From positions 62,001-126,000 of the forward strand of contig WHVD01000140.1 of NCBI GenBank assembly GCA_015178975.1: a stretch of 64,000 nucleotides of DNA, written 5' to 3'. Position 1 is the stretch's first letter, and each line of letters starts with the position of its first letter. The notes below the pieces were generated by a model. The model was not told the DNA's origin. It made no database searches and saw only the letters and a program-made list of their open reading frames with translations. This document shows, one piece after another, positions 1 to 64,000 of this stretch. This stretch comes from Hysterangium stoloniferum (taxonomy: Eukaryota > Basidiomycota > Agaricomycetes > Hysterangiales > Hysterangiaceae). Position numbers and translations under genes: made by a program.

Positions 1-1261
1 GTTACTCTGAGGCTGATAATTAGATCTTCCGAGCGTGAATCCGCGTGTACGACAGTGCGCAGCCTGGATACTATCCCCATTCTCGTTTCTCTCCTTCCAC
101 ATTGTGACACAATGCGCAGCTCGACCAATTCCCAATTCAGCCTTTCCGCGCTTGAACGTTTGGATCTCACCGCGCGTGATTTCCTTTCGATCGTCGCCAC
201 ACCTTCCACCCGTGTGGCGGTAGGGCCTAGTTAGAACTCCGTATCATTGTTGGAGGGAATATGATTACCCTGACGTAGGTCTTACACCATCAATTGGACA
301 TAACTCCTACGAGGCGTAGATACAAAATGTAACACATTCATTTTATTGGATATAGCTTTGGAAAATTGAAATCCACTTGATTTTTTTGATGAGACAATGT
401 CCTTGAAAACTAATCTGAACGACATATTGTCAATCGACAAGAGACAACATAGAATCAGCTAAGAAAGGGTTAGACCTAAAACAGTCCTGTAGCTTAGTAG
501 TTGACTGAGATTTGAGTTCTTTTTTCAAATGTGAGTTTGACTTGGGGATATGTTATTGGAATTCTTTCTTTTTTTGTGTCAACCTTGTTTTGACGATTGA
601 GTAGCAGCCGTCTCGACGGCTCAGATCAGCTTGTTTCTGCTATTTACCATTTCGCGAGTACGGCATACTGTCAGCCGAGCACGACGACCAAATGGTCTTG
701 GGGAGTATAATACGTATTGCACACCGGGATATCATCAGCAAATTGTGATGCCCATCTGACCTCAATACCCGTGGCTTCAGGAGATGGCAACAAAACACAA
801 TTTTGTGACTACACACAAGTACTAGATTGCATAAGACTCTACCGACGAACACTCACTTAAATTTTCTGTTTTACCTGATATACAGGATGGCTGATCACTG
901 ATGCTGCCGCTCTCCAAAGTCTCATTTCAAGGCATTTTCATTACAGGTTGAAGTCCCAAACGGATACGGAGAACGTACTCAAAATCACCGAAACAAACAA
1001 ATAGACAAGTGGATGTCACAAGCACATTCTATTTCCCCTGGGCACGCCCATTAATAATAGATGCACTACATCAACCAGATCGTCAACTTCGGCCGCATAT
1101 GACTCATTTCAGCTATAATTCATGCCTACTCACCTCTCGGACAAGAAACGTCCAATATCACTCTCAAGCGTAGGTCGCAGACTGGCCATTTTCTCGTTCT
1201 TGCGCCGTAAGAGTATAAGAGAACGACTGTCTGACCGTAGTAATAAACGCTGGTGAATACC
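1..1261. other. No gene recognised
   Basis: I see no convincing coding frame, RNA gene or repeat here. The open frames on both strands are short and do not look protein-like. The 3' end of the minus-strand gene model that follows may reach a little way into this stretch. Confidence 0.5.
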
Positions 1262-3581
1262 TTATCTCTCATTGATACTGAAATGATGAGACGGACCTGA
1301 TTCAAGATGGACATTGGAAGCTGGAGGCTCGTCTATTACAACACTTGGTCTTTGTGATAGGATGTTTTGCATCGTGGCAGCTTTTGATAATTGAATTAGA
1401 AGGGGACGGTGCCGGCTACAGAATGAACACTCACTTTGCATAACCATCTTTTTGACGACTTTTAACACGCCTAGAGTACTTGTACCCTGTGGTATCCCCA
1501 ATGTGGCACATATCTCAGTCATCGCCGTTCGCTCCAATTGCACTTTATTACTACCATCCACTTGAAACTGAGTGATCGCCCTTCGTAAGGTATCAACATA
1601 GCCCGAGAGGGCAGACTCTTTCTCTCGACAAAACTTCCCGACTTCGACTTCCAAGCCCGCACTGGCAATGTTTGCTTGCGAGGGATATTGGCTCTTTGGG
1701 ACTTCTTCATTTCCTGGCATGTCCTCAGGCAACTTCTCTGTTCCTTGCCATGTGCACTGCATCTACCGCCATAACGTAAAATGAACTGATGATCGGATGC
1801 ACTGTTATTGTACCAACCTCGCAAGACGCCTGTCCAATGAGGTGTCGATAGAGAGATAATAATCCATGGACATGTTGTGCTTCATTTACCTAAAGCACAA
1901 ATACAAGGGAAATATTAGGTCCACAATTTACGTTGGTGGACTAAATACCTGGCAAAAAAAATACGCACCAAGTCATGCTGTAACCGATCCAAGTCCAATT
2001 TTGATATCGTACGAACATCGATATGGCCAAGTATTTCGGATCTGTAATTCATTGTGGTAATACGACGTCAACGACTGCGTAGGCCATACACTTATCTATT
2101 ATTTAAGTGGATCAATGAGCTTACCTGCGTGTCTCTAGTCCCATGGCAGTGCCTGACTTGTCTTCTGGATGACATGCGATGTTACGAAGCTCTGGCGGAA
2201 GACAACGTTCGTAAACGTACCCACAGACTTTGTGAATAATTTTCTTGTAGTCGATATGAGATTTTATTGTTTGTTACTTACCTGACTCCGACCCCACCAT
2301 TCTTTTAACCTCATTAAGCCACCTCCGAACTAGCTGCATTGATATCATGAAATTAATTTTCTGGTCGACGTGCAGGTCAGGGACGAAAACATACTGCCAG
2401 ATGGTCAAGAAGATTATCTGGAGAATATGGGGGGGACGCTGATATCTCCGACAGCATATCGCTAAGGTATCTCGTTAGAAAAAGCTGAACGATTGTAAAC
2501 AAATAACGCACGAGACAGTGCTGGATGCTCGTTGAGAATGCGTAAGTAGCTCGTGTATATTTTCAGGGCTGAGCTGGCAAGACGAAGATAGATCAGTCGA
2601 AGGATGCGAGAAAGAAACGTTCAACTCGCAGAAAAAGTGGCTTTAAGTGGTTTAGATTTAATGCTAGACTTTGGCGAATCTGGCATGATAGCCCTAATAT
2701 AATCCAAGGCCTCATCTAGGGGTAAAGGGACCTCCCTTGATACCATATGCCATGACTAAATACGGCATACCAGGTTGGGACAAAAACACGCACCCTTTCC
2801 TTCTTTCTCTCGTATTACTCAATATTCGTTTAAGGTCCTCAACTCTTTGAACGCGGATTTCTTCCTTCGTTAATAATATTCGGAGAAGAAATTCTTTCCT
2901 TCGCGTTTCTGTCAACGTGTCACTGAGAGCGTTTGAACTGACGACTCGGAGGTGGGTAGAGTTTGTTATTTCTGGTGGTGATTAGATTTTGCATGAATAA
3001 GCCGTATCAGCAGCGATAGTTATCGTCACCTTCTAGCTCTTTCCGCTTTCTCTCCATTTCCGCCTTCGTTCTCGCAAGTTTGAGCTGTGCAGCTGCATAT
3101 CTTTCTCCAGTAGATTCAGGTCTAAACACCACCCGAGTTTGCGACCGTGGTAGTCGGTTTAATCTGCCAGTACAACGATATCAATGGGTAATGTATCATA
3201 TCCAAAGGCATAAATGCAAAAAAAGGAAAAAAGCCCAGGAGTTAATGTTCACCTGTGCAATTCTTTCCTGACCCATGTCACTCTCTCCCTCCCGATCATA
3301 TGAGTCAACAAAAATCGCAGAGCCTCACCACCACGACCTTGAAGAAGGCGGGATATTTCTTCAGTAGAGATGCTACCTATATGTGGGTAGGAAAGTCGGG
3401 AGAGATTGGCAAGTAGCATGGCGGGATCTTGATCATCACGATGCTCGATGCCGCTTCTTGGTTGTGGATGGTGAGCTTTCAGCGGAATTCTGCTCTGTTG
3501 GGGACGGCCAGATGACTTGAACATATGTAATGAGTCAATTGTAGGGTGAAACGTCCAAGTAATTGGTTCACGACGAGCCAC
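1262..3581 (-). CDS. Unknown multi-exon protein with coiled-coil segments (model incomplete)
   Basis: I do not recognise this gene. The start is at 3581, or at the in-frame ATG at 3419. Exons 3253-3581, 3030-3121 and 2771-2944, plus an exon starting at 2715, join in consistent phase through GT-AG introns. They give a helical N-terminal part followed by a Lys/Glu/Arg-rich coiled-coil stretch. Downstream, exon-like frames with good splice signals continue: about 2520-2610; 2290-2340 ending at a GTAAGT donor; 2160-2235; about 1985-2045; and a long last exon 1262-1750 ending in a stop. I could not join all of these in phase, so the C-terminal half may be mis-modelled or the gene may be damaged. 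Many short exons and heptad-like sequence suggest a structural or scaffold protein, but no family assignment is made. Confidence 0.4.
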
Positions 3582-5281
3582 TATTATGCGTCACGCCGCG
3601 TTGTCACGATGTCTTTTTGATTTGGTCAAACGCAAGTTCAATTCTGCTCCTAAAATGACTGAGCTACTTGACCGAAATGTTATCTAGCTTGCTGTTTTAT
3701 TGAAATCGCGAGTCTTTCAATTGAGAACGTCAGGGATATTGGAAAGAATATGCATGTCGAACCTAATATAATAAACACTGTGATACTATTATACTAAACA
3801 TTTCACTGAGTATAGGTTTGCGGCATTTGCTTTCTTTTCCTCCGAGTCCAGCCGCCCTTGACAGTGTGTCTATCCATAGACTTTCCAATGACTTGAAAAT
3901 GGAATACTTATTTTGATTCTTTTTCCGTACCACCAGGAAGTAAGTCTCAATTTCTACATAATACAACCACGATTTCATACTGTGCAAATACAGATCATCT
4001 TGCGCACTGCAAATTTGACACATAATGAGTGTGTAACGTTCAACTTGTTTTCACGATGATGAGATCTCGGAGGTGTGGAAACGAGGGACATGTTGAACTA
4101 AAGTGCTTGTTTCGGTGCCACTAAAGAAATATCAATTGTATCTCATAGTTGCCCTTTTGCGGTTTCCGTCTCTCTGTTAGGATGATATAGTAAGGGAAAT
4201 AAGTATCCCTTGTTTACTCGTGATTACCTTCGCACTGATTAAAGAATTTATACACGGACGCCAAACGAATTTGGTCGATTGCGGCGTAGCACATTGTTTG
4301 GTTTCGACCTGAGCCTTCCTCCCCGTGTACGGGCAACATAATCCACGACTTTTCCGCCACCGTTAAAGACTCCCGCCGTCCAGTCAACCGCCCTTCAATC
4401 AACCAATGTCAAGCATCGAGAACCTATTTGACATCGGTACGAGTTTCCGAGCCCAGCGAATCAAAGTGAGACATTTTTTCGCGTGTGGACTATAGTATCG
4501 CCCTTCGACAGCGCGAGAAGCATGTTTGGCCGACGAATGCACCTCTGGGCTACTTGTGCGCGGACCTGGGATTAAGTGCTAATTGTGGCATCGGTAGGGA
4601 AGGTTAGAGACATTCTTAGTAAGTCGAGGAATGACGCTCAAATAACGACCATAGTCCAGGAGACCGTATCAAAGGCGATTTAATCATCAACCAGATGCTA
4701 GCGCGGGGACGAATATGCCTTTAGGGCTGTTGTCGTTGCATATGCACCGCATCCACGATTTGGGGGCGCCTACTCAAATAATCTCAGAGCGAAATGTCAC
4801 TACCGGTAAGTGAATGCCACCCAATTATGTGGATAATCCATTTTTAAGCGTCTCAGGTCGGTTGAAGAGCCAGTCTGAGAGCGATCGTGGCCTCAAATGA
4901 CGGTAAGGGAACATAGTTAGTTCGTAACATATACCAAAGTTGATTTTTACAGTTCGCATGGATGGTGTGCAGGGGTTTCTTAACTGATAGACCGTTGTGC
5001 CCTTTAGCAATGGAATACACGAAAAGTACAGACTCATTTCACAAGAGATTATGTGTCTAATTATGCCGCTTCATAGAACGAGATGGCCTCTAGGAACGCG
5101 GAGTCCACGGTTCTTATGGTATCTGCGGCAGATGTCGTAAAGCCAGGCTAGACACAATGCTTATTGCTATACGTTTCTTCATGTGTCATGAAAAAGCACG
5201 TACGGGTATATAAGGATTGATTATATCCACAAATGTCTATCCGTGAGACCGGTTAGATCCACCGTTTCTCGAGCACGACCA
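3582..5281. other. Unassigned interval between two minus-strand genes
   Basis: Short minus-strand open frames at 4214-4402 and 3763-4023 look partly protein-like. I could not link them into a phase-consistent model. They may be extra exons of either neighbouring gene, or decayed sequence. Confidence 0.3.
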
Positions 5282-5957
5282 TCAACCCACCTTGAAATAT
5301 TCATGCAGTGTCCTGAGATTTTCCCGGGTGATGGTCAACGCACCCAAGTATCGCAGTTGCTGCACTGCCTTCCGCCTGCTCTTTAGGTGATCGATGCAGC
5401 GGAGTATCATGACTGATGTGTCTTGGGCAACCTGGTACACGTGGTGGGCCTCTTCATCCTCCACTCCATAATCTTTCACCACTTTCTGCTGAAATTGTCA
5501 GAGACAGTAATTTTTTTTCATCAGGCTCGAAACGAACATTGAGTAGTTCGATACACTGCGACAGATACGTTATAAATAGGCGGTCCTTAACGAGCGGATG
5601 GGTGCCCACCTTATCAATGGCAGCCATCACTCTGAGTACGAGGCGTTGAATATTCTAGTTTCGAGCAATACTGTAGTGAAAACGGGCTGCAGGAATGCCA
5701 TTTCATACCAGGACATCACCGAAAGTGCCATTCTCTACAGGGCTGTTCTCTAGTCCTTCTTCCAGGCTCCGCTGTGGCCAGATATTCAATGTAGGGGCAG
5801 AAAGTCAGGGGACAGCGTTATTTACCACATGATTAAGGAAGGCGTCAAGGTCTTCATATAACGCCTTCCGAGCCTCAGCTCTAGTCTTATACGTGGATGC
5901 GGATGAAAGATCGGTGAGTGAAGAGGCAAGCCTTATGGCCGATTTCAAGAGAACCAT
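5282..5957 (-). CDS. Unknown small helical protein, four exons
   Basis: Four exons join in phase 0 throughout: 5826-5957, 5709-5771, 5538-5654 and 5282-5485, giving 171 residues. The introns have GT-AG ends, and the third (GTTCGT donor) has a CTGAC branch-like site before CAG. The ATG at 5957 is the first Met of the open exon. The predicted protein is mostly charged and helical, without a signal peptide or membrane segment, and I do not recognise the family. The last codons before the stop overlap a possible further GTGGGT donor, so the true C-terminus could lie downstream (toward lower coordinates). Four junctions without a stop make a real gene likely. Confidence 0.5.
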
Positions 5958-7137
5958 AACCAGAGGCAAACGAAAGTGGATAGAGAGCAAACACTGACAT
6001 TCAGTTAATTGACCGCACTGTCGGTATAAGTACCCGTCGGGTTTTACATAACGCCTACCGAATATGAAGGCACGACGTAGGCGATTATATTGGTGTTGTC
6101 AGTATCTGTCCATTTTTGTCTGCATCCTTTTGTCCGACGGGTGATTGATGTGGCACGGATTCGCAACTTTGGCCCTTTTCAAGTCCGACCAACGGACTGG
6201 CTCAAGAATCACGTCTTCATGGCCTGCTATCAGACAACTGTACTACAGTTATTTTGTAAAAGATCGTTGCCGGTGTACAGTTGGTTTGACTATCTAAAGG
6301 GTAATGTACACCGGGAACACGTGATGATGATGATAACCCCGGATAGGCTGGTCAGCTATGCCAATCATTCAAGGTCTATTTTATCTAATCACTCGGCCCG
6401 CGTACCCAGACTTTCTTCACAGCCCTTAAACGCACAGGAAGTGGTCGAAGGGATCATATGCATTAAAGGCCACCCCCCTTCTCCGATGAATTGACCTGGA
6501 TATCAGATAACACTACACACGCCATAAGCATGATAAATATCAATGCCAGTGGCTGTGTAAACGGACTTGATAAGTCGGAAAAGAGTGGAACGATGTCATA
6601 AGCGATCGCGGAGGGATGGTGTGCAACCACGTATATCCAGGCTGGCGAGACGTGCTGTGGTATTCGTTGAGTTGAGCTACCGCGGGGGCGATGATGATGC
6701 CTTGAGGAATGAATATTGGTTGTTGTATGACAATTCATGGTTAAAAGCTGTGCAGAAAACATTAGTTTTTGTGCTCATGCAGAGAGCGGTGTTGGTCTCA
6801 GTCCATTAAACCACACGAATTTGTGGCTTGTTCAAGACCTCTGATCAAGGCCCATCTGACTAAAAGTTAGTGGTAAACGTACGGTCCATTATAACAAGTA
6901 GTCCTCTATTCAGATACTTCAAGAGTGCACAGTATAAATCGAAAGCCCGAGGGACGCCAACGTTCGCAACACAATGCATCTCAGCGATAATCCCGCGGCG
7001 AAGACCATACATCGACGCCGGAGACCGAATAAAAACAGAAAGATAACGCAATCTTTACGTTTATTGTCTTATATACGTCCATTTCCACATTCGATGAGCT
7101 GTCTATACCGATATGGGCACCGATCACGTACGCCTCT
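5958..7137. other. Intergenic, nothing assigned
   Basis: Open frames occur on both strands (for example 6463-6762 minus and 6090-6494 plus), but they overlap each other and have no recognisable domains. The 3' untranslated region of ATP3 should lie at the right edge. Confidence 0.4.
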
Positions 7138-8480
7138 CTAAAGAGCACTTGCACCTAAGAAGGGAAAGTGAGAAGAGGCGGTCAGTATACTGTGGGACGA
7201 AAACCGCAGCGCGACAACGCGAAAAGGGGAGCACGAGGGGAGCAGATGCCAAAGACGTGACGGGACATACCAGTGATAATATCAACCAACTCATTGGTAA
7301 TAGCGGCTTGACGACCACGATTGTATTGCATCTGAAGCGTGCCGATCATGTCTCCTGCGTTCTTTGATGCGTTGTCCATAGCATTTCGCCTGTAGAGAGA
7401 GGGAAAGGACGGTGCAGTTCATGAGAATCAGGAACGGAATGGAGGAAGGACCATTACTAACCGGGAATTTTGCTCAGCAGCATGCGACTCGGTGAGTGCG
7501 GCAAAGATAGCATTGGCAAGCGTGAACTCGGCAAGATCCTTCGTGGTATCGTCTTCCTGCTCATACGCATTGAAGCCAGCTACATGTCAAACAATCAAAA
7601 ACCTCATCAACACCAAATAAAGCAAGAACGGAGACGAAGGAACGAGCAACGCGAAATCCACGTACGTGCCTCCCTCAGCCCCTTCTCATTCAGCACCTCC
7701 ACCGCAGCCGCCTCAAACGCCACCGCGCTCAAATACCGATTGTACACGATAACCACCGAGTCATACTCGACCCCGCTCTGCTTGATCAAGTCCGCCACCG
7801 ACGCCGCGTCCGCAAACGTCGGGATGTCCTTCCCGATCTGGTTCATCGTCAGCACGAGGTTGTTCGGCAGCGCGCGGCTGAGCTGCGCCTTGCTCTTGTC
7901 GCCAATGACGACGAGCGGCGAGTCCGCAGCGGGGACGGAGGCGGGGGCCGCGTCGGAGGGGGGCGCGTTCGCGCTGCCGGGTTTGCCGTCCTGCGCGATC
8001 GAGCCGGTGGCGAGGAGGCGGCGGGTGCCTTTTGAGACGGAGCTGTGAATGCCGCCGCAGAGGCCCTTGTCGGAGGAGATGACGACGAAGAGCTTGCGGG
8101 GGGAGGCGCTGGCTGATTCCGGGGTGGGTTCCGCGTGTTTGAAGAGCTCTGTTGCGGGGCGAATTTGTGCGGGTGAGTTTGGGGGGGGTTGGGGGAGAAG
8201 GGTTGTGGGGAACTGACCGTTGTTTGATGCACCGTATGCTTTTGCAACTGTCATTGCGCGTTGGGCTTTGCTTAGCTTTGTCGAGGCGATCATTTTCATG
8301 GACTTGGAACTCCAGTCTTAGCAGCAGTAGGATATGGGATTAAGCACAACTCACCTTGGTGATTTTCTCAATATTTCTAACACTTTTTAACCTCAGCTCA
8401 ATCTCCCTCAACGTTGCCATATTTCTCACCCCACCAAGCGGAGCCTGCGCACGGATGGCCAGCGTCGAGCGAGCAAGCAT
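7138..8480 (-). CDS. ATP3: ATP synthase subunit gamma, mitochondrial
   Basis: This is the central stalk (rotor) subunit of mitochondrial F1-ATPase. It turns inside the alpha3-beta3 ring and couples proton flow to ATP synthesis in the matrix. Six exons join in phase: 8355-8480, 8218-8302, 7666-8148, 7462-7579, 7271-7389 and 7138-7154, giving 315 residues, a normal length for the family. The N-terminus ([12 protein letters not shown]...) is basic and hydroxylated like a mitochondrial presequence, and is followed by the family-typical start of the long N-terminal helix ([14 protein letters not shown]). The conserved SSDKGLCGG segment and the C-terminal helix ending [15 protein letters not shown] are both present. 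The last exon encodes only the final residues. The gene is divergent from SUI3, with about 210 bp between the start codons. Confidence 0.95.
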
Positions 8481-8691
8481 CGTCGAGTCGTCGTTGTGAG
8501 TGAGTTAGGATTAATGATATTTTCAAACTCCGCGTTCGGGTGTTCAAATTTCGTGTTGTGTACATACACATTGACTCTTAAGTGACGCTTCATCAGTATC
8601 ATTTGACATAGTCGTAGTCTCATAGTCACTGGCCTTTGCTTTTCTCAATACTGACACCAACATTAGCACTAGACCGCCAACGAACGATACG
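8481..8691. promoter_or_regulatory. Short shared intergenic region of ATP3 and SUI3
   Basis: Only about 211 bp separate the two divergent start codons, so both promoters must lie here or overlap the 5' ends of the genes. I see no clear TATA box. This is usual for housekeeping genes, but the assignment rests on geometry alone. Confidence 0.5.
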
Positions 8692-9974
8692 ATGGACGAA
8701 CCGCTATTCGACCCTTCACTAAGGAAAAGGAAGAAGAAGACAGTTGCATTCTCTGAAGATCCACTTGGTGCTGATGCCGATCCTACGACGCCTGCGCCTC
8801 CAACTGAAGCAGGGGATGCAACACCGACTGTGCATGAGCAGATGGTACAGAACGGGGGCACGGGTGTGGAAACTGGGACCGGAGCTGAACGTGCACAGAA
8901 GGAAGATGACGACTTCAAAGCGATGTTCGGGGACATGAAAAAGAAGAAGAAGAAGAAGGAGATTCCCGCTGACTTGGTGCGTTCTCGCGTTTTCGTTTCC
9001 AGTCTGCCATATCCTGCCTTGTCACATACCGATTCTAACACGTGTGCCCTCTCAGCCCGAAGACACCGCCACACAAACACCTCCCGAACCCGCCGTCGGA
9101 GAAGATCTCGACTTCTCCGACCTCAAAAAGAAAAAGAAAAAGACGTCCAAGAAGCCTGCTTTTGACCTTGAAGCATTCGAAAAGGAGCTCGGTGATACTG
9201 GTACCGCTCAAGGCAATGACGACGGCGAGGATGGCGCAGGTGGCCTGGGTGATGATGTGGATCTGGGCGATGATCCGTTCGCGGTGCAGCATGATGCGGG
9301 TGCTGGGGCGGGTGTGGAGAGTGGAAAGGAGGCGTGGGTGGGATCCGATAGGGACTACACGTATTCGGAGGTGAGCCAAACGTTTCCTCATTGGCGGTCA
9401 ATGCATGAGGCTGATTGGTCGCTCTATGCCGCTCTAGCTACTACAACGTTTCTTCACCCTCCTCCACGCCTCAAATCCCGGCTTTGTCGCTGGCTCTGGG
9501 AAGCGATACACCATTGCGCCGCCAGCAATACAGCGTGAAGGAACCAAGAAATCGGTATTCTCAAACGTGACCGATATCTGCAAGCGTATGCACCGACAAC
9601 CCGATCATGTCATTCAATTCTTGTTCTCTGAGCTTGGAACAACGGGAAGTGTGGACGGGGCGGGACGGCTCGTGATTAAGGGCCGCTTTCAACAGAAACA
9701 GATTGAGAATGTGTTGAGGAGGTACATTGGTGAGTTGTTTTTGTGTTTACGTTGATAATTCCGTGCCCTATCCTGTTACCCTGCCATTAACACTCTTATC
9801 CCATCCACAGTTGAATACGTAACCTGCAAGACGTGCAAATCACCGGACACTCTCCTAGAAAAGGAGAACCGAATCGATTTTGTAAGCTGCCAGTCGTGCG
9901 GGTCAAGAAGATCCGTTAGTGCTATTAAGAGCGGTTTCAAGGCACAGGTTGGGAAGCGGAAGAAAGCGGCGTAG
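8692..9974 (+). CDS. SUI3: Translation initiation factor eIF2 subunit beta
   Basis: This is the beta subunit of the heterotrimeric GTPase eIF2, which brings Met-tRNAi to the 40S ribosome in the cytosol. Exons 8692-8976, 9056-9370, 9438-9729 and 9811-9974 join in phase and give 351 residues. Three lysine blocks (about residues 11-16, 82-88 and 119-124) match the K-boxes that bind eIF5 and eIF2B-epsilon. The central helix-turn-helix/alpha-beta region (from about residue 196) is well conserved. The C-terminal zinc ribbon has Cys303, Cys306, Cys324 and Cys327 in a C-x2-C...C-x2-C layout, followed by a basic tail. The start is the first ATG, and the acidic Phe-rich N-terminus is typical of the family. 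Nothing looks damaged. Confidence 0.96.
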
Positions 9975-11329
9975 GGTGGTGTGTAGGTGTAATGTCTACG
10001 ATATATATGTGGCGCTATTAGTACTGGGTTAGACACCATAGACATGCATGGGTGTTTTTTGTTTTTAGCGCTTCGACATTGCTACTTGGATTTCATGCAG
10101 AGCGGCTACTAGTCGTAAAAAAATGCCTCACCAGGATTCGAACTCACGATGTGTGCCAATTTGAGGGAGGACTCCTCATAGCTAAAAGCACAGAAATATC
10201 CTTTATATCTTAGCTACGATACTATGAATTGTACTTTTGTGCTGCATTCATTCGTGATTTTGGCTTATGGTCTCGCGCCAATACCAGTTTAGAAAACATC
10301 CGCTAGCAGACAAGTGGCGAGCTCGCGCTTTCCGCCTATCTTGACGTCCAGACACTAACGGTTTAGACACAATCTGCTACGATCGAATCCCAAGTCAGAC
10401 TGAGTGGGTCACAATCACATATATCTCGATGATCTCTGGACGTTCACTACTATTTTATTTACTTATGGCTAGAACCGATTCCTCTCGTCTTTTCCGACGT
10501 CAATATGTTGGCACTCGAACGGCGTCACCCGACACCAAGCCGGTATATGCATACTTTGCAGGATAGCCGCAGAGAGGAGTTGCGATCAGTCTACGCTACT
10601 TTGGCGTCCAAGACTAATAATTTCCTCTTCAGACACATATTGCGTTTACATCCTGTGTTACCGGTTCAAACTAATGTGTTCCTTTCCATGGCAGCGCATT
10701 GTCACGAAGAAGAACGACCCTGGATCTCGACCTGAACTATTCGAAACACTCCCTGTCCTCCCTGTATAGCACTTGTACAGTCTTGCGTCACAGTCTATCG
10801 GCTAGATTCATAATTCTGCATCGGAATGGTCTACACAGCGATGTATTTCTGGTACGACGATGATCGCCAGATCCAACCTGTTGAGCGGATGCGCTAAGTA
10901 AGCTTTATGCCGTTATATTCCTCGCCCTTTTTCAACTTAGATCGACAAAAGCTAAAACCCAATTCAAGTGCTGAACTGAGCCATTCCCAATTGGTATAGC
11001 TATACTTGGGCTGCATCTATCCGATTTGGGAGTAGTATGATACGCACCTAATCGGAAAATGAACTTCGGGCGCCATTTTCGACATGCAGCTATGATCTCC
11101 ATTCATTGGTCGTAGGAAATGCATCCCCCAAGTCCGGCGAATCCAATCCTCAGAATGCTCCCCTATTCAATCCTCTGACACAATCATGCGACCCAGGACA
11201 CGTCCGATGATAACGAGCATGACTACAGAGCCCATCGGGCCACAAAAATAGAACACATTTGTCTACAACTGTCGTGCCAAGTGGAAGAAGCTTAGTTTGT
11301 CCATTGATCCTGCGGTGCCGTCATTGGCG
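9975..11329. other. Intergenic region with a tRNA-like fragment
   Basis: No protein gene is recognised. A tRNA-like piece is listed separately at about 10112-10190. The plus-strand frame 10505-10735 has no recognisable features. Confidence 0.4.
10112..10190 (-). other. tRNA-like pol III remnant
   Basis: On the minus strand a near-perfect B-box (GTTCGAATCC) is followed about 10 nt later by seven Ts, a pol III terminator. A TAGC...GAGG stretch upstream resembles an A-box. The T-stem does not pair, and no 5' strand of the acceptor stem is found to match the 3' strand. It is therefore not a functional tRNA as it stands; a tRNA pseudogene or the head of a tRNA-derived SINE is possible. Confidence 0.25.
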
Positions 11330-13500
11330 GGGCCAGATCCTGTTTGGACGACTTGCCCCTCAACCCGAGCTTTTGTGCGCGCCCTCTCCCTTCCCATAGC
11401 CGGGAGATGAAGGAGGAAATCGGTTACGTGCCAATCTGTCTCACGTTGAGAAAAATCCGTTCTTTCCGTGTCCTCCGTGCTTTCTTTCTAGAAGGGAGTC
11501 CGACGCGGACGCCTTTACTTTGTCTAGTCTGCGCCCGCCTTCGCGCTATTTGCCGGCTGCCATACTGTCCGCTAATCTCTTCCTCAAAGTATACAAAGCA
11601 ATGGACAGCATGTCGGCGGCCATACTTTCTTGGCGGGACATTTGCCTTCCATGACGTTCTTGCCCATTCCTGGCGGTGGTGATCAAGGAACTTGTCGATA
11701 AAAATAAACAGTGTAATCGGAAGATCTATGCGGACGAGAAATGTCGGAAAGTGGCGAAAGGTGATGTACCTATTCAGGTTTAAGTCGGTTTGCGTTTGCC
11801 CAGGCCCACTCACAGGCAAACTCCACCATCGGCTTTGGCTTAGACTATAGAGCGCGACTCTTATTTCCATATCTAATCTAGCTTCAAACACCGCGTAATA
11901 TATGCCTAGGCCGATATTTTCTTGGTATGCACGTTAATCTCAATCTCAGTGGATATACTTGTTTCCATTCCAACAAGTGATATCTTATCCGGCCACTTTT
12001 TCTCTATCGAGCAGCAACTTCAGATCCTTTTTATTTTTCCGGAAACCCTCTATTACTGCAGGAATCAAGGTAATGTAAACCGGTTGCACTCATGGCACCG
12101 CGCTCTTGCTCTCTTTCATTACTTCCGCATCCCAGCCCAGCCGCCCCTAATACTCTGCTCATCCCCGAGCATTTTTCTCACGCCAATTTACCAAGTTCAT
12201 CCGACTGACAGTCATGCCCCGAATATCGCTGTCCCTTGGCTGCTCGGACCCATATTCAAAATGCGGAGCATCCCGTAGCTTTGGACTTGCAGAGTCTCCA
12301 GTTTTCAAATATTTCACTCGGTATAAATAGTCTCCTGTTCTGAGACGGTAATCCATCGCATTTCCAGTCCTCCTCCCCCCCCTTCCACGTATCTCAACAA
12401 CTCTTGAAGCTTTCCGCCTCCCCTCCACTTGAAATATCTACTGTCATGTGTTTCTGGCGCAGGTGAGTTGAAGCTCAATACCGTGCCATGAGCGACTGAT
12501 CGACCAACTTTAACAATTACCAGAGTCTGTAACTTTTACACCGTCTGTGGACACAGCGTGCCGCTGGTGAGCAGTGTTCCAGGTTACTTGATGATGGCTA
12601 TTTTTCTGACTGTCAACATTTTTCAGCCGGAGGAGTTGGTATGCACTGCACCGTGCCTGCATTCATAGACCTCGCTCACCCCATAGTCCAGATACAGTGC
12701 GATAGCCGGTGGTGCAAGTTTTCAACCGCGCATCCAGCGGACTGTGCAGGTGCAGAGTGCAAGAATACCTGTTGGCAGTAGTGAGTGTATCGTCGTCCAG
12801 CCAAACTCCATCTTCTGACGCCTTTCGGTGTAGTCGTCAATATCCCCAGCAATACGGTAGGCCTTTCTTTCATTTACGAACACTGCGTTGTTAAATTTGC
12901 GATCAATCAGCTCCCCACATTAATAGCAGGTGCCAGGCTTGCTTGCAAGCCGCAGAGAATGCGCACGGTCACCACTAGAAGTTTCTTGGATTATCACACT
13001 TTTTGCAACAATGTCATATTTTGAATTAGTAGTCAGCGTACAATTATACAACAGTTGTTAATTATAGATACCTGCACGTTGACAGTGTCCCGTTCAAGTT
13101 GCATTGACCGTGAAGCTCGAAACCTTCTTATGTGCTGTGTACTATAAAATCAGGCTCGAGACGCACTGATTCAGAACAGGGGCTATGAGCAGGACACAGC
13201 CTTCTATTCAATTTTAAGGCAAAACTTAGGCTCCAGCTTCTTTATTATATATGAATACCGCCTGAGACTTATTGGCAAGTTTGCGCTATGTACTCGCTCA
13301 TTGCCCATAGTGACCAGAACCGTGATGCACCAAAAGCACCAGTGAGCTACGGCGAAGAGGCAGAATCCAGTACTACATTTGGACACACATTCTACACCTG
13401 GGTTCCGCCCAACCCACGAACACCAACGTCCCTCCATGGGCCGTTTCAGCGCGGGGGGCGCAACGTCGGAGGCGGCGCCACCAGCGTACACTCGTGACAC
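11330..13500. repeat. Left arm of a large inverted repeat
   Basis: This stretch is alignable by eye, in reverse complement, with about 14870-16870. The match runs through the small Cys-rich protein gene, its upstream region (around 11690-12430) and its downstream region (13020-13480). The two arms differ by many substitutions and small indels, so the duplication is old. The spacer is about 1.4 kb. Confidence 0.8.
12446..12978 (+). CDS. Small cysteine-rich protein, copy 1 (six exons)
   Basis: Six very short exons join in phase: 12446-12462, 12524-12566, 12627-12638 (12 nt), 12692-12780, 12834-12856 and 12911-12978, giving 83 residues. There are ten cysteines, an N-terminus MCFWR, a CGH motif, a CDSRWCKFS segment, a CWQYRQYPQQY segment and a final C-x2-C. 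It resembles a class of small conserved Cys-rich proteins in mushroom-forming fungi that I know only as uncharacterised, so the function is unknown. There is no signal peptide, so it is probably intracellular, and paired Cys/His could bind a metal. A diverged paralogue lies in the opposite arm of the inverted repeat. All five introns have GT-AG ends. Confidence 0.75.
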
Positions 13501-14869
13501 CGCACTTATCAGGCTTCTTCTGCTCATGGATAGCACTGCGCGCCTTTTACCAACTCCAACAGGATCAGTCGACGAGAGGCAGAACTACGTAAGTAAGAGA
13601 CAAGGACGTCCGCCCTTCGGGGAAATTCTCCAGAAAAAAAAAAGTCCGACACAGGAATTTATTGTTCAGTGGATTTCCGCAGTCGCGCGCCCGCCCGACA
13701 CATCAGTCGCACTCCCTTCAAATTCAACAGTTTTCGGGAACATGCTGCAGGATATTCCGAGATTGGGCGTCTTTCAGCCTCACCGCGTGCGGTGTGACGC
13801 TCATTCGGCATTCGCATTAGATTTTAGAGCTGCATAGCTTTTTGCCTTTTTTTTCTCTCGGATCTGGACGCCAGATAAGTTTTTCATTGGAATAAATAAC
13901 ATTCATATATCAAGTGATTAATTGACATAAGTGAAATACAGATATATCAGTGGACGGCATTTGAATAATGCCGTTTTGGGTTTTTCTTTGGGAAGATTTG
14001 GAAAGTCATGATTTATTAGTGTAAGATTATGAATTCCATGTCATTTTGAATGTGATTTGCTTATAATTAACCCTTTCCTCATTGCGTCACTATTATAACC
14101 GTTTTTTCACGAAACAGGGCAAATCAGTCGGGAGAGCTGCATCAGAGATGTCTACACCCATTATGTAGACTCCATAGAATCCATAGATCTATAGTAAGCT
14201 TTTATACCGACTAATAAATAGGGATCTCGCGAAAATAGTGTGTCTAGCCGAGTCTAGCCAGGCTAGCTAGATGGCTCTAGACAATATAGACGGCATGCTT
14301 ACTGATCTTCCCACTTTCCTGATGCGGTCAGGATTACAGCTCATGACTTCCTCGCAAACCGTAAAACTCAAAATCTGACCCCGGCAAGGAAATATAGATG
14401 AGAAATACATACCTAGTTTGTAAACCAGAACGCTGTTTCAAAGTGTTCTGGAAATTTGAGTTCCCATCAGCTAAATGGCCTTTGACACCTCATCGCGCAT
14501 GACTGCGGAGGTTCCCCTGAATCTGTTCAAGGTTGTTAGGCGGAGATTTAGTATAACTAAATAGCTTACTTGCATTTGTTTCCTCCATGTCTGCAACCAA
14601 TCCTTGTGTCCGGTTTCAGCTGAACCGCTCATATATGGACAATAAAAATAAATTCATGGGCAGGAAATCTTTTCTAAAGAATTCCCCGGAAGAACGGCAG
14701 ACATCCTTTCTCCTAGTTCTACCCCCTCGCCGACTGATCCTTTGGAAGTTGATAATAAACGGGCTCAACACTGTCCATGAGCGCTGACTGATGAAAACGC
14801 CTTGAAATGCGGTATCACGAGGAGCTCATCAGACTTAAAGTAGGTAAAAGTTTACTGATTAAGGGGTCA
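13501..14869. other. Spacer between inverted-repeat arms
   Basis: AT-rich sequence without a recognisable gene. It contains one copy of a dispersed repeat, listed separately at 14148-14325. Confidence 0.5.
14148..14325 (+). repeat. Dispersed ~178-bp repeat, copy 1
   Basis: Nearly identical to 21967-22144 over its whole length, from ATGTCTACACCCA to TTTCCTGATGC. It includes a CTAG-rich, partly palindromic core and the block GGGATCTCGCGAAA. It is non-coding and unlike its AT-rich surroundings. It has no obvious terminal inverted repeats. Confidence 0.75.
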
Positions 14870-16870
14870 GGATAGAGGAACAGCACCTTTAACAGTGGGA
14901 GAGGTCACGGAGGTGGCACCGTCCCCCCCCGCGCGCTGAAACGGCCAATGAAGGAACTTTGGTGCCCCTTCCGAGTGTGGTCGCTGAATTCTACCTCTTC
15001 CTCGTAGCTCACCGGTACATTTGACGCACCCCTCTGGCCGGTATGGGCGATGAGCGAGGAATCTCGTTGAGCAGAGCACACGATGCGAACTTGAAGGGTG
15101 CTTTCTGCTGCTCACAGTCGGTGTTTGTTCGGAATTGGTGCGTCTCGAGCCTGATTAACTATAGTCATAATAAATAAGAAGGTTTCAAGCTTCGCGGTCA
15201 AGGCAATCACGTATGAGAACACTGTTGATTGTAGGTATCCATAATTCACATATGTTGTATATTTGTACGCTGACTACTAATTCAAAAACATGGCATCATT
15301 GCTCAAGTGTGGTAATTCAAGAGTAGTGGGCATTCTGACTCGCCGCCGCATTCGCATTGGCGTCCACACAAGCCTGGCACTTGGCATTAATGTGGGGAGC
15401 TATATGGTGGAAAATTCAGCTACCCAGTGTTAATACATTGAAAAAAAAAAAAAAAGCCTACAGTAATGCTCGGGAGATTGACGACTACACCGAAAATCGT
15501 TAGAAAAAGGAGCAGACTGGATGATGAGACACTCACTATTGCCAACAGATTTTCCTGCACTCTGCACCTGTGCAGTCAGCCGGATGAGTGCTTGAAAACT
15601 TGCACCAACGGCTATCGCATTGTATCTGAACTACGGCATGAGTGATATCTATGGAGGTAGGCACGGTACAGTGCATACCATCTGCTCCGGCTGAATATTT
15701 CTGACAGTTAGAAAACTAGTCACCCTTCAGTAACCTGGAGAACTGCTCACCAGGGGTACGCCGTGTCCACAGACGGTGTAAACATTATAAACTCTGATAA
15801 TCGTGGAAGTTAATCGATCAATTCCCCATTGCGTGATATTGGGCTTCAACTCACCTGCGCCAGAAACACATGACAGTAGATATTTCAAGGGGGCCGGGAG
15901 GCTTCAGACGATACGTGGAGGGGGATCGGAAATGCGATGGATTACCGTCTCAGAATGAGAGAGTATTTATACTAAGTGAAATATTTGAAACTTCAGACTC
16001 TGCAAGTCCAAAGCTACGGAATGTTCCACATTTTGAATATGGGTGCAGCCTAGGGACAGCAATATTCGAGGCGTGGCTATCGGTAGGATGGACTTAGTAG
16101 ATTGCGTGAGAAAGATGCTCTGGAATGAGTAGAGGAGCAGGGGAGGCGGCTGGGCTGGGACGCGGGGGTGGTAAAAGAGAGCAAGAACGCAGTCTCCTAT
16201 TTGGTGTGACCGATTCACATTACCTCAAATCTTAATCTTGCAGCAATATAGGGTCTCCGGGAGATAAAGAGAAAGGATCTGAGGGTTGTTACTCGGTAGA
16301 GATGAAGCGGCCGGGAAGGATATCATAATGGAAGGTGCAGGCGCATACTTGCTGGAATGGAGACGAAACCATCCGTTGAGATTGAGATTAACGTGCTTAT
16401 CAAAACCACTGGCAAGGGCATATATTTCCGACGTTCAAAGTTAGATTAGATATTGACATAAGACATCGCGCTTTACAGGTACACAAGTCTGAGCGGCCTG
16501 GTCAGCCGCAAATCACCGACTTGAACTCGAATAGGTACATCGCCTTTTACCACTTTCCGCCGCACAGATCTCCCGATTACACTATTTGTTTGTATTGGCC
16601 AGTCTCCGCCCCCACCAAAAATGGGCAAGATCTTCATGAAAGGCAAAGGCGTGACACCAAGAAAGTATGGCCCCCGACGTCTCTTCCGCTGTTTTCTATT
16701 CCTAGGGGAAGGTATTAGCGGACAATACCGCAGCCGGTAAATAGTGTGAAGACGGGCGCAGAGTAGACAAAACAAAGGCGTCCGCGTTATTGCATCTAGA
16801 AAGCCAGTTCGGAGGACACCTCCAAAGAACGCATTTTCTTCAGCGCCAGGCAAACTGGTATATAGCCGTC
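14870..16870. repeat. Right arm of the large inverted repeat
   Basis: Reverse-complement partner of 11330-13500. It includes the second small Cys-rich gene, the region upstream of it (about 15880-16690) and the block around 14900-15010 that matches 13335-13480. A run of 15 A at 15441-15455 lies in intron 5 of the gene copy. Confidence 0.8.
15317..15871 (-). pseudogene. Small cysteine-rich protein, copy 2 (probable one-base frameshift)
   Basis: Paralogue of the gene at 12446-12978 with the same six-exon layout: 15855-15871, 15751-15793, 15679-15690 (12 nt), 15537-15625, about 15462-15485 and 15317-15399. The Cys pattern, CGH motif and C-terminal C-x2-C are kept, and the C-terminal tail is Ala/Asn-rich. 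Exon 5 is one base longer than in copy 1 (an extra C near 15481), which breaks the frame into exon 6. This is either a recent pseudogenisation, a different splice choice or a sequencing error; the other exons look fully maintained. Confidence 0.6.
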
Positions 16871-18220
16871 TCCGTGCCGGCTACCGTCCAGAGGCTTTTC
16901 CGAAAAAGGCAAAAGGTTATCGCAGCTCTAAACTCCAATTTTGGGTTGAATATAGACTGGTGAGGCATAGTTTTATTATATACGATTATTGTGGTAAGTT
17001 GGCCCCAGATATTTCAAAATGTAGGGGGGGCGATTTGGAAACAGTTTGGTTCCGTGATGCGGGGTTGACTACATTTGGATTCCATTGTTCTCTAAATGTA
17101 TATATATGGTTTAAATGTGGCTTGTGAATAAATTAGTGGTGTGTTCCGTCCATTCTACTAGATCTGTCTTGATCTGCGGCAGATAGTAGTCTTACGAGGA
17201 TTTGTTCAGCTATCTTCTAAAGCCGAAATATTCAGATGACATGGTTCATAGTCATCTAAAATCCCAAACAACGAGGAGATTATTCTATTTGGAAAGCCGG
17301 AGTCCTTATGTATATTTTTAAATTGTAAATGATTTGTTCCTAAGTCTGTGCTATTAAGTCATGGTATAACTCAAATGGCCCCGGTAAGTAACTGTGGTTG
17401 AAAAGCATAGTCAAGTAATAGATCCTGCTGTTATGGCAAGAGGATTGAGGCCAAAATAATAGAGAAACTAGACCTGTTGATTGTATTGGGATTGAATGAA
17501 AACTTTAATCAAGTCAGAGAAAGATAAACAGGTGGTTGAGCTCAAGGAGAGAATTGATTATTTGAACCAATAGTTTTATATAAAGCAGCCATTGCACTTC
17601 TAACCTAAAACAGTTTGTTGCCCCTATCCATCCCATCCTCGACGATTCCTACTAGTAGTCCTCTCGTCTTCTCAGATTTTTGGTTAGGGTATCGACAACG
17701 CATGTCTTAGTGGATTTGTAGGTCTCCACATTTCTCGGCGTATTCTATACTAACAATTTCCTCTATGTTTGTTACTATATATATTAGTAAAAGCTAACAA
17801 CATCCGTATTTGTTTAATTATCAAACGTCTGGTCCTTCATAGTATTGGACTTTCAGACTGTCGAAGTCTTTGTAAATACCAAGATCTGCATTATTGGTGT
17901 TTTAAATATGAATTGTACAGCTATGTAGGACGTAGCCTTTAGAATTAGGTAAAAGAAGAAGAGTGCTATGGTCGTGATAAGAGACAACGAACAAGGAATG
18001 TAATCAAGGTAATCCGTCTACAAAATATAGTACAACAATCCGACGGGGAGATATAATACCGATGTATAAAAGGGAACTTAACCAGGGGCTGTGAACAAAG
18101 ACTGAGGCTCATCGGGGTGCGGATATTTCTACCAGAGAAGTGCCTCGCTAATTTCCCCGCATTCACACTTTCGAATCTCTCAGACAATCAGACGCCACTC
18201 TCAGACGCCCTACAGTTCAC
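16871..18220. other. AT-rich intergenic sequence
   Basis: No gene, RNA or repeat recognised. The right edge should contain the 3' untranslated region of the septin-like gene. Confidence 0.5.
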
Positions 18221-20065
18221 TCACACACCCGCCAGAATCCACCCCATCCCAATTCCCGCACAAAAAGCACCAAATACAACCCACCCCGTCGAAATGGAAG
18301 CAGGCACCCCTGAAATCCGAGCTTTTTTCATTTCACCATTATGATTCCATCCAGTGCTCACGGAGCCACCGAGAATAGAATCCCTCAACGGCTGTAAAAG
18401 CGATACTGAGAGAACGAGGAGGGAGGGAATGTGCAGTGGGTCCAAAGCGTTTGCATGCGGATGTGTGTTTGTGCTTGTATCCTCGCTTGTACAGGAAGAA
18501 CAGTTTTGGGTCTTCAACTCAGGTTCAGAATCCGATAGGGCGGTGCTTATCTTGGGTCGGGATATTGAGTCGTTCCTGAGAGTAGACGCCACGTCTTTCG
18601 ATAGCCCCGCTTCCCATTCCCAGCCTTGTTCTTCATCCCATATTCCTTTCACTCCATCTCTATCTCCACCACATATCCCACCACGCAGCTCATTGTCCAC
18701 TTCCCTCGCAGCCCTCGCGATCTCCACCTCCCTCCACCATAAGAACCGTTCCGCACCATCACGCCTCAATTTGGCATTTGACGCACCGTGGAATAATGCA
18801 TTGCGGAGGTCGTGGTGCTGGTGCTGCTGTTGAAGTGTCATTGTAAGGAGTTTAAGGGCATGGGAATTAGTGCTGGTTTGAGAGTGAGAGTGAGTTTGGT
18901 GATATTGATTTGGGCGAGACTGTGTGTTTGGGTTAGGATTATGAGCGGCAGCGCGAGAAGACGCGCGGGAGTGATGTGTTGAAGCGGTCGCGGAGGGTGC
19001 GGTGGAGTTGTGAGTGGGAGTACTTGAGTGTTGGTGCTGGTGTTGATGTACATGTAGTTGTAGATGGGAATGTTGATGAGGTTGAGGTTGAGGTTGAGGT
19101 TGAGCGTAAGTCTGAATGAATGTAGGGGATGTGATGGGGAGCACGGGGATATGAGGTGAGAGGGCAGCGATAAGTGTCTTTTCGAGAGCGGTGGGCGCTA
19201 TAGAATTATCATGCGATGGCTATTATTATTAGCTGAAGTATTTTAAAAAGTTAAGACGCACGAGACGATGCCAAGAAAATAACCGCACAATACAACCCCG
19301 ACTGCGGTGCCGCAACGAGATCCCTCAGTTTAGCCGTCGATGGACATTCGATGGATATCATCGACAGTAGACTCCTGAAACGTACATGAATAGCTTCCAG
19401 AATTGTATCCACGATGTCCTGAGCCTGCTGGCGAATAAAACGAATAAAAAGGTTCACATCAGAGAAGGTTAAGTCTAAATATATTTAATATCAAATTAGC
19501 TCACCTCACTCGCATGGTTAAACGGCTCTATGACATAAACATTAACACTACCAGACTCTAACACTCTCGCAATCCCGATATTCTCCTCATCGGCGTCACA
19601 ATCCCTCCAAATTCCTCCGCCCGCAAGACCCTCCGCTACCATCGTCTTTCCCGCCCCCTTAGCACCCACGATAAGTAGATCAAGATGTTCAAAGTCCTTG
19701 GTATTATCTCCGTAATATTGATGTTGAAGGTTTTGTCGAAGTTGACCCTCAAACTGCCATTGCAGTTGAGGTTGCTGATGAGGGAGATATTGATATTGAC
19801 CATCTAAAGGGATAACCGGCAAAATCAACGACTCGTGCTGATTGGGGGGCGGTGGGGAATAATGTCTCGGAGGCGATGAAGGAACACTGAATGAGAACGC
19901 GGACGAGGGGAGACTGGAGAATGATGAACCTGGTGAGGAGGGCGGGGAGGGAAGACTGGAAGATTGTGGGGAGGGGGGATAGGGAGCAGAGAATGGGAGA
20001 TTGAGGGGTTGAGTTGAAATTGACATTAGGTCGTGAAGTTGTGCTTGCGATAAGACTCGAGACAC
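18221..20065 (-). CDS. Divergent septin-like P-loop protein with C-terminal membrane segment
   Basis: Exons 19505-20065, 19262-19427 and 18221-19197 join in phase and give 567 residues. A Pro/Ser-rich N-terminus is followed by a P-loop GAKGAGKT (about residues 134-141). Next comes a segment like the septin 'DIVDTILEAIHVRF' region, then a hydrophobic strand and 'ALSPHIPVLPITSPTF', where a septin would have its NxIPVIaKAD guanine-specificity motif. That motif and the DxxG motif are missing, so nucleotide use is doubtful. A long Gln/His/Ser/Thr-rich stretch follows, with a simple repeat at about 19070-19105, then a WWREVEIARA segment. The protein ends in about 20 hydrophobic residues reaching the C-terminus, as in a tail-anchored protein. 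Membrane-anchored septin-like proteins are known in fungi; assignment to them is an inference. Confidence 0.6.
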
Positions 20066-22762
20066 GGGTGGTGGCGTGTTGCTTGCGTCTAATTAGCGTC
20101 ACGTGAGAAGGGTGTAGCGTTGATGATGTCATTGTATTCCGAAAATGGTAATGTACATTAATAGCAGACCGGTAGATTTTACCCCTATTCGAGAAAATAA
20201 AAAGAAGAGAAAACAGAGGCATACAAAAGAGAGAACTAGAAACGGTTGGAAGAGATGGAGGAAGGGAAAGAACGAAATAAAAAGTAACTAATTTATAATG
20301 AAGCTCTATGTTTCATCATATATTATCCTTCCAAGTGGGCTTCTTTTGACATCAAATATATTAACAGGGATGTTCTGAAATAGAAATAAACAAAAATAAG
20401 AAATCAGCAACGCCTGCTTAATGTGTCTGAAAATAAAAACTCACCCATTGCCGGCCCATAGGACCTCTTGGCAAATGTTGGAGCAGTAGTGCCGCGATGT
20501 CTTTTCTCCGGAGCGATATAGATTGGGGCTAGATTGGTACGCGTTTGTAGAAATAATTGGAGCATCTGGAGTTAGTCCGAAGGAGAAGCGGGGGAAATGA
20601 GTGAAGGTGGTAAGGAGACTAGGATTCGAAAAATTCACGAGGCTGGAGTTGAGATCAATGAAGGTATATCCTATGATCCATTGGTCTCATTTAAGTCCAG
20701 CTATAAAAGGTGAGTGGACAAGGCTGTGAGAGAGGTGGAACATAAAAATGCATCATAAATGGATAAGGCGTCCCCAATAAGCATTTGGAATTCGTAACAC
20801 TTTAAGTAGTGGGCTCGATACATATTACATATGTGGTTTGGAACCCCAAGTACCCATAGTAGTCCTTATCCATGGCTTTGGTTCTGTCCACCATGCAGTC
20901 ATCTGAGTTCTGTCATTTCTGGTGACTGGTCTGTGTTTGTGTTTGAGTGGCAGTCCATTTGTATGTGAAAAAGGGGGATAATGGGACAATAGGGGGGGGA
21001 ACAAAAAAACATGAGCTTGTATGATGCTTAAAATCCAGCACTTTGATGTTCCTTTTATTCAAATTCTGTACATATTCCTCTCACATCCTCAATAATGTGT
21101 CAGAACTGAGCTGCACCCTCCTATTCCAGAGTATCCCAGCACCACTACTCCTGAGGGGCTGTAATTGTCAAGGTTTCTAGATTGGAGGTAATCCTGCTTG
21201 GCTCTAGAATGTTTGAATCTTTGCTGTATTTGTAAAGCACAATCTTTGTGCCATATGCAGATATCCCATGAAGGATCAGGATCTGCAGTTCAGAAACTAT
21301 GTCCGCTCACACACTTGGTGTTGGAATTGGTGATGAAACCACCCTTTTCCTAGGGGGCGGTTCACCCATTTCTTCACTTTTTCATGAGGATGCTAATTGT
21401 GGACCATGTTTTCTGAGGTTAATGCATGCCAGAACCAGTGTAAACCTACATAAACTAGCACCTTACCAATCATGTCAGAAGGTGATTCACTAACTGACAC
21501 ATTGATTGACAAACAAGTACTTTTATTACAAGTCTATTACCCACTTGTAGATTGTGTATTACAATAAGCCAACTCATACTATTTTTAATATTTGGTTGTC
21601 AGCATCCTGTTGCTTCGAGTTGCAAGCAATTTCAGAGTTGTCCCTGATTTAAGAAGAACAATTAGAAATGAAGTCTATATACAGAATGAACATGTGTTAT
21701 AAGACCTTGGACTATGAACCATATGATGTGGAGCATTTTCCGTTCTTACCTTCTTAGAAGAATCAAAGTCTACTAAATACTTTTCCCCATCCATCAGTTC
21801 ATGCAACCTGATCTATTGTGTCATGGTTCTTCTCATGTATGTCAACACATTGCCTGTCTTCATTGTTAGTCACCTTCTGCATTGCAATTAACACCTAAGG
21901 CTCGATTATTGACACATTAACTGAGCTGCATCTCATTTAGACAAAAGGAACATCAGGGATTTGGGAATGTCTACACCCACTATCTAGACTCCCTAGATCT
22001 ATAGTAAGCTATTATACCGACTAGTAAATAGGGATCTCGCGAAAGTAGGGTGTCTAGCCGTGTCTAGCCGAGCTAGCTAGCTCTCCTAGATGGCTCTAGA
22101 CAATATAGACGGCATACTTACTGATCTTCCCACTTTCCTGATGCACTCGCACTACCTCATATAGACAAAGTGTTTTGTTTAAATTTTCTCCCAGATTGCA
22201 TATAACATACAATTTTTCTATAAAATTTGCATTTATTATACATATATGTTTAGTAGTTGATGCTCCATGACTTTGTAGTGTTGTGCTACCTTCCTAATTA
22301 GGAGGGAGGTAGCTATAATGTATTATCAACAGCTGCAGTAAATTTAGTCATTATAGGACATGAGACACTCATTAATGGTCTAAAAGTTCCATTAGTCAGT
22401 TATACGGCCCTTAGACACCACGTTAACTACATCTATTGCCATCGCGCTACCCCTTCGGGCCAGATTACCATAGCCCATGTAACAAATCAAGCTGAATCGA
22501 AGGAAAGGGAAGAGAAGAAAGTGGTATGGAACTGAACCGGGTAAGTACTTAAATCTATAATACTTATTGGGGATTGGTTTCGGAAGCTGAAGGGACTTTC
22601 CCCCTCCGCCTTCGATTACTTTTTTCTCAACATGAACCACGTCCAAAAGGTGGCAAGTATTGAGTGATGTGGTATTATAAATAAGGACAGATCCTTTTAT
22701 AAAAGTCGAGGAAATGTATTTTTAGTTACAGATACGTTGTAATTTGAGGGTCTCGGACCAAA
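20066..22762. other. Long AT-rich intergenic region with one dispersed repeat
   Basis: No coding gene recognised. A dispersed repeat copy lies at 21967-22144. Pyrimidine- and T-rich stretches and scattered short frames are all I see otherwise. Confidence 0.5.
21967..22144 (+). repeat. Dispersed ~178-bp repeat, copy 2
   Basis: Partner of 14148-14325 in the same orientation, with a small insertion in the CTAGCTAGCT core. Flanks on the two sides are unrelated, so this is a dispersed and not a tandem repeat. Confidence 0.75.
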
Positions 22763-24203
22763 TCATACCCAGTTGCCCTCCAGCGCATCAGGAGGGAACT
22801 TCTCCGCATCCATAGAGAGCTCCCTCAACACGTCATCGGTTGATAAATTGACTGCCTCCTCGCTCACAGCCGTTTGCATCTCCTCTATTTTCACAATTCA
22901 GTACTAATTCCACATTTTCAAGACCATACCGGGACCACTCACCATTCGCCCTCTTATTCTGAACAATATTACCAATATCTTTCTTATCCCCAATAAGCAA
23001 CAGCTCGGCCCCCTCATAATCAATCAACGTCGTTGGATTTGTTGGCGCAAACTTCGTCGCGCCTACTCCCTCCCCAAACGCTTCCTCCATGCCCTCTTCT
23101 GGATATTTTGCACGTTTCTCACGTTTCAAACCCACCCCCGGCGCGGAAGGCATGGTGGGATTTTTCACCTGAAGTAAGAACGATGAAAAAGTCTCGATTC
23201 CGAGCTCCTCTTGCGGCTTTCCTGGGGGAATAGGGTGCGTAAGCATATAGACCAGGAATGTGCGGTTGCGCCGGGAGGCAGGGAGGTTCTTGTCCGTCGG
23301 GCTACAGATGGCGTAGACTCCACGGCCTGCGGGACGTGCAGCGCCTTTGGTGCGTTCACCTGTGCACAGAGAAGGAAAGTAAACGTGAATCAGAATGGAA
23401 TATTAGCGCACATGGATTCAAAACCCTGTTCACACACCTCGTGTCTTCGTCTGATAAACCTGCCGTTGCAGTCCATAGTCCAAGTTCGCGAGGTCATGTC
23501 CGACGTCAACAACTGTAGCCCAAAACACCTCGTGTTTTCCGGATGAGAATGGGAGGTGCTTTTTGCCCAGCACCATATAGCGGAAGAACTGGTCTGGTCT
23601 GGACTGCGGTGCGGGGGAAGGGGCTGCGGAGGCGGCCTCTCTTCCAGTGAGATTGTTCATATTTTTCTTCGAGTCTTCGGATTTTGACGGGCGGGGAATA
23701 AGGAGGATCGATAATTTTGCTACATCATCAATGTCGCGAGCTTCCTCGATAGCAACTTTTGGGCGATAGAAAAAGTAAATGCTAAAGAATCACAGATTAG
23801 ATGCGTGTGTCGTGGATCGAGCGAAACAGCAGCTCACTGTCCTCTCTCCAGAATACCTAACAGCAAAAAATACAATCATGAATGATTAATAACAACAATG
23901 GTATCGCAAAGTACCATAATCCTTCTGAAACTGTTCCCTCGGTGTCACCGAGCGCACGCTATCCTTATTATCAAACGCGACATGCTTCATATCCTCCGGC
24001 TCGGGGGTCGTACCCTCCTTTTTCATAGATGAATCTTTCACTGACTTTTCTTTCTCCTGATCCTTCACTTCCAGGTTCTCTTTCTGACTCCTTTGCGCCT
24101 TCGTGCGTTTAGAAGGTGCCTTGCTAGCAGGACTGGCTCCCCGTTTTCTTGCATTCCCAGTTTTAATCGGCTCCTGTGGCTCGGAGTCCGTCTTGTCGGG
24201 CAT
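22763..24203 (-). CDS. Fungal conserved protein of the family often named 'BTB domain transcription factor'
   Basis: Five exons join in phase: 23915-24203, 23838-23856 (19 nt), 23438-23781, 22943-23359 and 22763-22884, giving 396 residues. A Lys/Ser-rich N-terminal third is followed by the family hallmark DYGILERGxIYFFYRPKV, made across exons 1-3. Then come an FRYMVLGKKxLP block, a GVYAIC...RRNRTFLVYMLTxP block and a late LIDYEGAELLLIG segment, ending in LEGNWV. The family is widespread in fungi and its function is unproven despite the name; I see no BTB fold or DNA-binding motif. The N-terminus is basic and could be nuclear. It is divergent from IMP1, whose ATG is about 290 bp away. Confidence 0.8.
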
Positions 24204-24493
24204 CCGACGTGTTCTTTTAGCTGTCCGAAGGTGATATTTAGGTATAGTGGAAAATGTTAGAGATTGGAATACTATAATTCCAGTAGTAGTCTGGGTGTGA
24301 TGTCATACATTACCAGTCGGAGGTTCGATTATCTAAAAATCATCTAGGCTATTCCTTTTTCATAACCATCTCCACAAAGTACTTTCTCTGTCGAAGTTGT
24401 ATCATTTTTTTCTCCTTGTTGTGCGAATGTGTTCGTGACTGATCAGCCGGTGTTCGGCGATGTTCGGCGCTCGTGGCCAGTCCTCTTGACGTC

Positions 24494-25201
24494 ATGTCAT
24501 GGCGAACTATACTTTGGCGGTGGGCACCGAATCAAAGACAAATGAGAGGCGTAATTCCTAATTTTATTAAGGTTGATTTCAAATATTTCTGTGGCTTATT
24601 GGACTGTCTGACAGACTTTCTAGGCTGCATGCGGGACTATAATTTTTACAGAGTACATCGGAGGACCTCGTATAGTATATTATTTTGCTTCACAGCAATC
24701 ATCAAATCTTAATATATGTGTGTATAGGTTAACGGACCTTCAATGCTCCCTAGAATGGATGCCGATCCACAGCTCATCATCGAAGACACCCTCTCTTCAA
24801 GCCTCCACAACGCGAAAAACATCCAAAGAGGCGACCTAGTAACATTCCGGGCAATGTATGATCCCAGAAAGCACGTTTGCAAGCGTGTTATAGGGCTTGC
24901 TGGTGATGTTATCTGCGTGCATCCGGAGCGATCTATCAGTGTCTCGAATGCTGGAGAGGAGGCACGGGATAAACGGGGGAGGAGAGGGGATAACAAGGCG
25001 CCGTGGGAGGTACAGCATGTGGTAGTTCCGAAGGGCCACATATGGGTTACTGGGGATAATATGTCGAATTCGCGAGATTCTCGTGAATTCGGACCTATCC
25101 CTCTGGGAATGGTTCGAGGCAAAGTATTAGCGAAGGTGTGGGATGGTTTTTTTCGTGTATTCATAGACATTAATAATTTGTTCAGTTATATCCCAGGATA
25201 G
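24494..25201 (+). CDS. IMP1: Mitochondrial inner membrane protease subunit 1 (signal peptidase I family)
   Basis: This protein cleaves sorting signals from proteins delivered to the intermembrane space. Exons 24494-24550, 24624-24674 and 24728-25201 join in phase 0 and give 193 residues. The catalytic serine is Ser41 in GPSMLP, formed just after the second intron; the general base is Lys88 in VCKRVIG. The later signature GDNMSNSRDSREFGP and the segment GMVRGKVLAKVW are typical of the IMP1 rather than IMP2 type. A short hydrophobic N-terminal helix precedes Ser41. The first ATG in frame (24494) is preferred over the upstream GTG. A basic insertion between the two signatures (about residues 109-127) is longer than in yeast. 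Confidence 0.9.
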
Positions 25202-25232
25202 AGTGGTACAAGAACCCCATAATAGATATCGA

Positions 25233-25376
25233 TTAATTTTTCCCTGCCAGGCAGTGGACTCGGGTTGAGAAATCAACCTTGTCTCGAATTTTCCTGATCG
25301 TTGCCTCAATGGATTCAGCCTTTGGCGTGATTTCGGCGCCGAGGACATAGCCAAAGGCGTCAAGCCAGAAAAACAT
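25233..25376 (-). CDS. Possible 47-residue protein
   Basis: A complete ATG-to-TAA frame with a hydrophobic start (MFFWLDAFGYVLGAEITP) followed by a charged helix. It lies tail-to-tail with IMP1, 31 bp away. The composition is protein-like, but there is no family match I can name. It could be the last exon of a longer gene or chance. Confidence 0.25.
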   Translation of the reverse strand: MFFWLDAFGYVLGAEITPKAESIEATIRKIRDKVDFSTRVHCLAGKN

Positions 25377-25706
25377 GAATACATTTGTTACAAAGAAAGA
25401 GTTACTTGCTACAGGAAGCCGACAGATTATGGTTCATTACCTCTTGAGTGTGTAGGAACAACTTGTTGGGAACCACTAAGCCACGCTCCCAACACAACTA
25501 ATTTTGTATAATGCCTGGGATTCGGTGATGAAAGAGGGATTATACACTCCGAGACTCCCATGCAATTGTATTTTTCGTCCAATTTTCACTCAAATTTACA
25601 ATAAAACCTTACTCGCTTACCTAAACATCCGGGGTGCCGCCGGTACTACCGTTCATCCCACGCCTTCTGGGGTCGTACTGTCAAGTAACATCGTCTTCCC
25701 CCCCAC

Positions 25707-27455
25707 ATGATTTCCTTCTTGGATTTACCCACAGATCTCCTACCTTTGATTCTTCAACATATTATCAAACCCCATCATTTGGCAAAGTGTTGTTTAGTAA
25801 ATAGGGCATTTCATTCGTTTACAGTCCCCCTACTTTATGAAAGGATTTTTATATATGCTTGGCATAAAGATGGAAAAACGAAAGTGCGTAAACCATTAAC
25901 GTGTTTTCCCGGAAAATCAGCGCATCTAAGGAGCTAATCTGTAATTAGGTTAGAAAGCTCTTTGAAACCTTATCTGAGTATCCTCAACTAGCTAAATATG
26001 TCAAGAAACTAGGTATACGAGCTTTAGCAATTCTCACGCTTTCAACCTACCTTGTTGATTCTTTTTTTATTGATAAGAACTTCGAGACTTCCCCAGAGCT
26101 ATCTACTCCACCGCCTCCCACGAGTCGCTCACCAAGTCTTGTATTACCGGCCTTGTTCATTGTCGTTCTCTCCGGTCATGTACATGGACCAGGGACCAGA
26201 CGCTAAGCGGAGAAATATTAGAAGCACTTTCCTCCTGCATCTCACTCAAAGAACTCGAAATCAACGGACATTCTACTGGGACATATGACGCACGCCTGTT
26301 ACTCCTTTTCAAATCACTGACAAAGATATCCCTGATCATGCCTTCGGCCGAAGTTGTTGATATTCTTCCCCAGTGGCTGATGAAGAATAAAGAGACATTG
26401 ACCGCGTTTCATGTTTTATGTAAAGTATGCAATACTTTGCTATAGCTCAAGTCACCGTTCATCTTGTATGTCAAGTCATCCAGTCTTATAACGAACGATC
26501 GACTAGCAGCTATGGCCCCCTATATGACTCGCTTGAGACATCTCCACATTGTTGGGTGCCCCAGAATTACACATAGGGGTATTTTAGCTGTTATTCGTCA
26601 CAATACCGCAAGTTTCGAATCACTAGGTCTTGAAGGCCTGTCTCCTACGTTTGTGAATCAATTTTCATTCTGTCATCTAGCCCTTTGGTTTTATTCATAC
26701 ATTTCCAGGAGCTGCCAGCGCTGGCTGAAGTCGCCCCGCTCCTTACGAGCCTCAACTCTCTCACTCTCACTCTACCCTCAGATCCATTACGTGAAATATG
26801 GCCACCAGCCTTCCACGCATTCACTGCGCACGCTCCTCTCACAGAAATTCATATATATATCACGGGTGGAATGATTCTTTCCCTTCCACCCCGGCCTCTC
26901 ATGGAAAACATGATTGCTCCCATTCTTAATTTACACGCGGTCAGACTAAGGAAGCTATCTGTTAACAGACTAAAGATGCGCCCGCATGTGGTGGAAAATA
27001 TTTGTGTGGCCTGTCCGAATCTTGAAACATTGTTTGTGGTGGTCGAAGGGTTGTATTTGGTGGGTAATGTTCGATGATATGATATTTGGAATTGTTGATC
27101 CGTTTCATGCATAGGACGATATCGTCACAGCGCTTGCAAAGTCCAAATCTATCCGTAATATCCACGTAAACTTTGCACACAATGGCTCCGACGCACGCGT
27201 CCCCATTGAGGATGTCCGTCGAATCGCAGAGAGGCTTGGGTCACAAGTTAGACAACTTGGATTCGCGAATCGTGTGTATCAGGTGTGTGCCCATTTCTCC
27301 TACTTGCATTTCAGGAGTTTAATGATTTATTGCCATGCGCTAAGTTGGATCGTGTAGCAGTAGTAGGGGAAGATGGTGAAACAGTTATGCATCTTGCGGT
27401 GGCAACGTATGAACATCCTGAAGTTCCTGAACAATTCTTGGTGGTCAGGACTTAA
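25707..27455 (+). CDS. F-box / leucine-rich-repeat protein
   Basis: Seven exons join in phase: 25707-25883, 25949-26012, 26078-26424, 26446-26652, 26709-27059, 27115-27282 and 27315-27455, giving 484 residues. The N-terminal 50 residues (FLDLPTDLLPLILQHI...CCLVNRAFHSFTVPLLYERI) form an F-box, which would bind Skp1 in an SCF ubiquitin ligase. The rest is made of irregular leucine-rich repeats (for example RLRHLHIVGCPRITHRGI and LRKLSVNRLKM), which usually select the substrate. The intron between exons 3 and 4 is very short (21 nt), so this boundary may be slightly wrong even though phase and both reading frames support it. Such F-box/LRR proteins form large families in mushroom-forming fungi; the target is unknown. 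Confidence 0.85.
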
Positions 27456-28161
27456 CTATAGAATGTCAGAACAATTGATCAGTTGTTGTTGTACCTATTT
27501 TTATTTTAGATATAATGAAACAATCTATTAACTAACGCTATGTTAATGTGCTATCAACAACAGCGGCATTCGCAATACGGCATTCCTGCTAAAAATAACT
27601 TCCCGGTGACATTGCCTTTTCCGGAGGAGATGCCGCTGTCCATCCCAGCGCCATGATGGTTGGAAAACATCTTTGAACAACACTGCCTCAGAAAATTTGA
27701 TTCAAGGGTTTTCTTTTTTCATGCCTTTATGATAAAACAATTAAACCCACTAACGCTGTTCAAAATACGATTGTCACATGGCCGACAGAGATGAATCAAT
27801 TTTGAGGTTGTGTAATTACAGTTATGAAGTTTTTAGACGGCATATTGATTAAAATTTAGGACGCGAGTTGCGTATGGGGAAAGAAGATAATATGATAGGT
27901 CAGTACGGACAGTAACCTCCATCACGGAGAATGTCCCAACATGGGCCAGGGAGAAATCCCAAATTGATCGGTCTCGCTTCTTGTAACTTTACTCCCGACA
28001 CTGAGCTCCATTGGAACAAACTCCGAGCGATGAATTCTGCAGGTATAATCAGTATAAATACTGCATATCTTTCAGCACTTTAATCATCACTACAAGTTCC
28101 TCCAAAGCCTCTAAGCCTCTCTATTCTTCAACTTAATCTCTCATATCTAATTCACATTATA
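27456..28161. other. Intergenic region with a likely promoter at its right end
   Basis: No gene recognised. The promoter of the 28162 gene occupies the right end. Confidence 0.5.
28053..28059 (+). promoter_or_regulatory. TATA box of the NTF2-like gene
   Basis: TATAAAT lies 103 bp before the ATG at 28162 and is followed by a C/T-rich leader, the usual layout of a well-expressed fungal gene. Confidence 0.55.
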
Positions 28162-28650
28162 ATGTCTATCTCCGCCTGGTCTGAAGCCTCCCTTGCCGCC
28201 CTCATCGAGGCCAAGGACGAAGCCGCCTTCGGAGGCGCATTTGAGAGCCTATTCTCGCAAAACGCTGTATTCTTCGACAATGGTGTTTCCCAGACTCGTG
28301 AGGAGTACATGATGGGCCTCATTGGCACCGGATCGAAATATGACTCTCAGACAGTCAAGTTCATCAAGTCCATTGAGGGCAATGTGAGTCATTGGTCGTG
28401 TTATATATTGCATCGGCCATCTTATAATAATTCCCTCGCATAGGACGGTTGCTTGGGTGCCCTATACGAGATCACCGGTTTGAAGGATGGTGCAGCTACG
28501 ATGACTATTGAAGTCACCGTCAATGCCAGGTATGTCCTTTTGAGAGCCATGGATCTTTGGGATTATCAGCTAATATTCATTCCTAGAATCGTTGAGGAGG
28601 ATGGCTCGAAGAAGGTTGTCTTTTTGTCACAGATTACGACCCCTCACTAG
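28162..28650 (+). CDS. Small NTF2/SnoaL-like protein
   Basis: Exons 28162-28383, 28444-28529 and 28587-28650 join in phase and give 123 residues. The order is an N-terminal helix with a segment like 'F..LFSQNAVFFDNG', a 'TREEYMMGLIG' helix, and then four beta-strand-like segments. This is what NTF2-like (SnoaL-type) cone folds show. No catalytic residues can be assigned; members include enzymes and binding proteins. A TATA box and a C-rich leader suggest strong or regulated expression. The fold call is by pattern only. Confidence 0.65.
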
Positions 28651-29034
28651 ATCATCATATGAGCGCAATATACTGTATATAACACACGATTTACTTATAT
28701 CAGATTGATTTAACTCGTTATGTGGTTCCTTTCTAGCTTATGCTCATGGAAGTTTCCCTTTTATAGATTTACATTTAAGCAAGAAAGTTTGAGATGCATC
28801 CTCGATTTTTCAAGCCTTCAAGTTTCGATCAGTATGTTGAAGCCGCAGTACTGCGGCGATGAACAAGTATATTAAATATCTGAATCATAAAAGTACGAGA
28901 GTTATATTCAGATATATACATCAAGGATACCCCGAGAAGCACACATAACTAAGGTCATTTTAGATCTGTCGGGCTCGGAGATCACATATTGAAAATGTAA
29001 ACCTGTTAATCCATTTCAATCCCACAAATGAAGA

Positions 29035-29799
29035 TTACTTAGGCAGCTTCCCCTCATCTTTCAATTTCTGAATGGTCTCATCTCCAACACGGAAGCTTGC
29101 CATTCCGGTAGGAACACCACAATAAACAGCCGTTTGCAAAAGTGTTTCACGAATCTCAATCTCTGTCACACCATTGTTGACTGCACCTCTGGGGAAGTTG
29201 GCATCCAGTAAGTCATACGTCTATGATCTATACGAGAAATTAATTCACCTAATATGTCCTGCGAGCTTTCGTAACAAATCGGTAAGCGTGATATTCTGCA
29301 AGAGTTGGCTCAAGTTCACCTCCAAGGGATGATTTTGAGAGGCCAATAATGCAATATTTATAAGGCTTCGCTGCTTTAATTCAAGGCCCGGACGCGTCCA
29401 TATTGTACCCCATGCGATCTAAACAATATCAGCCAAAATAATGCACATATATACAGGTGATTACCTCAGAGACGAGCTTTCCGCGGAAGGGGCGGCGTCA
29501 CAAGAGTTTACTTGCTATATGCTATAACAAAACCCACCTGCTGCATCGGTTGGGCGAACTGTGACACTCCCTGCATACCGATGAACTGCAGTGTGTACGG
29601 CTAATAATGTAGTCTCACCTTATTTAGCTGATTATCGACGTATTCATTTCCCTATGGCGATCTCAATAAGTTGTGGAAATTCGACGATCGTACTGTACCC
29701 TACCATAACTTGACGGCGCATGGCAATGCCAGCATGGTACAGCTCGGCGTGAGCATCAGAATTAGGAATGTCTTTCTGAGTGCCGTCGGAAGTGGTCAT
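29035..29799 (-). CDS. Carboxymuconolactone decarboxylase (CMD/AhpD-like) family protein
   Basis: Seven exons join in phase: 29704-29799, 29619-29651, 29538-29570, 29465-29476 (12 nt, LVSE), 29320-29418, 29249-29265 and 29035-29188, giving 147 residues. The sequence shows the family layout: MRRQVMGNEYVD, AWGTIWTRPGLELKQRSLIN, then LAGHIRGAVNNGVTEIEIRE and LLQTAVYCGVPTG. The His of GHIRGA is the usual active-site position. Bacterial relatives decarboxylate gamma-carboxymuconolactone in aromatic degradation, but many fungal members have unknown substrates. Cysteines of the AhpD peroxidase C-x2-C type are absent. The gene is divergent from the dehydrogenase at 30114, with 314 bp between starts, which hints at co-expression in a small catabolic pair. 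Confidence 0.85.
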
Positions 29800-30113
29800 G
29801 GTGGTAAGTGGGAAGCAGAAGCAAGGCCAAGCGATCCCGTCTTGTCGTATCGGGCCGTTTGTCTCCGTTACTCGCTATCCAAGCGAGGTCCGCATTCGAC
29901 ATTCGTCAAGGCGCATCATTCCTGACATTAAATTAATAACTGGTTGATAACAGTTTCTTGAGCACTAACTGTTGTCATGGGGGGTGCGTGGTTTCACCAC
30001 CCCAGCCGAATTCCGCTGAGGGCGGTGTCGGCGCGGAGGTCAGCTGCCAGAACCTTCTGTGATGTTATCCTTGAGTAAATTTCCACGAGAATGTAACCCA
30101 CGCTCACCTTGCT

Positions 30114-31260
30114 ATGGCCTCTCTGCCCAAGCGCTTCGGATTTGTTGGATTGGGTGCCATGGGCCATCCCATGTGTCTTCAACTGCGTCGAAAGTTGCCT
30201 AATACAACTTCATTGGCAGTTTTCGACATTGACAAAGGAGCGATAGAACGGTTTGTCAGGGTGGCTGAAGAATTTGGTGCAACGTATGTCGCTACAAGTG
30301 CCAAGGAAGTTGCAGAACGAGCGGTAGGCTAAACTGGTGGAGCCCACTCCATCTCTGAACTACAGGCTGACGTTTTTATGAAAGGACTGTATCATTACTA
30401 TCGTTCCGGAAGGTGCGCACGTTAGGGCCGTATATCTCACACCCGACATAGGCCTTTTGGCCGCAGATCCAGCAGGCAAACTCTTCATTGACAGGTGTGC
30501 CATCCAGCATTTAATACTATCTAAGATACCAATATCGCGTGTCACTGTCTGAAGCTCGACAATCGATCCGGGTACCTCTTTGGAAGTGGGGAAAGCCGTC
30601 GTCGCAGCAAATTCTGCCAATCCCGCCCAATTCTACGATGCACCTGTGTCCGGCGGAACAGCTGGGGCAGAGAAGGGTATTCTTACATTCATGCTCGGCG
30701 CTTCCCATGACGATACGAGGCTCCCCGTTCTCCAAGAGATTCTATCTTTGATGGGAACGCATATTAACCCATGTGGAGGGTTAAGCCTAGGACTTGCCGC
30801 TAAACTCTCAAATAACTACCTTTCTGGCTTGATCGCCCTCGCAACGGCAGAGGCTATGAACCTTGGCATGCGCTGTGGCCTCGATCCAAAGGTTTTATCC
30901 AATTGTTTTGCGACAAGTTCGGGAGGAAGCTGGGTTAATTCAACTGTCAACCCAGTACCTGGTGTATGTCCCGATGCTGTAACGAGTCGGAATTACGAAG
31001 GTGGTTTCAAGGCAAGCGTGTTCGACCTGGGCCTTGATCTTACTGCTAATCACGCATGTACGATTCAGCTACAATTGATGAAAAAGGACATGACGCTCGC
31101 CATCGAGGCAGCAAAAGCGGTAGGTGCGAAGCTCGTTCTAGCTGATGCAGGGCTGGAAGCGTATGCTGCTGCTTCAGAGGATTCCAACTGCAGAGACAGG
31201 GACTCAAGAGTTATATATAGATGGCTTGGAGGGCATGAACCCCAAGTTAACAGGAAGTGA
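30114..31260 (+). CDS. 3-hydroxyisobutyrate dehydrogenase-like protein (beta-hydroxyacid dehydrogenase)
   Basis: Exons 30114-30323, 30385-30494, 30555-31017 and 31069-31260 join in phase and give 324 residues. The N-terminal Rossmann motif GFVGLGAMGHPM binds NAD(P). The substrate segment DAPVSGGTAGAEKG and the catalytic Lys region AAKLSNNYLSG follow, and the C-terminal helical domain ends near DSRVIYRWLGG. In mitochondria the family oxidises 3-hydroxyisobutyrate in valine breakdown; related enzymes use other beta-hydroxy acids, so the substrate is inferred. The last intron (31018-31068, 51 nt) has no stop and keeps frame. It is identified by its donor, a GCTAAT branch-like site, and by restoring the conserved GFK-QLMKKD junction. 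No clear mitochondrial presequence is seen. Confidence 0.88.
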
Positions 31261-33424
31261 CCGGTAACGGACCATTTACCGGTCTTCGGTATTATCAGAT
31301 GTACGTGGAATGGTGGTGTAATTAGTCGCTAAGCTCTATCTCTAATTCTCTCAAATGTGTGAGGGGAAGTTGCAAGTCTCATTAATATTACCTGTCCAAA
31401 ATCTGCCGGACAGTGCTTACTTCAATGTCCATTCTTTGATATGCAGAATGAGTCGAACTTACCGATGTATGCTCTTGTCCAGCGACCATCTTCAACTTGA
31501 ATGTCCTCTTTGAGAGATACATTGGTCCCCACAAACTACGGGATGCTCATCCGGGGATCAGTCATCAAGGCTACTTACAAGTAGTTGAGCTTGAGAACTG
31601 AATCATACTTTTTCCGTCAAGCACGATCCCCAATAGGTAATGGTAGCATAGTGCGTGGCAGATCTGGCTATATATAATTGCCTTTTGCAGGATGGCAAGC
31701 AACAAAATTATAGGAAGCATATGAATTAACAGACTTGCGAATTCGACGAGACAAGCAATTCGGGCTACCGGTATATCCGAAAGGTCTAAGATGCCATCAT
31801 CAGATCAATTTAAAAGTTACAAACAACTCGAAGCAATGGATCGGGGCCAATCTATGCGGAACCGGAAACCCGCCGTTCTGCCGATATTTCTAGATATATA
31901 TAGCTGCGTTCCTGGAGTATATGCTAACACAAATGGTTGTCATATCTCCCCCTATGACCCTTACGGGTCGACACCGATGGCATTGAATCTTCCCCTGTTC
32001 TAAATCTTCCATTTCCTCCTAAAGGGGCAATAGGGGGACTTTATGACATGGCTCGCGAACGAAGCCCCCAACAACCAAAGAAAAGAACTCGGCGTTGAAT
32101 TTTCTCGTTCCTGTGAGAATTTTATTTTCCAGTCCAGGAGTTGGCTATTTCAGTCTATAATGTGAAGCTAAATTTTAAGGACCATGATACAACTGGCTCA
32201 GCAACAGGAAATCGTAGATGGGGAACGTTCAGCGGTATTTTCAGCTGTCGGCGGGCCTCCTTGACGTGGAATTTACAGCAAGTATTTCTCTGTTTCCGTT
32301 TATCCGTGTTTCTTCCTTACATCTCGATCATAAACACTAGGATTCCAAGGAAAAATTGTCAGAATGCAAAGTTCCAGAGCATAACATATGGTCCTAATGA
32401 TCAGCACTCGCCACCAACTCGTTGTAAAAGAAAATACCACTCAGTACATAGCCGAGCTTGGCCTAATATACAAGCTGGCGAGGGTATGTACATGTTTCCC
32501 AATTTCCTGATGATGCACCTGTTGGATTTCGAGCATCATCCAAGCTCTTGTTCCTTTGTTCCCTTCCCCTATTCTTCCATTATCCCCCCTTTTTTCACAT
32601 TCCCATTGTCTTCTCCATAAAGCATTCTATTGTTATTAGGGATTATATACACAGCTACATGCGAATATAGCTTCCTGCGCGATTGCGCGGGTCTTCTACT
32701 ATTCGAGTACATGATAGAGACACGCGTATTTCAACAGCACCCGCGCTGGACACTGGCGCAAGGATTACTTTCAGGCTGGACGGTATTTTATTGGGTCGCA
32801 TGGGATACGTCAACTGGTCTAATGGTGGCGCGCGCGTCTGGAGGGGGTTGAAAAAAATTGCTGGCGTGGCTCGAGCTGTAAATTTGATACAGAGGTCGGG
32901 TGGTGGTTCAGCCACTCCACCTCCAAGGAAGAAGTACAGTACCACAGACTATGGTAGGGAGGATAGGACACTCGCTAACTAATTTGTATTAGAAAGTTTT
33001 TTTTTTTGATATTGAAGTTACTTATCGCCACTGGACAGCTATTCATTCAGCTTTATGGCTTGCCAAAATGGCGTCAACGGCGTCACTGGTCCCCCCAAGG
33101 TTCGGATTCGTTCTCGATGCACTGACAACTACAGCTTACTCTTAATTGCAGTGCCACGGTCATTTTAAGCAATATTTAATGTATTAATATCCGCCTTGTA
33201 TTATACTTGATACAAATATGGTATCTTACAATTTTTTATCCAGCAGGCATCGATCAACCTCCATCGTACCTCACGATGTTGCAATGATCGACGCTGATAT
33301 CATGATGGACTTCACACACACGACATTACGGAATAGATTTGTCCCTCGTTCCTTCACCGCCCTGAATTGCAATATCAGGCATCTATAAAAAAACCATTGA
33401 GCGTGAGATACATTTGCCTTCCAT
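31261..33424. other. Region without a confident gene
   Basis: Two exon-like minus-strand pieces around 31385-31560 have GT donors and protein-like frames but could not be extended. The plus frame 32683-32982 (99 codons) has no recognisable motif. A run of T lies at 32997-33007. Nothing else is assigned. Confidence 0.4.
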
Positions 33425-35000
33425 TCATCCAATAATGAAAGAAGTCACCTCCGGGTGATCCTCGGTCTCGCACTGCTTCTCCCACGCCATGCGCTGAAGG
33501 TGTTCTTCGCACAGAACTATTCTGGCAGCCTCTTCCTGTATTAATTCAGCACACTCGGCACCTTCTTTAGTTGGGGGGATCATCCATTCTGCTGGCACGT
33601 GGAGGTCCATCGTATCCAGCCCACCGGTATGCAATACCACCCTCAACTCTTTTAGGCGGTCAGCATACCACTTGCATGCACGGCATGCCAATTGCGAGCA
33701 GCCTATATATTGCGGTGATGGGCACATGCCGCGACAGCGTAGATGCTCGATAACCTGGATTTCAGGGTGGCATTGTGGGGTACAGGTCGTTGTCCAGTAT
33801 ATCTCTGCAAAGGGCTTGTCCATGATGTTGCAAGCGAACGGTTCATCGTCCTCTGGATCGCTACTGATGTTTGCTAGCACTGTCTGGACCGCGTCTTGCG
33901 CAGATGCATGGCATCGTCGCATCGGCCCTTGTACTTCTGGCATTTCGAGCCATTCAATATGGACTGGCGAGGTATCTGTTTCACTTTCTGCATTGGATAA
34001 AAGCTCCTCGTATGCCTCTGGCCCAAGGATGCGGTAGACAGCATCGCGGGCGAATGTACATAGCAGCCCCACCCCAAAATCGTACCAGCGGATTTTGAAG
34101 CAACGCCGCCTCAGCAGCTTGAGAAGCCGTACTGTATGGGGTGGAAGCGTCGTCAGCTGCAGATCCACCTCGGCGAGAAACTGGGTTGTCGTGAGCGCTC
34201 CAGCGGGGAAAAACCACAGTCGGTAGGTCTGCATGCGCGCCGTGACATTTTCGGCCAAGTGTGGGGCATCGAAGTCGTGCAAAGCAGCAAACGACCGAAG
34301 TTGCTCGAAGCACGACTTGAGCGCGTGCGACGGCGCGTCGTCTTCCTTCCCCCAGGGCCGAATCGCAGGCGACGACTCCTGCTTCCCCCACATATCCACC
34401 GCATGCGAAAAATCGAACAGCTCCTTCACCGTGCTCTGGAGTTTTTGCAGCCGTCTCTTCAGCCGGTGCTCGGTCATCTGTATGACATGCAGCATGGCGT
34501 CTTCGGCGCGACTAGAGAACCGCCACACCTGCTTGAGCATCGAGAAAAGCGCCATCGCACGCGCAGAATCGTAAGCACCCGCGATGTAGATGTTCATCTG
34601 TGTGCGCGTCTGCCGTTCATTTTGATTGGGACTGGGATGGGCATAAATGGTCGTGGCCAACGCGACTGGGTCCTCCCTGCTTCTTGCCAGGCAAAAAGCG
34701 AGAAAGTTGAAAAGCATATACCGTCGCTGCTTACTCGAAGCCAGCAAGGGTTCAGACGCGAACGGGTGGAATTCGTCGTATGGCGGGTCATCAAGAATAC
34801 GTAGCAAGGCAAGATGGTCATTCAACTCCTGCTGCCTTTGCCATTGTTCATCATAATGAGTGTCTTCTTCCGCTAAGTCTTCTTTCTTTTCTGCAGCGAC
34901 ATTAATGTCCTATTTTAAGCCTCGTCAGATCACACCTTATGCAAGGCACACGACTCGTAACCCACACAAAAAAGCGACTTACCTCCTGCACCATTATCAT
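33425..35000 (-). CDS. OTT_1508-like putative nucleic-acid/nucleotide deaminase
   Basis: A six-codon first exon (34983-35000) and a long second exon (33425-34909) join in phase 0 and give 500 residues. The C-terminal third has the zinc site of the deaminase superfamily: His387-Pro-Glu389, then SQLACRAC with Cys415 and Cys418. The preceding 'CSQLACxxC' context and a late 'LHVPAEW' segment match the fungal OTT_1508-like deaminase family. That family has been proposed from sequence analysis to act in defence against selfish elements or in conflict systems; no substrate is proven. The N-terminal 350 residues are helical and specific to fungal members. The gene borders the retrotransposon-rich half of the window. 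The start is chosen at the ATG of the tiny first exon because the long frame alone starts with a non-ATG codon. Confidence 0.7.
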
Positions 35001-35900
35001 GGCAACTCTAAAGCACTATTAAGGTATAACTGCCGATGGCATTAACAAAAATTGAGAAGGAGACGAAAGCGCGCGAAAAGGAGGATGAGCCATCGTGTCA
35101 GTGCTTATGCGTGCATCTCCGCCGTGTTTGCCCACGAAACGGCTACACAAACACTGCCGGCGCTAACCAACGAAGATTTAAAACCCTATACATGTACACC
35201 ACCAAGCGTGGAGCGAATAGAGAAGACTTCTGTCTTGCATTGCCGTGCTAATCGATTCAACAGAGTTCTTTCTTTCTTTCTTTCAATCCCTCAAACATTT
35301 TTATTAGTCCATCGATGTGCGAGATGTTTGAAAGACGATTGGTGAATATAGCTCTTGATGTTATCGAACTCTACAGATTATTCAAGGCAATGCGGCAATT
35401 ACTATGTAAAAGTTACGCCCAATCGCAGCATGATCCCTCCTGCTATGGTTGCGCCGAAAGTACAGTCTCGCCTGATCTCATCATTGCCATCATCACAATT
35501 GGCAACTCAGATCTTTTCAGAAAAGATGCGAACCGAAAGTTCTCTATTGACCGCTGTTGTCCGGGCCGGCAATGCGTTTCAGCTTATATGTGTTACAGAT
35601 CTATACATAGTCCTTTGCATTTAAAAGCATTCAAAGCACTCTAAAATTGAATCTCAGATGAAAGGAATTTTGAAACAATCGCATTCACAAACACCAACAG
35701 AAAGGAGTTCGTATTACACTCTCAGCATTATGTCCAGCAGCGGAGAACGACGACTTGACGCCGTTTCTGTATATGACTACTGATGGTTGGACAACTCTAC
35801 TGCAGAATGTACATTGATTAGCCAAGAAATCATATTACCACCAGAAAATCTTACGGAAGCAAAGAAACATGAAGATTATTCAAGATGGTGAAGTGTGATA
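35001..35900. other. Transition region
   Basis: No gene recognised. A short TTTC microsatellite lies at about 35271-35284. Base composition shifts here from gene-like to the AT-rich, CpG-poor sequence of the repeat region. Confidence 0.4.
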
Positions 35901-35929
35901 GAGATGGAAATTAATCAGCACAATGATAT

Positions 35930-36210
35930 CAGAACATGGGAGTTATTAGACCTACCTGAAAGTTGCAATACAATAGGTGGACACACATCAAAAAACTTTC
36001 CAGATGATATATTTGATGCAACTCTGGCATCTGATCCTTTTGCAGACCTTGAAAATGTCCCAGAGAAATACCATGACTTTGCAGATGTTTTCAATAAACA
36101 AAAGCTGACTGGCTTGCACCTCACAGACCTTACAATCTAAACATTGAAGATGGTGCAACCCCCCTTAGGACCTATCTACCTACTTTTCCAATTGGAACTC
36201 TCTACAATTT
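35930..36210 (+). pseudogene. Fragment of a gypsy pol gene
   Basis: The frame reads LENVPEKYHDFADVFNKQK and continues after a stop with IEDGATPPLGPIY. It matches the segment between protease and reverse transcriptase in the other two chromoviruses of the window. It is cut on both sides and contains stops. Confidence 0.75.
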
Positions 36211-36417
36211 GGCCCTTTTGTGGGTCTGTCTTTACTTTATCTTTGATATGGTAAAGGCTCTGATCAAATATCAAGCACATCAGAAAAGACATGGTCTCTC
36301 TTTATGTTATAAAAGATGTAAAATGAGATGATGAATATATTTAAATATGGTAGATGCCAGACATAACCTCTTTTAGATTGAATTATGATTTAAGCTTCAT
36401 CTCTTGCTGTTGATCTG

Positions 36418-37016
36418 TGTTAAGCTTGGGGCTTACAAGTAGGTCCCAGTGGAGAACCTGTGGATAGTCCAGTATACAGGTAGGACTTGGCTTCAGCTTA
36501 TATGCTGCACCCTTGTGAGATTGTTGTATCCAATTTTGAATGGGATGAATGGGGGTTCTGGGGAGTCTGAGAGGATGAAGGGATAGTGAGTGGAAGACTC
36601 TCAGGTGGAGGGCCCATGGGTTTTAAGGGTATGAAGAGAGATTTAACTAATGGAAGATACAGGAGTAACTTAGTTGATTTTCTGATTGGATTGTAAATAC
36701 AAATTAGTCTAGTTTAGATAGATGGGTTGTACTACAATCCTGGTGGAATGGATAACAAACAACAGAATGGATAGATGGGAAATGGGCAGGGATGACTGAA
36801 GTCTAGGGAAAGTCTAAGATGAAACAGGAATATACACATGGGACATAATAAAATAACTGACAACCAGGTTCCAAAGCTGATCAAGATGGATATTGCATGT
36901 ATGTATCATGAGAGCTAGGATCTCTGGGCAGGGTCCTATCACTGACTTGTATGAAAAGGGAGTGATAGAGGCTTGTAAGAAAGTCCTGGGTTCCAGCGGG
37001 TTGTCTGGTCCTAACA
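36418..37016 (+). mobile_element. Solo LTR with target duplication ATCTG
   Basis: Begins TGTTAAGCTTGG and ends GGTCCTAACA, flanked by perfect direct repeats ATCTG (36413-36417 and 37017-37021). It contains the conserved LTR block GACTTGGCTTCAGCTTATATGCTGCACCC near 36484. The body resembles the LTR of the young chromovirus. Confidence 0.88.
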
Positions 37017-37085
37017 ATCTGCAATTTTATTGATAATCAGACTTGGGGAATGACTAGATGAACATCTGTTCATAAGGTTTACCCT

Positions 37086-37809
37086 TGTTAAGAACTGAAA
37101 ACTGACTAATGTCGGTGGCTGACAGGGACCGATCGGAAGGACTTGGCTTCAGCTTATGTGCTGTGCCTTTGCAAATGTCCGTAGGGTGTCCTTAGATTTT
37201 GGACGGGTGAAGACTAATCCTAAAGAGCTCCTTTCGGCGAGATACCGATCGGAACTGAAGGACAAGTCGAGTGTCGGGCCAAGGGGTCGGGGCTGGGAGT
37301 GGACGAGCGCATGTGAAGGTGGATGGGGGGATTCTTAGTACGAGACTGTTACAGACGTATGAGGGTATTCTGAGTCGATATTCTGATTGCCTAGTAACTG
37401 CAACTACAGCGGGTTCATATACAAGTAACAGGCGTCTAGAAAATACTAATGGGGAGAAGGGCAGAAAATGGTATTAACAATAAGCTTGACTAGGAACGGG
37501 AAGTTTATGATTAGTTTGGAGGCCGATGATAACCGAGAGTGGGATTACGATAAAAGGAAATAGTTCAAGGACTACAAATATAGATAGACATATGTGAAAC
37601 ATAAGATTGAATGGATCAACATAATAAAAGGGACGTATCAAAAGTTTGACCAGACAATATGAGTTATTTTGACGTGGGCGTAAACAGAGTTTGATCATCA
37701 CGAAAACATACGTCAGCTTCGGGGCCGATGGTTTCTGAAGTGGTGACTTGAAAACGTTGATAAGTGGTGATAACCTTGGGACCGATAGGGTTGTGACACG
37801 GTCGTAACA
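37086..37809 (+). mobile_element. Solo LTR with target duplication ACCCT
   Basis: Begins TGTTAAGAACTG and ends GGTCGTAACA. The 5-bp repeats ACCCT lie at 37081-37085 and 37810-37814. The conserved LTR block is near 37139. It belongs to the LTR family of the decayed chromovirus at 39173-47543. Confidence 0.9.
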
Positions 37810-37987
37810 ACCCTGTTTGGAATGGATGATAGAAAGACACAGAAGTCACCCAGAGTGACCAAACTCAGACTTAGACCCAAACTTGAATGACCAGTGGTGG
37901 TAGATTGCCAACATGCAGATAACACTTCAGTAAGTACATGTGGGTACATATGTGTCCAAACCACCCATGGCTAACACTCCCACCTGG

Positions 37988-38700
37988 TGTTAGGATCCTA
38001 TCATTTGAGACCCCCACAACTTGGTTTTACCCTCATAACCCAGTGTCCCACTATTGGTCCCCAATCACAGTGTCAGTGCCTGTGGCATTCCAACACATGG
38101 TTCTCTGTAGATTACCCTTTTTGGCCATCCTGTCCTGTCTCTGTCCTGATGCTCTACTGTTACCCATTCTACATATATGTTTTATTTGCCACCTCACTAC
38201 CTTTAGAATACTTGTGTTTCATCACATTTAGTCTTAGTATGATCCTTGTTCCTTCTCTCACTTCCCTTGACTCATTATGACTTTTTACTTCCTTGATCAG
38301 CCTTCTGATCATCCATTATGCTTTCTATAAAAACCCTATAATGTATGCTATAGTTTCTTCAGTTTGAATATTGACTTAGGTTACCCCCTTTGTGTTTAAG
38401 CTCCCTTGCTTGCTCCTAATACTCTTGTAGACATCATCAGCCAGCTGCAACTCTTACCTTCATGATCCTTAGCATTTCAGCCTTCTGGTTGATTCAGCTA
38501 AGTATTGTCTTCAGTTCAATTTGTACTACCTGTTCTTCTCAAAATACCAGAGCACCCTAACAGTTTGTCCAAGGGTGCAACACATAAGTTGAAGCCAAGG
38601 TCCACTTGTTTGTAGAACCAGACCTCCCAGTTAAGTATTAAATACCCATTGGCCCTCTGACAACACTCTCCCCTTCATCTTTAGGCTTTAGTTCTTAACA
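37988..38700 (-). mobile_element. Solo LTR with target duplication CCTGG
   Basis: Begins TGTTAGGATCC and ends GTTCTTAACA. Perfect repeats CCTGG lie at 37983-37987 and 38701-38705. The conserved block is present in reverse orientation near 38573. It interrupts the copia-type gag relic. Confidence 0.88.
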
Positions 38701-39172
38701 CCTGGTGAGGATCCAAAGAAAATGTAAAACTCCCACCCAATCAAAGGAATATGAGAAAGAAGAAAGGAAGTTCCCACCAAACATGAACATGGAACAGAAA
38801 GAAAATCCTTGGGAGCTCCCACCAAATGTAGAAAAAAACTAAATGTGAACCACAACAAAGGGATGTGAATCATTCTTAAGAGAAGGGGGCCAAAATGATC
38901 TAGGAGAAGAAAGGATAGCATAAATGGGGGAAGAGGGAAGGGAATAGTATGGAGAATGAACTTGACCAGAGTAAGCACCTCCTGCAAAATGAATTTAGGT
39001 GCATTGGCATGATCAGGAGGATGAGATGATCCTGACATAATGTGATCCTTTCTTAATTGGCTCAGTTTTGATATTAATAAATGAAGTGGAGCAACCAATG
39101 TGAGTGTCAATGATATCAGAAAGTGAGGGCTCATTATTTGCAGTAAGAATGCTAGTGCAAACAGTATGATAG

Positions 39173-39820
39173 TGTTACAACCCATGTGCTCAGCACACCA
39201 TCAACCCCAATCGGACCTCACGCAAACCTCCAATCACTTGCAAACTGTCAGTGACCCGACTAACCCCATTTAGCACATCTCTTGTTCCCAATTGGTATTT
39301 TCCATCTGCCCTTTCTATACAACTAGTTTACACCTCTTTCCACCTCCATAGTAGTCTATGTCCATATTTGTAATGTTCCATCTATCGGTCTCTGTCCTTG
39401 CATCACTCTATATGTAGTTCCACCTTCTCCATTAGTATTTTCCTTTGTTCTGTTTTTGTTCAGATAAGCACCAGATTTCCGTATATATGCTGCTCATGTA
39501 TTGTAGTATTAGGACAATCAGAATATTGACTCAGAACACTTGTATACCTCTCTCATAGTCCCGCTCTAAGGATCCCGCTCCCACCTTTGCTTGCACTCAC
39601 TCACTCTCGGTCTCTGACCTCCTCCTGACACACTACTATCCTTTGGCATCCAATCAGTGACTTACCAAGAGGACTATACAACAGGATTAGTTTTCTGCCT
39701 GCCCGAAATTTAAGGACATCCAACAGTAACTTGTGAGGGTGCAGCACACAAGCTGAAGCCAAGTCCTTTGGTTTGGTCTCTGTCGGTCTTCTGACATCAG
39801 TCACTTTTCTGTTCTTAACA
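39173..39820 (+). repeat. 5' LTR of the decayed chromovirus
   Basis: 648 bp, TG...CA ends. The conserved block (in reverse) lies near 39740-39772. It pairs with 46929-47543. Confidence 0.92.
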
Positions 39821-39930
39821 GTATCTTCTGATTTCATACTCGCATTTTCTATCAATCATGCCTCTGAGGAAGAAAGATGTTAAGCCAAGTGGCAAAGCAG
39901 AATCTTCCACCCATCAGTCTCCATTCCTGT

Positions 39931-41030
39931 TGTTAAGAACAGAAAACTGATGGATGTCGGTAGACTGATGGGGACCAAATGGAAGGACTTGGCTTCAGCT
40001 TATGTGCTGCACCCTCACAAGTTACCATCAGGTGTCCTTAAATTTCGGGCAGGCAGAAACTAGTCCTGTTGAGTAAACCTCATGGTAAACTACCGATTGG
40101 AAACTGAAGGATAAGTTGAGGGTTGGGTCAGAGAGTCAGAGACTGAGAGTTGGAGATTAGAGGTTGAACTCGTAAATGTAGGTTGAATTGTAAATCGGAT
40201 GGAGTCAGAATGTGGTGGTCGTGAATAGATAATGGAGTTGGAGATTAGAGGGGTATCTAAGTTGACATTCTGATTGCCTAGTAGCTACATTACAGTGGGT
40301 CTATATACAAGTTATTGGCATCTAGAAACTACTAACTAAGGAGGATATCTGAAAACTATTAAGTATACCAAATTCTAATATACTCTAAAGATCATTTAAA
40401 CATCTGGGATGTGATTCAAACATAATTTGGTTTTTAAAACTTTCAAAAAGTTTTAAACTCTCTCATACATTACAAACTAATGAATCTTTCTGGACACAAG
40501 TAGACAATAAAAAAAATTAGTAGTTTGAAACACTAATACTTTTAAAAAATAGATACCTTTAAATAGTCCATTCCATGCATACGTATATCATTGGCACCTC
40601 TAAATACATATGTATTACTTCGGAATGGATCTGTTAATCTGAACAGATTTCTACTTGATTCAACATACCCAGAATATATAGGGGGTTTTACTTAATAAAG
40701 ACAGCTGTGGTATGAAAAATTTCCAATAATATTTTACATATTTTACATGGAAATAACTACATTTCAACTTTTAAAAAACAAAGTACTAATAAAAGTATTA
40801 GTAGACATCTGTAAAAAGAAGGAAATTATATACAATGGAATTTGTTAAATAACTATGGGTTGTATAAGATGTAATATGGAGAACTATTTCTGATGGTTGT
40901 TTTTTGATGATATAATTGTTTCAGAATAGATATCACTATTTAAAGATGGAGTTTTGTAAAAATAAGACTTTTATTAGTAAATATTTGAGATTATAGTAAT
41001 TATAAACACCCTCCTAAGGGAAGAGTGGAA
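39931..41030 (+). mobile_element. Truncated LTR inserted in gag, carrying a MITE-like element
   Basis: It starts TGTTAAGAACAGAAAAC at 39931 and follows the LTR at 61548 closely up to about 40339 and again at 41018-41030. The 3' part and the neighbouring gag codons are deleted. No right-hand target repeat remains. Confidence 0.7.
40340..41014. mobile_element. MITE-like element with TAA target duplication
   Basis: 675 bp of AT-rich, non-coding sequence. It is flanked by TAA (40337-40339 and 41015-41017) and ends in GGAGGATAT... and ...ACACCCTCC, imperfect terminal inverted repeats. The LTR at 61548-62279 shows the unoccupied site, with a single TAA. A 3-bp TWA duplication and GG-starting ends fit the PIF/Harbinger superfamily. 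Confidence 0.65.
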
Positions 41031-41639
41031 ACACTATTAAAGACAAAGTTTCCAAAGGAGAGACTGGCAAGCCAAAGACACTCCCACTCATGCATCTAAA
41101 GGCCCAAAATGTGGATGCCTAATACTGGGAACAATGCTTGGAAATCAGTTGCAAAAACCCATCAGATAAAAAATCATCAGATAACAAGAATGCCAACAAG
41201 TCTGGAAATCAAAACACCAACAATACTGGCAACTTGAACTCTGATAAGAAGTCCAACAATAAGGGTTCCAATGACAAAAAAGGCAAGGGCAAACAGTTGG
41301 GTAAGTCTCAAGACAAGGATAAACCCAACCTTACTGGCAAATTCAGCTCTGACGGCAAGCTTCTACCACAGGAAAAGCAATGCCAAATGGACAACAATCT
41401 TTGTTTGTTGTGTGCAGATCCTGGACACTGAGTTGCTACATGCCCAAAAGCCACAAAAGCCTGATCAGCCAATATGGCCACGACTTCACAACTGGCTAAG
41501 CTGGCTGCCAAGTCAAAAAAAGATTAAGCAACTCTCTGGATTCCATGTGGTTGGAGAGTTGCATTGAATCTCCCCACACACCGGAAAATTGTCATCTTAA
41601 TGCATCCACTCTGTATGATCCAAATTCATTGTTTATAAA

Positions 41640-43560
41640 TCTTACTTCAGAACCCTTCAGGAGTCTGACTTTTTGAGCTCTCGTAGATTCAGGTTCAACT
41701 CATTGTTTCATAGATATAAATTTCTCCCAAAAACATCAGTTAAAAACCTATGCAATAGATCTGATTCCACTCTGACTTTTCGATGGTACCTCAAACTCTG
41801 TAATCTCACAAGCCTGCAAACTCCGACTTTGTTTCCCATGTGGAACTTTTCAGACAGTTATGTTTTTTGTAACACAGTTGGACTCGAGCTGCTCTGTGGT
41901 TCTAGGACATAACTGGCTCACCCACTACAATCCATTGATTGATTGGGTATTGGGCAGTACCCATTTCCGAACCCCATCAGCACCTGATATGTATGACTGT
42001 TCCATCTCCACCTGTTTCAGCAAATATGGCCTCTATGGCACCTCCAGCCCCTATGGCAAATCCGAGCTCTCTGCCTTCCATCTCTCTAATAAATGCTGCA
42101 GCTTTTATGAGAGCCATCAAGTTGGAAGGCTCCTGAGCATTTACAGTCAATCTTAAAGTTGACAAAGCCACTGGTCATTTTGCAACCCCAGTGGCTGAAC
42201 CTGTTGCAGATTTGGAAGGTGTTCCCAAATAATACCACAAATTTGCAGACATCTTCAGTAAACAAAAAGCTGATCAACTTGCCCCTCACAGGCCCTACAA
42301 TTTGAAAATTGATATTGAAGAAGGTTCACATCCACCCTTAGGCCCGGTTTATCCTCTCTCGCAGTCCAAACTATCTGCCATCTGAGATTTCTTGGATGAA
42401 CACTTGGCTATAGGATTTATCTGACCCTCAAAGTCTCCTTATGGAGCCCCTGTTCTATTTGTTTGGAAAAAAGACGGTTCCCTGCGGCTTTGCATTGACT
42501 TTCGAGGACTCAATGTGATCACTCGGAAAGATAAGTACCTGTTACCACTAATCTCTGATTTACTCGATGCCCCTTGGAAGGCCCAAATCTATATAAAGAT
42601 AGATCTTAAACATGCCTATCATTTGGTTCAGATCACCAAAGGTGACAAGTGGAAAACGGCTTTTTGCACTCGCTATGGCTTCTTCAAATGGTTAGTGATG
42701 CTTTTTGGCCTCACCAATGCTCCATTGGTTTTTCAACATTTTATCAACAACATCTTTTCTGACCTCCTCAACATCTATGTCATTGGGTACTTAGATGACA
42801 TCCTCATATTTTCTGAAGACCCCACACTTCACAATGAAACATCCATGAAGTTCTCCGAAGACTCTGAAAACATGGTCTTTTTGCAAATGGTAAAAAATGT
42901 TCATTTGATGTCGACACAGTTGAATATTTAGGTTTCATGATGGACCCAATGGTCTCTGCATGGATCACTCTAAAATTCAAGTCATTCAAGATTGGCTGGA
43001 ACCCCAAAAGGTTAAGGACATTCAGTCCTTTTTAGGCTTTGCCAATTTTTATCATCATTTCATTCACAACTACTCAAAAATTACCATTCTGCTTACTCAT
43101 CTTACTCGTAAAGACACCCCGTGGAATTTCTCTGAGGAATGCTGCATGGCATTCTGAGAATTGAAAAGTGCCCCTATTTTGTCGCACTGGAAGCCCGATG
43201 TTCAACTCATTGTGGAAACTGATGCCTTGGATTATGCACTTGCTGTGATATTGTCTATTCTGGACACCGATGGTGAAGTCCACCCAGTAGCCTTCTTGTC
43301 TCGCACTTTCTCGGCACCTGAACTCAACTATGATGTTCACAACAAGGAACTACTCGTGATATTTGAAGCTTTCAAGGCATGGCAACATTACCTAGAAGGA
43401 TCAGCATCTCCAGTAGATGCTATAACTGACCACAAGAATTTGATTTACTTTTCAACCACAAAACTACTCACCCGTCGGCAAGCCTGATGGTCCGAATACC
43501 TCTCCACCTTCAATATGGTCATCTGTTTCTATCCTGGCCACCTTGGTGGAAAACCTGACG
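41640..43560 (+). pseudogene. Protease, reverse transcriptase and RNase H relic
   Basis: The protease remnant lies at about 41680-41960 (QLDSSCSVVLGHNWL). The reverse transcriptase spans about 42200-43160, with [26 protein letters not shown] and [10 protein letters not shown]. The RNase H region at about 43170-43560 includes VETDALDYALAVIL and ITDHKNLIYFS. The frame is broken repeatedly. Confidence 0.85.
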
Positions 43561-43859
43561 TTATCACTAGATGATGGGACATCTATCCTAAAGAGGGGAG
43601 TAGCAATTACACCACAGTTAATCCACATAATTTTAAGCCTATGTTCTCATCTGAACAACTGTCTGTGTCTATCCAAGCCACTTACCTCATTCATCCAGTC
43701 TTGTGAAGTGTTGTCCTTATGGACACTGAAAAATTACATCAAGACATACTATCGGCAATCCCATTAGACCAGTCACCAAAGCACACCTCGATAACCCATC
43801 CAACCCCGATCATCCACCTGCAAGGTTTCATTAAACTTGACAACTGCATTTATGTTCTG

Positions 43860-45723
43860 GACTCCAACACTCTCTGAATTCGAGTTTTACAGCATAAACA
43901 TGACCACCTGATCTCAGGACATTTCAGTATCAATAAGACTATTGGACTTATCCGAAGAGAATATACATGGCTGTTACAACCCGTTCCCAGATGTTTCAAT
44001 ATCTGACTTCTGATCTCCGACTACGGAACATCATAGTTACTGTATCTTCCGCATTCTTCCCTTGTTCCACATTTGGTAATTTGTCCGTTGACAAGTATTC
44101 ACTCGTTTGTCTATTGTATTCCCGTTTTGGAATATTGTCTCCCCGATATGTCTTATTGTATTTCTGTTTTAGAAATACTCCTATTTCTGTCTTATTATGG
44201 TCTCAGTTTGTAGTACAATAATGAGAAGACTTACATTAATTTCCACGAATTTGTACTTTACCTTAGATCTGATATCGACTTAGTTTCTTATTCCCTCTTC
44301 CGTCTTTCTGTATGCTTGATATTCGGAACTCTTTGGAACTCTGAATATCTGTATCTTCCATCGTAAGTCTCACTGCTGAAATTAAGGACTTTGAGCATTT
44401 GCGTAGAGGTGCAGCACATATGTAAGCTGAAGCCAATGTCCTGACCCTATCCGGTAGTTCCCGACTTCCTGGTGACTTTCTGATAGTTTCCGAATAAGTT
44501 CCCAACACGGCACTTAACAATGGCCTAGTCTCCAAGATTTTGTCAAGCATTATTGTAAATCATGCACCAACTGTGCACATTCCAAATCAAGACATCACAA
44601 ACCATATGGCCTACTCAAACAACTCCCAATACTGGAAAAACCCTGGAATTCAATATCAATGGATTTCATCGAACATCTAATGGCATCTGATGGCCATACC
44701 ACAATTCTCATTGTTGTGGATTGGCTTACCAAGCAAAGTATTTTCATTCCAACTTATGATACAGTAACATCCATACAGCTAACCAAATTGTTCATTACTC
44801 ATGTATTTTCCAAGCATGGCATTCCATCACATGTCACTTCCGATCATGGATCCGAGTTTCTCTCTCACTTTTTTAGGTCACTCAGAAAAGCACTTGACAT
44901 GAAACTCCATTTCACTTCCAGCTACCACCTGGAAGGCGATGGACAAACTGAACACACTAACCAAACATTGGAACAGTATATCCAAATCTATTGTAACTAT
45001 CAACAAGACAATTGGAAATCACTTCTACTGCTTGCTGAATTTGCATATAACAATGCCCCAAATGCTACTACTGGCATTTCACCTTTCTTCACAAATAAGG
45101 GCTACAACCCAAGCATTGCTATCTGACCCGGAATACAATCTCACTTCAACCTGTGCTCAGGACTTTGTCACCAATCTCAATGAGCTACACCAAGAACTTT
45201 GAAAGAACATCATATCTGCCCAAGAACACTACCAATGCTCTGCAGACAAAAATAAGCTGCCACCCCCTGAATTCAAGATCAGTGACCAAGTATTTGTCAA
45301 AGCCAAGTTCTTCTGAATGTAAGTACAGTACTTAGGACCTTTTGAAATTATTGCACAAGCTGGCATGCTCTCTTGGATGTTTCAGCTCCCCAAGAATATG
45401 CAAGCAGTACACCTGGTATTTCATGTTTCAATGCTGGAACCTCATGTTGCTAACACTATACCAGAACACATACAACCTCCACCTCCACCTGTGGTTATTG
45501 ATGGGGAACCCGAATTCAAGATATTGGAAATCCTAGATTCAAAGATTGATAATCACCAATGTACCTGCAAACTACTCTAATTTGTCAAATGGACAGGTTA
45601 TGAAGGTACTGATGAAGAAACCTCCTGGATCCTGGCTACAGAACTTGGGAACGTGTCAGACATCATTAAAGATTTTCACCAAGTATATCTGAACAAACCT
45701 GGACCCCTGTCATCCCTCTAACC
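43860..45723 (+). pseudogene. Integrase and chromodomain relic
   Basis: The HHCC zinc region starts near 43880 and is split by the solo LTR at 43972-44519. It resumes HYCKSCTNCAHSKS. The catalytic core (SMDFIEHL, TSDHGSEF, LEGDGQTEHTNQTLEQ) follows, with D, D and E in place. The C-terminal chromodomain (EFKILEILDSKI...VKWTGYEGTDEETSW) ends at about 45721. Confidence 0.88.
43972..44519 (-). mobile_element. Solo LTR in the integrase relic, target duplication ATGGC
   Basis: Begins TGTTACAACCCG and ends GGCACTTAACA. Perfect repeats ATGGC lie at 43967-43971 and 44520-44524. Removing one repeat and the LTR restores the integrase frame (EYTWP...). It is the reverse-orientation relative of 59422-60008. 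Confidence 0.92.
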
Positions 45724-45846
45724 TACAGCATCCCAACATTTTCCGACACTCATAGTTTTGTATTCTGTCTTTTCAAGTTGTTTTCCAATGCTCTCTGCAT
45801 TTTCTTTCAAGTTTTCAAAAAAAAAAAAAATTATTAGAAAATTAAT

Positions 45847-46748
45847 CTACTGAAGGGTTTCTCCCGGTACCACTCCCTCTTCAATCTCCTCAGAGCCCCC
45901 CATCTCTGCCATCTCCTCTGACTCTGACTCATCACCGTCGGCATCCACCCCACCAGCAACCCCACCCTGGATACTGCATGCTCTCAAAAAGGAGCTGGCC
46001 TGTGCAGTCAAAACCTCCAGCGATCTTCATATCACACGCCTGTCGAATCTCGCAGATGTCACATGTTCCTTGACCTGTGCCAGGGTATCACTCATAATCC
46101 CGAATAGTCAGTTTTGCTCCTCAAGAGTGTCAGTAAGATGCTCCAGGAGGCCCTCTGACATCCCATTGGTGGCTGGCCATGTACACCCAAGTTTCAAATT
46201 GGTGCACTCTGCACAAGTGCACCCTTGGCCTCCGACCTGGCAATGGCATGTTCAGTTGTGCAAAGCACACCAAATGCACCTGTTTTCGGGTCCCACTTTG
46301 GGGGCCTGACATGTTTTCTACTCGACAATATTAGTAGGCTAAACAAAAAAAAAGAAAATCACTCACCTTTGGGGACGACAGTCCCACCTCTGGTTCCTCC
46401 AACTCATCCTCTCCTTTGGAGGACGAGATGCTTGGGGCCTTACGCTACCAAGTTGTTAGCACTCAGTGGTCCTTATATTTGGGACACCTACCTTCCTCAC
46501 CTCAGCCTCAGCCTTCTCTTGCTTTTCCTTCACAAGTGGCAACTGCTGCCCTCCAATATGCATCCTCCTCTGCCTTTTTTCACTCCTCCCTCTTCCTTCA
46601 TTCCTCCTCAGCCCTCTCAGCAGCCACCAGCAATTCAGCATCCCTCCTTGCCTCCTCCTCTTCTCATAAATGATGCGCCTCCCTTTCTTGTACACAACGT
46701 CGCAAGTCATTTAGACTTGGCTGGTGGGTCCTGAGGGCTGGAAGTCAT
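45847..46748 (-). pseudogene. Decayed antisense accessory gene (Zn-cluster protein) of the relic chromovirus
   Basis: It lies between pol and the 3' LTR, opposite to gag-pol, exactly like the gene at 51432-52417 in the young element. An E/A/R-rich coiled-coil stretch lies near 46520-46640. An intron with a GTAGGTGTCCCAAAT start and TAG end matches intron 1 of the young copy. The exon RKAPSISSSKGEDELEEPEV matches its exon 2. A C-x2-C-x6-C-x10-C-x2-C-x6-C array follows, with one internal stop (likely CGA to TGA), then a helical segment and an acidic tail ending at 45847. Frameshifts and stops make it non-functional. Confidence 0.7.
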
Positions 46749-46928
46749 CCTGTTGTTCAATTGACATGGTGGATAAAGGTTAAGACACAAAGATGCCCTG
46801 GTAACCTTATATAAGCTTTTTTCGGGACCACCAGATCTTCCGATTTCTTGACACATCAGCTAATTTGCTTGACATGTACATTTTTCATTTCTTGGCCTAC
46901 ATGGGACTTCGGCCATATGGGGAGATAC

Positions 46929-47543
46929 TGTTACGACCCATGCACTTGGCACACCGTCGGCCCTGATCAGACCTCATGCAAACCTCCAATTGCTTGCAAA
47001 CTGTCAGTGACCCAACTAACCCCATTTAGCACATCCATTGTTCCTGATTGGTATTTTCCGTCTGCCCTGTCTATACAACCAGTTTATGCCTCTTTCTGCT
47101 TCCCTAGTAGTCTACGTCCAGATTTGTAATGTTCCATCTATCAGTCTCCGTCCTCGCGTCACTCTATATGTAGTTCCACCTTCTCCATTAGTATTTTCCT
47201 TTGTTTTGTTTTTGTTCGGATAAGCACCAGATTTCTGTATATATGCTGCTTATGTATCGTAGTATTAGGACAATCAGAATATCAACTCAGAACACTTGTA
47301 TACCTCTCTCATAGTCCCGCTCTCGCTCACTCTCAGTCTCCAACCTCACAACCCACTACTATTCTTTGGCATCTGATCAGCAACTTACTGAGAGGAGTAT
47401 ACGACAGGATTAGTTTTCCACCTGCCCAAAATTTAAGGACATCTGACAGTAACCTGTGAGAGTGCACCACACAAGCTGAAGCCAAGTCCTTCTGTTCAGT
47501 CTCTGTCAGTCTTCTGACATCAGTCACTTTTCTGTTCTTAACA
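46929..47543 (+). repeat. 3' LTR of the decayed chromovirus
   Basis: 615 bp, matching 39173-39820 apart from small deletions. The conserved block is near 47458-47490 in reverse. It is followed by the GATAG duplication. Confidence 0.92.
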
Positions 47544-47916
47544 GATAGGAAGGATCCTGCTTAATTGCCATGAAGGCTTCTATGGCTTTCACCATGGCAG
47601 ATGTCTGAAAATCAGCATGAACAGCCTTCCAGGATGCCAATCCAGAGCCTGGAGTTGAGGAGAAATGTGAGAATAGATGAATAAGGCCGCCTATCCATCT
47701 TCTGTGACCTCATCTGCAGGGACAACAGCACCCAGGAAACACATCTTCATTGCTCTCTTTCACTCATAGTAGTTGTCCTCAACAAGGAGAGGAGCACTAG
47801 AGAAGATGGAGGTAAGACCAGAGGACATGATGTTGGATGGAAGGGTTCAGGAAGTGTGTTAAGATCTAAGGTCTAAAGATGAAAAGGGAATGAACCTGGG
47901 GGGGTGTAATGGATTT

Positions 47917-48512
47917 GGCTATTTAGTCTCTCAAATAGTTTAACAAACATTGATGCAGCAAGGGATTCAAGAAATAAACAAATAAAGGTCCACTAATTTA
48001 AATACTGATAGATTAATTAGCTGCACTATTAAGCTTAAACAACTAAAGTCAATATTTGTTTGGTCTCTTGACAAATTCAGATGAACTTGTAGTGATGTGC
48101 TTTACAAAGGCTAAGCTCTTCTTGAGAATAAAGGTTGGGAGCTGAATGTATGTGCAATAAGTCAGTGGAAACTTGTTGTAAGCCTTCAATTTCTTGTAGC
48201 TTTTGAGTTTACTATTTATAAAGATTTAACAAGCTGTTAAATAGTTTATTAATAGGGGGGTTGTATGAGAGTCAAATATCCAAGCATTTGTTTAAAGATT
48301 GATTAACTGTGCTGTTAATGTGGGCCATTGAATAATCTAAATGGGGCAGGGATTTCAGTAATAAGACTTGTAGATTTACTGATTAGACAGGCTTGATGGT
48401 CGAAGCGACTAGTCTCCTTACTCAAGCAGAAATAAAAGCCAAGAAAGAAGCAAAGGCCCAGAAGAGTGCTGACAAAGAGTTCAAGATTCTGCAAGTGTAG
48501 GTGCTTGCAGTT
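47917..48512. repeat. Repeat related to the palindrome arms, possibly a copia LTR
   Basis: Directly upstream of the copia-type gag. Blocks at 47985-48060, 48120-48180 and 48320-48400 match the left palindrome arm in the same orientation. Its position suggests the 5' LTR of the copia relic, but I could not define both ends. Confidence 0.4.
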
Positions 48513-48684
48513 TGTAATGTATTTAGGGGTTTCTCTCAGATAGCTCAATATATGCTATAGTGTCACAGAACTTCAACAATAAAATAAGCAAAGGTCCAGT
48601 AATTTAAATACTGATAGATTAATTAGTTGCACTATTAAGTTTAAACAACTAAAATCAATGTTTATTTTGATTATTGAATGGTTC

Positions 48685-49434
48685 TGTTAGGATACGTACA
48701 GGGCAGGTTTCCAGAGAAACCCACAGGATATCTGGTAGGACTTGGCGTCAGCTTATAGGCTGTGCCCTCGCTAGATCATGTTGTCCAATTTCAGATGGAT
48801 GGACGGGAATCCCGGGGAGTCCAGGCAGGGGTCGTGGGTCGAGGGGTCATAGGTCGGAGGTCGTGGGATGTGAGTCGAGATTGATGTGAGAGATAGATGC
48901 GCCAGAGCCTGTGGGCTCTGACTAGTGTGAGCGGTGTGATTCAAGTAGGGTTTTAGAGCGGAATATGTATTAGATTACTGGGGGGAATCTAAGCCGATTT
49001 TCTGACTGGATTGTATGTACAACATCTGCCAGTTTAAATAGACGGTGGAGTGAATGTCATACCAAATCCAGTAATGATGAAATGAAATGAGCAAAACATA
49101 AAATGGGAATAGTAAACACCAATTTGGTGTTAGGAACGGGACGGAATGGAGCAGAGTCCGAATAGTGACAAATCATAAACCATAATGGGAAACGGAGTGG
49201 GAGCGGAGTCCGAATCGTGACAGGTCATTTGAGCGTGGGATGAGGTCGGAAATAGACAGAGATGGAGTCCGGTGAGTATTCCGGTGACTGAAACACAACG
49301 TAACAAGGACAAACGTAGACGAGTCTGATGTACGGAGTCCGGTGGGAATTCCAGTAGACTGATAATGGGTGCGTATAGGGCGCGGGTGCATATAAGTTAG
49401 TGCCCAGAGTCCGGCAGGATTTCTGGTCGTAACA
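48685..49434 (+). mobile_element. Solo LTR with target duplication GGTTC
   Basis: Begins TGTTAGGATACG and ends CTGGTCGTAACA. Perfect repeats GGTTC lie at 48680-48684 and 49435-49439. The empty site, with a single GAACC on this strand, survives in the opposite palindrome arm near 62340. It is closely related to the LTRs of the young chromovirus. Confidence 0.93.
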
Positions 49435-50395
49435 GGTTCAAAAGAACTATGTGTAACTCTTTTAGCAAATAATCAACTATTCCTTGAGAATAAGGGCTGG
49501 AAGCTGAGTATATATGTGCAGTAACTTGGCAGAGATTTGATATAAGGCTTTGCTTTCTTGTATGTTTATTTGTTACTACATATTAATAGATATTTAACAA
49601 GGAGTTAAATATTTTATTAATAGAGAAGATAATTTGTGTCGGATTTGTTTGTGTGCTTGTACTTGATTAATTCACTAACTTAAGGTATGGGCCTTGAACA
49701 ATCTAAGTGTTGGCAGGGATTTCAGTAAGGAGACTTGTTAGGTTTACTATGTATTTAATAAGCCTAAGGGTAGCTATGAGGCTGATGGAACTTAGATGAT
49801 TAGCTAAGTTCAAGAGTTGTCAGGAACCAGACAACCCGCTGGCCTCTGGGCCCCCAGACCCCGTCCTGCATGCTCCCGACCCTCTATATTGTATAGTTAC
49901 AACTGGAGTTCCTGCCAGAGCCTGCACATCAACTTGTTTATGCCTGACTCTCTGTATGCACCCACCCTATCTGTACCCAACTCTCTATACCCACTACACA
50001 ACCCACCAGGACCCGGACTCTGCCCTATATACACCCGACTCTCTGTATCTCACGGACCAGTCACCGGACTCCGACCGGACTTCCCGGAACCCCTCTAACA
50101 GAACATAGAACCCTGCTCCCGTTATGGTCAAACGGTCTGTCATGTGTCTCATGTACCAGTCATCAGACTCCACCGGACTCCGAACTCCGAACTCCACCCT
50201 ATATCCACCCGACACTCTGTATCTCATGGACCAGTCACTGGACCCCAACCGGACTCCCCGGAACCCCTCTAACAGAGCCCCATTCCCGTTATGGTCTAAT
50301 GACCTGTCATGATTCATTCTCTGCTCCCGTTCTGTTCCATCCCTAATACCTAGTTTGGTATTTACTTGTTTCATTTTATGTTTAATAGTTCTGCC

Positions 50396-51222
50396 TGTTA
50401 GGATACACACACAGGCCGGGTTTCCGGAGAAACCTGCGGGATATCCGGTAGGACTTGGCTTCAGCTTATAGGCTGCGCCCTCACTAGATCGTGTTGTCCA
50501 ATTTCAAACGGACGGACGGGGATCCCGGGGAGTCCGGGCGGGGTTCGTGGGTCATAGGTCGTAAGTCGAAGGTCGTGGGTCATGAGTCGTGAGTCGAGTT
50601 GGTTGAGAGAGATAGATGCGCCGGAGCCCGTGGGCTCCGACTAGTGCGAGCGATGTGAATCGAGTAAGGTTTTAGAGCGGAAAATATTATTAGATTACTG
50701 GGGGGAATCTAAGCTAATTTTCTGACTGGATTGTATGTACAACATCTGCCAGTTTATATAGACCGTGGAATGCATGACATACCAAATCCAGTAATAATGA
50801 AACGAAAACTAACAAAACATGAAACGGGAATAGTAAACACCAAATTGGTGTTAGGAACGGAACGGAACGGAGCGGAGTCCGAATTGTGACAAAGCATAAC
50901 CCAGAACGGGAAATGGAGCGGGAGCGGAGTCCTAAATCGTGACAGGTCATTTGACTAAAACGGGAACGGGGCTCGATTAGAGCGGTGACGGGATTCTAAG
51001 CGGGGACCGGTGACTGATGCGTGGGACGAAGACGGACATAGACAGAGACGGAGTCCGGGGGAAGTCCGGTGACTGATATGTATCGTAATGAGGTCGAACG
51101 TAACGAGTCTTGACATAACGGAGTCCGGGCGGGAAATCCCATAAACAGATGATTGGTGCTTGTAGTGCGTGGGGGCGTACGGGTTAGTGCCCGGAGTCCG
51201 GCGGGATTGTCCCGTCGTAACA
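50396..51222 (-). repeat. 3' LTR of the young chromovirus
   Basis: 827 bp with TGTTA...TAACA ends. The conserved block GACTTGGCTTCAGCTTATAGGCTGCGCCC is near 50452. Confidence 0.95.
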
Positions 51223-51225
51223 GTA

Positions 51226-51235
51226 TCCTCCCTTT
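51226..51235 (-). promoter_or_regulatory. Polypurine tract
   Basis: On the minus strand AAAGGGAGGA lies three bases before the 3' LTR, where the plus-strand primer of reverse transcription is expected. Confidence 0.65.
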
Positions 51236-51372
51236 ATGCCGAAGTCCCAAAGAGGCTCTAGACCTAAATAAGGTTCTTGTCGGCTATGCGCATGTGTCAA
51301 AAGTCATGTCAGTTACACGTATGTGTCAAAGAGTCATGTGATCTGGAAGGTAAGGTTCAAATGCAACAAGCC

Positions 51373-51382
51373 TATATAAAAA
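51373..51382 (+). promoter_or_regulatory. TATA box of the antisense accessory gene
   Basis: TATATAAAAA lies 50 bp before the ATG at 51432 and is followed by a C/T-rich leader. It lies outside the LTR, so the gene appears to have its own promoter. Confidence 0.55.
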
Positions 51383-51431
51383 TTTGAAAAATTGAAATTT
51401 CTTCTTCTTCATTACCCCCATCTTCATCACT

Positions 51432-52417
51432 ATGGGACCAAAACCAACACCATGCAAGCCAATGCCTATAGCAGGGCCCTCCACGGGCACTCCGTATCGG
51501 GCGCCTTGGACCGCGGCCCAATTGTTGGCGTGGCGAGAAGAGCAGCGCCAGCTTCGTGAAGCAGCAGAGAGAGAGGCGAGGGAGGCTGAGGAGGCCCTGG
51601 ACAGAGAGTACCAGGAAGCGTTGGCTGCAGAGGAAGAGGCCGCGAGGGAGAGGGAACGTGAGGCGGAGGAGGCTGCGCGAGTGGCCGTGGAGAACGCCCG
51701 GGTGGCTGCAGAGAAAGCCCGGTTGGCCACGGAGAGGGCCGCCATTGTTGCGGGAAAAGTAAGTCCCAAATTTCACTTGTCGACTTTTACTGACTTGTGA
51801 TTTTCAGCGCAAAGCGACAGAGGTGGAGTCCGAGTCCAAGGGGGAGCCAGAGAGCCCCCAAAAGGTAGGCCTCATGTCCGTGGAACACCCGCAGAAACTG
51901 ACCATATCAACAGAAGGCAAGGAAGGCGGCGCCAGTCCGTCTTCCGACGTGGAACAAGCCGCGGTGTTCCAGTTGCAACGACCGGAACACGGAATGCAAC
52001 CGAAAGGCCGGCCGGGGGCCGGGATGTTACCAATGCATGCACCTCAAGGTGAGGTGCTCGCTTGTGCACGAGCAGGCCACGGGGTCCGGGACGTGAGACA
52101 TAAGCGGAACGGACGGGTTGTCCAGGTTGGATGAGGTCCTTGGACGGATCGCCGAGGGCATCGAGGCCCAAAACGAGTTGCTCCGGAAGAGCAACAAGGT
52201 CCACATAGTGGTGGCGAAGGAGCTGTGCAGACTCCGCGAGGAATTTTGGAAATTCCTGGCAGAGTATGGCGGCTATGTTTATGAGGAGCCGCAAGTCGGG
52301 AGTTCCGAGGATGCCGGATCAGATGAGGATGGGGTTGACGTGGAGGTCACGGAGCTTCCTGAGGAAGTAGCTGAGGCGGCGGGGAAAAAGGACAGCCCCA
52401 TAGAAGTAGATGAATAA
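51432..52417 (+). CDS. Antisense accessory protein: coiled coil plus Zn2Cys6-like cluster
   Basis: This gene lies opposite to gag-pol, between the end of pol (52628) and the 3' LTR. Exons are 51432-51758, 51808-51864, 51914-52092 and 52126-52417. The first two introns are both 49 nt with good GT-AG ends, and all phases agree, giving 284 residues. Exon 1 gives a Pro-rich start and then a long Glu/Ala/Arg coiled coil (about residues 30-105). Exon 3 gives a basic stretch and six cysteines spaced C-x2-C-x6-C-x9-C-x2-C-x6-C (51965-52060), the spacing of fungal Zn(II)2Cys6 domains, with KVRC at the end. Exon 4 gives another amphipathic helix (LDEVLGRIAEGIEAQNELL) and an acidic C-terminus. A DNA- or RNA-binding accessory role is inferred. 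The third intron is only 33 nt; without it the frame meets TGA at 52094. Confidence 0.72.
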
Positions 52418-52627
52418 TATAATAGAAATAATAAAACTTGATAATAATTTGAACATAAAAGTAAAGCGTGAAAACATAAAAAAATAAAAGTCAAAGCCAA
52501 AGTCCGCGGAGAGTCCGCTTAAAGACTTGACAAGACATGTCAGAACCTGTAAAAGCAAAGAGAGACATAGGGTGACAGGGAATAATGAAAATGAGTCCAA
52601 ACGTAACACGGGGTCCGCGGAGTGTGG

Positions 52628-53776
52628 TCAGAGAGAAGATAATGGTCCAGGTTTGAGCGGGTAAGCTGTATGAAAGTCAGTAACGATTTCCATGGCATTA
52701 CCGAGTTCCGTGGCCAAAATCCATGAGGTTTCTTCATCGGTGCCCTCGTAACCCGCCCACTTGACCAAGTAAAGCAGTTTACAAGTGCGTCGACGCTTGT
52801 CTATTTTTGAATCTAAAATCTGTGAGATTTCAAACTCGGGTTCTCCATCAATGACGACAGGAGGAGGCGGAGATTGCACGCGATCCGGGATAGTGTTAGC
52901 AGTACAAGGTTCAAGCATAGAAACATGAAATACTGGGTGTACCGCACGCATGCTATCCGGAAGCCGTAGGGTCCAAGAAACTGAACCTACTTGTGCGATA
53001 ATTTCAAACGGACCTAAATATTTTTCAGCAAGCTTCTTTGATGGACGGGTAGTCCGGAAGAATTGAGCTTTGACATAAACACGGTCGCCAATTTTGAAGT
53101 TGGGTGGCAGAATCTGGTATTTGTCTGCTGAATGCTGATATTGCTCTTGGGTGGAGGTTATTGCAGTCCGGAGTTCCTCGTGGAGCTCGTGGAGGTCCGT
53201 GGTGAACTCTTGAGCACGAACAGAGGCGAGATTTCGTTCTGGATGTACTGTAATATTTGGATTATATCCTTTATTTGCAAAGAACGGGGAAACACCAGTA
53301 GTGGCCGAGGGTGCATTGTTGTAAGCAAACTCTGCAAGTGGTAACAAGGTTTTCCAATTGTCCTGTTGGTAGTTGCAATATACGCGGAGGTATTGTTCCA
53401 ATGTCTGGTTGACGCGTTCGGTTTGTCCGTCACCTTCTGGGTGATGTCCGGACGTGAAATGTAATGTCATGTCCAAGGATTTTCCGAGGGATCTAAAGAA
53501 GTGAGACACGAACTCTGATCCTCTATCAGAAGTCACGTGGGACGGAACTCCGTGCTTGGAAAATACGTGGATAATGAAAAGTTCCGCTAACTGCACGGAC
53601 GTAATTGTATCATAAGTAGGGATGAATATACCTTGTTTTGAGAATCTGTCAACAATGACTAGAATAGCAGAAAAGCCTTCGGAATCTGGTAGGTGTTCAA
53701 TGAAATCCATAGATATAGAATTCCACGGGTGTTCCGGTACCGGGAGTTGTTTCAAAAGGCCGTATGGCTTGTGTCG
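52628..53776 (-). pseudogene. Integrase core and chromodomain of the young chromovirus
   Basis: Same frame as the upstream piece, separated by TAG at 53777-53779. The integrase core shows SMDFIEHL, TSDRGSEF and HPEGDGQTERVNQTLEQ, carrying the three acidic catalytic residues (D, D, E). The C-terminus EFEISQILDSKI...LVKWAGYEGTDEETSW is a chromodomain, which guides integration to marked chromatin in chromoviruses. The frame ends at 52628. Confidence 0.93.
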
Positions 53777-54445
53777 CTAAGATTTCGAGCGGGGACAAGT
53801 AGTGCAAGATTTACAATAGTGCTTAACGAATCCACGGAGTCCGGGCCAAGTATATTCTCTTCTTATTAATGATAGAGTTTTGTTGTACCCAAAATGTCCT
53901 GAGAGTGGATGATCATGTTTGTATTGAAGGATCCTGAGGCGGAGGCCGTTGGAGTCCGGTACATAGATCCTATCGTCAAGTCTAATGAAACCATGTTGAT
54001 CAAGAGACCACCGAGGTTGATCGGGGTCCACGGGATTGTCCAGATGAGCTTTAGTAACTGGGTCTAGCGGAATTGCCGATAGAATATCTTGATGTAACTT
54101 CTCGATATCCATAATGATAATTCCACGGACAATGGGATTGACGAGGAAAGTTGCGTGGACCGATGCGGTAAGTTGTTGATTCGTGAAAATAGGTTTCAGG
54201 TTGTGCAGATTTACCATTGCATAGTTGTTGCTCCCCTCTTTAGGATAGACGTCCCATCGTCTAGTTAAAGCGTTGGGTTTGCCGCCGAGACGGCCGGGTC
54301 GAAAACGGATAATCATGTTGAAGGCGGAGAGATATTCAGACCAGCGGGCCTGCCGGCGGGTCAAGAGTTTTGTGGTAGAAAAGTATTCCAGGTTTTTGTG
54401 ATCTGTTACAACGTCAATAGGAGCTCCTGAACCTTCCAAATAGTG
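53777..54445 (-). pseudogene. RNase H end and integrase zinc region of the young chromovirus
   Basis: Continues the reverse transcriptase frame after the TGA at 54446-54448. It contains TDHKNLEYFSTTKLLTRRQA (RNase H end) and the integrase HHCC zinc region (HDHPLSGHFGYNKT...CKSCTTC), and stops at 53777. Confidence 0.92.
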
Positions 54446-55729
54446 TCACCACGCTTTGAAAGCTGAAAAGATTGCCAGAAGTTCTTTATCATGAACGTCG
54501 TAGTTGAGCTCTGCTCTGGTGAAAGTCCGGGACAGAAAAGCCACGGGGTGAACTTCTCCATTGGAGTCCTGGATAGAGAGAATGGCTCCAAGTGCATAGT
54601 CGGAGGCGTCCGTTTCAACAATGAGCGGGAAGTCCGGTTTCCAATGCGACAGAATAGGAGCTGTAGAAAAAGAATTTTTTAAAAGATTGAAAGCTTTTTG
54701 ACACTTATCATTAAAGTTCCACAGAGTACCCTTACACGTAAGATGGGTAAGGGGTACCGTGATGTCAGAATATCCACGGATAAAACATCTGTAAAAATTG
54801 GCAAAGCCGAGGAAGGATTGTATATCTTTAACTTTTCGGGGTTCGGGCCAGTCTTTGATGACTTGCACTTTAGTTTCGTCCATGCGGAGTCCATCGGGTC
54901 CCATCATGAAACCTAGGTATTCCACGGAGTCCGTGTCAAAAGTACATTTTTTACCATTTGCAAATAAACCATGTTGCCTGAGCCTCTGGAGAACTTCACG
55001 GACTTGTTTGTCGTGTTCCGCGGGATTCTCGGAGTAGATAAGAATGTCGTCCAAGTAAACAATGACGCATACATCGAGCATGTCGGAGAAAATGTCGTTG
55101 ATAAAACGCTGAAAAACAGACGGGGCATTAGTGAGTCCAAAAGGGATGACCAACCACTCGAAGGCCCCATAGCGGGTTCTAAAAGTGGTTTTCCATTCGT
55201 CGCCCACGGCAATCTGGACCAAATGATAGGCGTGCTTGAGATCTATTTTGGTGTAAATCTGGGCATTCCGCAGAGCATCGAGCAGGTCAGATATAAGTGG
55301 GAGTGGATATTTGTCCTTTTTGGTGACAGCATTGAGTCCTCTAAAATCAACACATAGTCGAAGGGATCCATCCTTTTTTCTGACAAACAGAACAGGTGCT
55401 CCAAAAGGAGACTTTGAGGGTCGAATAAAACCTATGGACAAATGTTCATCCAGGAAATCACGGATTGCGGATAGTTCCGTGGATGAGAGTGGGTAAATAT
55501 GTCCTAGGGGTGGCTGGGTGCCATCTTCAAGATCGATTTTTAAGTTGTATTCTCTATGAGGCGGAAGCCGGTCAGCTTTTCGCTTGCTAAAAACATCCGT
55601 GAAGTCATGATATTTCTCCGGGACGCCTTCTAGGTCAGCGGCTTGCTCAGATTCAGATACCGGGGTTGAAAAACGTCCAGTTGCTTCATCAATTTTTAAG
55701 TTGATAGTGAACGCCTGGGACCCATCCAT
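54446..55729 (-). pseudogene. Reverse transcriptase and RNase H of the young chromovirus
   Basis: Open for 427 codons. The motifs [36 protein letters not shown] and VIVYLDDILIYS (catalytic YLDD) are intact. The RNase H start IVETDASDYALGAILS and ELNYDVHDKELLAIFSAFKAW follow, where the frame ends at TGA (54446-54448). At the upstream junction (about 55740) one T is missing relative to the decayed copy, separating it from the protease frame. Confidence 0.93.
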
Positions 55730-57642
55730 TTTTGAAGCCCTAATAAAGCTGCAGCATTAATCAGAGAAATAGACGGAGGTGCCATGGGTTCTGGGGAAGC
55801 TATGGGTGCCATAGGGATCACAGGAGTCCTCGAGACTGCAGGTGCCGGGAAGGCCATGGGTGCCGTGGAGGCCGAGACAGGCGCAGTTTCCTCGGTCACC
55901 GCGGGAGTCCGGAATGTTATACTGTTAGCTATCCAGTCAATCAATGGATTGTAGCGGGTAAGCCAGTTATGTCCTAGGACCACCGAGCAACTTGAGTCTA
56001 ACTGGGTCACATAGAAAGTGACCAATTGAGATGTTCCACAAGGGAAATTGATGGGTAAATCACAAGCTTGGGTAACAACCGAATTACTTGTGCCATCGAA
56101 GAGGCGGAGAGTGATGGGATTTATCGAATAAGTTGACAAAGAATTTTTTTGCGTGAATTTTGTATCTAAAAAACAATGAGTCGAGCCGGAATCTATAAGA
56201 GCTGAAAAAACGAATTTCGGAATCATATTAGACATAAGTTTAACGAAAAATGAATCAGAATGTGAAAGAGCGGATGCGTTGAGGCGAGTGAACTCTTGAA
56301 TGCGCGGAGAGGCAATGCAACCCCTAACCCGCACGGAGTCCGTGGGGTTGCTTACTCTTTTTTCGAATCGGCAGCCGGTTTGTCCTTCGACGGGGTTTCC
56401 GTGGAGGCTTTGGCTGATCGACCCTTTGAAGAGTTTGCTTTTGCCAGCGGATATTCTGGGACTCGATGACCGGGTTTCCCGCACAAGAGAGAGGTTGTTG
56501 TCCATACGACGTTGTCTTTCTTGTGGAGTCAATTTGCCATCGGGTCCGAGTTTGCCTGAGAGGTCGGGTTTTCCGGCTTGCTTGCTGGACTGTTGACCCT
56601 TGTTGTTGTCCTTATTGTCCTTATTGTTGTTGTTGTTGTTTGAAGACTTTTTATCGTTCTTCTTGTCAGATTGCGAGGAGTTCTGGTTGCTGGTTGATGA
56701 ATTGTTGTTATTGTTTTTGTCCTTGGACTTGTTTACTTTGTCCGCGGATGTCTCGCGGGCAACTTCCGCACGACGTTCCCAATAACGTGCATCCACGTTT
56801 TGAGCTTTGAGCCGCATACGGGACAGGGTTTTTGGCTTGCCATCTTCTCCTTTTGAGACTTCGTCTTTAAGGCGGGACGGCAGACCGGTGTAGAATTGGT
56901 GGCGGAGAGCGGGATCGCCCCACTGACAACGAGCTGCAAGATTATTGAATTGGACGATGTAGTCCGTGATGTGCTGCGTGTCCTTCATATGAAGATTTGT
57001 GAGACTATTCTCGGCTTCTCCTGTCGGGTCATACGGGCCGAAGTTGGTTTCAAGCTCCTCAACAAACGCCTCCCAATTTTCAAGCCAGAGTGGCTCTTCC
57101 TCGGATATTCCGCTAAAAGCCGGTTCGAACCATTTCAACGCAGATCCCGACAAATATGACAGTGCGTAGTTGACTTTTCGGGAGTCCGTGGAGAATGCAG
57201 CGGCACGATCACGGAAGTTGAAGTGACATTGCATGAGGAAAGTAGAGAGTTTGTTTGGGTTGGAACCCGTGAAGGGTTCCGGAGCATTGACTTTTGACCG
57301 TGGAGGTTCTTGTTCCTTTTTCTTTCGTTCTTCGAGCATGTGCGTCATGAATTTATCTATGGTACCTGCTAAAAATTCAGAAGTAGGATCCCCCAAATGC
57401 GGCCGTTGAACAGGCGGAGGATTTTCAGGAGGGATTTCGACACCTTTGCCCTTGTCGGGGGCCACGGAATCGTCCTCGCGCTCGGATTCGTCCAGGTCTT
57501 CCGGGACTTCTTTGATGCGGGCTTCTTCCATGGGTTCCGACTGGTTCGCAAGCGTCTGACTGGTATACAGAGTTAACGGGGAATGAAGAGTCGACGGTCC
57601 AGGTATTGATGACTGTGCGCGTGTACTTCTTCTTGGTGGCAT
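55696..57642 (-). pseudogene. gag-protease of the young chromovirus, fused by frameshift
   Basis: The start is the ATG at 57642 (MPPRRSTRAQ), not the upstream TTG. The capsid region (NAPEPFTGSNPNKLSTFLMQC...FEELETNFGPYD) is followed by a Lys/Asn/Ser-rich linker. Near 56490 the frame shifts where the zinc knuckle should be, so CGKPGHRVPE is found in another frame and two of the four ligands are changed. The frame then enters the protease directly (LIDSGSTHCFLD with the catalytic DSG; SCSVVLGHNWLTRYNPLIDW). In the other frame the original gag ends at TAA 56352-56354 after a run of six A. Confidence 0.9.
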
Positions 57643-57678
57643 AATGAAAACAATCTGCAAGTATTAGTCATAAAATAC

Positions 57679-58526
57679 TGTTAGGATACACACACAGGCC
57701 GGGTTTCCAGAGAAACCCGTGGGATATCCGGAGAAACCCGCGGGATATCTGGTAGGACTTGGCTTCAGCTTATAGGCTGCACCCTCGCTAGATCGTGTTG
57801 TCCAATTTCAAACGGACGGACGGGGATCCCGGGGAGTCCGGGCGGGGTTCGTGGGTCGTAGGTCGTAAGTCGAAGGTCGTGGGTCATGAGTCGTGAGTCG
57901 AGTTGGTTGAGAGAGATAGATGCGCCGGAGCCCGTGGGCTCCGACTAGTGCAAGCGATGTGAATCGAGTAAGGTTTTAGAGCGGAAAATATTATTAGATT
58001 ACTGGGGGGAATCTAAGCTAATTTTCTGACTGGATTGTATGTACAACATCTGCCAGTTTATATAGACTGTGGAATGCATGACATACCAAATCCAGTAATA
58101 ACGAAATGAAAACTAACAAAACATGAAACGGGAATAGTAAACACCAAATTGGTGTTAGGAACGGAACGGAACGGAGCGGAGTCCGAATCGTGACAAAGCA
58201 TAACCCATAACGGGAAACGGAGCGGGAGCGGAGTCCTAAATTGTGACAGGTCATTTGACTAAAACGGGAACGGGGCTCGATTAGAGCGGTGATGGGATTC
58301 TAAGCGGGGACTGGTGACTGATGCGTGGGACGAAGACGGACATAGACAGAGACGGAGTCCGGGGGAAGTCCAGTGACTGATATGTATCGTAATGAGGTCG
58401 AACGTAACGAGTCTTGACATAATGGAGTCCGGGCGGGAAATCCTATAAACAGACGATTGGTGCTTGTAGCGCGTGGGGGCGTACGGGTTAGTGCCCGGAG
58501 TCCGGCAGGATTGTCCGGTCGTAACA
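57679..58526 (-). repeat. 5' LTR of the young chromovirus
   Basis: 848 bp. It carries one extra 21-bp tandem unit (around 57700-57745) compared with the 3' LTR. Internal to it, on the element strand, GTATT...AATAC forms a short inverted repeat where the primer site would be; no tRNA match was recognised. Confidence 0.94.
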
Positions 58527-59421
58527 CTGCCCCTCATTAATACCAGATTTGGTATTATTACATTTCAAAGTCTATATAAGTCTCCTATATTCATGTACTT
58601 AGAATCCAGTTTCAATCTCAAACAAGTTTGACCTTCGAACAAGTTACACCCCTGATCCAGTCTCTAGTCCTCTTGTCTGTCTGCACGCTCGATTCCTCGA
58701 ACTCCCATGAGAACTCCAGAATATACATCTCCTTGTATGCATTCTGTCAGTTTGAAATATGGACACCCAAATGAGTGTACGAGGCGCAGCCCATAAGCTG
58801 AAGCCAAGTCCATCTCAGCCATACCACCACACCTACTTCTGGTAATTATTCTAATACCACATTCCTTGTACTAATATCTCTGGAACTTTCCCTGGACTTA
58901 TTACCTGGGGAGTCCATGGGACAATTCCCAGAAGAAAGTGTGTGTTTGGAATTAATTACTGGAAACCTCCGTGGGACTTCCTCGGAGTTTATCACTGTGT
59001 TCAGAACTTAACAAGAGTGCTGACAAAGAGTTCAAGATTCTGCAAGTGTAGGTTCTTGCAGTTAGTATATCAGACTAAGGCTATTATTGTCCTTAGGATG
59101 ATGAGATAAGCTCAAAGGCTGATGCAGTAAAATTGTGTGTGATATGTAAGTTCTTTTATTGTGGAATTTTGGCCCTCCTTATATCCATTTTCATAACTAA
59201 ATATTTAACTATTTTATTATTTTATGAGATCATTATTTGGATAATAATGACCTTATATTTAACTTATTTCTTACTCTTTATTTATCTTATGACTCCAATG
59301 TTTGAGACAAGGGTCCCAATCCTATGCCTGAACTCGAAGGTTCACCAATTTGTTGGGGCCATGATCCTGGGATGTAAGTAAATCAATAACTCATCCATGT
59401 CATTACAGTCACTGACATAAT

Positions 59422-60008
59422 TGTTAAGTGCCATGTTGGGAACTTATTTCAGAACTATTGGAAAGTCACTGTAAACTCGGAAACTATCAGATAGGGTCAG
59501 GATGTCAGCTTCAGCTTATGTATGTGCTGCACCTCTATGCAAACACTTGGAGGCTTTAATTTCAGAGACAAAAACTTACGCTGGAAGATATGTATGGATA
59601 TTCAGAGTTCCAAAGAGTTCCAAATATCGGGTGTACAGAAAGACAGAAGAGGGAATAAGAAAACTAAGTTGATATCAGATCTAAAGTAAAGTACAATTCA
59701 CAGAAACTAATATAGATTGTCTCATTATTGTTCTACAAATTAGGATCATAATAAGATGAAATTGGAAGTATTCCGAAATGGGAATACAATAAGACAGACT
59801 AGAGAAAATATTCTGAAATGGGAATACGATAAGTAAATGAGTGAATACTTATCAGTTGACAAATTACTAAATGTGGAACAAAGGTGAGATCCGGAAGTAC
59901 AGGAACTATGAATGTTCCATAGTCGGAAGTCGGGGTCAGATATTGAGGTGGAGGTCAGATGTTTCAGATGATATCAGATATTGAAGTCTCCAGGAACAGG
60001 TTGTAACA
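59422..60008 (+). mobile_element. Solo LTR in the left palindrome arm
   Basis: Begins TGTTAAGTGCCATG and ends CAGGTTGTAACA. The same family in reverse is at 43972-44519. Flanks ATAAT and GATAT do not form a perfect duplication. The other arm shows the uninterrupted sequence. Confidence 0.8.
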
Positions 60009-60524
60009 GATATTGTAAGGTCAGCTTATGTAATATGTCACATGACACTCAAAATGTGCAAGACTACAGCAAGGTGCTGCAAAACAATAACTAAGTAAAT
60101 AAGGGCAAAATAATTAGTTAAAAATTATAATAAATTAAATAAGTAATAATAGCATAATATGAGCCCATATATGCTATTATTATATGAAGTTAAAAGGTAT
60201 AAGGCCTTAATTTTCACAATATTCATAATAAAATTACAATAAATTTGAAAAATATTATATAATTCAAAGAAAATTAGGAGAGCCTTACAAGATAATGCTG
60301 GTACCTCATACAGTTAAGTAATGTCACACTAAGGCTATTATTCTGTCCTTTAGTATGAAAATGATAGTGCTTCTGAGCTGGTGCTGTTGATAGTAGTAAA
60401 GTAGTTGTTTTTTTTTTCAAGATTTAGGCCTCCTTTCTTTTACATGTAGACAGTACTACTTAGTAATATTTAAATAAATAATTAAGAAATTCCTAGAAGC
60501 TTCTAAAAGTTTCTATACTTCTGT

Positions 60525-62513
60525 GAGGTATCAGCATTATCTTGTAAGGTTCTCTTAATTTTCTTTGAATTATTTAATATTCTTTCGAATTTATTGTAAT
60601 TGTATTATGCATATTGTGAAAATTAAGGCCTTATTCCTTTTAACTTTGCATAATAATAGTATATATGGGCTCATATTATGCTATTATTACTTATTTAATT
60701 TATTATAAGTTTTAACTAATTATTTTGCCCTTATTTACTTAGTTATTGTTTCATAGCACCTTGCTGCACTCTTCTTTGTACATTTTGAGTGTCACATGAC
60801 ATATTGCATAAGCTGACCTCATGATATCATACAGTCATGTCAGGATATGGATGAGTCATTAATTTACTTCCATCCTGGGATCACAGCCACAACAAATTGG
60901 TGAACCTTCAAGTTCAGGCATAGGATTGGGACCCTTGTCTCAAACATTGGAGTCATATGATAAATAAAGAGTAAGAAATAAGTTAAATATAAGGTCATTA
61001 TTATCCAAATAATGATCTCATAAAATAATAAAATAGTTAAATATTTAGTTATGAAAATGTATATAAGGAGGGCCAAAATTCCACAATAAAAGAACTTACA
61101 TATCACACACAATTTTACTGCATCAGCCTTTGAGCTTATCTCATCATCCTAAGGACAATAATAGCCTTAGTCTGATATACTAACTGCAAGAACCTACACT
61201 TGCAGAATCTTGAACTCTTTGTCAGCACTCTTGAACTTAGCTAATCATATCATCTAAGTTCCATCAGCCTCATAGCTACCCTTAGGCTTATTAAATACAT
61301 CATAAACCTAACAAGTCTCCTTACTGAAATCCCTGCCAACACTTAGATTGTTCAAGGCCCATACCTTAAGTTAGTGAATTAATCAAGTACAAGCACACAA
61401 ACAAATCCGACACAAATTATCTTCTCTATTAATAAAGTATTTAACTCCTTGTTAAATATCTGTTAATAGTAAAGAATAAGCATACAAGAAAGTGAAGCCT
61501 TATATCAAGTCTGCCAAGTTACTGCATATATATACTCAGCTTCCAGCTGTTAAGAACTCGAATAGGAGGTTCAGGGAACTGATGGGGACCAAACAGAAGG
61601 ACTTGGCTTCAGCTTATGTACTGCACCCTCACAAAGGTACTGTCAAATGTCCTTACATTTCAAATGTATAGGGTAATACTCAGCGATCAGAAACTGAGCT
61701 GTATGCAAACAGTTGGAAACCAAAGTGATGAATATTGAAGTTGAGGTCAAAGTTGTAAATGTAGGTTGGGTCGTGAAATTGGATGGCATCAGAATGCAGA
61801 GGTCATGAAATTGGATAGCAGAGTCAGAGACTAGAGGTGTATCTAAGTTGATATTCTGATTGCTTAGTAGCTACATTACAGTGGGTTTATATATGGGTTA
61901 TTGGCATCTAGAAAATACTAACTAAGGGAAGGGTGGAAATGTGCCAATGACAAATAAACTTGACCAAGAATGGAAAGGTTACAATAAAGTTGGAGGCTGT
62001 GAATAACTGAGGGTGATAACTACAAAAAAGGAAACAGTCCTCAGTATATATGGGCATAGGTGAGACATAGAATAAATGGATCATCAAAGGATAAAGGGAC
62101 ATATCAGAGTATAACCAGATAGTACAAGTATAATTTGACAGGGGCTGTAGCAGGGTTTGATTGCCATGAGGGTGTACATCAGTGTTCGGGTTTACTGATG
62201 GTGGCTGATATGAAGATGTGACAATAACTTGAGGTGATAGTGTTGTTGGCTATCTTCGGGTTGCGACACAGTTGTAACACCAGCCCTTATTCTCAAGGAA
62301 TAGTTGATTATTTGCTAAAAGAGTTACACATAGTTCTTTTGAACCATTCAATAATCAAAATAAACATTGATTTTAGTTGCTTAAGCTTAATAGTGCAACT
62401 AATTAATCTATAGTATTTAAATTATGGGACCTTTGATTATTTTATTGTTGAAGCTCTGTGACACTATAGTATAGATTGAGCTATCTGAGAGAAACCCCTA
62501 AATACATTACAAC
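60525..62513 (-). repeat. Right arm of the palindromic repeat
   Basis: Reverse complement of the left arm, interrupted only by the solo LTR at 61548-62279. The centre (60331-60524) is about 195 bp and includes a run of T near 60410. Confidence 0.82.
61548..62279 (+). mobile_element. Solo LTR with target duplication CCAGC
   Basis: Begins TGTTAAGAACTCG and ends ACAGTTGTAACA. Perfect repeats CCAGC lie at 61543-61547 and 62280-62284. The empty site is preserved in the left arm near 49482-49504 (GAGAATAAGGGCTGGAAGC). Confidence 0.93.
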
Positions 62514-63647
62514 TTCCATTATGATATCATAGGCCCTCACCTGACTCAAAGATCTGAGCCACTCAAGTCAGAAGTCATGCCTGGGATGACCAAGAATAAG
62601 AGCAAAAGAAGCCGGGTGGCTGAAATGGAAGCCAACCTGGCTGAGTGGCCATGAAAACTACATACAGTTATGCCCCAACTTGTGAATGCATTGTCACATT
62701 GTCATCATGTGATTGAAGTAAAATAATGTGCATATATCCAATTATATAATATAACAAAGAACCTGGCCACTCAAAAATAGATAGACTGGCTTACTAAGAA
62801 CATATTTTGACCACTCTAGGTTTTGATTACATAATATGATGTCATTCAAAGCCTTGAGTAAGGTAGGCACCATTAGGAACCAGCACCCTTGTGTAATCAA
62901 TTACAGAAGTGCCAAGAGTGGCAAAATGTGTGGTTTCAAATCCCAAAAAAAAATTAAAGTGCAGGTGGTGTCAGGGGACCCTCTGTCACAGACCCCAGGG
63001 AGTACCATTTCCTCATCTTATTGAAGTCCCTGAGTCCACAGTCCAAATCCATGCCATTCATCACTTTCCCTCTCCTTCTCATAGTATTAGTATTCCATTG
63101 GGGGAAGGCCCCCTGTTCTGTAATAGGTAGAGTTATTTTTAGACTACTGGGTGCCTATGGGTCACACCTTGCAGGAGAATTCCTTAGACTGTTTCTCTAT
63201 GGATTCCCTCCTGCTAGGTGAGTTAGGTGTTAAGTTTTCGTGGTGCTGTTCCTAGACCGTATAACTTTCCGTTTGTCTGAGTGAGGTGGCAGTACTCGTT
63301 GTAAACGGATAAGGACTAAATAAGTACAAATAGACCTTATGTAACCCATAGTACGCAGTGAATCCCCAATGCTGCGACCCGAGCCCTAATGCTCGCAATC
63401 TGTCGCTAACCCGAAATCCCAGAAAAGTCAACATTAGGTAGTTGCTTGTATATGTATCAGATCTAATATTACTTCAGATTCCCTCCTGCTAGCCAAGTGT
63501 GAGTACCACAGGCAGCAGGGGTTGCCCTAACAGGTGGGGGGGCTACAATAACAGGGGAAGAGTAAAAAAAAGGTATTTAATCATGTCCATACTTTGCATG
63601 GAACTTGTTTTTGAGTTTGCTGAGGATTTTGGGTAGAAGGGTCCAGT
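62514..63647. other. Mixed repeat-rich sequence
   Basis: No gene recognised. It contains a 259-bp segment (63218-63476) between two identical 16-bp copies of GATTCCCTCCTGCTAG, listed among the findings. Confidence 0.4.
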
Positions 63648-64000
63648 GTTAAGTTCCGAAACAAAGGATAAGATCCAAGGAAGTCCCACAGAGGTTTCTG
63701 GTAATTATTCCAAACACACTTTCTGGGAATGTCCCATGGAGTCCCTGGGTAATGAGTCTGGGGGTGTTTCCAGGGATATTATAGTACAAGGATTTGTATC
63801 AGAATAATTACCAGAAGTTACTGCTGAGATGGACTTGGCTTCAGCTTAAGTGCTGTGCCCTTGTACACTCATTCAGGTGTCCATATTTCAAGCTGACAGG
63901 ACACCTACAAGGAAGATGTAGATTCCAGAGTTCCCATGGGAGTTCTGGGAATCAAGTGTGCAGACAGACAAGAGGAGTAGAGACTGGATCAGGACATATT
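63648..64000 (+). mobile_element. LTR cut by the window end
   Basis: Begins TGTTAAGTTCCGAAAC and contains the conserved block near 63832. It matches the right piece of the LTR at 49818-59013 in reverse orientation. Its end lies outside the window. Confidence 0.75.

Follow-up and report, generated by a model that had tools for sequence, protein, structure and literature searches.

Retrotransposons of plants and of Botrytis are already known to encode antisense genes in the interval that separates pol from the 3′ LTR. The plant genes, called aORF-3R, include gene23 of Grande and those of RIRE2, Retand (with a TRP28 domain) and PvRetro13, and the accounts given in PMC7264820 and PMC11963269 describe them as kept in most copies, as having their own promoter in Grande, and as suspected nuclear or DNA-binding regulators. 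In fungi, brtn of the Boty-like Ty3/gypsy elements of Botrytis cinerea (Zhao et al. 2011, Virology 417:248, cited in PMC8365987, PMC7264820 and PMC4227169) is reported to lie antisense to gag-pol between pol and the 3′ LTR (PMC7264820), and Boty carries a chromodomain (PMC4227169). The function of antisense genes at this place is described as open (PMC7264820). The gene presented here is predicted to be spliced and to encode a zinc-cluster-like protein, and its candidate DNA-binding cluster makes the role testable.

The 64,000-nt stretch of a Hysterangium stoloniferum contig that we analysed (the window) contains a full-length element on the minus strand (50396-58526), flanked by the 5-nt target duplication CTGCC (50391-50395 and 58527-58531). 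From its LTRs, this duplication and Pfam matches above the cut-off to gag, RVP_2, RVT_1, RNase H, H2C2, rve and Chromo, the element is a Ty3/gypsy chromovirus, although the copy is interrupted and its gag-pol is split over four open stretches (Table 1). Inside it, a gene at 51432-52417 on the plus strand occupies the interval between the end of pol and its chromodomain (52628) and the 3′ LTR (50396-51222), as the first-pass annotation of this DNA had placed it. Like brtn in another chromodomain element, and like the plant genes, it is antisense and lies between pol and the 3′ LTR; by position, orientation and retention in many copies, it fits the aORF-3R class. The plant genes differ in their TRP28 and Smc domains and their host kingdom, with no zinc cluster described in the plant accounts, and the accounts of brtn in the citing papers, through which we compare it, mention neither a zinc cluster nor splicing. 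The first-pass annotation knew of no antisense gene in fungal Ty3/gypsy elements, a claim which brtn overturns; for fungal elements, the open-licence papers searched yielded no antisense gene with a zinc cluster.

Table 1. Features of the two chromoviruses and their antisense genes in the window
Feature	Position	Strand	Remarks
Second chromovirus	LTRs at about 39168-39821 and 46924-47544	+	integrase stretches 65-75% identical to the first element
Degenerate antisense gene of second chromovirus	45719..46815	-	same architecture as the gene at 51432-52417
Chromovirus 3′ LTR	50396..51222	-	827 nt; direct repeat with 57679-58526
Four CGGAGTCCG sites (inverted CGG triplets, 3-nt spacer)	50873..51200	.	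candidate binding sites in the LTR
Antisense-gene TATA box	51373..51382	+	about 58 nt upstream of the ATG; CTATAT in 39/39 copies
Antisense-gene exon 1	51432..51758	+	ATG at 51432; proline-rich start, then a long Ala/Glu/Arg-rich stretch
Antisense-gene intron 1	51759..51807	+	49 nt; GTAAGT..CTGAC..CAG
Antisense-gene exon 2	51808..51864	+	57 nt
Antisense-gene intron 2	51865..51913	+	49 nt
Antisense-gene exon 3	51914..52417	+	six-cysteine cluster, second helix-like stretch, acidic tail, stop
Six cysteines, C-x2-C-x6-C-x9-C-x2-C-x6-C	51965..52057	+	39/39 copies; invariant in the 10-sequence cross-group alignment
gag-protease, RT-RNase H, integrase and chromodomain	52628..57660	-	ORFs and Pfam; four open stretches
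Chromovirus 5′ LTR	57679..58526	-	direct repeat with 50396-51222

To follow the gene through its own genome, we searched the assembly at the DNA level with the window gene, scored the best 40 of 888 candidates and aligned 39 of them, leaving out L030, which consists of two joined matches. These family-1 copies (families and groups are defined here by match identity) match the window best among the candidates and hence form a close sample. The ATG and the TATA box near 51373 were kept in all 39, as were donor 1, acceptor 1 and acceptor 2, and donor 2 was kept in 38; the exception, L034, was dropped from the parsing of splice sites. Among the 38 parsed copies, CTRAY branch sites were always found 18 nt (intron 1) and 16 nt (intron 2) from the intron ends, exon 2 was always 57 nt and intron 2 always 49 nt, and exon 1 measured 327 nt in 32. 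Among copies with an open spliced frame, intron 1 measured 48, 49 or 50 nt, a variation that agrees with its removal and not with read-through. The whole spliced frame was intact in 18 of the 39 copies and would encode 294-297 residues. The separate TATA box and the two 49-nt introns (splice sites kept in 38-39 of 39 copies) thus stand as first annotated, and the acidic tail is likewise present in exon 3. Of the coiled coil proposed for exon 1, the Ala/Glu/Arg-rich stretch is there, but a simple heptad count along it gave no clear hydrophobic register.

The number of exons had to be corrected from four to three, because the third intron of the earlier model stems from a stop codon at 52094 that is present in only some copies. 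At the proposed donor, 52049, 7 of the 39 copies have GT and the remaining 32 have GC; the acceptor at 52125 reads CAG in 7 of 39, and an alternative donor at 52093 has GT in 9 of the 36 copies compared. All 18 intact copies read across 52094 without a break in the frame. In the window copy itself, TGA at 52094-52096 interrupts the frame; CGA stands there in 27 of the 36 copies compared, and the first stop falls at this same residue in 4 of the other 38 copies. A spliced antisense protein gene of three exons, with a predicted product of about 294 residues, is therefore well supported by the copy alignment.

By Nei-Gojobori counts over all pairs of the 39 copies, in which the pairwise counts are not independent, the spliced frame gave a dN/dS of 0.313, far below 1, and held 22 stops over the 39 sequences; for the two remaining plus-strand frames, the values were 1.11 and 1.01, with 166-332 stops. 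Taken by exon, dN/dS was 0.394, 0.196 and 0.283 for exons 1, 2 and 3. For the 36 copies in which pol could be compared (L005, L015, L023 and L030 were skipped), the value was 0.310 for the antisense gene versus 0.191 for the integrase-chromodomain part. When substitutions were placed on the copy tree, dN/dS was 0.318 on internal and 0.406 on terminal branches, and 0.274 and 0.324, respectively, without CpG transitions. Nucleotide diversity in the region just upstream of the ATG (51246-51431) was 0.032, versus 0.110 and 0.087 in the introns and 0.075 in the downstream spacer. Judged by sequence, purifying selection acts on the predicted gene across several groups of elements within this single genome.

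The decay of the antisense-gene copies has a character of its own. CpG transitions made up 438 of 611 terminal-branch substitutions (stops aside) and 16 of 20 stop changes, and this dominance points to cytosine methylation or a RIP-like process.

A second chromovirus in the window carries a degenerate antisense gene as well, on the opposite strand between its pol and 3′ LTR. Reading the sequence, we found TATATAA at about 46807-46814, a candidate ATG at 46767, and then a charged helix-like stretch, an intron-like gap, six cysteines, a helix-like stretch and an acidic tail; the stretch 46111-46251 covers part of this cluster and the beginning of the helix. The spacing is C-x2-C-x6-C-x10-C-x2-C-x6-C. 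BLAST found no significant similarity between the antisense genes of the two elements.

The occurrence of such genes elsewhere in the genome was surveyed with three queries, each examined through its best 150 matches: exon 3 of family 1 (1362 candidates), a 47-residue core of the second element's gene (277 candidates, 47-100% identity) and pol (2024 candidates). When the matches listed for the core and for pol were compared, at least 77 antisense places lay within 2 kb of a pol match. Of these 77, 76 were arranged tail to tail, with a median gap of 533 nt between the matched stretches; the single same-strand pair lies on contig C49. The 73 antisense and 73 pol matches that had no partner among the matches listed say nothing either way. 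At least seven of the listed pairs combine a pol open over at least 1292 aa with a stop-free antisense match in an open frame of 159-170 aa. Elements with a pol open over 1302 aa and an open antisense frame occurred at several places with identical scores (e.g. C1:274957-275208 with C1:275779-275913), which suggests recent amplification.

For comparison across groups, ten exon-3 sequences were aligned, consisting of two family-1 copies (L011 and L073) and eight diverged samples (L075-L082); three further sequences (L071, L072 and L074) contain stops and were therefore not included, and each of them shows the six cysteines. Invariant in the ten were a P, the six C, two G, one K and the motif E-x-Q-N-x-L. 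In addition, splice motifs placed a candidate intron where family 1 has intron 2 in seven of the eight diverged samples, with more than one possible acceptor in some, and L080 had no intron in the stretch examined. The exon before this place ends in S-P-K in the diverged samples and in S-P-Q-K in family 1. The cysteines are thus kept both within and between element groups, a check that the first-pass annotation had proposed together with dN/dS. On this comparison of sequences, the chromovirus lineage in this genome has a predicted antisense gene in the same place and orientation across diverged groups. Three scans of viral contigs found no relatives of the gene. Many hypothetical proteins of Agaricomycete genomes show comparable cysteine patterns, and some of these may be the antisense gene.

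Several copies lie near contig starts, and an association with telomeres was considered and rejected: neither TTAGGG nor CCCTAA occurs three or more times in succession in the loci examined or in the window. Contigs break inside the element at the start of L023 and the end of L024, and the contig start at L029 falls outside the element. We take the position of these copies to be an assembly effect.

Fungal Zn2Cys6 domains follow the pattern C-x2-C-x6-C-x5-12-C-x2-C-x6-8-C. The antisense product has this pattern in all 39 copies and in all ten cross-group sequences, and the exact spacing first annotated for the window, C-x2-C-x6-C-x9-C-x2-C-x6-C, recurs in 39 of 39 copies. In Pfam searches, the whole protein gave no match at E ≤ 1. 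The cluster piece of the window reached 15.7 bits against Zn_clus (PF00172), below the cut-off of 21, and scores elsewhere were 10.2-14.5 bits, all below it. With 20 of the 33 distinct family-1 pieces used for a profile, Zn_clus was matched in 20 of 20 members (best E 0.0099, the one score displayed being below the cut-off); four of five diverged-group samples also matched below the cut-off and the fifth did not match. When exon 3 was searched, DUF5539 ranked above Zn_clus and both were insignificant, and the two halves of the cluster, searched separately in Pfam, matched nothing.

Against 177635 PDB sequences, the cross-group profile had six matches at E ≤ 10, the best at E 0.53 and none significant alone. 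These were PUT3 twice, LEU3, LAC9, C27B12.11c and Pho7, all of which we take to be fungal Zn2Cys6 factors, and the PUT3 match spans cluster, linker and helix. The family-1 profile had no PDB match, and exon 3 of a single copy gave talin-1 and other unrelated chains (best E 0.062) and no zinc-cluster factor. In hhalign comparisons with Zn_clus domains of the same genome (9 of 30 PF00172 loci cut out), the cross-group profile scored 29.2, a value reached by 1 of 200 cysteine-keeping permutations, and for family 1 alone the real score was reached by 3 of 60. Half-by-half scores were mixed; a swapped order of the two halves, hinted at by family 1, was not upheld across groups. A single-sequence AlphaFold model of a 60-residue cluster piece had a pLDDT of 56 and no PDB fold match, and in it two short helices (residues 21-30 and 36-43) lie beside the two C-x2-C pairs.

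The likeness to zinc-cluster factors (PUT3, LEU3, LAC9 and Pho7; PF00172) thus consists of a compatible six-cysteine spacing, an invariant lysine, a following helix-like stretch and an acidic tail. The product differs from them in scoring below the Pfam cut-off, in having 9-10 residues between Cys3 and Cys4 and in being encoded antisense by a mobile element. Classical Zn2Cys6 domains also carry basic DNA-contact residues between the second and third cysteines; this basic run is missing here, since family 1 reads NDRNTE at that place, and the invariant lysine lies in the second half instead. The earlier description of the cluster as Zn2Cys6-like therefore holds in part: an antisense gene with such a cluster is well supported, and a Zn2Cys6-like identity is likely from spacing and profiles, but the relationship to Zn2Cys6 is remote and membership of PF00172 is not established.

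Taken together, we favor the reading that the antisense gene is a third gene of this chromovirus lineage and may encode a DNA-binding regulator of the element, to which we assign a probability of about one half. The TATA promoter just inside the 3′ LTR would drive transcription of the opposite strand, and the predicted transcript would lose two short introns. Its product, of about 294 residues, would present in order a charged stretch, the six-cysteine cluster with its invariant lysine, the helix-like stretch with E-x-Q-N-x-L and the acidic tail. By analogy with fungal zinc-cluster factors, the cluster would bind zinc and DNA, the helices could dimerise, and the acidic tail could recruit the transcription machinery. 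Cluster, linker, helix and acidic tail follow each other in this order in fungal zinc-cluster activators, although nothing in the sequence evidence favors activation over repression. The target might, more speculatively, be the element's own LTR, and gag-pol transcription might then be regulated in trans from an independent promoter, in the manner of retroviral accessory factors. HBZ of HTLV-1, a retrovirus of people, is a bZIP protein. As an antisense-encoded nuclear regulator of an LTR element, as PMC11963269 describes it, HBZ may offer a parallel in its way of working, and we claim no homology between it and the window gene.

The idea of the LTR as target was pursued through CGG triplets. 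The four CGGAGTCCG sites lie upstream of an apparent LTR TATA that we read from the sequence at about 50754-50761 on the minus strand. CGG-N3-CCG occurs six times in the 3′ LTR of the window versus 0.5 expected, and CGG-N5-CCG is raised too (3 versus 0.5 expected). Over 36 LTRs, the N3 spacing averaged 4.1 per LTR and any other spacing from 0 to 13 at most 1.9. The six N3 sites were intact or only CpG-decayed in 33-36 of the 36 LTRs, and the four CGGAGTCCG sites in 34-35. However, both CGG-N3-CCG and CGG-N5-CCG are also enriched within gag-pol, and the LTRs of the second element have no enrichment. The four CGGAGTCCG sites were more variable than the rest of U3 (pi 0.086 versus 0.055). Special conservation of the CGG-N3-CCG sites was not found in U3: the CpG variability was 0.158 inside and 0.167 outside them, and since CpGs in the sites vary like the others of U3, they show no sign of special protection. 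Given the motif in gag-pol, the second LTRs and the variability of the sites, auto-regulation through the LTR is a speculative proposal. The most specific form of the proposal, a lineage-wide spliced antisense zinc-cluster transcription factor that would bind CGG-N3-CCG in its own U3, is accordingly a tentative suggestion and rather doubtful. If such a factor did control its own LTR, the retrotransposon would itself encode a regulator of its activity, and host genes that have similar sites could respond to this regulator too. It would then represent a transposon-borne regulatory circuit based on a host-type fungal factor, and a fungal counterpart of the antisense or trans-acting regulators of retroviruses. 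At 51001 and 51049, LTR copies vary in the spacer and keep CGG and CCG.

Other roles for the product were weighed against that of a regulator. It might assist integration as a nuclear protein that binds DNA or chromatin and would travel with the pre-integration complex or mark targets, alongside the integrase chromodomain. This lineage does have a chromodomain, a cysteine cluster flanked by helix-like stretches would suit a tethering protein, and GENE23 of Grande, an antisense plant relative, is described as nuclear (PMC7264820); an independent promoter on the opposite strand, however, provides no coupling of the protein to particle assembly, and we consider this role unlikely. We hold it similarly improbable that protein or transcript limits the element for copy-number control, either as an LTR repressor or through dsRNA formed with gag-pol mRNA. 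Convergent transcription would yield complementary RNA if either transcript reads through, and a dsRNA role has been raised for the plant antisense ORFs (PMC7264820), but the antisense and pol coding parts end 210 nt apart, and control by RNA alone would not preserve the spliced frame at a dN/dS of 0.31 together with six cysteines.

The remaining explanations concern what the cluster and the frame are. A zinc-binding fold unrelated to Zn2Cys6, serving RNA binding or particle assembly as a second nucleocapsid-like protein, would agree with the remote Zn2Cys6 scores and with an incomplete set of the classical DNA-contact residues. Against it, the order of cluster, linker, helix and acidic tail agrees with zinc-cluster factors, and such factors are the only PDB matches (E ≤ 10) of the cross-group profile, which makes this fold distinctly unlikely. 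That the antisense ORF is a chance product, mirrored from another constraint, we regard as very improbable. A low dN/dS (0.391) was obtained for the minus-strand mirror frame too, but this is because its third positions coincide, and that frame contains 122 stops versus 22 in the spliced frame; moreover, the gene stretch has no overlap with pol, and architecture and intron place are common to diverged groups. The reading as a DNA-binding regulator is the one we retain.

Directly outside the window element, stretches at 49000-49421 are 77-92% like the family-1 LTR and probably represent an older LTR remnant beside the chromovirus. Among the PF00172 loci of this genome, we also noted a gene family with several overlapping or tandem Zn2Cys6-like units. 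It comprises 12 of the 30 loci, some of them overlapping (L042, L052, L054, L057-L059, L063, L065 and L067-L070), is spread over contigs C115, C85, C56, C209, C533, C201, C309 and C550, and reaches five consecutive C-x2-C pairs in L042.
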